From assembly GCA_026874595.1 (NCBI GenBank), contig CM049312.1, positions 74,930,429 to 74,994,428 of the forward strand: a DNA stretch of 64,000 nt, in the 5' to 3' direction. Positions 1 through 64,000 of the stretch are shown piece by piece. Made by a program: the position numbers and the translations under genes. The notes under the pieces were generated by a model, which did no database searches, was not told the DNA's origin, and saw nothing but the letters and a program-made list of their open reading frames with translations. Every line of letters begins with the position of its first letter. Position 1 is the first letter of the stretch. Source of the stretch: Sipunculus nudus (taxonomy: Eukaryota; Annelida; Sipuncula; Golfingiida; Sipunculidae).

Positions 1-2523
1 AAAATTGATGATATAACCAAGACCCACACCTATATAGTAAATTTTATGACTTGATCTTGGCTTGGGTACAACCAAGGGCCTATAGATTAGTTTGACTGAC
101 ATTTGTGAGAACCATCAACTTGGCACACATGGAGAGAGCTATGTTAGCAAAAATTGGGAATTATAACCCATTAATGTGACAAGATTCCGGATGGCTACAG
201 TCAACCGTGCAACTGGTATCTTTAACACTACACACAGGTAAACCAGATCCAAAGGTGACAAATGATCCAATCTGAAAATCCACAAAACCAGCCCAAGATC
301 CAAAGAGCCCTACATATGACTCAGCCAGATCCATAAAGCAACATGTGATACAGATCCAAAGCTCCTTATGTAGCACAGACCCAGTGTATGAGATCCTGGA
401 TCCAGGAACATATCGAACATCTACTCCAGAGGTCTTATTGGGTCTCTAACATCGCTAACTTTTAGTTCACATCACATGGAGCATTCTTCCATGATGTTGA
501 TAAAACTGGTTGGATATTTTAAATGATTCACTGAATTTGCAAAGAGAGCAATAAATCATTTAATATACTGCAAAATTCCTAATAGAAGCTGCATCCTTAT
601 TACAAGTGACACCCTGACTGGGGGACAGCCATTCAAGTTTTGTTTCAGGAAAAGTCAGCTGTAAATAGAGTTGTAAATATAGCTGTATACAGAGCTGTAA
701 ATAGAGTTGTACAGCACCTGTCTGGTCAGCCATAACTCAGATGTCAATGACTCAAGGTCAGCAGCTGAGCAAAAAGTGGTGTCTGAGTCTACAAAGACGG
801 TCATTTGTATACATCTCTTGATGGTGTGCCAGAATTTCCGTGGCTGCTGTAACATGGGTTCCTTGTTACACCATGTGATAGTTGGTGGGACATGTTGAAT
901 GACTGTGTCACAGGGATGACTGGAAATCAGTTCATCAAAGTATCTTGCTGAAACTTAATGTTAATGTAGATTCAGTTTAACCATCTCTGATCACCACCAT
1001 GATATACTAAAGAATATTGAGAGAATATGCTATTATAGATGCGTCATGTTGATACTTGATAAATCATTGAAAATAAATGTCTGTTATATATTTAACCAAT
1101 ATCATTATAAAAATCTGTACCTAGAGTATTAATGAATCTATCATTACAATAGATACTACATACAAGGAGAGCTCAATAACATAACAATAAGTATCTCTAA
1201 CTATATAAATATTCAACTATGACTACTGGTATGCTGATACATGAACCCATGTTTCTGCATCTATTCTATTAATCCATGTGTTTACCACATAAGTTTAACT
1301 TTTTCCTATACCTGGCTAGCCTTTAAGACTATCCAGATGTCCTTGACCTTTATTAAAGTAGCCTTGACCTTTATTGTCATACAGCAATGCCACAAAGCAT
1401 TGAAAGTATCCAAGAGAGTTTACAGAAATTAAGAAATGTGAGTGAGAATGCCTATGGCTAGATGTAAATGCCTGGGTTTGTTCTGGCTGTAGTTAAATCT
1501 GAAACCCAAGTCCAAAACCTTAACCACTGATGCATGTCATTTTACACACATAAGAGAACTTGACATACAGATTTATTACTGGATATTTCTCTGAGCATAT
1601 AACATATTATCACACAGATAAATAGTAATTTTTCATCCCCTTCTAAAAATCTTGTTGTCTGAACAATCATCTGTGAATGAGTTTACCCCTGATGATATCT
1701 ATACCTAGCTTCAACTAACCCAAGTAAAACCTGTAAAGAAAATATTTTTTTCTCCAGGTGAAGGTTCATAAAATGTATAACTGTTACACAATACTTAAAA
1801 CCAAACCAGAGTAATTTATTTCACATGAATGAAACACCTGTTACAATATTTAAGAATCTAGGGATTTCATGTTGCTATATTTCCAGGCAGTTCAAGGTGC
1901 AGGGGTGCAAGTTTTTGATTACTCAACACAGAATGTGTGGAGACAAATCTGCAAACTTTTTAAACTGAGATTTGTTGGTCAAAAATAAATTTAAGATTTA
2001 ATAATCTTTCAATCATTTTATATTAAACAGCATAACCCACTTCATTTTTTGTCATTTTTTTTAGAATTACATAAGCTTTGCAGAAAGATATCAACAAAAC
2101 TAAAGAGGACAGAGGGAAATGAAACAAGAGTACAGCTGGTCTCTTTATACTTACAGGTACTCACGTATTTAAATGTTTGAATTTCATTACCACAATAAGG
2201 CAAGAACTATTGATACAAAACAAGCAATCAATCATACAAGCACAGGAGAACAAACATACAGTGTATCTAAAATATGATGTTAAATCTGTATTTATCACTA
2301 ATTCATAATGATAGTTAATAGATGTGATGATGAAAACAAACCACTCACAACATACATAACCATACGCTGAACCAATGTTATATAAATGCAAGCCTGTGCC
2401 AGGCTGGTGGCCAGCTGAATTACATATCTACCCGCATAATTTATTGTTGTCCAATCACACTAGCTCATCACATCCTGGTATTCTGGCAGTCACATTCCAC
2501 TTCTGCTTGTGGTGCCACCAGTG
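1..2523 (-). other. presumed 3' UTR and downstream DNA of the ULK gene
   Basis: No further coding exon or second gene was recognised. Positions 655-715 hold short tandem repeats (variants of ctgtaaatagagttgta). Positions 240-420 hold several scattered agatccaaa copies. The 3' UTR end is not determined. Confidence 0.4.
2440..2445 (-). promoter_or_regulatory. candidate poly(A) signal AATAAA
   Basis: Minus-strand AATAAA about 79 nt after the ULK stop codon. Other AATAAA hexamers occur further down (for example near 1570 and 1810), so the site actually used is unknown. Confidence 0.3.
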
Positions 2524-2585
2524 TCAGCTTCTTATATATCCCTGATTGTACAAGTTAAACAAGCGTTTCTCTACCGACTCCTTGT
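2524..2585 (-). CDS. ULK2/ULK1-like: ULK exon 26 (residues 948-967) with stop codon
   Basis: Encodes [20 protein letters not shown] then TGA. Aligns with the ULK C-terminus CKLCIERRLSALLSGVYA. Acceptor TTGCAG. Confidence 0.94.
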
Positions 2586-5500
2586 CTGCAATAAAACAAA
2601 TAATACAACCATTACTGTCTGTAGCCCTACCTAGTGTATAATTAAAAAGGCTGGTGCCATATAACTGTGCTTTAATGGATGCAGCAGGACTTAAGTGATT
2701 ATTGTTGGCTCTGACAATAAGTTGTGAGATTATTAATGATTTTTTTTACAAGCACCAGACAATGATTACTGGTGGCTCTGACAATAAGTTATGAGATATA
2801 TTATAATTTTTACGCTAGACATCATTTGCTTTTAAGTCCAACACATTTGCTATATCCTACCAAATCTAAGTAACCTCAGTAATTGGGCAAGTTTATAGCA
2901 ATTATGTATGCCAGAATGTACCTCATTTTAACAGAACAAGAATTCTGAAGGTCTACTACCTTATTCATATTACAAGTTTTGACTGAATTTGGACATAAGA
3001 AAGAAATTTTACAGATAACATTATTTCACCGTGTGATATAGCATGGATTAAATTTAACCAAATAGGAAAGGTTACACAATGCCCCTGTACACTGGTATAT
3101 ACTCACACTGGTTGAGTAAGTTACGGTCAACTGGGTCCTGTGCCTGCTGTGCCAAACTGTGCAAAAGGATCTGGGCACTCCGATAGTGTCGGAAACACTG
3201 AAATACAGAAACCAATGAACCTTAGTCTGGGCCTTGCGGATAATCTATAAAATGTCTGGGCATTTAAACTCAAACTGTAACTAGAATATGGGTAGTCGAC
3301 AAGCAGCTACGTGTATCCACTGAAATCAGAGTGGAATGGGTGAAGTGAGGCATGGATTGAGTGGCAAGGGAAAATACAGTGAGGTGTGTTGCATATTAGC
3401 ATGGATGTCTGCAGCCGAAGTATATATGTAGGTTGCACCACCTACCACAAATGCAGAAAGCTGTCACATAAATGTAGGTGGCGCCACCTGCCAAAAAAAT
3501 TCAGAAAGCACTCCAAGATGTATAAACATGCAAAATCTTTAGGCAGATAAGTCAAACCACTACAGAGATACGAGTGATTTTAGCCCATGGCAGACAAACA
3601 GACAGACACTGTAAAAAAAATGGTTGCAGGTGGCCCCTCCAGTTTTGTGTATGATAAAGACCTATGTGATATCTATACACATGCAAAATTTTGGCCTAAT
3701 CCGTCAAACGGTTCTCGAGATATGAGCTTGGATGTCTGCAGCTTAAACGTGAATGTAGGTGGCGCCACTTGTCATAAAATCCAGAAAGCTGTCCAGGATG
3801 TATAAACCTGCAAGATTTTAGGTAGTTATGTCAAACCGCTACACACATGAGTGATTTTAGCCCTCGGCAGACAAACAGACAGACACTGTGCAAAAATGGT
3901 TGCAGGTGGCCCCTCCAGTTTGGCGTATGATAAAGAGCTATGTGAGATTTATACATATGCAAAATTTTGGCCTTATCGGTCAAAAGGTTCCCAAGATATG
4001 AGCATGGATGTCTGCAGCATAAACTAGAATGTAGGTGGCGCCACCTGTCACAAAATCGAGAAAGCTATCCAGGATGTATAAACCTGCAAAATTTTAGGTG
4101 GATATGTCAAACCACTGTTGAGATATGAGTGATTTTATCCCACAGCAGACAAACAGACGGAAGCTGTGCAAAAATGGTTGCAGGTGGCGCGACCAGTTTT
4201 GTTTATGATGAAGAGCTATGTGAGATCTATACACATGCAAAATTTTGGCCCAATCGGTCAGACGGTTCCAGAGATATGAGCTTGGATGTCTGTAGCGTAA
4301 ACGTGAAAGTAGTTGGCGCCACCTGTCATAAAATCAAGAAAGCTATTCAGGATGTATATGCATGCCGAATTTCAGGTGGAAATTCCAACCATTGCAGAGA
4401 TATGAGTGATTTTATTCCAAGGCAGATGAACAGATGGACGCAGTTCAAAAATGGTTGCAGGTGGCGCCACCATTTTTAGTGTATGTTATAAAGCTATCCA
4501 AGGGCTACATTTGGGTAAAAAGTTTTAGCCTGATAGGTCAAACGGTTCCTAAGATATGTGGGTTTATGTGTGAAAAACAGACACACAAATGGACACAGAG
4601 CGCAGAGGAAAGGTCAGAGGTCAAAACAAAATCGGGGCACAGCAGTTCACATGTGACCCGAACATAATCCTGGGTTTCGTAAAATTCCACCCAGCGGTTA
4701 AGGAGGAGTTCTCCGGACACCTACACGGCGGCGTCCGACTGAAAACATAGTATCCACAAAACTTTGTTTTGGCAGAAACAATAAAACAATGTCTGATGAT
4801 GTGGTAGAATTCAGGCCTTACAGATCACATAAATATTCTGCCTTGACGATCAGATTACAGTTGAAAATGAGAGAAACCTACTACTGGTGGAAGATTTCAA
4901 CATTTTATTTTGTTTTGGTGTCATGCATACTGTAAACGTAAAATTCCTGTTTACATTAACTTTAGATGTCAGACAAATTCTGACACTTATATTTAGATTA
5001 CATGCAATATCTTGTTCAGCTTTGTTGTATCTTTACCAAAATTTTCATAGTTCCCACAGAGGGAGTTTGCTTAAGATAATAGGTATCTTTAGAACTGAAA
5101 ATAAAAATGCCATATGTTTGAGCTACCCACATGAGTGGGTTATAGGTGCCACCTTAAAGTGCACTTTACTGAGCCTGCATGCAAACAGTTAAGGATTAAT
5201 ACTAAGGTCAGCCATTCTTGATTTCCCTAATTACTCAGAATATGCTTCATAAATATACAAATTTTTCTCCATAGATGGCAGTGTCTACACTAACACTATG
5301 AATACAACCAGATGACCACTGACATTTTAATGAACCTCATGATGTGTAAAAGAACAACGGGCAAACAGAAATCACAAAATATGAAAACTAAAACTTTCTG
5401 AAAAATATCTAGATTAACAAGATTCTCATGTTTTCTGGTTTCTTACCTGATTTGGATTTCCAAATATTTCATCCAATGCAGCTGTCTGGCACTGAAATGG

Positions 5501-8500
5501 AACAGAATTCATCTCTTTTATAGGGTGTAGGTATGGCAAATCAAACACAGGACTTAAAATACCTAGTTGTACACAGGTATTTCAAAAACTATAAGTGGGT
5601 GGATGAATAAAAAAAAATTACAAGTTAGAAGGCAGAGTCTACTGAACATGCTTGAAGAAAACAATATAATAATGTAAATAAAGAAATGGTGATGCTCAAA
5701 CTCTATGATCTTCACAAAAACACCTAAGCACATCTCTAAATGAATGTTAAAACACTACAAATAATAAATCTGGTATGAACTGAGGATTACAAAATCTCAG
5801 GATTTTTTATAAAAGGAACACAATTTATCAAAGTGAAATATAATAATAAAGCATTTGGAGCTGAAGGTATGTAAATGAAATTTCCGGTAAAACTCTAAGA
5901 GACTGTAATGTGTTGGCTATGGTATCTTGTTTAAGCAAATTCCTTCATAGCAAATATGAAGATGCTGAGAAGGCTTAATTATGAAATACTTCTCATTGTC
6001 ATTATTTTTTTTACATCCTAGCCCAACAGTTAATGAAGCAACAGTCCATGGCCTCACCCACCAGCGACGTCACACTCCTGCACTTTATTATTTTCAAGAC
6101 AATTACCATTTCAAGGGCGTGTGCATAGATGAGTCTGTCAGCGGTGACAGACGTGACTTGGGCACTGGACCTGAGGGCATCGTAAGCTCCCTGCTTGTGG
6201 AACTGTTTACAGACGCTCAGACATTTGTGGTATGAGATCTTCATTGCCATCAATACTGGAACAATAATCATTTATAAGTTATCATCTTAAATATCTTAAT
6301 GTTTTACAATCTTTAACATCTTGAAGTATTAATATACAAAACAATATCAAATTACATTACAAAACACAGGATTTTTCTCCTATATGTATATTGATATAAA
6401 AACAGAAAAATTTATAACACTTAATTCTGCTTTCATTCAAAATTCTCTTTTACATCATACCTAGAGTCAAGCCAACATTCCATATACATTGAATGCAGAT
6501 CAGGCATGCAGAATGAAAATAAAATACATAGATAAAGTGGAATTCCATATGTGCACATCTGGCATGTAAAATGAGTATCCAGCAAAACAAAACCTTACAT
6601 GTAGAAATTTCTCTGGTCTGTATGGTATACCAGACATGACATATACCAGCAGGTCCAGTACACATGAATTCTCTCAACACACATCCAGCATTCTGTGTGT
6701 ATGGAATCTTAAGTTCTATATGCCTACCTGCTTTGACAGAGCTGGAGGGCTGAAGACGACCCCCTTTAATCTCCTCTCTGCCCAACTGGAAAGACGATGA
6801 CAGGAGCTGTAGTGCCCGCATGTATAACACCACCTGCTCCAGGACCCTGAAAAACACAAGTAAAGCTACTAGACCATAAGAGACTACAGACCATCCAACT
6901 ACTGCCATCTGGGTAGTGAAGAGTAAACTAAAATTTAATAATTTTTCTCTGTAAATTCTGGAGCATGAATTCTGGATCTCCGCATACATTTTACAAAAAA
7001 GGCATTTGAATAGTTTGCTTTAAAATTTTTGAGATGACATGTGCTGTAGTTTTTTTTTGTGTACAGATTTAATTTGATAAACAAACATACATACATACAT
7101 TCATAAATTCACACAAACACAATTGTAACTAGACATTTCTTGACACCACAGGTGCCAGAGTATCCCCAGACATAGTATTCCCCCCCCCCCTTTAAGAATA
7201 GGCCCCATTTTTGCAGCATATACTGACACTTTGCAAGCAATTATTGTTTCATCCATTTATCAATCCACAATCTTTTGAAGATGTTGGTCCTGTGACTTTG
7301 ACCTTTGACCTCATGACCCCAAAATCAATTGGGGTCTTGCTTTTTCAATGGGACATATATAAGTCAAGTTTGAAATCTATACATCAACAAAAGCAGGAAT
7401 TATCATCCAGAAACTAATTTTTTGACAGATGGCTCCTGTGGCCTTGACATTGACCTTGTTACCCCAAAACTGATATTGATCATCCACTTATATATATAAA
7501 TCAATAGAGGTCTAAATTTATTGATGGACCATATATAAGTCAGGTTTGAAATCCATATATTAATCCAAGCTTGAATTATCATCTCGGGAACTAATTTTTG
7601 GACAGATGGCTCCTGTGACCTTCACCTTTGCCCTTGTGACCTCACAATTGACAGGCATCTTCCTCTATTGGCAGGGGAACTGTATGTGCAAGATGAAATG
7701 TCTGAGATGAAATGTTTGGCTGAAAATGCATCCACAATCTTTTGAAGATGTTGGTCCTGTGACTTTGACCTTTGACCTCATGACCCCAAAATCAATTGGG
7801 GTCTTGCTTTTTCAATGGGACATATATAAGTCAAGTTTGAAATCAATAAAAGCAAGAGTTATCATCCAGAAACTAATTTTTTGACAGATAGCTCCTGTGG
7901 CCTTGACCTTTGACCTTGTAACCCCAAAATTGATATGGATCATCCACTATTGGCAAGTTAGCTATATATTCAAGATGGAAGACCTGGAATGAAAGTTTGG
8001 CTTAAAATGCATCCACAGTATCTTTTAAGATGCGAGTCCAGTGACCTTGACCTTTGACCTCATAACCCAAGAACCTATAGGATTCTTACTTTAGTGGTGG
8101 GCCATACATAAGTCACGTTTGAAATCCATATGGCTATCAACACTGGAGATATCATAAGAGGTGTGTGATTTTCACCAAATATATACACATTAAAGGTCAA
8201 GGCCACTCTCATGGTAAAGGTCATGACCCAAATGTAAAAAGACCTCATCCCATAACCCATCTCTCTACATGTGCATAATATGAAAGAAATCTGTCCATTA
8301 GTTTTTGACTTATAATGCTTACAGTACTGTCAAGTGGCAATTATGGGGTATTAAAAGGCGTAAAAACAAGAAAAGGATAATAGGTGGCGCCACCAGTTTC
8401 CAGTATATCACAGGGCTATCCAAGATCTTCAGTCACCTTAATTTTTGGACCAGTCCATGCGAGCTTACTTGAGATATTTATTAATTTGTGTTATTTTCAG

Positions 8501-11500
8501 CAAAAATGGACCTATTCAAGGTCAAGGTCACTCTCCTAGCATAGGTCATGACCCCATTTAAATAGGCTTCGTCCCCTTACCTATATCTATACAAATGTAA
8601 AGTTTAAAAAAGATCAGTGAAATATTTTTTGAGTTATCCCGCTCACAAGGTTTTTCTGCAGCGGCAGCGGCTGCGGCGGGACCGTTGTGAAACCATAGTA
8701 TCCCGACTTTGTCTGGGGATACAATAACATTACCAACTAAGGTATGGATAATGCCACTTGGCCAAAATATTTACAGAAAATATGCAACAATAAACTCAAT
8801 GGAAAACAGGCCAACAAAGTTTACAGGAGACGAAATGTCTCCAAACTGAACTGGAAAATTTATTCATTGTAGAACATGATTATTTCAAAAATATTAATTT
8901 ATTCGCACTTGCTCATCTTTATTAAATATGCTTTAAAAGCATATACCTTCTGTCAAAAATGACCATACCTGAGAATGTACTCTATTTTATATATGTTGCC
9001 CATACCTGAATTCTGTGTGAAATTTTAAGACTGTTCAAAACAGCCCGCATGCATGGATATTCACAAGGCCTTTGACTGTGTACTTGTGACTGGTGAACAT
9101 ACCTTTGTTCCTCACTAATAAATGTGACTCTGTCCAGTGTGAACACTTCTCCGTGTCGCTGGGTATAGGATTCTGATATTGGTGAACTTCGTGACTTGGC
9201 AAGGTCTATTATACAGTCTACCAAAGCCTGAACAAAATTCAACTTGGCCAGGGTTTCGTTGTGTTCTTTCTGTTAATATGAACCAAAAAAAAATTGTATA
9301 AGGGGTGTTATCTTTCAGTCATTCTGAACAATAAATGTCTGTGTACTTGCACTTGCAAAGTTCCGTTGTTTGCAAAAAAAAGCTTGGCATTATTTAAAAT
9401 TAGTGGATTTGCTTTTTGTCTTTTCACCTCCATATAAAAAAACACCAGTTCATTTGAAAGACAATGCACTGAACTTTAACACAGATGTATTGGAAACAAT
9501 ATGGTTTTTTTTAATATAAACTGTTTGTTTTGCATCATCTGACCACATTTTCCAGTGCAAACAGTAGTGACATACCCAAATTTTTTATTAATGTTTATTT
9601 ACATAATTTTTCAGTGAGGCTTAAAAAGTATCAATGTATAAAATTATATCAAGACTTATAAATTTTAAGTGTAATCGAATATAAAACATTATCAGAATAT
9701 GATGTTATCCGCATTTTCTCACCTCCATCAAGATCTCCTCCTCCAGCTCGGGAGCAACGAATGATATGGGTCCCTCCATGTTGGGCGGAGACTGGCCAAG
9801 GTACGACTGTGCTTCCTGTGCTTGCCTTTTGTTGTAAAACGGAAACTTCTCCGTTGCGTTCTCCTTGATCGGAGATGAGAGTGGCGAATCTTGCCGAGGT
9901 GAACTACTGAACGGTAGCATGGCTTGTCTACTGAACGTGTTGTGTTGACCTGTGGTAAACAAAAAGGTATATACTGACTATAGGATAAGAAGCCTGCTTA
10001 ATTTTCAGAAAATTTATAGGCAAAGGTAAGGTGATCAAAAATGAATAATGTTATTGATTTCTGTACAGAATGGAAATTCTGATGATTCCCAAGTCATGAC
10101 AAAAGGTGAATGAAAAATATATCTGAAAATTTTCTGCAAGGGTAAGAAGATATTACCTGAAGATATGATATCAATTTTTGACAAAGCCATTGGTAAACAC
10201 ATCAGACCTCTTGCATCATTTGATATATCAATAAATGATGCTCACCCTATGGAATGAGGCTATCAATCATAGGATATTCTGCTTTTTAAATTAGTTTAAT
10301 TTACAATATGGTATTTATCTTTGTAATCAATATAATCCAGAAAAGAGGAGATTTTTACCAAGAGGCTGAAGTTTTATGTCAAAATGATTAAGCAGTCTGT
10401 TTATAAATTAAAACTGACTTTTTCTACTAACATAGAGCTAGAAAATATTATTACTCTAACAGTCACTAACAGTATCAAAATAGAATCACATTGAAAGAAC
10501 TGATTTGTATTGTTTTCAATCAATTTAAGCAGTATCTCTGAAAGCAAATACATAATCTTTTATGGTTAATCAATATCATAATTTGGTGTTCATCTGACAC
10601 TATTCCCCTGATAAACCACAGTAAAAACTTATAACTGGGAAGAAACAGTTATGGTTCCATCTGTGTCTTCATGTGTCTGTAACATTATATCTGCCCCTGA
10701 CACAGACATACCATGTTGCGCAGCAATGGTAGAAGGAGAAGCGAAAGCAGCGCGTAACCAGTGTTCTGATAACCCCGGGCTTCCCCCCGCTGCTCGTAAC
10801 AATGATTCTGGCAGTGTGGTGCTCCGGTCCCGAGCTGACAGCGGGGCTGACAAAGGTATCACATTCCTGTCTGTAAAGCAGATATAAAAGCAAGGCTTAA
10901 AGCGTGCTGGTTCTCTTGTGGCAGCAATTAATTTAATCAATATTACACCGATGGCCAAGAATTACTATAGCTTGTTCCTCTAAGTGGGTCTGCTGAAAAT
11001 TGCTGGTAATAAACTTTTAAATCTTTTATCTTCCTTCATGAAGTCACTTTATTCAATCACTTTATGCACATAATAAATGGCTCTGACTAATATACTTGAT
11101 TTAACAAACTGCGAAAAATATTTGTTTTGGATCAGATACTGAATTATTTACTATTTGCATGGTTTTCTTTCTGTTTAAGCAGGCCTGTGTCCCATTCTTT
11201 TTCTGACACTTCCTAAACAATAGAAAATATACTGTCAAATTCAGCAGACATGGCTTGGTAGAACAGACAATAGTGGCAGTAATATTTTCAAAGGTTTCCT
11301 TTATCTGACTTATGAAATAAATTTGAGGCAGAAAAATGTACAGCTTGCAAATATTAAAGCATGTATTTGTCAATCAATCAAATCAATCATACAATTTTCG
11401 TAATTAAATTATACAAAATATTCTATTACACAGTATAATGGCAGAACTGACTGTTCAAGTCAAATTATCAGGTTCTATTTGGTTTCATCATAAAAACTTT

Positions 11501-14500
11501 AAGCTAAGACAAAACTACAGACAGTCTCTTACTTTGTTGCTATTTTAAGAGGCAAATATATGGAATGTGTGTAGGTCTTACAAAGAATTGCCAAACTGTA
11601 TGCTTCTGATTTGACAATTAATAAGTTTAATGTCAACAAAATGTATATTTCCTTCAGTCTGACATGATGAGATTCACTATGAACCTTTTCTCTAAGTCAT
11701 GCCTTTATTCATTTAAGGTCTTGATTAAATATAATGCTAGGATAATAGAAAACTAAAATTTCCTTACTTTCTTCCACAAAGCCGACAGCAGTAATGTTAT
11801 CCGGGAAAGTCCTGGTCCTTCCACCAAATGGTGCCTGGATGGGAACATCCGGACTGTTATCCAGGTGGGTTCCTAATCCGGGAAACTTGATCTCCGCTGG
11901 GTTCTTTGTTGGGGAGCCCAGTATGGTTGGAAGGGGCGCTGGTGACAGGAAAGCATTTCCTGTAAGAGCTGGGGACGACCCTACAAACAAGTCCACGCCA
12001 CAAGACATGCTAGGTTAATAAAGCAGGCAGAAAGCTCACTCAGAACATGTACTTACATACACAACTATAAAGCATGTAACTAAATATGTGGCCGATAGAG
12101 CTCCTCATGACAGGGCTTGAAAAATTTGATGAAAAGCACTAGTCCAGCAAGTATCTCCACTGAGAAAAGTACCAGGTGTCATCTGAAAGGGCTGCCCCCT
12201 GTAATGTATGCTTCATAGTTTACATCCTTCAGCCACAAAAATTTACAAGCTTTAACCTGTTTAAATGTTTGGGAAGAATCTTTGATCATTATGAACATTA
12301 TGTTTTTTAACAATATGAACTTCAACGTTTTGTTGTAATGTGAGAAAATGTAACAGACTTAAAGAAATGGCTTTTTACCAGAATGCCAAAGAATAGTCCA
12401 TAATACTTAAAATAGACATAAATGTAAATACTCAAGACTTCTTAAATAGTTTTTCAAGCCCTGCACTGCAATTCATTGTGATAGGTATTTAGTACTACAA
12501 ACATCTGGATCAAAATGAAATGTAATCCTTGCTTATTAGTGTATTACAAAATAAAAAGGAACATACAGGTGACATTAGCTTTAATGTCAAAGATATGACT
12601 CTTCCTTTAAAGTATTCAATGTTGAAAGACTGAGAAAAGGCTGACAATAATTTTCATGCCATGTTATGATTCTAAATCTTGGAAAACATAAATTATTTTT
12701 TCTCACCTTCGGTTGAAAATATTTATGCCCAAAGCAAACAGGAAGTGGTTATCAGCGGCAATTTCACAAAACAAGTTTAACATACAGAAATTTTATGTAA
12801 GATTGAAAGAATGTATTTCAAAGCTGGAAACTGCAGAGCAACTGATGCAAATAAGCTGAGGGTTCAAAATAACAGCAGACTTTTATTTACATAAACCTTT
12901 CAGGTTGATATGATGAACTTCACAAGACTGACACACACACATAAACATGTTTGCTAATTTACAAACTGAAACCTCTTATTACCAATTATACGTCAACTGA
13001 GTTCTAGGCTTTCTCTTACAATGCTAACTGGAAATTGCTAATGACTATTAACCAATGCTAACAACACATCATCCATTTTAACACATTTACCCAAAACTAG
13101 CCCTAAAATTTCTAACTCTAAACCTTTTCACTGCATAAGATGGCAACTAGGTTTATTTGCTAAATCACTGTTTCATGTCACAGAAGTGAAAACGAAAACC
13201 TCTAGGAATGTCATAAAATATGCAAATGCTATTTACCCATCAGATAATTATACAGAATAACGTTTAAGGTTGGTCGATAAGCTTTGAAGCTTAATGACAG
13301 ATTATGAATAACAAATAATTCCTAAATTAGGTTTTGCGATGTAAACTAACCTGTGCAGACCCTCCTCAATGGTGAACCAGAAAGAGGTGGGGTAGTGCCA
13401 GTTCGTATTAAGGGTGGGGTGCCATAGCTGCCCCTCCTTGCCCATGATGTACTGGGTGGGGTTCCAATTGTGAATTGCACTGATGGGTGAAAGAAAGGAC
13501 TCATCCTTTAAAGTGCTAAATATATTACATACACTGTAACTAGCTTAAGCTATCTATCTAGTAACAGTTCATTCATTTTTAAACTAACTTGTCTTCATTA
13601 AATTTGAGAATCGATAAGACTGACATAACAGAGAACTTCGCTGTGTTTTCAACAAAGATGTCAATTAAGCATCTTTCATGTAAGAAATGTGTTCACTATA
13701 ACTGATGCTTTAGATGCTTCTGTCATCCAGTGTGCACTTCTGGTACTCATATAGTCATTTAATTTGAAACCTTTGTCCAGTAAATTAACAGGTTCTTTGT
13801 TCAAAATGATTTGAAAGACAGCAGCAGAGCAGGATTTGATGATGCATATCACATCAAAATCTGAAGATACTTATACAATGGAGTGAATTTCAAGCAAATT
13901 ATCATAACTTCTGTCAGCTTTGTATAGCAATCAGTAGAATCTTTATCACTGGCTACTGCAGTATGGAAGCAAATGCAAGCTGTGCCTGTGTATGATACAT
14001 AACACTTGTGATAAAAGTGCTTCATATTTTCAGGTTAAACCTTATTTTCAGCATATTTTAAATTAATCCTCATATTCTTGGGTTATCGTTACACAAGACT
14101 TTTCAAATTTGCTTTTTATCTTGTAAGTCACAAAATACTTTGCAAAAAAAACATTCTTTACCACCAACAAAGAATGTAAAACCATTGGATAACAAATCAC
14201 TTCTTAAAGTTAAAATGAGTAGGTGATAGGCTGATGCAATATTGCATGACTAAGTTGAACTAGTTCAGGTACCAACCTGCAGGGGGCGACATGGAGCCTA
14301 TTGATGGGATGTTGGTATTGGAGGTTTTGCGGGGAGGTATGGCCACACCCTGACTTGATACCCTCTGCAATACCTGAAACATACAAGTACAATATTTAAT
14401 TTTATTCAACCAAAGACACAAACATACTATATATGTACATAACCCAATACCCTGTGGTGTGATATTATAGTAAGCTCTGCCTCACTCTTTGCTTGGAAGA

Positions 14501-17459
14501 GTTTCACATCTGTGATATCTTGAAAGCAAAATTGTAAAAATAAAGCCTCATTTATACAGGTGAATAGTTGAGGGGCAAAACACTTGGCTGTCTCTGCTGG
14601 GGACCCCGGTTCGATCCCCAGTGATGCATTGAGAATTTGTTGTAATTGTCCAACGCCAGTGGTTTTCTCGGGGTTCTCTGTTTTCTCAACCCCCACAAAC
14701 TACCAAATGGAGCCATGGAGAGTGCCTTGCTTGTTTAATAACTATTTGCATCAACACTTAAAACACAGATGATTGATATCATAAATAATATCACATATTT
14801 TATTTTACATATAAACCAAAGATCCATGCTTTATGCATCAACACTTAAAACACAGATGATTGATATCATAAATAATATCACATATTTTATTTTACATATA
14901 AATCAAAGATCAATTACTTAAAATAAAATAAAATTGGTTCTTTTATATTATCTTTTATATATTCTTTTAGATCCATGCCAAATGTTAAGATTTTGTGTGT
15001 ACATTAAATAATTGATACAATTATCAATATACTGTGTTTAGGTCACTGTACTGAAAGAAAGTTTGCTGGGTTTCGCCACTAGACGGCAGGCACAGAGCAA
15101 ACTAGATGTGTCGGTACGACACGAATGCCCCCGCCTGGGGCAAATTAGAAACATTTGTTAAATTTTGTAAAATTTTTTTAAGTTCAGGAGGTGTTGTATG
15201 GTCAAAAGTAGGTCAAGAAGGGCAAAATGCAAACTCGATCTGTAACGGGTCATTATCAAGGAACACACCAAAAATCAAGCCAGTATGCAGGCACTGTGAA
15301 AAAAAGTCCATACATGTGCATTTTTCATAAAAAATTCTCTTTTATGAAATTTTCTATGTTCAGGATCTGTCATATGGTCAAAAATAGGTTAACTGGGATG
15401 AAACGCGAACTTGACCTTTAAGTGGTCATTATGCGCCTACAGACCAAACATTGGGCCAGAATCTGTAAGCATTGTATTGCGAAACTAGAATATTAGCAAA
15501 AGCTGGTAATCAGTTATAAATTTAAATTGGAGAGGTATGTAAGATGTTTTATAACAATCCACCAAATGCTTCCTGAGAAATATCCCCCTAAGTTTTTTTT
15601 CTATACTAAGCTCTGTGACCTTGAAAAGTAGGTCAAGACCACCCATCTTTGAACCTGACCAAGATTTTGTAAATATGATGCAAAAGCACTGAAGTAATGA
15701 AGTTCTTCAGTTGAATACCTTTGGAGATATCCTGCACAAAGGCCAAAATTGAAAAATCCGATAAAGTTTCATTAAAAAATCAGAAATTGCAGGTGATGCC
15801 ACCAAAACTGTGCAGAACGTACAGACCATCAGTCGCAATGATCATAGTAAGTTTTATGAAAATCCACACAATGGTTCCTGAGATATAAGCTTCTGACGGT
15901 TTTTCTATAATCAGCTCTAAAATGTAGAAAAATGGGTCAAGGTCACCCATCTTCGAACTTGACTGAGATTTTATCGATATTTATCTTCACTGATGAAATA
16001 AAATTCCAACGGTGAATCCTTTTAGAGATATCCCGCTCACAAGGTAAAAGTTAACAGATGCGGAACGGACAGACGGACGGACAGACATCGACAGACAGAT
16101 GGACGGATAGACGGACAGCTTGTGTGACGACAATAGCCCATCAGCCTATGAGCTGAGGGCTAAAAAGGGCTGTACATGTACATTTGTCATAAAAATTAAT
16201 TTTCATGAAATTTTCTATTTTTAGGAGCCGTAAAACAATCAAAAGTAGGTCAACCGGGACGAAACGCGAACTCGATCTGTAACTGGTCATTATCTGCCCA
16301 CACACCAAAAATCAGGCCAATATCTGCAGGCATTGCGAAAAAAAGTCCGTACATGTGTATTTGTCATGAAAATTTCTATTTTTCATGAAATTTTCTAAGT
16401 TTAGGAGCCGTAAAACAGTCAAAAGTAGGTCAACCGGGATGAAACGCGAACTCGATCTGTAACTGGTCATTATCTGCCCACACACCAAAAATCAGGCCAA
16501 TATCTGCAGGCATTGCGAAAAAAAGTCCGTACAACTGTTTTATTTCGGAAGGAAGGAAGGACGGAAGGACGGAATGACGGACATGGGTAAAACTATATGC
16601 CCCGGCCACTTTGTGGCGGGGGCATAATAAAAATGTACAGACCAAAGAGAGCAGGGTATCACAGGTTTAAAATACGGAACTCCGCTCTCACTAGAGATTC
16701 ACTGAAAATTCTTGGCACTTTGCCAGTTGGTGAAACCCAGCAAACCATGCTACAGCAAGCCCTAGTCAAGTGAAACAAGTTTTTTTCAGCATAGAAAACC
16801 ACAGTGATGAGGAGTGTAGTATTAACCTACCCGTGGTGAGTGTGGTGACAGTGACGCAGGCTGTAGGACAATGTCTTTCTGATGTACCGGGCTGACAGGT
16901 GACAGGCGAGGCTGGACCCTTGTCACCTGTCCCGGGACAGGTATTGGGGCTGAGGGTGACCCAGGGCTTTGTACCGGTAGAGAACTTGGTCGACTCGGGC
17001 TATCCAGCTGGGGTAAATCCGGTTTAGTCTCAGTTTGTCTTGTCGTAGACGGACTCGGGGAGTCTGGTGTGGAGGTATCACTGAAATCAAGATAAACATG
17101 AAACATCTGCAAATATCATACTATTAAGTGTGAGTATTGTCAAAACACATATACTCACATCAATAAGACATCACCTGTTCACACCCTCTGGAGACGTAAC
17201 AATATACTCTTGGTGGCTTTTTATTTATCATGTACGTTATCCACGCTGTAAGCATGAAAACTTAAAACACATCAGTAAGATTTCACATGTTCTATAGTAC
17301 TTACATACATTAATATATCACATCCTCAGATTCTTCCTAAAACTTGTCATTCTAAGCAATTGCTCTGAAAACCATAAATATCATGGGCATACCCATCTTA
17401 ATTTATAGCATACCAGTACTGGTGAGCTGATAATCCACAGTTTGCTGGTGTTTCTGTTA

Positions 17460-17496
<37 letters not shown>

Positions 17497-20400
17497 CCCT
17501 AATACCAATAACCATACATCACTAGTGTTTAAAACACTATTTTTTCTGGTATTTTGAATATGATTATATATGCTAAGTGCTTTTAAATTTTTTTTTTATG
17601 GAGGTAACCCCCTCCATTTTTATAAGGCTTGCTTAACTAGGTACTACATAAATCTGCAGAATTCCATTGCATTTTTGGACTACCTGACGGGGGCACACAC
17701 ACAATAATCCTAGCATCAACCAGGCTTGGTGTGTCACTCCTGCAGGTCCTGTGCGCGTGTCATCACCCACTGCTGGGTCATAACACTGAGGAACCCCCGA
17801 AAGGCGCACTTGTTTGTGAGTAAAGGATGACTGTTGGGCACAATCTCCCCATTGAGCCTGCAGAGTGCTTACCCTGGATGGGGGCCAACTGTGAAAAATC
17901 TCACCACCTCAGCTGAGATTCAAACTCATAATCTCCTGGCTTTGAGCCCTATGCTCTACCCCTAGACAACGGATGCGGATGTGCTTTTACACATGAAGAA
18001 TAGCATAAGGAAATAGCAACACTTGAATCTTACACTGACTAAATAGTATGGCTCACCTGAATATTGTATTGAGATCAACAGAGCCGGGGTTCTTCTGAGA
18101 GCCATAGCTACTGACTGTGAAAGGAAAAGCAATATAAAAATAACAAATGGTATACAATATCTTCAAATCCTTATTCCATCTTTAAATTCTATATTCCAAA
18201 TCCATATTTATCTACACAACTCTCAGCAGAGTGACCAGTAATAATTTAGTGCATGTTCATCCATTAATCATTTACTTAAAAAATAATAACCTTGCTTTCC
18301 ATTATTTCTAATAAAACCTTGATCAACTCAGTACAAATTATTTACACCCAAACACCATCATGAGACACCAACTTTCAGTATAACAACTATACTCTGTTGC
18401 AACACCCCTGTCCACCTATTTTTCATGATATTTCTTTCAAATATATTTTGTTTACCAACACAAATTAGCTTTCTTAAAAGGTGGTAATGTCGGGATTCAT
18501 GATGATTCAAATAAGCATGAATTAAATATATTTAATTTGTATGCTGGGACAGTGCTGACCTGTCCAGATAGAGCTGCAAAAAGGATGGCGTCAGTTCCAG
18601 TGGCCGTATCTGTTTTTTCATGTAACACTGGAGGAAAGTGTGTGTGACTTAAGAAACGTGTGACGTACAAATACCCCTGTGACACATCATTACAATAGTC
18701 ATCCAATGGATGTAGTTTAAGATCATCAGCTTACGTCGTTGCTGATATGTCACAAGACTGTACATCTGTTCAACACATTTATTATCTGAAATAATCATAT
18801 GGAATCCATACATGGGAGAGCACAAGCAAAATTTTTCTAGTAAGATAATCGCCACATTTGTCTGACTTACCTCTGAGGTAAATAAAGGTACACTTCAGTG
18901 GATTGTATGAAAAATATCACAAGAAAACAGTTGGACAGGGGTGGTGGAATTGAGTATACACAATATCAAACATCATCTGTACAGCCATGCAGGACAGCCC
19001 AGAGAGGTAATTTGCAAAAAAATATGAAAATTTCATACACCAAAATAAAACAAGCAAACCAAGCCTTACCTTCAAAGCTAGTGCAAAATTCAAATTGTTT
19101 ATTCCATGCACCCAAAGGAAAACAAAATACACCTGGAAACATCATTTATAGTGGAATCTCAAAAATAAAGACACTTACTACTCAGGAATATTTACAACAA
19201 TACAGGTGACAGCTGGAGAGGATTTTAGACAATATATCACTGAACAGAATTACCATGCAGTGGTCATTCAAAAGAGGTTTGCTCTGACAATTCAAGAAGC
19301 CTCTGTAGGCAGATACCTGCAGACAGAAGTTCCACCATACCTAACTTACACTTAAGCACTACTGCCATCATGACCTTTAACCTGTGACCTTTTGCACCCC
19401 AAGACTCTATCACTTCAGATGACACAGATCACTATATTAACCCTAAAAATATGCAAATTTACACCTTTTTGTGTTGGGCAAAATCTTCATGTTGCATATA
19501 CGTATAATTGGTCTTACACATCTGCCTGTCAATGACTATTTCAATATTCATCATGCTAATATTTGTTCTTTGCATGTTTTTTTAAAATTTTTTAATTGCA
19601 TGATTTGTCATATGAAAGGCAAGTAAGCATAAAAAGTTAAAATATGTCAAAGGTCACACAAAGGTCATGAAGGATCAGAAGGTATGAAAAACCCAGCCAT
19701 AACAAAACTATGACTGAAAACAAAAAGAAGCAAGGAAAATGAAACAGCGTGCAAACTTAGCTAAGGAACGCAAACCAACATGCCAACTCAACTACAGCGG
19801 GTGGTCATACCTGAATGGTCAGAGGGGACATTTTCAGGGACCATAACATAGTCCTCTGTTCCGGGACTTCCAGCCCGAGCTGGTAACGTACCAGAGTCCG
19901 TCTCCATCTTGCAGACATTCAGGAAGCCGCCCACCTCTCTCGGAGACCCTACGTCCACTCCGATCGACCCTGGCCGGGCACCATCATGTGGCTATGATAC
20001 AGTACACAAAACAATTATCATGACACGTACTACACATCTAAACACTAGCATTATCAAATTTTCTTCATCCAACCATGAACTTAAGAGATTTGAAAATGTT
20101 ATTCTCATATGATTTCATCTGATTTATCATTCACTGGACAATGATAATGATATTTTGCTTCCATATTGTGAATGTCTTGATAACTGACCATCTGTTATAG
20201 TATAGGTTGGTTCTGAGCAGTAAGGAATAATTTTTGTACTTTCCATAATCAAAAATCCAATTTTTTTATAATACCTACAGGCAAATACAGTAGTTTCTTG
20301 GCAGCTGTAGAGTCACAGGTCAAGTTAAATAATTTAGGGATTGTTAAAACCAGCTTTTGATCCTAAATGATCCATTTTGTCAGTTAAGACAAGAGTACCA

Positions 20401-23400
20401 AAAGGTGATGAAATCACTATTATAATCCAGGTATTTTTAAACATGCACAGAAAAAGGTTATGTCCATAGAAAGAAGTTATTCCTAACACCAAACTAAACT
20501 CAATTTCATAATTTTATCATATGCTCCAATGGCAATATTTTTATGCTAACTTCTTCCTGCAAAGGTTTACCATGCAGAAATCTTGTTTTATAAATTTATC
20601 ATATGCTCTCAAAGCTATTTTTTTATCTTCTTAGTATTCTTGTAAAGCTATGACACACATCAGTATCTTGAATGATGGTATAATACTCACAGCGGGTGAC
20701 ATTGGCACATTTCCTGACAGGGGGGAGGCTGACACAGTTTTAATACTGGGAGATTCTCCTATAGAGCTGCGTGACCGACTGCGGGGGACTGGCACTGGGG
20801 AAGCTGAAGGAGCAAAGAACATCATGAAGTACTGGACAGTGTTATTCACAAATCAGCACTTCGTGAAGCTGGCACTGCCAAAAATGATTTTCTTGAAAAG
20901 ATAAATGGTCTTGCCCACTCCCTATAATTTCTTAATATAAGAAAAAATATCTTGTGGCAAGGAAACTCATTGGAGTGGGGCAAGTAAATTTTTCTTGTTG
21001 TTGAGGAGAAAATTTTTCACATGATTAGATTTTTTACCTTCTCATAAGATAATTTTTCTTGCTATTAGAAATAGATATCTTATGGCAAAAAATAATATCT
21101 TAGGATATAATAATGAAGCAAATTTTTCTTATGATAAGAAGAATATCTTGTCTTAAGAAGATATATTTTCTTTATTTTAAGCATGCTACCTATAAATCAA
21201 GAAAAAATATCTTGAGGATTTCTTGTCAAGAGAGAATTTTCAAGAAAATCATTTTTGGCAGTGGGTTCCTATAACATTGTCAATCACTGGTTTTAGCACA
21301 TTGATCAATGATCTATTAATAATTGGTTCATCTTAATATTCCTTCATCTGTAAATCTAGAATTATTTGGAGCATTTTAATGATGCACCGTCCATATTTGC
21401 TATATACACCTCATCAAAACCTCTATGAGGATTTTTCAGCTCATTTTAAAGTTAATTGCATGCTCAGCGTTTACAGTCGGATGTCATAACAATTCTAGCA
21501 TTATTTTTTTTCATTTAAATTTCAAGATTTTAAAGAGTAATATTTTTTAACATTAAAATATCACTGATTTATATTTACACTGATAACACATCTTTAGGTA
21601 ATATCATTGATTATATATTTTAAAGCATATAACTAAATGTTATTTTTAATTAATAATCACAAAATAAATTTTTTTTATACTGCTACAATGTGACTGGGCA
21701 CTATTTCAGATTTTCAGCTAATGATTTTCTATATTTTATATAGATAAAATTTTACTGACATTTAATGTAAATTCTTAGGTCAATGAATACAAAATAAAGA
21801 TTAACATCTATTTTTAAACTTATGCCCATAGGTCTCCAAACAGTAAAATTTTATATTAACAATACTTACATTTTGGTTGTAATCCTGTACTCAAGAATGG
21901 ATGTTTGAAGAACAGGTCTGAAAATAAGACAAGTTAAACATACACTATATATTTTGTGTACATATTATCTAAACACAAAAATTCTTAAATCAAAAACCGT
22001 ATTTTATTTTCAGATTTGATATTATCACTGAACGAGTCAATAAACAAGATATGTTTATCTAAATAGATTTGAACATATATTTTTATGATTCTGGTGATAT
22101 ATTTTACTAACTATCCTGAAGAATGAGACCAAGCTATTATTATTAACTATCCATTATTAAAGGGTCTGGCTATGAAATCTTGTACAGTTGAACCTGTCTG
22201 TAAAACCACCTGTCTAATAAGACCACCTCTGAATTGAGCCCACTTTTGGCCAGTCCTATGGGTGGTCTCATAACACAGGTTTCACTGTATAAGACAAGAT
22301 GCTGAACTACAACAAGAAACACACTTGAAAATATACTGACACTTACCAAAGTCAATGCGGTCTCTGGCATTCCTTTTTAGCAGTTTCATCAATAAATCTC
22401 TCATCTCTGGGGACGTACCACTTGGAATGCTGTAAGTAACCACATCAGCACTGCATACACACACAAAAACCATTAAACTTAAACATGTAAACACACCTGA
22501 GCCCCTCATGAATATTCATATCATTTACCTGTGCTCCTATGTAAATAAATATGTTAACGGAACTGTCCTCTCATACATTTTGATATCATGCAAGCTCATC
22601 GTCACATTCTTGGCACAAACTATTATCTCAATGAGTTCAAGGATCCACATGTATACAATGATCTGTTTGCAGTACTCCACGTGTCTGACACTAAACGTGG
22701 AACCTTCTCTGAGAACGGCGCAGTAGGAAAAGAGCCAGTTGGCAGGACATCAGACAAAAGATTAACCAGGGTAAAAAATGTATCAAAAGTACAAGGTATG
22801 AAACAATGAATACTTTTAAACTGAACTATAAAGTTTTGGATGATCCTGCTGGTTTCAAATTTAGGGCTAGATCAAAATCTTGGAAATAATATGTTTTTAA
22901 AGGAACCTTTCCACATACAAGATATGTTATATACACATGAAGTATAGTGTTTTCTTCTTAAAATATTGTAATGCCTGCCAATATTGTTCTGAAACCATTT
23001 GCTTAATTATGTACACAAGTGGAAGTAAACTTGTATCTGGCACAACCAGAGGTGCAAAAGCTAAAGATAACATGTCACTGGGTGGCCATTACCATGCAAC
23101 TATACAAGTTAAATATAACCTCTGGTCATGCTGTCTTGTTCTGGTTAGCAAACAGACACATGTGGCCTGTGTTTACTCACACATAATCCATAACATGTAT
23201 AATACAGATGAATTTGAGACAGTAAGTCCATGTGCCGGGATGATTTTGCAGGGGAAACTTTTGTATTTAACCAAAATGTAATAGTAGGAGATAATGAACA
23301 TACTGCTGTAAATGTACATGAAATTAAAATTCAAGGTAATGACAACTCTCTTCCCAGGGCTTTCTTGCATGAATATTGTTGGTGTGCCGATTAATTAAGT

Positions 23401-26156
23401 AAATCAATGATTGGTCGTTTCCTTTCAAAATTGATTAAAATCAATTGCACTTTAGCCTAATCAATTAAAAATGATTATGTATTCCCAGGCAAAGAATCTA
23501 ATCCTGTCAGAGATATACAAAACACAAAGTGACAAATAGTATCAAAACAGAACCATTCCCAGCCAACAATCGACCAATGGCAAGTCGACCTTGGATGCGG
23601 GTTGACTGATGGTTTCATTATGAATACCGATGATGATGTACATGTCACTTTTTACTGGGGTCAATATTTTAGGTGTACACATGTTCTAGTATACAGCAGA
23701 TTTCAAGGTAATATAGAAAGTACTTAAAATAACCGATTAATAATCGATCCGGGCATTTTTATTTTTCAATCATCGATTATGATCTTACAACTGATTCCTA
23801 CCAATAATGAATACTCTAATGAAAGTATACTGAATCAGCTTTAATGAAACGTTAGATAAGAACAGATATGTCAAAGATTTCTAAATTTTTATTGCTTTAA
23901 GGAAACCAATAAGATGTGTAGGTAATTTCTTACTTAGGTGATAGGTTGGCATTTTTTTCATAGAACTGTTTGAGTTGCTGGGGAGTCTGTGCTTGGAACG
24001 GAGCCTTCCCAGTGAGACACTGGTAGACGATGGTTCCTATGCTCCACAGGTCTGCCTTAGCATCGTACTGTATTGACATAATGACCTCTGGTGCCTGGGA
24101 ACAAAATATATACAATACAGTAAAACTTGCACTCAATAAGACCTCTGTCACACAGACACTTCCTTTATCTGCATTATTCAGACCTCAAGGGTATCAGTTT
24201 GAGATTCATTTATTGACAGTAACCCTGCCAGTATGGGAAAATCTCTGGGTTTTTTGCGTATTCTTTTCCTCATGTTACTGATTACAATTTGATCATGCCA
24301 CTGCTTACAGTAACGCACTGGAAATTACACAAGACATCTTAAATGGAATATATCATCGTTCACAAATACATAGTTGGAAACAACTAGGAAGCTGTATACA
24401 TTAGAGTATGGACTTTAGGTTAACTGCTACACAGTTACTTTTTATAATGCAGCTTCAATCAGGTCTTATCAATCTGATGCAATTTCAGCTCAAAATTTAC
24501 ATTTTTTTAACTTACCCTGGTACATAGCTTGATAGTGATTAAAAGATTTTTTAACACACATAAAAACTCAGCAGTACTTGCACACATATTTTCCTAGCTA
24601 GACACTTACCATGTACATTGGTGACCCACATAATGTGGCAGCCATTACTCCATCTTGAAGGAAGCGGGCAAAGCCAAAATCAGCTGGAAATGTACAAAAA
24701 GATATAATTATTTGTCTGTAAAAGGCAGCTGATAAAATTGAACTGTTTGTCAATGAACATCAGACTAAAGTTTTATCTGATAAGTTTAAAAACCATGAAT
24801 AACAATTTTTTTCTGATCTTATCCTCCAAATTCTAAAAAGAAAAACAGGTTTAAAACTTATATTCATCACACTTACAAGAGAGTAATTTATAAGGATGGT
24901 TTCTGTGTTATTAAATCAATCACATTTGGACATTACAACACTATACACTCATGTTCCATGTATCTTTGCATGTAGCGTTTCAGCGTTACATATATATGAT
25001 AAACTTGCAGATCCTAAATATACTGATCTACAAGTAGTCAATATTGATCAAGGTGCTGTAGATGGTAATCAATCCCTAGAGCTGGTTATCAGACATAAGC
25101 CAGACCATTCAATTCTCTTAAAATGTCAGCCACCTGTCAATCAAATCCAACAATCTTATCAATGTTGTAACTGTGTGGATAGGTTCTGTGTGTTTGGCTG
25201 GTTATTTACATATTTTGAGAAGTATTTCTGTGTGTTTGGCTGTGTATTCACCTATTTTGAGACTTATTTCTGTGTGTTTGGCTGGGAATTTACCTATTTT
25301 GAGACGTATTTCTGTAGGTGGGGGGTTGGTTTTGCCCTGGTGATGTAACAGGATGTTTTGTGGTTTAAGATCTCGATGAACCACCCCTTTGGCATTCAAG
25401 GCCTTCATAGCACCAGCTAAAATGATAAAAATAACATAAACATTCTACTTCACAAACTGCTTTCATGTAGAGTTAAATGACATGTGGGGGATTATTTACA
25501 TATTACAGCAAGAAAGTTAAACAATACTGTCTTACAATCAAATTCAATTCATCTGAAATTTTTTGTTTTTTCTTTAAATGGGACTTTGAATAACCAGATA
25601 CAGGGATTGTTCTATATATTTCAGTGAACCTTTTAGTGTTCTGGTGAAATTCCATTATACTCTATACAGTTCTCTGCTTTGACAGGTATGAACTTACAAC
25701 ACATCTGATGTTTTACATACACATGGATAAAGACAAGAACAAGGATACAACAAGCAAATGCATTTCTGAGGTCAAGCGATGTAACAATACAGTATCTTAT
25801 GAAAAGACCCTGATGTTATTATAAAAAGGGAAACTATCTTGCGAGATGTACTTATAGCATGTATTTACACCACAAAATAAAATACCCATTTCCATATGTA
25901 TATCCATATGAGCACCACAGTTATAAAATCAGGCACACAACTTCAGCTGTACACATATCCATACCTATTCCTATTGAAATATAGCTTTGAGCTTTGAGGT
26001 AATCTATTCAGGGTATGGGCCCCTTTTAAAAAGTATTTACAAAATTGGTACATACCAATTTGCCTGAGGAACAGGGCAATAGTGTCTTCACTCAGTGTCC
26101 CCTTGGCTGAAGGAAAACAATGAATAATAAATCACATAGTTCTGATAAACAAGTGG

Positions 26157-26216
<60 letters not shown>

Positions 26217-29200
26217 ATATACCACACAATACAGGCCAGCAGGCAGCATGGAGTCTTAGTAACTGAATTTACTTGAACTTTACTAAGTTAAAAACACAAG
26301 AATTATAAATAAAACTATTAAAAGACTTCATTGGTCTTTACACAACAGGGTATCAGACAGGTTTTTCCCCACAAACTGTCACTTAATTCTATCAGCTCCT
26401 TACCCTAATATGACTATTATTTCAGAGTTGCATGTTATTTATGTATTTTAAATAATACTTAAGATACATAAAAAGCATATCTCTGAAATAATAGTAAAAA
26501 AAAATCAGGTTTTTTGCATGGTCCAGATTTGGCTTTATACTGTAACATTCCTGACAATCTGAGCTCACAGCAAGAAACATCAGCAGCCTCTCCAGGGACT
26601 ATACAGTGCTGATTTATTACTAAGCTGATCGTTTACAGACAGGTTTCACATGGAGAAATGATCTGTTGATTAGCATGCTTGGTTCCCAATGTTTTTCCCA
26701 CAGTACAAATGTAATCAGTGTTAAGCATCTTAGATACAATAATAAGATGTTTATCAAGTCCTGGTCATATTCAATAACAGAGTTTATTAGAACCATGCTG
26801 GGGCAGAGTTATCAGGTTACTTACCGTTGAGGTAGTCAGCCAGGTCCCCTCCATTACAATACTGGAACATAAACAAGAAACAATCATAAGATACAGTAAC
26901 ATTATGTACTGCCTACAAGGAAGATATACCACTTTCACACACAAAATGTTTTCAAACCCATTTGGGCACAGCAGTCTGGCATTCACATAGGGATCTAGCA
27001 CCAATGCGTGTTGTGTACATTTCACATGTTGAACAATGTAACAACAGACTGACACAAGTATTCCCACTTGGGCTGAGACCGAGTAACTGCTTGAAAACTG
27101 GGTCCAACCATTTTAGAGCATTCAAACAACTAAACATTTCAGCAAAGTGGATACCCGTAAAATGATTCAGATCCAAACGGTTTGAAACCATCTGGTGACC
27201 TTCATCCAAAACGCTTTGGCCAAACAGTTTGAAAATGGTTTGGATTGTCTTGTGAAGGCTCTCAAACCTTTTCAAAACGGTTTGAAAATGTTTTGCATTT
27301 GCTGTGTGAAAGAGGTATTATAGTCATGAGACATGGACGTAACAGCTGTCTAAATTATAACTGATGGTGGCTTCACTCAGCCCTTGTCATGCCACTCCTC
27401 TGTAGTGGTGCTTCTGAAATGCCTGGTTTTTTTTTTTTTTTGTTTTGTTTTTTTTTTTTTGCCAAGAAGCATCAGGACCTATGCCAAGTGTGTCCTAAGT
27501 GGGTTTTAATATTGACCATAAATCTGGAAAATTTGACATTAATTCATAAAGGAGCTATTGCAGTGCCATTTATCAGAAACTATGTTAGTCAAAACAGCCC
27601 AACCAATGGAAAAACCAGCCTGGTTTGATTTCAGCCAATGAAAACCCAGCCTGAATGAAGTTGTGAAGACCTGTCCCAACACTCAAACAGTGCTATTATT
27701 CTACGGTTAATAAGAAGCTGTAAAGCATATGCTGGACCAGTGTTCTTTTCTTTTTTTTTTTGGGGGGGGGGGGGGGGGTTCCAACAAAAATATGGGGTGC
27801 ACATAACCAAGTAATCTCTACAGCATATTGAGTAGTGTGTATACATAATATTTTGCTTTAAAATTGGTCAGTTTTTTTACCCAGTATCAGAGAGGACACA
27901 GCATATAAGTAGATTCCAAATATTAGATAGAGTTCAGATTAGTATGAGTTATTTATATTTATTCTAAGTTATTTCTAAATGTCTCAACAGATTCACAAGC
28001 CAGCAATGTTGCAGTTGTCATATTAGCGCTGAGATTTCTTGCAAAGATCGGGAAGTCTCAAGAGTATGAATGTTTGTTATGACCCTATGTATAAGTGTTC
28101 ATATGTTTGTGCCAAGGTGTCTGTGCATGCTCTGACCTAGTCCGATGGAACTGTTGACTGATCCAAATATCTTACACAGCCAATCCTGACATATGCAACT
28201 GACCACTTTGCATTTTTGCACAATAAACAAATTAATATCATAAAGCCTTGTTACCACAGAGACTAAATCTGATATTTCTTGTCATATGGATAATTTCATA
28301 GCCTTTAAAGACCCTAATGATCAATTTGAAGGCTGTACCTATTTTTTCTTAAATGTATCTTATACGTCAATCCTTATTTCAGCAGCAAAGGCAAAAATTA
28401 CATACATGCAAGGAATCTGGCAGAGAGCAGTATCATGAGTATACAAGCAATATCCTACTCCTCAAAAAACAATTAAATACAGTAATATATCATCACAGGT
28501 GGCATACATTAGTGATATATAACAAGTGAAAAATGTGGCTGTGTGACAACTTGGTTCAATAACTGTAACAATGGCAAGTGATACCATCAAACTTGGCAGT
28601 TTTACAGAAGATGCCTCCATCTCTCTGAAGCTTGTTAGGCCATAAAACCATGTCTAGAAACTGTGGCAAGGCAACATCACCTGAATATGCAAGGCTACAA
28701 GGACACACCACCATTTCTTTTTATCAGGTACCTAAACCCCTCTTGTGGCATGCAACACACACCTGGTGCATAAGCACTCAAGTCACAAGATTCAGAAATC
28801 ATTCTGAAGTCTGTTTTTAAACCTTGCACCAGATGACCTGCTCTCCTATTTAATAGCTATAAACCTTTTTGCATGCCAAATGTCAGTCTAATGAAATATG
28901 TTATTATTACATCTGACGGGATTATGCAGACCCATAACATGAAATACAGGAACTAGATAAAGTTTACATGGACACATAACTGACTTGTGTTATGGCTATT
29001 CAGTAGGAAAAAAATCAATGAATTTATTTAAAGTCAGTACAGCTGATCTGAGGTCATGCAGGCCTTATATTGGTAAATGTGCAGTAATGGAAACCTCACC
29101 TCACGGCACTATAAGTTTTTTTTTTGCATATATTCTGCATAGGGAAAGGCATGGCCGCAACCACTGTCCCCGGGCGGCATAATTGTACTTGTACAACGTC

Positions 29201-32200
29201 TATGAGCGTCTTATATCAACTAATATCCTCTGCGTGTTTTTTAAAAAAAAAAACAAAACACGGGTATTGGACTTTCCTGTCACTATCGCCATTACATTGC
29301 CAAGGGAACTGCCCTAAGCATCCGCAAGGAGCCAGCAAGGTCAGCTTTGGGGACAGGATAGTATTTTTTTTCCTTTTTCCTTGTTAATATGAGGGCAAAT
29401 AGGAGCAGACTTTTGATTGCCACACTGAAATTTCTGGAAATTTTACTTGCCCTGGGCAAGCAGTTAAGCATAATGTGGAGCCCTGATCAGCAACAAAGCT
29501 AAAGGATGACGGACAGAGCAGATGTCTACAGAAATGTACTGTCAGTTCTAATTCTTATTTGGCCAGCTAAATAAACGGAGAGTAATCAGGGTTTGAGATC
29601 TTCAATCTTCAATGTGTTAAATGTTTAGAATCTGCCAGCTTTCTGCTGAAGGTTATTACAGCCCACTGAGTAAACTGTACAATCATATTTTTTTTTCTTT
29701 AAAAGATATTATCTTTCATCTCTACAAGAGACCTACAGGTAACAAGTAAATATGTAAATACCTTGCACAACTCCTGTGATCTGATCAATCAATTACCCTT
29801 CTTCCTAATTATGTCACTTCTCATTGCCTTCATATATTACATAATTTATGGTTTTTCCTTATCCAATGTCCTTCAGTCTCTAAATAGTCACCTTTCTCCT
29901 TCATTATTTCCTCCTTTATCCAATGTCCTTCAATCTCTGCATAATGCTCCACCATTCTGACTGTTGCATAAGGCTGTCAGGCAGCTTTTCAGTGTATGCA
30001 CAGCCCTTTTCCTTTGTCTCTCTTTGATTAATTTTTCTAAGCCTTGAGTACTTGTTATATCACTGTTTATTTCTTATCTGCCAATGTCATCTTGACAATC
30101 TTCCTCATTAAACTGTATAAATTTGATTTTTGTACATCTCTTTTGTACTATTTCTACATATCCTACAAAATATTACTATAGTCTCACCTCCACACGTTAT
30201 AATCTTTCAGCAGCCATACTGCAAACTTCCAGTTCCTATATCATGTCTGTGTAAAGGTTCATTCTACTTGTGAATGAAGTCTGTATTCTCTCCAGTTTAT
30301 TTTTTGCATATAACTTTATAATTCTTTTAGAACCTCTATAACTGAACTACTGTTACTTCAGTGTCTGTACCTCCCTGCAACCATTACTTTTCATTCTTAA
30401 GTTTCCATCAAACATCTGAATATCCTTCATTTTCCTGTAAATTCAAAGGTTTTCCCTTTAGGCAATCTAAGGTTATCAGTTAAGATCAGGTTTCATAAAG
30501 ATATGTTTCATGGTGCCCTTTGATGGTTGTGATCAATGATAAATTTGAGTACGATATGGGTTGCCTCCCTTGGGCCAGAAAAAATCATTGTCATTTTTTG
30601 CTTTAAGCAATTAACCTGAGGTAAACCTTGCCTACTCTACCATATGAATTTTCACAAGACAAGTCCTCAAAGAATTTTGCTGGACCCTACTTTTTATTTT
30701 ATGACTATTTCTATAAACATATCAAAACTTATGTTTTACAGTTTAAACAGCTTTTTTACAAATCTTATTTAATTTTGAGCCCTGTACAGTAATCTAACCA
30801 TAACATAATTTCAAAGACTTGATCAAAATTTAAGGAAGTAATTATCATACAACATATTTTTCTCGTATTCAAAAGTTTCTACTCAGCATTCTAGCTGAGT
30901 AATCAGGTTATAATATTATGTAGCCACGCATAACCATGTGCTTTATGAGGATTGAAATACATGATGCTGGTTAAGCTCTTTTTTTTTTACTACAACTTTA
31001 TGTTGTTTTGTGTGTATGATGAGGAGCATTTCCTTTGTGTTCTGCAGCCAAGGTCAAGGTTAGTTCAGGAAAAAAAAACAGAAACCAGCAGACATACACA
31101 AAGCATAACAAAGGAAAAGTAGAGTAAGAAAAAAAAAACATCTGTCTCAAGTGTTCACTCAGTAGTCTATAAATACTGCATCAGCAATCCCTCTAAGGAA
31201 ACATGGCTGACGGTGCACTCTTTGCCATGTATTGTTTGTTTACAATTGTGTCTTGGTTCAAACAGGTGCTTCAGACACTGACTTCCATACAACTTTTAAA
31301 CTTGACCCTATACTGGCTGCCATCAATCAGAGCTTTGTTTCATAAGTATCCACACTATTTCTACCAATTATTTTTATAAATTTGATTTATAAGATGTTAG
31401 AAGAGGTATTCAAACAACATACCAAGGGGTTCTCTGGCAGACTAAATATTCTAATAATGGAACAGCCGACTCAATGAAACAGTGTTTCTTGTTTGAATCC
31501 CACTACAAGCACAGGCATACCAGGTATATGTTGGTATTATTTCAAGAACAACATTTACCATCAGTTGCCTAAGCTTTATAGTCTGAATGTTACATGCTCA
31601 ACTGAAGCATTAAATAAAGTAATTAAAAACTTTGTAGAAACTCCTGGTTAAAAAAAATATATTTAAGTGTTCTTTTGATGTTTTTAGTTAAGTGATGCTG
31701 CCACCAGTTCATTTTGCAATTTTTAGCAGCACTCTGCTGGTCTGCAGTGAGTAATCCCGGCTAAGGAGAATAAATTTGTGGAGTTGTATTGAGATAAGGA
31801 TACAGACATGGGGAAAAATAATATCAAATAATAAACCTTGAGTGGGTCCATGTAATTAGTGCTAATTACATGACTCACCTGTTTGCCTGAGACTAGTTAT
31901 CATATGCATGGGTAGAAATTAACACATATTAACAATTGCCTGCCCCAGAGCAAAGGAACCACGTAACTGAAGCTTTAATGTTTTTTTTTTTAATTTAAGG
32001 TTGTCCCAGATTTGCTGAAATAACAGTTGCCAGGCAAAGGATTACAATTTATCCTGTGTTTACAGAATATTATTTATTTGGTACTGTTTGATGAAAAGGT
32101 TGTAAATATACATAAAGGATATCAATTAATGCATTAACATTCAAATATTGTGTCCAAGTATTGAATAATTTGGTTGCAGAAACCCTACCACCACAAACAT

Positions 32201-35200
32201 TCCAAAGGTACTCACATTATATAAACTGCATATATTTAAAATTAAAAGTTTTCCAGACCATTAAGACGGGCTGTGCACCATGCAGTTCCATGCATTATCA
32301 TATGATCTAACAATTAATAATATTGAAAATATTTCAATGCTTGTTGCATATATCAACAAGCATACTAATTTCAAACCCGGTCTGTGATTCCACCATACAC
32401 ACAAATTAATTTTAATTTCTGTGATAAATACATGCATGTCAATTTCTACCCCTGCCCCCTATAACCAAGACAATGTATTTTCTATTAATAAATCTTAGTC
32501 ACCACCATGACCTGAATATGACAACACATGAGGGATATTTATATCTTACCAAACAATACCAAAACAGACCAGTAAATAAGAGTAGACTTCCACTCCATGA
32601 TATATCATACATTAAGGAAATAGGCTCAGACAGGATGCATTAACCATATCAGCAACCAGCCAAGGTCTGTTATAATTAGATGAGTAAATCAGCATTATGT
32701 TAAATAACCAAGACCCCTTAATCTAGTGTGTTTCTTTCTGTAGGACCACCATGCTCGATTGAACTGTTTTCTTTGTTATTTTCAGAAAAGATATACAGCA
32801 CGTCTGGGCCAGTTGAGGAGTAAAATATAAATTACTACATGTGAAATAATAGGTAATAAGGGTTGACATATTTAGCAGCAAAAACACTGATGAAATACCA
32901 AGGTCTTCTATTTTAAAATACACAATTCAAGGCTGTTATATATTACGCAAAATGAGGAGGTTATGTTTTCAACTGTGTTAGACTGTAAGTTATCACCTAT
33001 ACTGAGGATTAATTTTCATCAGTTGTTGTGGTTAGCGGATAAAAAAATTGGAAATACTTATTCTTCACAATTAATTGAATTGGTAAAGATTTATAGGCAG
33101 GAAATACATTAAATATAATCAGAGAGGAGTATTATTTTAAGTGTGATGTCATTATCGTACAATTTATTACATCGGGTGCACACAAAATGGGCCTACTTAT
33201 CCTTATAAAATATTTACCTTTAAACACCAAATAAATTATTCAAGTTATCCCTTCACTCTAAAGTGGCACCTACCACCCCTCATATGGCTGGAATCTCTGA
33301 GGTCAAATGTACCGGTATTGCCTATTAATGTTCAGATCTATGAACTCAAGGTCCCTATAACCTAAAGCAAAACCTCTCTGTAGGAACTGCTAAAAATCTG
33401 GTAAAGATACAACAAAAGCTGAACAACAAATTGCCAGTAATCTAAATGCAAGAAACATGAGAATCTGTTTGAAATCTAAAATAAATGTTAATGAGAAACG
33501 GGATAATAATACAAACAGCAGAACAATTTGATCCAATTGACTTATATGAGGAATGATTCGGTGGGTGGTCAGTATGACAGGCTCTATTGCACTGGTAATA
33601 CTAATAAACATTTTGGTTTTTAAAGGACACTGAACAAAATAAAAATGAATGCTGAGAGACAACTCAAACAAGCTTTTATATTTAAATTAACTGTACTGCT
33701 GCTCTATGTAAAATCAGCAGCTTAACATTTACGCAAAATTTCAAAGGCCCTCAGGCAGTTGTTGGTCCGGTAGCAGAGAAGACTGAGCAACCTGGCAGGT
33801 GTCATCAGAGAAGTGTTTGACTGCGCAATATGTTAAAATGCACTCATGTCTGAAAGGGTCATGGCTAAACCAAGCCAATATGGCTCACACTCCATTATAT
33901 TTATTAGAGCTATTTACTTCCAGGCCTCAAAAGTGATTTTATCTGATAGTTCACATAACGTTATCAGGTAGATCTTATCTGAACAGGCACTTGCTGTAAG
34001 ATAAAGTGATTATCACATCTATACATCAGTTATATCATTATAACCACAAACTGTTATCAGTGTCAGTTATTACACAATGAGGAAATTTTACTTTGTAAAT
34101 ATCTACTAGTAAACATAAACATGAACCTGGATACAAATATATAAACAAAGATTACAAAGTAAATATATTCTGGAAAATAAGGAATTTTCTACAATTCAGA
34201 TTTGGAAAACTTGTCTCTGGCAGTAAGTATAATATTGTCTGACATTTGAAATTAAAGAGTAAATATAACCTGAAATATAAGAATTATTTTTTTTTAAAGT
34301 TTGGTTTTGGTAGCATAAATTATTTAGTCTGACATTTAAACTGGCCACTGAACATAAATTATTGCAGAGTGCTGACCCAAGACTACTTTTCATGTAAAAG
34401 TAAGGGTACCAAATATTACATATTGCCTTAAAGCAATGGGAAAATCACATTCACATACTGAATTTTCAATACTATTTCCCAACAGTTTCATTTATAATGA
34501 AATCCTTGCTTATAACCAGTAATTATAAACATTGGAAATACATTCAAAACCAGATTTTAGCAGACAGCTATAAAATTAACGAGCCTCATTAGAATTAAAA
34601 GGTAACCGTTTAGAGGTCCACAAAGCTTAGCTCCAACATTTACAAAGGTGGCCCAGTAGGTCCACAAAGCTCAGTCAACAATTACCAAAGGAACTAATAA
34701 AGCAAGGTCTTACCTCCATGACTAAGTAGACATGATGACTGGTCTCCTGAAAAACAGATAGAACAATCAGATATTCATTATCACACAAATGATTCATAAT
34801 TAATATATACTGCACCAAAGGATACATTATATCTATCAAATATACCAATTTTTAGATGAAATTAATTTAGAGAATACATGAAATTTGTACTTGTTAAATA
34901 ACTGTCAAGTGGTTTTTTTAATAGGGAAAAGTAAATAGTGCAAAGATGGTTTGAACAGCAAATTACAAATAACTTTAACTTGCTGGAGAAAACAAAATTA
35001 TAAAAAGAGATAAAGAATGAAGATGACAACTTGAGAATGTTAAGATAAAAAGTGATCAAATAATAACTTCTTTAGCAGCTGAAAAGCATTGGTATACTAG
35101 AAATGCAAAAGTTAATTTTCTCAGTAAAATATATGCTATATTTTGCAAATTTTATCATTAATACCAAACCCAAGTCAAGTACAGTGCTGATTCAACTGTC

Positions 35201-38200
35201 CACAGTCAAACACAGTTTGTACTTCGGTAGAATTTACTTAGGGTTCATGAAGAAATGATGTTGTCTTGTGAATATTTGAAGCAGCCCCATTAATATTTGA
35301 TGCTGTCCCTTAGATTTAAGATTTACTGTGCACCAGTAGTGGCCCCTGGTTTCTTCTATCGTCAGTACAAGCCCTGTGGTGGTTATTATCAAGTCTGGGA
35401 ACTTAAAGACTACAGATAAAAGGTCCATTAGCACAATGCCTTCAGGAATGACCCAAGGGGAGAAATGTCCTATTTCTTTTATTTTTGTTATGGTTCCTGC
35501 TGAATCCTTAGAGACTGACAAAGCAGAAAAGAAGCATTGCTGAAAGAAACCCCAGATTTTCCACAGTGGCAGCTGTTACATGCCATTTTATACCACAGTG
35601 GTTTAGATTTTATGTCTGGTAAGTTAAACTAGACAGTGTATAGGCAATTTTTGTCTGTGAGAAGGCCCAAGGTTTCAGGGAACATTTGGTAAGTTAAACT
35701 TGACAGTGTATAGGTAATTCTCTTAATGTCTGTGAGAAGGCCCAAGGTTTCTCAAGGTTTTCCCAAGATTTCTCAAGACCGTAAACCAGGAATAACAAAT
35801 GTCAGGGATAATTTCAGACCTTGATTCTCCCAAGCATGTCAAATTGCGAAACTGTACTCAGACTATCCCTTATTTTTGCACACTATGCAAACATTGGAGT
35901 TTAAACAGAACGTATTACATAATATGTGAACTGCAAGGTTAATGCTGACCAAAGTTGTTGCGATGTTAGAGATGTGCTGATAAGTCATATGATGTAAGAC
36001 TACTGACGGTGGCAATAAATCACCGCTGACCAGCAGCTCACTCTTCACATGGTTCTTTTGCTGACATTTTCTTGAAGAATGTTTTTATCGGGGGGGGGAG
36101 CAGTATCATTGAAGTTATTTATGGGTTGGCACAGGCCCAGCAAATCCTTTAAGATAAAGAGCAAGGCTATGGCTTGGCTACAGTTATTCCATGCAGCAAT
36201 ATATAACAGGATAAAGATCAGGGTTCAGTCAACACCAGCATTTAACAAACACTGTAGGGCTGTCATAATGCTGTACTTTACAGTGAAACAGTGTAATAAG
36301 ACCACCCATGGGACTGGCCAAAGTGCTCTTAATTTACAGGTGGTCTTATTATATAAGATGATTGTAATCAATGTGAATGCTTCAGGTTCACTCAAGGGTG
36401 GTCTTAACATACAGGTGGTCTTATTAGATAAGGTGTTTTTCACAGACTGGTTCCACTGTACTTTTATAAATTCATGTAACAGGCAAATACTTCATATTTT
36501 TATTCTTCCTTGTTTGTGTGATTTACCAACAGTTGGACATCTCAAACCAATTCTGAGCATTGGTTAAGTCCATGCAGAATCAACTTGTAAAGAACTTCCT
36601 GGAAATGGGCCAGACTGCAATTATCTCTGCTTTTGTAAACAGCCAGTGAGAAAACCACAATTCTTCACTTGTCATATGATTTGTTCAATTCAGCAGAGTC
36701 TAAAAGCAGTATAGAATCAGTCTATTTAAATCATGAAATATTGCTAAGTAATATTAACATTTTATCTATTTATCAGGATGGTAAGACTTGCCATGATTAG
36801 GTCACTATGACCAATATGACATTATATAAGAATGATTGAAGATTGTTTAAAATGTTTAAATAGAACTTATGCAACTTGATGATCTACAAACTCAGATCCT
36901 TTTTTACACGAACCAAAATGTCAGGAATCTTACTCCTGATTTTGTTTTTAACAATAGACATGTAATTCAAATCTATTGAATACTACAAGGACAAATATGC
37001 ACAAGCCTTTAGTTATGAGCAAATTCTTCACAGAATTATAGCGCTAGCAAATGATACGTATGAAACATTCTGAGCGAGAAACATAGATGGTCTCTCACAA
37101 GCTACAACTTGGTTCCCTTGTAATATGGTACACTTAAAATTTAGAAATGATTTAAAGAATGGCAAAATATTACAGGGATTAACAAAATGATATACCAGTG
37201 TGCTGAAGCAAGGGATGGCTGATCTGGGAAATGACTAAAAAGTAGGTACTCGCAACAAATTGTCAGCATTCTCTACCATGAAAGCACTATCTGTGATCTT
37301 ACTAACAGACACAATAAATGAATAGTGCTACACTAGAAAGGCCTTAAAACAAAGGAAACAGTGCACAAAAGTTTCATGAATTTTAAAGCTGAATCCCGAG
37401 TGGTTTTGAGGGTTTTTAGGTTTAATATAATTAATCAGACCATGGTAGGTTTTACATTACAAGTCAACACAGATCCAGCATGGCTGAATAAGTTATCAGG
37501 GCTTCTCTGCTTGCCTTTTCATAAACCAGAAGGACTTCTCTCATGAGGTTCACCCCTGTTGATTTGATTTACCTTCAACCATCAGTGATAATGAATATGC
37601 ATGTGTATGTGCCAGGTAAAAGGGGATTATTCTGATATCAGACATCAATAAACAGAGGACAGTCTCTTGAACCTTTTATTAAAATAGGTCAAAAATAGCT
37701 GATCCTACAGGTTGGTTTTTTTTAAGTTATATCCCTGTGTTTATAACATGTGTGGGGCCCTGTTAAAATAATCCAAAGACATTCAACAAGGACATCTTGC
37801 AGCAAGTTGGACAAACCAGAATTTTGCAAAGAGCGTTTTGCAACTAGTGACCTTTCAATTACCATACATGTATATGTGCGTATGCAGCTAACCACCTCCA
37901 GTTATTTTTTTGGTTTATCAACATGGGCACCTGTACCGTGTTTATTTACTGTTTGTAGATAAACATGCTAATACCTCAGTCACAGGGGCATTTTAAAAAC
38001 CTTTCTTTACAGGAATTACCTACTGTTTATCAATATTTAAGCCAGAAATCACAAATTTAACAGGAAAGATAGGTAATAAGCTGGTTTTAAGTAATAGATG
38101 CAGCCCTGAGATCAAGCTTTATGAAATGATTAATACGCATTACACAGTTATGCCAATAGAACATTTGCAAAGTCCATACATCTGTTAATAACACATTATC

Positions 38201-41200
38201 ATCAAGATCACCTTCAAAACCAAATCAACAAATCCTTGTTAAAAATATAGCACATTTCTCTACAATATTTTTTTAAGTCAGTGTACTGGCTTTTGAGATA
38301 TACCTTGTATACAACAAACACAAAAAATAGACAAATGAACAGACTGTAACATCTTTTAAGCCATGTTGGGAGAGGCAATGCAGTACAATATATCTGTTGG
38401 AGACGTTAAACATATGTAAATTTTCTTAATACATTAATGATAAAACTTAACAAATATTGTTTGTTAGTTCTGCTTACTATATTCGCTTTTTTCAGCTTAA
38501 ATAAGTTGATGATAATTCTCCCCTTAAACTGTATGATCTATGCAAAAATGTTACATAAAACATTTGTACAATGTTTTTCAAATTTCCTTCATTATCTTCA
38601 AAGCAGGCACTAAAAGGCTTTTATAAGATTACAGCTTATTAAGACAACTCAAATGTGCATAAAATAATTTGGGCATGGACAATTATTCTTCATCCTGACA
38701 GTCCCTTCAACTGTAAGTGAAAAATTACCTGAACAATATTCCTAAGATAGGAATGATGACCACCAAATATTTACACCAAAGTCTGTAAAGTTGCAAAGTA
38801 TAAACCTTTGAATCAGGTTGATAAACCCTTTCAAAGAATACCTCAGGAGTAAACCATTCATTTGACAACAGCTAAGAAATGTTTTGGAAAACTATTCTTG
38901 GAACTATTTATTCCAGGAAGTAAATTCCTAGAACTGTGTTCCTTGAAGTGAATTCATAAACATGTTTTACCATCTCCTGGTTGGTCAATATGACATCCTC
39001 CCCCCCCCCCCCAACAGACTAGTACCAGTCAATGACCATTCATTTTGATGACTGGATGATGGGTTTTACCAAAGCTGACTTGTTTACCAACAGCTACAGC
39101 TGCGGCTGCAAACAAGTGTCTGCAAGCTTCATCCTGGACCTCTGCTGGGCCTGCTGCTCTGACATAAACATGGTAATACAATCATCCTAAATGGCACCGC
39201 TGGTGTCCTTACGCACAAGCCATGCCGGAACAAAACAAGGTGTTCACCAAAATACCCTTGCTCTGAGTGTCCAAAAACATACTTCTTCACAAGCTTTATA
39301 CAATCTCGCCCACTTTCACCAAAATCATTTTCGAATCAAAGGTCAAGGATTTCCAAGACCCCCAAACAGAATATTGATTCTGTGTGAAAGCACTAATAAA
39401 AGCCCTGGCACTGTCTTGTTTTCTGAGTGATTTTTTTTTACCAACTTGGATGAGTAATCTGACAGGTAAGTAATGAAAACTGTTGTATTCTTCAGATGTT
39501 TCCTTTTACATCATTTGCTTAATTGATTACAAATACATGTGGACATATCTTGGCCAATCATATCTTCTACATGAACATATATTTTGTAGTAACTATGCTA
39601 CTTATTATTTTTCCCCATTAGCTTAGCTTTACATTTAGTGAACACATATTTTCTTTTCACAGCTTCTACTTAAATTTTTATTCATTTTTCTTTTAATTTC
39701 AGACATCCGATATGAATAAAATTATAAATTCTATACTATAGATAATGGTTTAGTACTTAGTGGCTGATGACACATTCAATTAACCAATAAATGTGGTCAA
39801 GAATCAGATGTAACTCAAAACATTCAATCTTTAAATTTTGTTTAATTTTTGTTGTTCTTTAATATGTTATCTTAAATGACCATTATATTATAATTATTGT
39901 TATTGTCAATTATTATTGTTTTTATTGTCATTATTGTTAATATTTTCATTATTATCGTTAGTATTGTCATTTTCATTATTATTGTTATTATAATTATTAC
40001 TATCATAATCTGTGGGGGGACGGGAGAAGAAGGGGAGATGTTTGGTACACTGTAAAGTGTATGATCTCCAGTGTTTATTAATGACAGAAGAGTCATACCA
40101 AGAAGTCCAGAACACATCCTTATAATTGCATCACACTTGTAAATATTTATCCACATCATAATGACATAATATTTCGGATAAAAGACTATAAGCTAGCTAC
40201 AGCAGTCATAATGCTGAGACCTGGGTAGCTCCCATCACCAGAATCCTAATCAACAAAAGATAAAGTAATTTTTTCCCCTGAAGTGGCCATTGATCTAACT
40301 TGTGAAAAATATTTAATAAAATCTCTGAACAATTTGAGAAGTCCCATGGCAGTACACACAGACAGACAAATAGGGCTTGAGACAAAGATCAAATCAACCA
40401 ACATTAACAGAAGTATACAAAGCTACATGTATTTTTTCTGAAATAGTTGATATTCATAATTCTAGAACGTCACCCAATCCATCGTAATTCATGAGCAATT
40501 GTGGGTAAATCTGGGTATGTGGGTTACTGGGTTAGTGAGCACTGTGTGCGGTTAGAAGATAGTGACAAACAAGATAGTTTTGGCAGTTTCCTTCCCTGGA
40601 CCTCAGGAGGTCAATATAACATCACCTGATGTTTGTATACAAGAAACACTTAACACGCAATAGCTGGCCCTGCAATCATCCCGGCCCCTATTCAACCAAA
40701 CGTTCAGGTAAATCAATTACATAAACTGCGCATCATTCAAGTGTAAGGTATAGATTTCATTTTCTCATACTGTCAGTGTTGTACTGCACCAAACAGATGT
40801 GTATAAGTGAAGACTCTGGTTGTACTAATGCAGTGTTGTACTGATACACAGTGACCTTCTAGGCACCAGTCAGCTGATAGAGCTCCTGTTTATGGACGAG
40901 CGAATGTGTGCTCACCTTGTGAGAGCTGGCACTGTGCCTCTAATATGTAACACACTTACATATCAGATATATGATACCACCCATATTTTAATTAACATAT
41001 ATATTGATCATGCCAGAATTTATTGATTAAAAGCATGCAGCTGTTGCCTAGGCTGCTTAAATAATGATTGTTGTTATTATCTGCATGAGGCTTTTATGTT
41101 GATATGACGGTACAGCATCTGCCTTGTGTAAAACAGAACTGGGTCAGGTCACTCAACCTGACATTCCGTAACCCAGTTATGGTCACATCCTTGACCTAGT

Positions 41201-44200
41201 TATATATAACACCCAGTCACATGATACAAACATGAACAGACCATGGTTGGCTGGAGGGTATGAAACTTTCCCCAAGGTTAAAAGCTGATCCAGTGTTTGG
41301 GGTCAAATGGACACTGGATACTTTTGTTTTGACTTCTCCATGGCATTCACATAGATCCGGTGCACTTTCACCTCACCGCTACAACATACCATGTCTTACC
41401 TACTTCAGAGAAACAATCTGCTCCTTTGTACTGTGAAAATTATTTACTGTTAAAGCACTAAAAATATTAGTAAAATAAAAGAATAGTACCAAAAGGCAAA
41501 ACACTTGAATTCTACATAAATTTAAACATATTATATTTATTATTTTATAATACTGAATTTTCTTATCAAAGGTTTTTTCTTCTGATAAATTCATCTAAAA
41601 ATAATCCAAAATTATGGCTGACACAAAAATTCATAATTATTTTAATCATTATTATTACTTATTTTTATTTTATTGTTATTATTATTTATAACTGACACTT
41701 CAACTGTGACGAAAATTTCAATTAATTTTGCGCACTAAAATCTTACAAATAGCTAAGATTAAAACATATACATGTATACTTATGACATAAACTGATGACA
41801 AATGATAATCATAAATCTAAAATACCACAAAATTTTTTATATCCAGACACATAAATTTTCTGTTTACTCAGCCAAGGATTACTCCATAAGATGTGCTTCA
41901 CATGAAACTCAGAAGCAGATCTGGAGGGGGGGGGGGGATCCAGGGGAATGGATCCCCCCTTTTTCCTCTGGAGCAACCATTAATTAAGGGTTTCAGACAA
42001 AATTTTGTTGCCTGGACCCCTGCTTTTCCAGACCTGGGGACCTTTTTTTTATGTTTTTCATTAATTCTTTTGGGTTGGACCCATACCCCCCCCCCCCTTT
42101 TCCTAAAATCTGGATCTGCCCCTGACACTTATATGAATAAAACAATACAAGGACTTGTATAAAACTATTCACAGACAGGACTCCTTTAACCAGAACATAA
42201 ACGTGGAAATGTATTCAGTGCATGACCTTTCAGTTCCATTTAATCAATAGATCATGCACTCTGTAAGCGCGCACTTTAGACACACCTGTGTACCCGAATC
42301 AACAACAGAGTTCAAGTTCATCTGTGTTATGATTGGGTGCAGCTGACCTGGTGGTATCCACCAATAGGAACTCAGGCGTGTATTTATACTCGGTACTGCT
42401 GCCCCAAGTCAATCAATCGATGCAGCACAAAATGCGCAGGATATTTCTAAGTACATATGACCCTAGAGCTATCAATTTGTGTTACAACTCAGGAGTGGTT
42501 ATTATCCCTATATTGACACTATTTCTTTATTTTGATCAAGATTATCTCATCTTCATCAATTAGCTGTGCTGTGCTGTTAACCTACAGATGACTGTTATAA
42601 TTAGATGATAAACAATATAATGAATTACTGACCAAGCATGTATCAGCATTAATTATATAACATAACACACAAGATATTTATAAACAAAATCTTTTAAAAG
42701 ATTCATGAATAGAATTAGGCAAACATAGACTGAAATCAAAAGCAACATTTAACCGATATGTTGTACCAAATATTTTGGTGGTTAAACCAATTCCAAAGAC
42801 AACACATTGCCAATTAAATATCCAAAGTGAAACTCTATCAACAGAGTTATCCGAAAGAAATGTATGTATAGCAGTCCACTCAAAAAGACAAATGTTTTAT
42901 TTTTTCCAAAATGAGATCTTTCACAAAATTTTGTGTATAATTTATTTGTATATCATAACTTCCTTGTGTTTGTATGATAAACTTAAGGAAACTTCAAACT
43001 TTTTGGTACCAAAATTTATTGCCACCTTTGTTATTTATAAAAAAATGTAATCTGTAAACCTCTTGACAGTGTACAAAAGAGTTTATGAAGATCTGATGTG
43101 GTCCTCATGAAGTGCTTTGAAGATAAATGCAGACTGAGTTATTTCTGTATTTTTAAGAAGTATGTGTCCAACAATATGTAGCCATATGGTCACCATATGT
43201 AGCCACATTAATTATCAAAACACATTCAGGGTCACTCAGAGAAAAATAAAAATTCCACAGCAACAGGATCCTGTCCCCATAATTAGTAATTCATCAGCTA
43301 ATATACAGTTAATATATCCATGGTTTCTATTGGCAGCTTATTTGTTTCTGGGGAAAAGAAAGCTACACTATAAACACATGCACATACATTGTTAAAACGG
43401 GTAGCCAAGCAACAAAATCTAGAGTCAAAGTCACCATGAGCAGCTTATTTCAGAAAGCAGAATAATATCATGCTAATATTATTAATACTCATAATTACAG
43501 TGAGTAATCAATGACTATTCAACAAAAATCCTTATATACATTTGTTGGCCTATATCACCATATTTTAATTACAATGACAGGCAGATTCCTGGATACCAAG
43601 AAATTCATACCGCGACTGTTACTACCCTAATTATGACAACATGTCCATGCTGAACCTCCCCGGAAGTTTACCTAAACATGAACCTGTGTGAACTACACTG
43701 TTATGTAACAGGTGTTAGTGAAAGTGCAAGCCCTTACATAAACCGCAGGCTGGTGATCACTGCAGAAAGTATACATGACCCATGTTGGTTTAACCTAAGG
43801 TTATCCACTGGGTACCAGTCTTTGTTAGCTAGTAATCTTGTACAGTTCCTACTGACCTCTGTGGTTTAGTTTTCTTCCCAAAGCTTTAGTAGCTACATAG
43901 CTTAACTATGAGATAAGGATTTTATAGATATGAGGAAACTAAAAAGAGAGGAGACTAAGGAAAGATAAATAGTGTTTACCAGGCAATGCCTGATGAGATA
44001 CATACATGTACATCATCACCAAGTAGGTATGTTGTGCAGCATACTAGAACCAAAACTATATGGTCTACTCTGAATACTTAAAGGTGCCCATTCACCTACC
44101 ATTTGAAAAAGAATTTATGTGATTTCTGGCTCCCTCTGTGTATATATTAACGATCTAAGGATAATTTAGGCTGTGATAAGTTCTTACAGCTGTAACAGCT

Positions 44201-47200
44201 TTGTGAAGGATGTATGAACTTGTTTATCAACAACATGTTTGTAAACACAGCAATTTTGACAAACAAGATTAACATGTAACCTAAGGTGGTAGGTTGCATA
44301 TATGCGAAGATAGAAAAATCACTTGTTGCAAAACGTCATTTGCAAAGCTCTGGCTTATCTGACTTGCTGCCAGATGCCCTTATTGAATTTTTATTTTGGC
44401 GGGCCCCCAAATATTATAAACATGTTGATATAAACAAAACAAGCAGCCTGTGTATGGTGATATCCACGTTTTCTGGCCTATTTTTATAAAAGCTCCAAGG
44501 GATTACCTTTTGTTTATAAAGGTCAGATAAGTGACTGGGCCCCTTTAAAGCTTCATCACAAGTAAATTAAATTACTACTACATTAAGTGCTTGAAGAAGA
44601 GTTAAATAAAAAGTAAATACATTCACTAAAGAGGAACAAATGAACTGGACTAGTTTACAACTTGAACCCTTGTTAGCCTGGATCTATGCCATCAGCTGGT
44701 AAGCCTGATTGACCAAACCTTCTAAATATAGAGCTGGTTATTTCAACAAAGTGCGTCAGAGTTCCCTGCCAGAGCACTCGTTCTACCATCAGTGGGTGGC
44801 AAACAATAAAGAACTATACATGATCAGGTTTTATCTGATACTAAAAATGAACATACTTCAAGTAGGAGATGAGAACATATTTTCCTGAGTGTGTTAAATA
44901 TAATTTTAACACATAATCTCACTGTAAATCAGACAGCAAAGACCTCTAACATCAGCAGCAAGCTCTGCAGAAAGGTTGATTTATTATTACCTAAACACAA
45001 AAAGCCCAAGGCTGCACAGCTGTGCCAGGTTTACCAGCCATTTAATACTGTATTCAATTTGCGCCTTTTCATATTGTGCCCTTAATTTAAGGACAAGTCG
45101 AAGACCTGAAACTTATTTCATTTTCAAGATTACAGCCATGGCTATTATGTGGACTTTTCAGGAAAAAAAGTTTTTGTTTTTCCAAAGTCATACTGCATAT
45201 AAATTTAATTGTAAAACAGGTTCACATGTGATCTAGCATTTGTTGAAGGAGAACCTCTATATCACTCACCATTCACCAATATATTACCACCTTGAATTCT
45301 TCTATTAGGAAACCTACTAAATTTTTTTCAGTTGATTCATAAAAAGACAAATACCAAGAAATTTTTTCACCTATGGATGGCCTTTCCCTATCCCACATTT
45401 TACTTCATGAATATACGATCTCTACATAACAGTTTCACATTTAAGGGGGGGGGGGCACCTCAAGACCACTGTATGGTTAGTCTAGTGGCAAGATCAAACT
45501 GACTCGCTAAACCAGAAACCCATGCTCAAGTCCTTATACATGTGATCAGTTTAAAATATACGCTCTTCTTTAACACAGGTATGAAGGTAGACATACTGTT
45601 TCATACTCCACAAGCTCTTACTATTTTCCCTTTTTAATAGTAAACAAAACTTAGAGAGCCAGTGGTGGCGAAATGGTTAGGGAGCTGGACTTTTGGCTGC
45701 AAGGTTGTGGGTTCAAGCCCTGTCTAGACCGCCTTTCATGTGTAGACTTCTGGCGAAAATCTTTCCCTCTCCACTGGATATTGGTCACAGTCAGGAGACA
45801 AGTGAAGAATTACCAGTAATAACCTTCTAAGCTCCCTTTATGGCTCCTTTGGCTGTATGCTCCCAAAGGAACAAAGAAAAGCTACAACAGGCCGAAAAGC
45901 CCAGAAGCAAAGTGTAAAGATGGAGCAGATAAAAACTGTTGGTGATATCAGACTATAACCCTTATTCTTCCATCTACATCAATACTGATATGAAATTCCT
46001 TAAAAGAAATTAGAGTGACAAAAAAATGCTGATATTTACATTTAAAAGTTTCTTATGGTCTCAACATTATATTAACCATCTTTCCATAAAATCGTCAGTC
46101 TTAATATACAAAATAAGAAACCAGTACCACACAATAAACATACAATAAACATACTTAGAACAATAAAGAGGTAATCACAATATCAGCATCATTAAATAGA
46201 TATATTTTTCATAAATATTTCCTATTAATTCATGCCTTCTTTTTTCATTTAAAAAAAGATTAAATGGTCTGACCAATGACACAGCAAAATATTTAACAAC
46301 CCCATCACACAGGTAACCATAGCAACTGGTATCTCATCTATTACATCATCATTGTATGCTCCATGGATTACAGATTAAAATTATCCTGTGGGTGTCAGAG
46401 AGTTTTGCGGAGCTGATGGTAGAAGCAATGTTGAGTCAAGGGGAGTCCTTGGAGTATTGATGTTCCCAGTGGAGAAGATTTTGGCCTGGGGCCTCTGATT
46501 CAAACCTGATCCAGCAGTGCACATCGTGAATATATAATATTAAACAGGGCAGGCTAACTGTTAAAGCAAGCTATTCACCTGCCTTTTCTATATAATTTAT
46601 GTGATTTCCGGCTTACTCTGCATACATGTATATTAATGAACTCTATGTAATTCCTGTTTGGAAAATTCTTTTAAATACCTCTATGACAGATGTATGAAAT
46701 TGTGCAAGCTGTTAGTAAACTCTGTAGCAATACTGACAAATTGTAAACTGCTTATCAGCTCTGTTGTGCCAATTGATTATCCATAAATAGGGCCTCACTT
46801 TAAAGTGTTATATTTATGTCTATTGCTGGTATGGATTAGTAATCAATCCTTGTCTGAGCCATCAGTAATTGTTTCAATTCTTCTCAGAACCACTGGAGTC
46901 TTACTGACCCTCTTTCAATTTAACTGATCAATATATCACATCAGCCATCACCAGAACAATATTCATAAGGCCAGGGCTTAATTATATGTATGGCATGAAC
47001 ACCAATTTGTTCAAGAAATGGCTGTAGTATGTATGAAATGCCAAATACAGTGATATAGATATTATTCTTACCAAGAAGTACAGCATTCCATAAATATACA
47101 TTCTGAAGTATTTTTTGTTAACTTTGATTAGGAATCAGGGAAACATATAATCCAAAAGCAATTTTTTTATTATTCTGTTGCAGACCCATATCAATGCATG

Positions 47201-50200
47201 TAAATAATTATAAAGAACTAAAATTGAACTGCACCGTGGAATCACACTCTAGTGTTTGAACAATATGTTATAATGTCAATGTTGTCCAATTAATAGTGCT
47301 CAATACTGGCCACAATCATTTCCATTAAAAATTCATAAATAATGTATGTGATGAGAAAATATTTGATGAATATGCAAGTATGTTATATTCATCAGTGCCA
47401 GAGTGCTGCTTCATGCCTCTGCCCTATAGCACTCTGAGCAGGTCTCTTACAATCACATATTCCATGTATTTATCTCTAAGATCTCTGACCTATTACACTT
47501 TGTTACCCTCATATTCACCCTATACCTAGTTACTAGACATGCGTGCCATCATCTAACTACCCGCACCAGACGGATCAATAAGGACGAAGACCTTCCATAT
47601 TTTCCACAGAGCTAGTGTATTAATAGCCCATCCCTGCAGAATCAATGGTCGGATGGATTAACTTCACATGATTATATCGTTATTATCAAGAGTCATATCT
47701 GTAGATATTCTGACAAGTCCTGTCCATTTAGCAATATGGAATTCATTTAAATTTCACTGTGGGGACACAATATCAACAGACCCTGAACAAATGGAATAGT
47801 GTATTAAAATTATATAATATTTTACTGACAACTCAAAAGTATGATACAGGTCTTATTCATTTTCAAGCTTAAAATGAACAGGAAAGAAGGGAGGGGGCAG
47901 GTTGAGTTATCAACTGATTATAGTATATCATTACACATGAATTGAAAGTACTAAGAAGACAGCATCCAGGCAGGTATCTATCTGCGGAGAGAATATGGTG
48001 GCAAGGGGATGTGTACTAGCTGACTTTAGACTGGAGGAATACTCTTTTTGAACCATGTCCAAATCCTCAAGTTATCGCAGGATAACAAGCATGAGCAATA
48101 ATTATGGTGTCATATGTTCATACATATCCATGGATGCTTAAATTTCTTTCTGGTTATGACAGGTCGTTTAATATTATACAGAGTCTTGTCAATAAAATTG
48201 ACATTGTAACTCAGAAACCATTATATCAATACTACCAGCATTCCTTAACAGAACATTTCTATCAGCTAAGAGGTTAAACTATTCTATTTAATCAGAAACA
48301 AAAAATTTCCTCCTTGATGCAATTCTAAACTATAAAACACCTGAAATGGTCATTTATGTTTCATTATCAGCATTATTCCTTTGATTTCCTCTTGTAACCT
48401 CCTCATGACCTTTTCCTCTTGTTCCTTTACTATAATACCGCCACATCATTATGACCTTACTTCATATACTAATTCCTCATTTGCATTTGATGTATGAGGA
48501 ATTCTATACTGCTAATCACAGTGCTATGAGTGAACTTGGGTCGGGTCATGTACACCCGGTGTGTATACAGGTTTAAAACCACAACATTTCAGGGAAATAC
48601 TAATTTAAGTGTTAAACTTAAATAGGATTCACAATCAGGATTTTATCCATCATCAATAGGATAAGGACCGTATAATTGACCATATCAGCCTTAACTGGTA
48701 TGTAACAGAATGTTGTCTCACTGAACAAGTGTATAACTGGGCTGAGCCCAGACAGTCCTGCTATGCTATCTGAAGGAGATATGCTGCAGGCAAGGCTAGA
48801 CTGCAACAGACAAAGGCACAGAACCTAATACTTCAGTACACATATAGCTGACAGTCAAGGAAAGTAGCTGCTCTTATGAAGAAATACAAAACAATACAAA
48901 ATAACATATTCACTGAAATGTAATATATATGCACTGAAATAGACAACCTCAAATATGTTTGGCTCCTAGATCATTAGACTTTATATTATAATATGAGGTG
49001 GTGTCGGTTTTCATGTTTGTCTAGGACTAAATCAAACAGATTTCTAAATACACCAGACCAGTAAGAGACAAGCAAGGTACCATTTAAAAAAAAACTCATT
49101 CAGTTAATCCCCATTTGATATCAGTTCATTGTCTTCCATCATAAATTTGGAGTATACATATCTGCCAAGGAACATAGCCAAATAGTTCAGGCAGAGGGTT
49201 TTTACATTTTACAGCTTAACACTTCAACTCACTTTAACTTAATTACAGCTCTACCAATGAGACTAAACATTTGGATATATATTCAATATTATTTTAGAAT
49301 AGTTATATTCTTTCTAGTTATTTAAAACAAAGTTACAACAGGAGCCTAAGATTATTAATATAGTGGAACAAGACAACTAAAATCAAAACTGTAACTGTAC
49401 AATCAAGAATATAAAGTTACTCTACACCTGGTATCCATTCACAGATCAATTATTGCTGCATGTCATGCATACAGAAACAGTATAATAAATCATGCGTGGA
49501 CATTAAGTGGGGCTATGTTATCAAATCATTCCCAATATCCCTTAGCGTGATCCATTCATGATCAGTTCTGCTGAGCATGGCTATAACTAGCGTAGACAGG
49601 TCAAGGACACTAGGTTTATTGGGCAGGTCACCAGACAAAGCTGGGCTGTCCAGGGGTAGTGTCTCCCTTTATTCTCATCTGGAATATTTGGGTTAACAGG
49701 TGTCTTCGTCATAGTATAAGCCAAGGTTCCTATGACACAGTTCACATATATGGGGCAAGCATATTTTGTATATACTGTATGTCAGACTTGTAACCTAAAA
49801 CTTACACATGGAAGTAAAAGAATTAGATGATGCTAAGCGAGATTCCATATTTTAATGGTATTGTTAATGTATGATTATCAGGGGCAACAGGAATATTGCT
49901 CTCAGATAAGCAGATGTTGATCTGGTTGCAGATCTAAAAACTTTTGTTCAATTAAATAAGCTACCACTCTCATTTTTTTTAGATTCCCTTACACATGTAA
50001 ACCTAACTGTTGCAACGTTCGTCTTTTTAATTTGCTTGAAGTAAACAAGAAAAATACAGCAGTTCAGACAAAAAGCTTTCACAATTCTGGTATACATGCT
50101 CCCAACTATCCAGGGACTTTTAATACTGGCATAAAATCCTGGATAAAACTCAAGGTGATCATAAACAATCAGAGCTAGCAGTTCAATTAGAATGTGTGGG

Positions 50201-53200
50201 ATTTATAGACCCTTAATGTGAAGCAGGACACAAGGTAGAACTGCTGTGAGTGCATATAATTACTAGTGTGACACCCAACTGAATGTCTGCTAAGGTTATA
50301 TTCTTAATACTACCATTTGAATAGTTTCTTAATTATCTCTGCCATCAGACTGTTATATTATTTCACTCTTGTTTATCTCTGTCTTTTTTCAACGACACAA
50401 TATCCCAAAATATTTAACGATAAATTTCAGTTGAAATTGTGGAGCAGGGGACAGGGGAAAAGCAATTTTTGTGGATCTGGCTGCAGATTTGGCCAAATTC
50501 TTCCCTGTTTGGCTTTTACTTTTTGTCCACACAATATCTCCAAAAATTCTCAATGAACTTAACATTTATTTTGGTTGGGCCATTGTACAACAGATTAAAT
50601 ATTGGAGTGGATCATTTAAATTTTGGGGCTGACCTGGCCAGCCACTGACAGGGTCATTGGTAGAGGTATGTACATGATCTCTGTAAGACTTACCTTGCAG
50701 TCCAATAATGCAACCACATTTTCATGGTGAAGATCAGAGAGCTCCTACAAGAAAACAAACACAGGCTATCAGTATATTTAAGGCAATTTTGTATTGTCTC
50801 TACAATTTGTAAAGGTGATGGCTGCAATAAAATACTGTTTTATAAAAACTTTTATTTGATCATTATTATCAAAATTAATATTTAGTACCAGGCCTCGAAT
50901 TTCATTTTTGGAAATGACAAGCTACTGCTGCCTGTCAAATTAAAACTTGACAGGCAACAAAGAAATTTGACAGGCAGCTTTCATTTTTTCATTTGTTTGC
51001 ATTGTTTTATTTCGAGTAAAGTCTAAATAATAAAAAAACATATCCAAGTATGTTTTATTCATCATTCACAAACAAATAGTCACCTGGTGACCCCGAGTCA
51101 TCTTTGGCCAGTCCTCAAAACTATCGTGACGACGGTGGGTGAAATGGAGACACGGACGGGATTGGGAAATGGGAATTTTTTTACCAGGTCATAATTTAAT
51201 AACAGGCCTAATTTGGACGATGATAGACGTGATAATAGATATATTAATGGTGTTCCCAGTATTTATTTATATACTATATATGTTAAACACGATGTAAGGT
51301 TTTTACAACTGAACACAGCGTGGATACAATGTAGTTTTCCGCGAAACTGTATTACCAATATCCTTATACAGCGGACCAATCGGATCAATCGTAACACAAT
51401 GTAGATGTGTAGCCTACCCTGCAGTAACCGCTATGCTTAGCTATGATTGGCTGATAACAGCCGGTCATAAAAGATCATTTTTCTGATTGGCCGACTGGTA
51501 GCCATTTTTTATCTGAAATGTTCCCCGAGTAGATCCCAATTGTGGCTAGCTTAGTGCCACCGTGTGTCACTGCAAGAGACTATCGGCTCATTTGCTGGTT
51601 TCCCAGGCCAGTTTCCTCGTAAACGGGGAACCAGTAACACTAAGTTTTTTTTTAAATAAAAAATCATATAGAGTGGCTGCAATTGTGTACAGACAAGAAA
51701 GACGCAGTGAGGAGTTTTTTTGACCGGCAGCAAGCTGCCGGTCAGGATTGTGGCTGAAGGCAGTCAGCCAATTTTAACCAGCATTTGCAGGTTGCCGGTC
51801 GTCAAATTTGAGGCCCTAGTACTGCTACATACTTAGTAGGGGTGTGTATTGCCAGGCAGCTCCTGAGACAAACCGATTCACAATACAGGCTGGCAATACG
51901 CAAATTGGTTTGCGAACCTTTGCATATAAAATACATTGAAAATTTGAAAGGAATAAAAAATACCCCCCTGGATGTTGATTAATGTGTATATATACTATAT
52001 ACATAATATTTTGTTTTAAACTATAAATCGACAATATTCCTATATTTTTTAAACAAAAGCAAGGGTTTTACCAAAAATTGTGCATTATACTCCTGTCATG
52101 TATCTGGTGACCTCTGACCTCCTTAAATATGTGTGAATTATGCTACAAATGTAATTCAGGTGAGAAATTCTATTGGTAAATATTTATAATGAGTTTCATG
52201 GAAATCCATAAGACTTTTGGTTCGTTTCCATGGTGCCACCAAAGTCTGGGAACCTCTGGCCTCATTACATTTGTGTGGATTTTGCTTGAAAGTGAACTTA
52301 GGTGGGATATTACATTGATTAGTATATCAGTTGAGTTTTATTGAAATCCAAAGAATCCCTTGTAAGTTATCTTGGTGACACCACAAAGTAGCCTTATGAC
52401 CTCTGACCTTATTAAATATTTGTGGAATTTTATCCATAATCAAACTCAGGCAAGATAATGTATAGGTTAGTTGTAATGGTGAGTTTCGTGAAAATTCATC
52501 AAAGCCAAGGTAAGTTATTTTGACGACACTAAAAGTTAGACTGCCACAGGTATACCATCAATGGGCTTTTAAATTATAAGTTACACAAATTATATGAAAT
52601 GTTTACTGAAAATGAAAAGCATACATACGTACTTAACATACCACAATAATAAGAGCACAGAAGTGATTGCAAAAAATTAAAGTAGGAACAGCACATTACA
52701 TACCTTCAGGATTTTAATTTCTTTACTCAATAAATTCTGAGATTTTGCCAGGTTCTTCTTTGTAATACACTTGATTGCCACTGTAAGATCATGTTTCTGA
52801 AACAAAGAACAGAAATATGGTACATACATTTTCCATTATTATATTTCTCGCAAATAAATGAGCATGCACATGCACTTACTGGATCATACAATCCCTATAA
52901 CAAAGCCTACAGGCCTAATGCCAACCTGTGCTATGGGATATACATCAGGTACCATAAAAGTTGTTGCAGAAGTCCCGACTTGTACTAGGAAATCGCATTC
53001 TTAAAACAAGATTTTTTCTGGCAAAGTCAGGGTGTGACTTATAATACGTACTTATCCCGTCTCAGGCAGCTTTCCCAGTATATGGAACGACGTCAGTTGA
53101 GCAATAATATGCGATCTCTTTAACCAGTGCTTTGCACGTCTCTCCCCAATAATTACACCTTTAACCATTTCTAATGAAAACCTGCCTTATATTTTGTGAA

Positions 53201-56200
53201 CTGACGGAAGTTTAATTTTATTAACATGAAATTTGCCCAGTTCAAGGCCTACCCGTTCTGACAAGTCGCAATTCATGTGACACTTCCTAATCTGCGTTAC
53301 TGTTATATCATGAGTCAATTTGACGCATATGCCAGTCTGCCGCTCTTTGATGTACATTTTATTTTCTGTTAAATCTTTATGGGTATGTGTGTCATTATGA
53401 AAACTCGCGGTTCCATATCCGTTATATACATGTAAAGTTGCGTCACATTCAAGCTTGATCCACAACAGACACATGAATTCTATTGCCTGCCCAGTTGATC
53501 GCTGGGTACCAGTTGACCTTTGAAGCCATGTAGCAGAAGTTCAAGCCCCGGCTTCACTTTCAATGACCTTAACATCCCAAGGTCAACTAAGCCTTCAGTG
53601 ACTGATATCTACAGTTATAAACTCCCATTTTAAGAACCATCAGGTCACCATCACCATCTTGTGGTTTTCAAGCGTATTCAATAACAATGTTATAACGTTT
53701 CACATGCTGCAAATATACGATTTGCTTCGTGTTTGACCCGCGTCTCTTTCATGACGATCGTATGCCTGTTCAACAATATAGCGGCACACATGCATTACGA
53801 TCAATTGTGCGTTGACTTATTCATGATTTTTTTTAATGAAGACACATTAATAAATACAATAAAATAACAAACACCATACAGGTATATATTTTATTTTCTG
53901 AAATTCCCACATACGTATATAAATTCCACGGGAACCGGCATCATTTGGTGTCCTGAAGGATTTGGTTCAATTAGGCTGAGTTTGACATGCATCTAAGCCA
54001 TTTGAATATATTCACTGATGACGATGGAAATTGGACTTTCCAGATATTATCACAGAATAAAATCTAGTCTTAGTAAATATAATACCCGTAAATTCAATTA
54101 TGTTTATTTTACATTTAACTGACCTGTCAATAAAGCGTTTATTATCCCCTTTTTGACTGACATATTTCAGTGATTTCAATGAAACCATGCATGTACCGCG
54201 CCTTGATGGTAAGTTGTAACAATTAATTCAAGGGTTACTTAATTCAGTTTTAGAGCCCATTGAAGAAATTAGGTGAACAAATTCAAACTAAATTATTCGG
54301 CCTTTCCATCCTTCAATAGTCTTTAGTTAAAAATATGCCCAGTGTGACAGTTTGAGACTCGTCACGCGTGCGCAAACTAATCATAGTGTAATGAATCCTC
54401 CATACTTTTTACGATCTTTAACGATTTAAAGAGTTGCTTGATTGTGATAGTATTTTGCTTCAAAATTTTTTAGTTTATTAATACAGTCATTTAACTTGAT
54501 ATTTGCATTCTAATGTTACTAGTAAGAAACAGCAATAATGACATTGTTTCACTGCACAAAATGTTATCCGACGCAGCTGACTCTGGCACTGTACAAATCT
54601 TACCTGACCATCGAGCCCTGACTTTATATGTAATGATTCTCTTGTTTTTCCTTAAATATAAGCATTGTATTAAAGCTGTCCAATTAATTTTATGTTTAAA
54701 TGGTTTACTAATTAATAAACCACATTAGTACTACAGGGACGTTGGTTGTAATCTTGCACCACAAGGAATGATACTTAAATTCCATAAGTATCAGGTGGTT
54801 GGGACGACTCTGAAGTCTGGGTGCGACCTATATTATGGACTTTTCCTGAAACAAAACTTAAACGGCTTTTCTCCAGATGTATCCTAAAGTGCGACTTGTA
54901 ATAAGGATGCAACTTCTGCAACGACTTATACGGTATAATGCTTCCATGATAACATGCTTGACCATGATTTGAAAAGTACTTGATTAATTTTCAAGGACAT
55001 GCACATGTACAATGCAAGTCCTAAAAAAAAAAGGTTGATACAGGTGGCGCTACCAATACCTCAATTTCAAATATAATTCATGTGACCAACATTTGCATAA
55101 TATTTGATGATGGTCGCTCTAGCCCTTTCTAAGATTTTATTATAAGCTTTTTTGAAGAGATGACAGTTCAGCTTCCTGTAACTGGCCCAAAAATCACCAA
55201 TTTGGAACCATTCAAACAAATTTGTGAGGGATTGATTCAGGGATTATTTCTGTAAAATATTAAACAATTTGGCTGAACAATTTGGGAGAAGATTTTTTAG
55301 CCTTTTCCCTATTGAATCTAAGTCTATGCAGATAGCAAAAAAAATAAGCTAAATCAGATAGTTTTACATGTGACTGATTCTTCCAAAAATTTGGTGGTGC
55401 TAGCTCCACCAGTTATTAAGATAGCATGGGTTAACGTACGGATGGCGGAGGACGGACGACGAGGCACCATTGCATTACCTCAGAGGTTTGCTAAAAATAC
55501 ATTCTGTATCATATCAGGACAATTGACACACTAATTCTTAATAGAAACAGCAATCCTACAAACATGATTTATATAATACCATACAAAGCATGCAGCCCCT
55601 GAATAATTTCAGGTATCCTGATATATTATCCCCACGATGAAATTGGCAGGCATTTTGTCACTTATGTGATGGCCACTTTTGTCTGTTAACATATATGGTA
55701 CCTCAGAAAATTCTAAATTTGCTGTTAAAGACAAGATGGGTACAGGGGCAATCAGATACATTTTGGGATGGATTGGCAATTTTTTTGTTGACAGATCCAG
55801 ATGCAAATCCAGGTAAATGTGTTGTTGTAGGTTACAAAGTATGCACTCTTTACCTTCCAGTTTGTTATCTGCGGCCTAATTGGTCAGGATTGTTCAAATA
55901 AGAGCTCTTGCTGTCATCAGATGTACAGAGTCAAATATCTTAAAGGTTTATATATACCACTATATATTATATAATCTTAGGTTCATTATATGAGCACCTG
56001 GTCATCACCTGAATGATTAAACAGTAACACCTGCCAATCCACCTGTCAGCAGAATAGACAAAGCTGTCAGCACACAGGTATACATGAATATTCTGCAACT
56101 AGATGTTATACCATCTGCCTTGTGCAATCATGCAATAAGACAGCAAACAAAGGTTTCGTGACCCTGAGTCCCATACTTCACACTCATTAAGTCTTAAGGT

Positions 56201-59200
56201 GATCAATTATTGCACTTGTGGGAAAATAAACAGAAAACATTGATAAGGAATATTTCCATTCCTGGCTGATATCTAAAATTTCAGTTTAAAGTTTATACTG
56301 TATTACTGTAAGATATTTCCTATTTACATATCAGCATTTAAAATTCAAACTTCTAGGCAGTTTAAAAGCATAACAGTGCAGGATCATAGTAAGGGACACT
56401 ATTGTGGATACATGATTATTACTGGAAACACAAAAAAAGTTTTTTTCATACAGAGATATACTTTTAGTCACTGCAATAACATACATAAGCATCAGAACTC
56501 TGCTGAAAAATTCTACAATATAATCAATATTCATTTGAAATATCTTCTCAGCCATCAGCCATTGAGGATAACAAATGTTTCACATAAATGTAATGGCTCA
56601 CAAAGCAACAATGCACCATCACTGTGTTGTATACCTGACAATCAAGAAAAATACAGGGCACATGTTTTTTTTAGTTTATGGTGAGTTGGTGACCCTTTTC
56701 ACTATGGTGAACCAATCACCAATGAAAAGTGTATCCAGTGTGAATGAGATGCCAAATATGAAAAGTATTTCCTGTCTGCTGAATACAAACACCCTGGGAA
56801 TAAACAATAAATCAAGACTACCTGTGAACAGTATGTGATCAGTGAACTGTTGCTTCGGTTACCATGACATGCACCTGTGTAGGTACAAATCCTGTTGCTT
56901 TACAAATGAATAAATTAGGTGAAGTAAGCACAGTGCAGGAAAATACATGAGCTTTATATTCAAATTTGAATAAGCTCTACTTGATTGAATCCTAATACAT
57001 TAAATTTTTCACTTATATGACATAGCTTCCAACGTCCTGATAATATTTACACATTACATATATCAAATACTTGTCTCCCCCTAAAAGCTGTTCATGCAGA
57101 AACTGTTATAATTTTATAAAGTTAATGCAAATTTATAGTACAGTGGAACTTGTCTGAAAGACCACAGGCCTATCTAAACAGACCACCTCTCTATAAACAC
57201 TTCCCTTGAGTGGGACAAAATAAGACCACTTTAGGGTAGTCTTAACTGGTCTTATTACAAAGGACATGTTTCACTGTACCGTTATTTTTCCATGGAAAGA
57301 AATTAGGGCTTGGACTACAAGCTCAATTTTTTTCTGGAGATTAATTTAAACATTAAATAATATATTTGACCAATTTAAAGTGAAAATACTATTATTTTTT
57401 AATTAATAATTGTTGTATCCTGTGATATGATGATCTACTGATCATGGAGTTCCTCCACTGCTACTTATATATACAGCAGCCTCTAATGAGTATGCTATCA
57501 TAACACTGGTGGGTCAGTGATCTATCTATATCTAACCCCCCTCCTTTCAGTGGGGGTTAGTAGTTACATCATACTTGTATGTGCCTGAACAACACTGGGG
57601 CCTCTCTACAAGTATCTCACCTTCTGTTACTCAGAATGTACTCAAGAAAGAATATGTAATACAAATTTCACCTGATTAAGGAGGTAGCTTGGCAGTCTAG
57701 GCTGCTTAAAATTAAATCCAAGTGTGGTGATATATCACTTATATTACAAGCTTATCCTCATATGATCAGGTTTTACAAATTATATCAAATACAACACTTT
57801 CCCAGAAACTGCATTTCATACAGTCCTTGAGGAATTTTTGACAACAGCTTTTTGTATATAGATAATAAAATATGTTACCTCAGTGAATTGAATTTTAAAT
57901 AATGCATAAAATCTGCAAGCTTATTTATGTTTGTAAATATTATCTTTATGTTAAACTATATATTTTAAATTCCTAACTCATTCGCATAAATTATTATGTT
58001 ATTAATAATATGGAAGTGCTTATTTCCACTCCCCTTGGAAGTTTAAATAAAGAATACTTATTTCCACACCCTATATATATTATGGAAACGTTAAATGTTT
58101 GCAAGTTAAGAAATTCACTTTAATCAGCCTCGTAGGCCGTACAGAATATAATAGAAGTTGGTTGTCTTACCTTTTATGTCCAACACTTGTGACAACAGTC
58201 TTATTATTACTCTTACATGTATGCATCCTATATTTCCTTGTAGTTCTAGTTTTTCTTTCAGACAAAGTTCACTTATTTTGACACCACAGTTATGCCATTG
58301 AAATTGTTTTGAATAAAATCAGCTAGTGGTGGAATAAATTAATGAAGTTGTGAACCAGAGTGTATCCTCCTGTGCCACTGACCAAGACCTGACAGCACTA
58401 GTCTGGGCAAATGGAGACACAAACTCTGTGACTGGCCCTACTGATTATTACTGATTGTAGGTGCTAACCATCAACTGATAAGGACTGAGCCAGGAAACAA
58501 AGTGTTGTCTAAACATTACTGCTCTATTTGAGCTACTACAAGCTTGTAGCCATGGCTTAAATTAGATATACAATTATGAAACAAACTAATAGACAAAATT
58601 TAACTATTTGCAGAAAAATATACATTTTTTTTGTCTTTAAAGATCAAGCCAGAAATTTGAATGTAAGCAAACTGCAAGTTTTACTTAAGTGAATCATGTA
58701 TTTTTAAAATTATGTTAAATACAGTAAAGATGAAACACTTGAATTGCATTTCACTGTAAAAACTTAAACTTTTTTAGTGCACACATGTAACACTATATAT
58801 AAATATGCCCCTAATGGTTCAATATTATATAGTACAATGCAGACTCCCTTGACTATTTATAATTAAAATAGACTCAAAGAAAACATTTTGGTGACATTTT
58901 TCCCAGAATACTTATACAATGCACAAGCCTTTACCATGAGGGGGAGTGGAAATAAGCATCCCTTATTTCCACTCCCGGGGAGTGGAAATAAGGCCTTCCT
59001 AATAATATATATATTATATGGGAGGGTATAATTCGCTGATCAGCGCGCTGATCAGCGGTCTGCAGTATAAAACGCTGATCAGCGCGCTGATCAGCCACCT
59101 TTAAATGACAGCATTGATTTGAGGCAAATTACCTCTCATATAGCAACCTCTGCCTATTTTGTGTTAAAATGTGAATAAAAGACACCTTTCTCATCAGTAT

Positions 59201-60047
59201 TACGTGTTGACATACTTATGCATATATTTTTATTGTGTTCATAATTATACATGAAACGCAAGTTACCTGCCAGTGACTATTTCTCTGATCAGCGGCGCTG
59301 ATCAGGAACCTTTCAATCCAAGCATTTATTTTAGACAAATTAGCCCCATATAACAACCTCCGACTATTATGTGATTAAATGTGATTAAAAGATACATATT
59401 CTATAAGTGTTTCATATTCACAAACAAACGAAAACACGTTTAATGTGTTACTTATTATGCATGAAACCTTTCTACCACCTACCATTTCGCTGATCAGCAA
59501 ACTGCGCAATCGCTCATCCGCAATGATATACGTTCTTCTTGACAAAGATACCTGTCACGCGTGATTCTCTATAATGGTAATATTGAAGGCTCTAAAATGT
59601 TTTAATTATATCCTATGAAACCGAGTGATTGCATGCCAATACATCGCCCATACCAGGCTACTTCATACAACTTTAAAATATCAGTGCCCCACCGACCACT
59701 CGGAGATATTAGCTATAATAGTAAGGGGCGCTGCAGTAATTTGTTGTCAGGTGTACACCGGCCAGGTGACTGAAGTGAGATAAATAGCTTAGATATGCAC
59801 TTAGTATGAATGTATATAAAATTTGAATTTATCAAAAATTAAAATTGTTAAATGTATATAGCCATAATAAAAGACTGATTATCCTTCTATTTTTATTAAG
59901 AACTGTACGTATAGCCAAAGGATTCTTTCACTCTTCATGTATAATATAATCGCTCCTTCAAAACTTTCACAAGTTTCTTTACATCCCTCTTATATTTCCC
60001 TTTTTTGCATTTAAAAAGTGGGTCACCAGAATCGTTTTCAACACTGT

Positions 60048-60095
<48 letters not shown>

Positions 60096-62290
60096 ATATC
60101 GTTACTTATATATTTCTCAAAAATGATTTGAATAGGAATGCTTTTCATAGTTTTGGAAAACAACATACACTATCAACATAAATATACTGAGTACTAGAAA
60201 GGTTGAAAGAGTAATTACTTTTAATTACAACACTATAATAAATCATCACATGTTTTTTAACTTTTAAGGGTAGTGAATGTCGATGAACGGTGTTGAAACA
60301 ATAAGGTAACAGGATGGATGTAACATCTAAATCCTACAATGGCATTGTTATTCAAAACTTCATCGTTTTTATAGGGTGTTATATATAGGTATTATAAAAT
60401 ATTAAACTTTTAAAATATTTATTATAAAAGAAGTCTGCATGCTTTAAGTAATATTTTTGCCAAAGATTTCATTTATTTTAATTCAACACAGTTCTCCTTC
60501 TTCAACATCGTTATATGTTGAAATAGGCATAATTTCAAGAAATAAATAAAATGACTTAGAAACATATTAGAAAATGATTTTATCGCCATCATTTTTATTG
60601 ACCGAGGAAGATTGCTATAAATTTCCCTTCTATTTATTACATAATACCTTCTGTTGGTTGCAGTTTTATTTGGTTTCAGGATATAATCGGATCACATAGT
60701 AAGATGTTATTTTTCAGATGCTGTATACCTGCTGAAATGAGAAGTTTTTCGTAGAAAGACCCTTCCATTAAATTGTATATCCTTTCACGGTTTCTAAACA
60801 AAAAGGACTCAATATGCCTTCTTCTAAATAATTAATGACTGCTCACTTTAGTCTGATCAAAATACACGTTGTCTTATCAGTTCCTATATAGGCCTACTTT
60901 TAAATAAAATAAAAAAAAACAACAATATTAACGATTGGAAAAAAATCCACAGTCCGCAACATTTTGGTGTTGGTTCATTAGTGGCATTTTCATTTAAATA
61001 TATGTGCAAGATATTGTAAATAAATTAAAATTTTTAAATTCATTGAAACTTAGTTTTAATCTCAGCTATATTTATCAGCTGGCCGGTGAAAATCTACCAA
61101 CAAATAACTGCAGCGCCCCCTACTGTTAGCTAATATATCCTGTGGGGAACGGATTTTTGTAAATTGTATGTCATTGTGGTACGATGTTTTGGCAGTCATT
61201 CGGTTTTCACAGGAAATAGTTAAGTAAAACAACTGAGAGGTTTTTTATCCAAGGAAACCTCACCCGGAGACGACCCGGAGATCATTCTGGCAAGATGGCG
61301 GTCTCCGGACGATCTCCGGGTCGTCTCCGGGTGAGGTTTCCGTGGATAACTGAATAAATACTTTGTGCACTTGCAAATTAAGTATCATATTCGATGTGGA
61401 TGTCATTTAGAAATGTCAAGGGGAACGTTTAATACTTATTGCTGCCTTATTAATTAAGATATCGCGATCTCCGGGTTTATTTTGATCTCCGGCCGGAGAT
61501 CTCCGGGTTTTAGATATACCCGATCAGCGAAATAGTCACTGGCAGGTAACTTGTGTTTCATGTTTAATTATGAACACAATAAAAATATATACATAAGTAT
61601 GTCAATACGTAATACTGATGAGCAAGGAGTCTTTTATTCACATTTAAACACAAAATAGGCAGAGGTTGCTATATGAGAGATAATTTGCCTCAAATTAATG
61701 CTTTAATTGAAAGGTGGCTGATCAGCGCGCTGATCAGCGTTTTATACTGCAGACCGCTGATCAGCGAATTATACCCTCCCATATTATATAGTATAATCAA
61801 TAATATATATATATATAAAAATAGTGCCATTTAAACACTTTTTGTATGTCATAAGGAAAATGTATAAATTCCACAAATCTACATACTTATACCACATGGT
61901 TCACTTGCAGTCTGTTTTTTTTTTTCCAAGAAGATTTTCAGTGATAAATTTTTTTTTTTTGGGGGGGGGGGTTCAAAACTCTTTAGGACTTTACATGTTT
62001 AAATCAAGAAAGAATGGCAGCTTATAAATTAGGGGGAAATTTCAGTGTAATTTCTGTACAATGCCATGCCTTCAACATAATATGAAACAAGAACCAGCGA
62101 GCAAGGTTAGAATTGAAGTAGAGACTGTCCATGACAGAAGCCACATCTGTCAAAAGGAGGGGGGGGGAGAATCCCGAGACAAAGATGCATCATATCTTAC
62201 CTTTCTATGTCTGCCTTTAAATACAACTGCAAAGGCCCCATGGCCAATCAGTTCTTTTTTACTGTACTCAAAATCTCCAATAACTTCCAT
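2524..62290 (-). CDS. ULK2/ULK1-like: ULK1/ULK2 (Atg1/UNC-51) autophagy-initiating Ser/Thr kinase, whole gene, 26 coding exons
   Basis: Joined exons give a 967-residue protein; human ULK1/2 are about 1040-1050. Kinase domain, residues about 8-275: glycine loop IGHGAFAVV (15-23), ATP lysine K39, helix-C glutamate E56, catalytic HRDLKPQN (D134), DFG (161-163), activation-loop T176 in [11 protein letters not shown] (185-187), DLWSIG (199-204), R262. Residues about 280-735 form a Ser/Pro-rich linker with EDYVMVP (365-371), matching the ULK1 LC3-interacting motif, and FTIGTPP (517-523). Residues about 739-967 match the ULK C-terminal EAT/tMIT region ([19 protein letters not shown], then LVQ-type helices ending [16 protein letters not shown]), which in the family binds ATG13 and FIP200 to form the autophagy initiation complex. 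All 25 introns have GT..AG ends and phases match throughout. The ATG is the first in its frame after an in-frame TAA at 62438-62440. ULK1 versus ULK2 cannot be decided; invertebrates often have one gene. Confidence 0.95.
2586..3106 (-). other. ULK intron 25
   Basis: Apart from two similar 'ggctctgacaataagtt' segments near 2708 and 2772, nothing recognisable. Confidence 0.7.
3107..3197 (-). CDS. ULK2/ULK1-like: ULK exon 25 (residues 918-948)
   Basis: Encodes [20 protein letters not shown] then [10 protein letters not shown], aligning with ULK1 CVPRYHKALLLLEGLQHTLTDQADIENIAK. Acceptor TTTCAG, donor GTGAGT. Confidence 0.93.
3198..5446 (-). other. ULK intron 24
   Basis: Holds the ~277-bp tandem array (3404-4745). 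Nothing recognised in 4760-5446. Confidence 0.7.
3404..4745. repeat. tandem array, ~277-bp unit, with GGTGGCGCCACC palindromes
   Basis: The anchor 'cagacaaacagac' or a close variant recurs at 3591, 3868, 4146 and 4423, spacing 277-278 bp. Each unit carries a 12-bp palindrome GGTGGCGCCACC or a one-base variant (about 3478, 3757, 4034, 4312, 4461). The last part (4480-4745) diverges and ends in 'catagtatcc', also seen near the end of the 7160-8722 element, suggesting a related family. Confidence 0.8.
5447..5491 (-). CDS. ULK2/ULK1-like: ULK exon 24 (residues 903-917), 45 nt
   Basis: Encodes [15 protein letters not shown], matching ULK1 VQSAALDEMFQ. Phase 0 at both ends; acceptor TTTCAG, donor GTAAGA. 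Confidence 0.93.
5492..6106 (-). other. ULK intron 23
   Basis: AT-rich; no recognisable element. Confidence 0.7.
6107..6255 (-). CDS. ULK2/ULK1-like: ULK exon 23 (residues 853-902): EAT/tMIT helices
   Basis: Encodes [20 protein letters not shown] then [29 protein letters not shown] aligns with ULK1 VTAERLILSHAVQM. Acceptor TTCCAG, donor GTAATT. Confidence 0.94.
6256..6727 (-). other. ULK intron 22
   Basis: No recognisable element. Confidence 0.7.
6728..6846 (-). CDS. ULK2/ULK1-like: ULK exon 22 (residues 813-853): EAT/tMIT helices
   Basis: Encodes [20 protein letters not shown] then [19 protein letters not shown]. Matches ULK1 EQLVLYLKVAELLSSGLQ...GKLCLSSTVK. Acceptor TTTCAG, donor GTAGGC. 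Confidence 0.94.
6847..9102 (-). other. ULK intron 21
   Basis: Mostly occupied by the 7160-8722 element; the flanks hold a short tacatacatacat microsatellite at about 7086-7100 and nothing else recognised. Confidence 0.7.
7160..8722. mobile_element. non-autonomous element with GTATCCCCAGAC inverted ends
   Basis: Left end GTATCCCCAGAC (7160-7171) is the exact inverse of GTCTGGGGATAC (8711-8722). The inside holds repeated segments of the 'gtgactttgacctttgacctc' type (about 7291, 7760, 7900, 8040), including near-identical stretches at 7262-7370 and 7730-7840, and one GGTGGCGCCACC palindrome at about 8383. No transposase frame and no clear target duplication. Confidence 0.7.
9103..9269 (-). CDS. 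ULK2/ULK1-like: ULK exon 21 (residues 758-813): EAT/tMIT helices
   Basis: Encodes [20 protein letters not shown] then IDLAKSR and [32 protein letters not shown] aligns with ULK1 EHTETLHSLRFTLAFAQQVLE. Acceptor AACAG, donor GTATGT, phase 2 out. Confidence 0.93.
9270..9722 (-). other. ULK intron 20
   Basis: AT-rich; nothing recognised. Confidence 0.7.
9723..9949 (-). CDS. ULK2/ULK1-like: ULK exon 20 (residues 682-757): start of EAT/tMIT region
   Basis: Ends with [20 protein letters not shown], which aligns with ULK1 LEGAVTFEAPDLPEETLME just before the C-terminal ATG13-binding region. The first part ([20 protein letters not shown]) is linker. Acceptor CCACAG, donor GTGAGA. Confidence 0.93.
9950..10711 (-). 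other. ULK intron 19
   Basis: The part next to exon 19 (10629-10711) remains open in frame and could be translated if unspliced; otherwise nothing recognised. Confidence 0.7.
10712..10870 (-). CDS. ULK2/ULK1-like: ULK exon 19 (residues 629-682): linker
   Basis: Encodes [20 protein letters not shown] and then two LRAA-containing stretches ([20 protein letters not shown]) before TIAAQH. The donor CATG|GTATGT restores frame with exon 20. The frame stays open past this donor to a TAA at 10629-10631, so an unspliced form would add 27 residues and lose the C-terminal region. A second acceptor 4 nt downstream is excluded because it creates an immediate stop. Confidence 0.87.
10871..11767 (-). other. 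ULK intron 18
   Basis: AT-rich; nothing recognised. Confidence 0.7.
11768..11980 (-). CDS. ULK2/ULK1-like: ULK exon 18 (residues 558-629): linker
   Basis: 70 codons with [16 protein letters not shown] and [19 protein letters not shown]. Acceptor TTGTAG, donor A|GTAAGG, phases 1 and 1. A stop would be met in the intron if unspliced. Confidence 0.88.
11981..13350 (-). other. ULK intron 17
   Basis: No recognisable element or extra exon; a phase-compatible optional exon cannot be excluded. Confidence 0.65.
13351..13479 (-). CDS. ULK2/ULK1-like: ULK exon 17 (residues 515-558): FTIGTPP segment
   Basis: Begins [20 protein letters not shown] and continues with [30 protein letters not shown] resembles ULK1 VVFTVGSPPSG, whose serine is the mTORC1 site S757/S758; here the position is T521. 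Acceptor CATCAG, donor GTTAGT. Confidence 0.9.
13480..14276 (-). other. ULK intron 16
   Basis: Nothing recognised. Confidence 0.7.
14277..14373 (-). CDS. ULK2/ULK1-like: ULK exon 16 (residues 483-515)
   Basis: Encodes [20 protein letters not shown] then [12 protein letters not shown]. Acceptor TTTCAG, donor GTTGGT (weaker consensus), phase 0 in and 1 out. Linker sequence. Confidence 0.86.
14553..14745 (+). mobile_element. probable tRNA-derived SINE fragment
   Basis: Contains a good pol III B box GGTTCGATCCC (14608-14618) preceded by a degenerate A-box-like stretch (tagttgaggggcaaaac). No folded tRNA with a proper acceptor stem is evident, so a SINE head is preferred over a tRNA gene. Confidence 0.5.
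14747..14920. repeat. 87-bp direct tandem duplication
   Basis: The segment starting tgcatcaacacttaaaacac at 14747 recurs at 14834 with near identity through 'ttttacatataaa(c/t)caaagatc', so the duplication is recent. Confidence 0.85.
15061..16745. mobile_element. nested inverted-repeat (MITE-like) element
   Basis: Outer ends: GTTTGCTGGGTTTCGCCA (15061-15078) faces TGGTGAAACCCAGCAAAC (16728-16745), one mismatch over 18 bp. Inner ends: ATGCCCCCGCC (about 15126) faces GGCGGGGGCAT (16615-16625). Inside are repeats of an 'aaaagtaggtcaa' unit; two are exactly 180 bp apart (16261 and 16441). No coding capacity. Confidence 0.75.
16831..17080 (-). CDS. ULK2/ULK1-like: ULK exon 15 (residues 399-482): Ser/Pro-rich linker
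   Basis: 83 codons dominated by Ser, Pro and Thr, with repeated SP dipeptides ([34 protein letters not shown]). Probably disordered and heavily phosphorylated. Acceptor TTTCAG, donor GTAGGT. No alignment to a specific ULK1 segment can be claimed. Confidence 0.88.
17466..17490. repeat. (TA)n microsatellite
   Basis: Uninterrupted TA dinucleotides with near-TA flanks. Confidence 0.9.
17680..17978 (-). mobile_element. probable tRNA-derived SINE
   Basis: On the minus strand, the 5' head reads TAGGGGTAGAGC (A box, 17953-17964) then GAGTTTGAATCTC (B box, 17915-17927), the spacing expected for a tRNA-like promoter. A ~230-bp body follows. The left boundary is approximate. Confidence 0.6.
18057..18114 (-). 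CDS. ULK2/ULK1-like: ULK exon 14 (residues 380-399)
   Basis: 58 nt encoding [19 protein letters not shown]. Low conservation, but the exon is supported by CACAG acceptor, GTGAGC donor and fitting phases (1 in, 2 out) between exons 13 and 15. Confidence 0.82.
18115..19810 (-). other. ULK intron 13
   Basis: Nothing firm. Segments at 19370-19395 (tgacctttaacctgtgacct) and 19650-19672 (ggtcacacaaaggtcatga) are roughly inverted and may mark an old repeat. Confidence 0.6.
19811..19991 (-). CDS. ULK2/ULK1-like: ULK exon 13 (residues 320-380): linker with LC3-interacting motif
   Basis: The last third reads [27 protein letters not shown] aligns with ULK1 DFVMVP, whose F-V-M-V core is the known LIR binding ATG8/GABARAP proteins; here the aromatic is Tyr (Y367). 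Acceptor CATAG, donor GTATGA, phase 1 at the 3' end. Confidence 0.92.
19992..20690 (-). other. ULK intron 12
   Basis: Nothing recognised. Confidence 0.7.
20691..20803 (-). CDS. ULK2/ULK1-like: ULK exon 12 (residues 282-319): start of Ser/Pro linker
   Basis: Encodes [20 protein letters not shown] then [18 protein letters not shown]. This is the basic/serine-rich segment that follows the kinase domain in ULKs and a likely phosphorylation target. Acceptor CTTCAG, donor GTGAGT. Confidence 0.9.
20804..21869 (-). other. ULK intron 11
   Basis: Holds the 390-bp MITE at 20874-21263; the remainder is AT-rich with no recognisable element. Confidence 0.7.
20874..21263. mobile_element. MITE with perfect 27-bp terminal inverted repeats
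   Basis: CACTGCCAAAAATGATTTTC and the next 7 bases (20874-20900) are the exact inverse of 21237-21263. The interior repeats 'aagaaaaatatcttg'-like segments in both orientations. Length 390 bp, no coding capacity. Perfect ends suggest a young insertion. No convincing target duplication beyond a shared GG. Confidence 0.85.
21870..21917 (-). CDS. ULK2/ULK1-like: ULK exon 11 (residues 266-282): end of kinase domain
   Basis: 48 nt encoding [16 protein letters not shown], matching ULK FDEFFHHPFL. Acceptor TTTCAG, donor GTAAGT, phase 1 at both ends. Confidence 0.92.
21918..22346 (-). other. ULK intron 10
   Basis: Contains the 108-bp MITE at 22182-22289; otherwise nothing. Confidence 0.7.
22182..22289. 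mobile_element. MITE, TACAGT(G/T)GAAC family, copy 1
   Basis: TACAGTTGAACCTGT (22182-22196) faces ACAGGTTTCACTGTA (22275-22289). The interior has 'aagaccacc' and 'ggtggtct' in opposite orientations. Related copies lie at 36279 and 57139. Confidence 0.75.
22347..22429 (-). CDS. ULK2/ULK1-like: ULK exon 10 (residues 238-266): kinase subdomain XI
   Basis: Encodes [20 protein letters not shown] then ARDRIDF, with R262, the conserved C-lobe arginine. Acceptor TTACAG, donor GTAAGT. Confidence 0.94.
22430..23933 (-). other. ULK intron 9
   Basis: No firm element. Positions 23380-23790 are rich in attaatt/aatcgat motifs ('ccgattaattaag' at about 23387, 'ccgattaataatcgat' at about 23732) and could be an old inverted-repeat element. 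Confidence 0.5.
23934..24094 (-). CDS. ULK2/ULK1-like: ULK exon 9 (residues 185-238): APE to helix G
   Basis: Encodes [34 protein letters not shown] and [10 protein letters not shown], nearly identical to ULK1/2. The donor is AA|GTAAGA, phase 2. Without splicing the frame stops at TAA immediately after the junction. Confidence 0.95.
24095..24609 (-). other. ULK intron 8
   Basis: Nothing recognised. Confidence 0.7.
24610..24683 (-). CDS. ULK2/ULK1-like: ULK exon 8 (residues 160-184): DFG and activation loop
   Basis: Encodes [20 protein letters not shown] then SPMYM. D161 is the magnesium-binding residue. T176 aligns with the autophosphorylated activation-loop threonine of ULK1 (T180). Acceptor TTCCAG, donor GTAAGT. 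Confidence 0.95.
24684..25293 (-). other. ULK intron 7
   Basis: Its 5' part is made of the 42-bp repeat units that copy the exon 7 junction; nothing recognised in 24684-25180. Confidence 0.75.
25184..25325. repeat. 42-bp tandem repeat spanning the exon 7 splice donor
   Basis: Units start at 25184, 25226 and 25268 (each beginning ttctgtgtgtttggctg), with a partial fourth at 25310, exact 42-bp spacing. On the minus strand each carries AAAATA(G/T)GT, the end of exon 7 plus donor. 42 bp is 14 codons, and the frame stays open through all units. Confidence 0.93.
25294..25416 (-). CDS. ULK2/ULK1-like: ULK exon 7 (residues 119-160): catalytic loop HRDLKPQN
   Basis: Encodes [29 protein letters not shown], then a proline-bearing loop and TEIRLKI. 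Catalytic D134 and N139 are present. Donor GTAAAT, phase 1. The last ~16 bases of the exon and the donor lie inside a 42-bp unit that is repeated twice more just downstream in the intron, giving extra in-frame donors. Confidence 0.94.
25417..26055 (-). other. ULK intron 6
   Basis: Nothing recognised. Confidence 0.7.
26056..26106 (-). CDS. ULK2/ULK1-like: ULK exon 6 (residues 102-119)
   Basis: Encodes [17 protein letters not shown], matching ULK TLSEDTIRLFLQQIA (helix E). Phase 1 at both ends; acceptor CTTCAG, donor GTATGT. Confidence 0.94.
26107..26824 (-). other. ULK intron 5
   Basis: Contains a long TA microsatellite at 26159-26212; otherwise nothing recognised. Confidence 0.7.
26159..26212. 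repeat. (TA)n microsatellite
   Basis: About 27 uninterrupted TA units. Confidence 0.95.
26825..26861 (-). CDS. ULK2/ULK1-like: ULK exon 5 (residues 90-102), 37 nt
   Basis: Encodes [12 protein letters not shown] plus one base, the kinase hinge and helix D (ULK1 [12 protein letters not shown]). Acceptor TTCCAG, donor GTAAGT. Confidence 0.94.
26927..27317. mobile_element. MITE with TACCNCTTTCACAC ends
   Basis: TACCACTTTCACAC (26927-26940) faces GTGTGAAAGAGGTA (27304-27317), one mismatch. Next to the ends, 'aaaatgttttcaaacc' faces 'ggtttgaaaatgtttt'. Length 391 bp. The interior repeats 'cggtttgaaa' in both orientations. Confidence 0.75.
27751..27778. repeat. T-run followed by G-run
   Basis: Eleven T then seventeen G. 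A similar T(n)G(n) followed by GTTC occurs at 61949-61973. Confidence 0.9.
34714..34746 (-). CDS. ULK2/ULK1-like: ULK exon 4 (residues 79-89), 33-nt microexon
   Basis: Encodes [11 protein letters not shown], the beta-5/hinge start (ULK1 MANSVYLVME). Acceptor TTTCAG, donor GTAAGA, phase 0 on both sides. It is isolated between introns of 15.9 kb and 7.9 kb. Confidence 0.92.
35616..35757. repeat. ~70-bp direct duplication
   Basis: 'ggtaagttaaact(a/t)gacag' and the following 'tgtgagaaggcccaaggttt' occur at 35618 and again at 35688, with a small insertion in the second copy. Confidence 0.85.
36279..36460. mobile_element. MITE, TACAGT(G/T)GAAC family, copy 2
   Basis: TACAGTGAAACAGTGTAATA at 36279 faces GGTTCCACTGTA ending at 36460. 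The interior has three 'ggtggtctta' motifs, one forming a partial internal duplication. Confidence 0.7.
39880..40010. repeat. ATT/GTT low-complexity tract
   Basis: Imperfect trinucleotide runs of attattgtt type; the open frame across it is an Asn/Ile artefact. Confidence 0.85.
41910..42124. mobile_element. MITE-like element with CAG(A/G)(A/G)GCAGATC ends
   Basis: CAGAAGCAGATCTGGA (41910-41925) followed by a G-run faces a C-run followed by TCTGGATCTGCCCCTG ending at 42124. This design (CAGGGGC-type end plus G-run) is common among animal non-autonomous DNA elements. Target duplication not clear. Confidence 0.65.
44078..44548. mobile_element. MITE bordered by TTAA, copy 1
   Basis: TTAAAGGTGCCCATTCAC (44078-44095) faces GTGACTGGGCCCCTTTAA (44531-44548). 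The interior 'gaatttatgtgatttctggct' and 'gatgtatgaa' recur in the copy at 46561. TTAA at both borders is reminiscent of piggyBac-type target sites, an inference only. Confidence 0.65.
45654..45920 (+). mobile_element. tRNA-derived SINE
   Basis: Head contains A box TGGCGAAATGG (45666-45676) and B box GGTTCAAGCCC (45710-45720) at pol III spacing, then a ~200-bp non-tRNA body. The right end is approximate. The head does not fold as a full canonical tRNA, so it is called a SINE. Confidence 0.65.
46561..46803. mobile_element. MITE bordered by TTAA, copy 2
   Basis: Begins TTAAAGCAAGCTATTCACCT and ends GGGCCTCACTTTAA. It shares 'aatttatgtgatttccggct', 'gatgtatgaaattgt' and 'gtaaactctgtagcaat' with the copy at 44078; shorter, with an internal deletion. 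Confidence 0.6.
50694..50744 (-). CDS. ULK2/ULK1-like: ULK exon 3 (residues 62-78)
   Basis: 51 nt encoding [17 protein letters not shown], matching ULK ELKHENIVALYDFQ. Acceptor TTGTAG, donor GTAAGT. Too short to show as an open frame; found by homology and phase. Confidence 0.93.
50889..51816. mobile_element. hAT-like non-autonomous element flanked by TAGTAC
   Basis: CAGGCCTCGAATTTC at the left end faces CAAATTTGAGGCCC at the right end. TAGTAC directly abuts both ends (50883-50888 and 51817-51822). 'tgacaggca' motifs occur near the left end and 'gaccggca' motifs near the right, including an imperfect palindrome gaccggcagc..gctgccggtc at 51721-51742. No transposase frame. Confidence 0.75.
52095..52545. 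repeat. three-unit ~145-bp tandem array
   Basis: '(g/a)acctctg(a/g)cct' with following 'aaat(a/t)(t/g)tgtgga' occurs at about 52109, 52250 and 52398. Units also share 'gagttt(c/t)(a/g)t(g/t)gaaatcca'. Diverged copies. Confidence 0.7.
52704..52796 (-). CDS. ULK2/ULK1-like: ULK exon 2 (residues 31-61): VAIK lysine and helix C
   Basis: 93 nt, phase 0 at both ends. Contains [10 protein letters not shown] with the ATP-binding K39 and [18 protein letters not shown] with helix-C glutamate E56. Acceptor TTTCAG, donor GTATGT. Confidence 0.95.
55030..55480. repeat. diverged dispersed repeat with GGTGGCGCTACC
   Basis: Contains 'aggtggcgctacca' at 55042 and ends in 'acggatggcggaggacggac', the same style of ending as the 15061 and 3404 repeats. 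Boundaries are approximate. Confidence 0.45.
57139..57278. mobile_element. MITE, TACAGT(G/T)GAAC family, copy 3
   Basis: TACAGTGGAACTTGTCT (57139-57155) faces CATGTTTCACTGTA (57265-57278). The interior carries 'agaccac' and 'tggtctta' in inverted arrangement, as in copies 1 and 2. Confidence 0.75.
58019..58992. repeat. inverted/palindromic GGGAGTGGAAATAAG cluster
   Basis: CTTATTTCCACTCCCC (58019-58034) faces GGGGAGTGGAAATAAG (58941-58956). Immediately after, 58962-58992 is a palindrome of two 15-bp arms around one base. A third, diverged inverted copy (cttatttccacaccc) is at 58058. Possibly the ends of a ~940-bp element. Confidence 0.75.
60055..60092. repeat. (TA)n microsatellite
   Basis: TA run inside the fold-back element. 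Confidence 0.9.
61246..61348. repeat. perfect 31-bp GC-rich hairpin
   Basis: 61253-61283 is the exact inverse of 61311-61341, with a 27-bp spacer; the match extends to 38 bp per arm with one mismatch. Arms hold CCGGAGACGACCCGGAGATC, GC-rich within AT-rich surroundings. Confidence 0.92.
62201..62290 (-). CDS. ULK2/ULK1-like: ULK exon 1 (residues 1-30): start codon and glycine-rich loop
   Basis: Encodes [20 protein letters not shown] followed by [10 protein letters not shown], near-identical to the ULK N-terminus. The donor is GTAAGAT, phase 0. The start lies downstream of an in-frame stop with no intervening ATG, if the leader is unspliced. Confidence 0.95.
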
Positions 62291-64000
62291 TCTGAGAGAA
62301 GACTGCACTAGGCTTGCGTCAGCCAACTCTAAGATCAGTATAAACCTCTCTGGCTTTTGTGACCACTGACACCCAAACAGACGAACAGCTGACCGTCGGG
62401 CGCAGCAGACGACAGATCTGACAGGCGAGCTGTCGCTTTAAAAATAGCGTTTCCTTCAGTCCCTTGGCAACATTTTCCTGTTTCTATGCACTCTGACCGT
62501 GGATTAAGGGACCGATTTAGTGGTGATTCATCTTTCCGTACACAATAACACCTTTCCAATTCATTTGTACTTCACTGTTTCCAAAATGAGGTCTTCGCAC
62601 CACAACGATTTGTTTTGGTCTGACCTTAGTACATTGTACACAGGTGTATAACAAAATAGTCCCTAACCAGTTAACGAATGGCCCGTTTCAAATGCTAGAA
62701 AAACACTTAATATATTCTAAATAATCGGGGTTACTAATAATTTATGCAGATGAATGTATTTGCTATGTTGACATTGTTCATCTCGTTTAGAAGGGTTTGT
62801 ATATCAAAATATGCAAAATCAATGCGCTCGCACCATATTGGAAAGTAGTTCATTCTCGTGAAAACTCGTGAGTTAACACGAGATTGGAGATTGCAGGCTG
62901 ACAGGTCACACACGTGTTGTGAAATTTCGTTTAAGCAACACATTGTGTTGAAATACTTCGAAACTGGCACTTTACACAGGCTGTCCACGAAACACCAGGG
63001 CTCCAACTGTGAGTGTTTCAGTATATTTCATTCCCCAAATGTATCTGAGCTTGCTTTGTCCTTGAACTGGGGCTCATTGTTTGTGTAGCAACCTCGTGTG
63101 TGCAGATCGCAGCTGACCGCTTGCCATGTGCCCCTTATCGCTGACGGACACCTTGAAAATCATCTGGAAGCAACCGCGAACTCCTAAATTGACAAGATAG
63201 ACAAAATGTATAAAGTCAAAATAACCTATTTAAACAACGCATTATGTCTCAGACTTTCTTTGTTGTTAATTAAATGGTTTGCAATAAATTCAAGTATACA
63301 TAAATCGTGAATGTTTTCCGTTCAGTGGGTAACCATGCCTATGCTATGCCATGGTGTAGAGGTTGAGTATGGAGTGAGCACACCCCCCTTCCCATCAAAA
63401 TTTCAGTCATATAATTGATGTATTTTGCCAAGTGAAACACTGCCCCCTGGTGGAGTATTACAAAGTGAAGGGGGCAACCCCCCCCCCCCCTTGATAAATT
63501 CAAAAATTAGATTCACTTGTAACTTTCAGGTATTTTACAAGTGTGACATTGTACCTGGTGGAGGGTGTGCTCCAAATTGTATGCCTCCATCATTCATACC
63601 ATGCTCTACTTTTTATTCAAGGTTCATTTCAGACAAAATGTTGCATGCTTTGTTTAGTCAAAATTCATGGGTGCATGTCATGAGCAGAGATGACCCATTT
63701 GTTGACCAGTGTGTAGTGTCCATTACGCACACGGTTGACAGTTCCTGAGAACTGTGTGCCAGGACTCGTTGAAAATCTGTTGTGTTGTGAACTGATTTTC
63801 AGTCACTCATGTGATAGATCTGGTTTTTATACATGTATGTGCACAGTCAACTAAATATTTAATGAAAAATTATTTTGATTATCAACTTTCAAATGATTTG
63901 ATTTCTGTAAGGTTAGTAAAACTTGCACAGCAATTTTTATGAGTTCTCCACATCTGTGAATCAGTGTTTAGTATCACAGCCTTGAACAATCTGTTTACAG
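62291..64000 (-). promoter_or_regulatory. 5' leader and upstream region of the ULK gene
   Basis: The transcription start and promoter are not identifiable. An in-frame TAA lies at 62438-62440. An overlapping upstream frame of 74 codons (62559 to 62335, other frame) ends 45 bp before the ATG. A CACGTG E-box lies at 62911-62916. Beyond 63400 there are C-runs (63479-63490) but no gene I can recognise. Confidence 0.4.

Follow-up and report, generated by a model that had tools for sequence, protein, structure and literature searches.

A 42-bp tandem array across the exon 7-intron 7 border of a ULK1/2-type kinase gene

The host gene and its exons

The window, by which we mean the whole 64-kb stretch of DNA that was analysed, carries on its minus strand the exons of a ULK1/2-type kinase gene. 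Exons 1-9 are open and in phase when joined, and the resulting spliced model of 237 residues matches PDB ULK1 with an E value of 1.1e-113 and ULK2 with an E value of 1.6e-108; the final portion of the kinase domain falls in further exons. The catalytic motifs are intact in the exon 1-9 model, and APE is present. Judged by its closest similarity and intact catalytic motifs, the gene is a ULK1/2-type kinase gene, and from the gene itself it is presumably that of an animal. ULK1/2 is an autophagy-initiating kinase. Exon 7, which bears the same number in our exon model as in the preliminary description of this DNA, encodes 41 residues together with the codon split by the preceding intron. The coordinates of exons 7 and 8, and of the features found at the border between exon 7 and intron 7, are collected in Table 1.

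Table 1. Features at and around the exon 7-intron 7 border, in positions of the window.
Feature	Positions	Strand	Remarks
Exon 7	25294-25416	-	123 nt, phase 1 at both ends; exon model and gap-free ULK1 alignment across the exon 7-8 join
Exon 8	24610-24683	-	starts with ADFG codons; acceptor TTGTACATTTCCAG
Authentic donor TAG|GTAAAT	25288-25293	-	first intron base 25293; homology; U1 -6.7 kcal/mol, 4th of 36 GT
Duplicate donor 2 TAG|GTGAAT	25246-25251	-	in phase; +14 residues; U1 -6.8 kcal/mol, 3rd of 36 GT
Duplicate donor 3 TAT|GTAAAT	25204-25209	-	T at -1; +28 residues; U1 -1.6 kcal/mol, 19th of 36 GT
Repeat unit 1	25268-25309	-	exonic part 16 nt (end of exon 7); intronic part 26 nt, with authentic donor
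Repeat unit 2	25226-25267	-	38/42 identical to unit 1
Repeat unit 3	25184-25225	-	38/42 identical to unit 1
Partial fourth copy ACAGAA	25310-25315	-	exon-side end of array
In-frame TAA	25202-25204	-	ends frame after donor 3 on intron retention (...LLKICK*); position counted from translation

Several further parts of the gene were noted along the same strand. Exon 3 (50694-50744) has a 3-residue insertion near its start relative to PDB ULK1 (EL---KHENIV). A candidate kinase exon 10 lies at about 22.4-22.5 kb on the minus strand, with approximate borders, and a further candidate kinase exon lies near 21.9 kb (DLFFKHPF). ULK1/2 proteins have a C-terminal MIT-type (EAT) region, and the minus-strand ORF pieces at 8982-9272, 9705-9977 and about 6.1 kb presumably resemble the C-terminal part of ULK proteins. 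A Pfam search of these three ORF pieces (6-10 kb) for the C-terminal ULK region gave no match above the cut-offs; the one hit listed, PF03538, reached 17.5 bits where 22 were required and was taken as chance. Searches of the window found no RNA families at the gathering threshold and no tRNAs.

A tandem array across the exon 7 donor

TRF analysis revealed an array at 25184-25315 with a period of 42, 3.1 copies and 88% matches without indels, consisting of three full 42-bp units (25184-25309) and a 6-bp partial copy. Alignment of the units gave identities of 38/42 for units 1 and 2, 38/42 for units 1 and 3, and 36/42 for units 2 and 3. The best self-match over 84 columns within 24184-26150 was 74, a value reached in none of 300 dinucleotide shuffles (maximum 46). 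TRF, the unit alignment and the shuffles thus bear out the three 42-bp units described earlier, with starts at 25184, 25226 and 25268; the start of the array at 25184 also stands, while its end, previously placed at 25325, lies at 25315. The array is a minisatellite across an exon-intron border, and it overlaps the donor of exon 7, the sole one of the 17 kinase-exon splice sites that falls inside an array with a period of at least 40.

Short tandem repeats are prone to misassembly, and an assembly or sequencing artefact would account for the copies. Compared in pairs, the units differ at 4, 4 and 6 of their 42 positions, which is unexpected for a false copy of one unit, and we consider such an artefact very improbable.

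Because several other arrays are present in the TRF output, tandem duplication can be called common in the window. These lie at 14747-14911 (period 87, 98% matches), 16172-16533 (period 180, 94%), 3471-4497 (period 278, 84%) and 7576-8130 (period 282, 79%). Placed at random, the array described here would cover one of the 17 kinase-exon splice sites with a probability of 0.028; when all five merged arrays with a period of at least 40 are taken together, the probability that one or more of them does so is 0.30. The presence of other arrays and the chance of such an overlap (0.30, or 0.028 for this array by itself) fit a reading in which the copies are inert intronic debris, with 25293 alone used and the extra GTs never chosen.

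Three donors and their predicted products

The GTs starting at 25293, 25251 and 25209 were confirmed in the unit sequences at the positions claimed for them, and translation confirmed that the copy at 25251 keeps the phase of the donor at 25293. With 25293 spliced to exon 8, the predicted protein can be aligned to PDB ULK1 along 66 residues free of gaps, with a score of 88.1 bits. Splicing from 25251 adds 14 residues and lowers the best score to 70.1 bits (for a query of 79 residues, compared with 66 for 25293), and splicing from 25209 adds 28 residues, with a best score of 67.3 bits and an alignment that splits into two stretches. Since its product is gap-free against ULK1 and the longer products score lower, 25293 is, judged by this homology, the ancestral donor.

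Donor strength was scored as a simple duplex energy with the U1 5' end for the 36 GTs of exon 7 and intron 7. Two other GTs in intron 7, at 25133 and 24876, pair slightly better with U1 than the donors of the array (both -7.3), and a good U1 score therefore does not prove that a donor is used. Matches to the 9-base donor consensus number 7 at 25293, 6 at 25251 and 6 at 25209, so that donors 2 and 3 tie on this measure. Across seven further donors of the gene (that of exon 4 left unscored) the values ranged from -4.5 to -11.0, which puts the exon 7 donor on the weaker side and would ease competition. In the predicted RNA folds, donor 2 was the least accessible of the three in four of five, and intermediate, above donor 1, in the remaining one; this low predicted accessibility speaks mildly against its use. 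The preliminary description had treated both extra donors as competitors of the authentic one. By U1 pairing, 25251 is indeed a credible candidate competitor, but 25209, with its poor pairing and the T at -1, is weak and finds no support as an equal donor.

Substantial use of both 25293 and 25251 would yield two ULK isoforms differing by 14 residues before the DFG strand. Consistent with such competition, the two donors pair almost equally with U1 and share the exonic context TCAAAATAG, the exon 7 donor is weak for its gene (-6.7, against -4.5 to -11.0 for the seven others), and the 25251 product is in phase and open and leaves TEISLKI-ADFG joined. Against it, the exon-like stretches of the copies bear no mark of constraint on the protein, and a study of shifts of 3, 6 and 9 nt in human genes reports selection against tandem in-frame sites where the protein is ordered (PMC2279118). 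Competition on this scale is possible, and we put it forward tentatively.

Translation of the alternative products modified several details given previously. The insertion predicted from 25251 is 14 residues long, as reported, with the 14-mer itself rotated by one residue relative to the earlier version; the insertion from 25209 likewise has the reported length of 28 residues, but the change of the last exonic G to T turns ADFG into SDFG. The units, said to stay open, do so through the third donor, and the frame closes within a few codons of it (ICK*). The strand that precedes DFG (TEIxLKI) is likewise copied in every unit, and the 25251 product would keep TEISLKI joined to ADFG. HMMER alignment of this product placed a gap over the 14 residues and set the second TEISLKI on ULK1 residues NSIRVKI. 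Posterior values around the gap are low (about 4-6), making the placement of the insertion uncertain, and the ADFG part is firmly aligned. Because the unit copies the strand, the extra 14 residues would in effect lie upstream of the strand-DFG link, lengthening the loop before the DFG strand and not splitting the strand from DFG, with the exact placement uncertain. In terms of kinase strands, the lengthened loop would be the one that joins beta 7 to beta 8, with beta 8 leading into DFG.

It had been proposed that the residues would be inserted before DFG and could alter kinase activity. This appears doubtful, as HMMER puts them upstream of the copied strand. Direct harm to DFG, the magnesium-binding motif, is likewise doubtful because the strand is copied and because CK1alpha with a 28-residue insert stays active, if changed in its behaviour (PMC11255964). 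By this analogy and the predicted product, the effect on the protein would probably be milder than first claimed, though stability could suffer.

Comparison of the units gave no indication of function. Of the 22 columns in the exon-like half, 3 vary, and of the 20 in the intron-like half, 4 do, a pattern as for neutral copies. The exon-like changes alter residues, with R to S in unit 2 and, in unit 3, R to L as well as a G-to-T change of the final base, and a comparison of exon-like with intron-like columns across the three units gave no hint of constraint on the protein. That the copies stay open was considered as evidence of selection and rejected: the exon-like substitutions are not protein-sparing, and in 20,000 simulations that preserved the exon half and took a length divisible by three, a single copy was open by chance with a probability of 0.61. 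The similar divergence of the two halves, the loss of the -1 G in unit 3 and the in-frame stop that follows it all favour inert copies. Duplicated donors are often usable, and this, with a donor 2 that equals donor 1 in U1 pairing, counts against copies that are never chosen. On balance, we regard sole use of 25293 as somewhat better than an even prospect.

Proposed origin and comparison with known systems

The array is best read, with a probability of roughly 0.8, as a boundary minisatellite in which 25293 is the main donor and 25251 a possible minor one. The readings considered here are not mutually exclusive, and their probabilities need not add up to one. The source of the unit would be a segment made up of the 16 bases that close exon 7, the 20 bases that open intron 7 and ACAGAA. 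This 42-bp segment was probably duplicated in tandem twice, perhaps by slippage or unequal exchange. ACAGAA occurs at both ends of the array (25310-25315 and 25184-25189), which suggests a possible slippage homology, an origin that rests on 6 bases. The units differ at about a tenth of the compared positions (14 of 126), and the array is presumed to be an old boundary minisatellite. Since the copies fall within the intron and leave the first donor intact, with an open frame and gap-free homology, splicing from 25293 would still give a normal kinase. The copies would have left two in-phase donors downstream, of which 25251 is about as good on paper as 25293 and 25209 is weakened. If 25251 serves as a minor alternative, its product would carry a longer loop before the DFG strand, and the case would illustrate how such a loop may be extended by a repeat while the link between strand and DFG stays intact.

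A stronger version of the boundary minisatellite reading would have 25251 used in a regulated way, giving a ULK isoform with a loop 14 residues longer and the strand swapped for its copy. The array would then provide a built-in means of adjusting an autophagy kinase, in which a change in unit number can change the set of isoforms. We think such regulated use unlikely.

Repeat-mediated gain of splice variation is already known, and the ULK array adds a case of boundary repeats. In human segmental-duplication genes, tandem repeats at exon-intron boundaries alter splicing, and the gene-modifying boundary repeats of human genes average a 30-bp unit and four copies, according to excerpts of PMC2812944. 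As there described, the human repeats resemble the ULK array in having units of minisatellite size that lie across an exon-intron border and are able to change splicing. They vary among recent human paralogues, have transcript support and reportedly act through the formation of novel introns; the ULK array, in contrast, concerns a single gene with diverged units and copied donors, and is described here from its DNA sequence. The array also resembles tandem in-frame donors in having nearby donors in the same phase (parts of PMC2279118 and PMC2423196). The shifts given in these sources are 3, 6 and 9 nt (PMC2279118) and the exon extensions three to six nt (PMC2423196), whereas the shift here is 42 nt and the donors lie within copied sequence.

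For the predicted proteins, the closest likeness is to the L-insert of CK1alpha, described in PMC7460588 and PMC11255964 as 28 residues that splicing adds to the kinase domain near the activation loop, with kinase activity retained. The +28 and +14 ULK products would similarly carry a splice-made insert within the kinase domain close to the activation loop. CK1alpha L forms gave only partial rescue of Wnt regulation, and zebrafish L forms were reported to be less heat-stable, in the sections of PMC11255964 drawn on here. The same two sources describe the L-insert as unique to vertebrate isoforms and as carrying a nuclear localisation signal, and it is not copied from neighbouring residues. Literature on ULK structure and splice variants describes no such donor among the matches listed, in their titles and the starts of their abstracts, which is not proof of absence. 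The ULK array offers a natural example of a duplicated donor in a conserved kinase region, with a unit that carries both the donor and the preceding strand, and as things stand it is a modest curiosity.

Introns can arise when AGGT segments are duplicated in tandem, as set out in parts of PMC3443670 and PMC2891723, and the duplicated segment here holds AG|GT in a similar manner. The repeat unit contains AATAG|GTAAAT, with the AGGT proto-splice motif of the tandem-duplication model outlined in those parts (PMC3443670, PMC2891723), and an early stage of intron gain would let a tiny intron of 24 or 42 nt leave, or would make an 18-nt microexon. The model starts from a duplicated exonic piece that gives rise to a new intron, whereas in the ULK array an existing donor has been copied into an existing intron. 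Introns produced in this way would measure only 24 or 42 nt; animal introns are usually longer. The AGs of the array have 4-7 pyrimidines in the 14 positions upstream, except for 10/14 at 25312, which lies inside the exon; the true acceptor has 11/14. Use of the array AGs as acceptors, for a microexon or a tiny intron, was rejected for these poor pyrimidine tracts and the 24- and 42-nt introns, and intron gain is the least probable of the readings considered.
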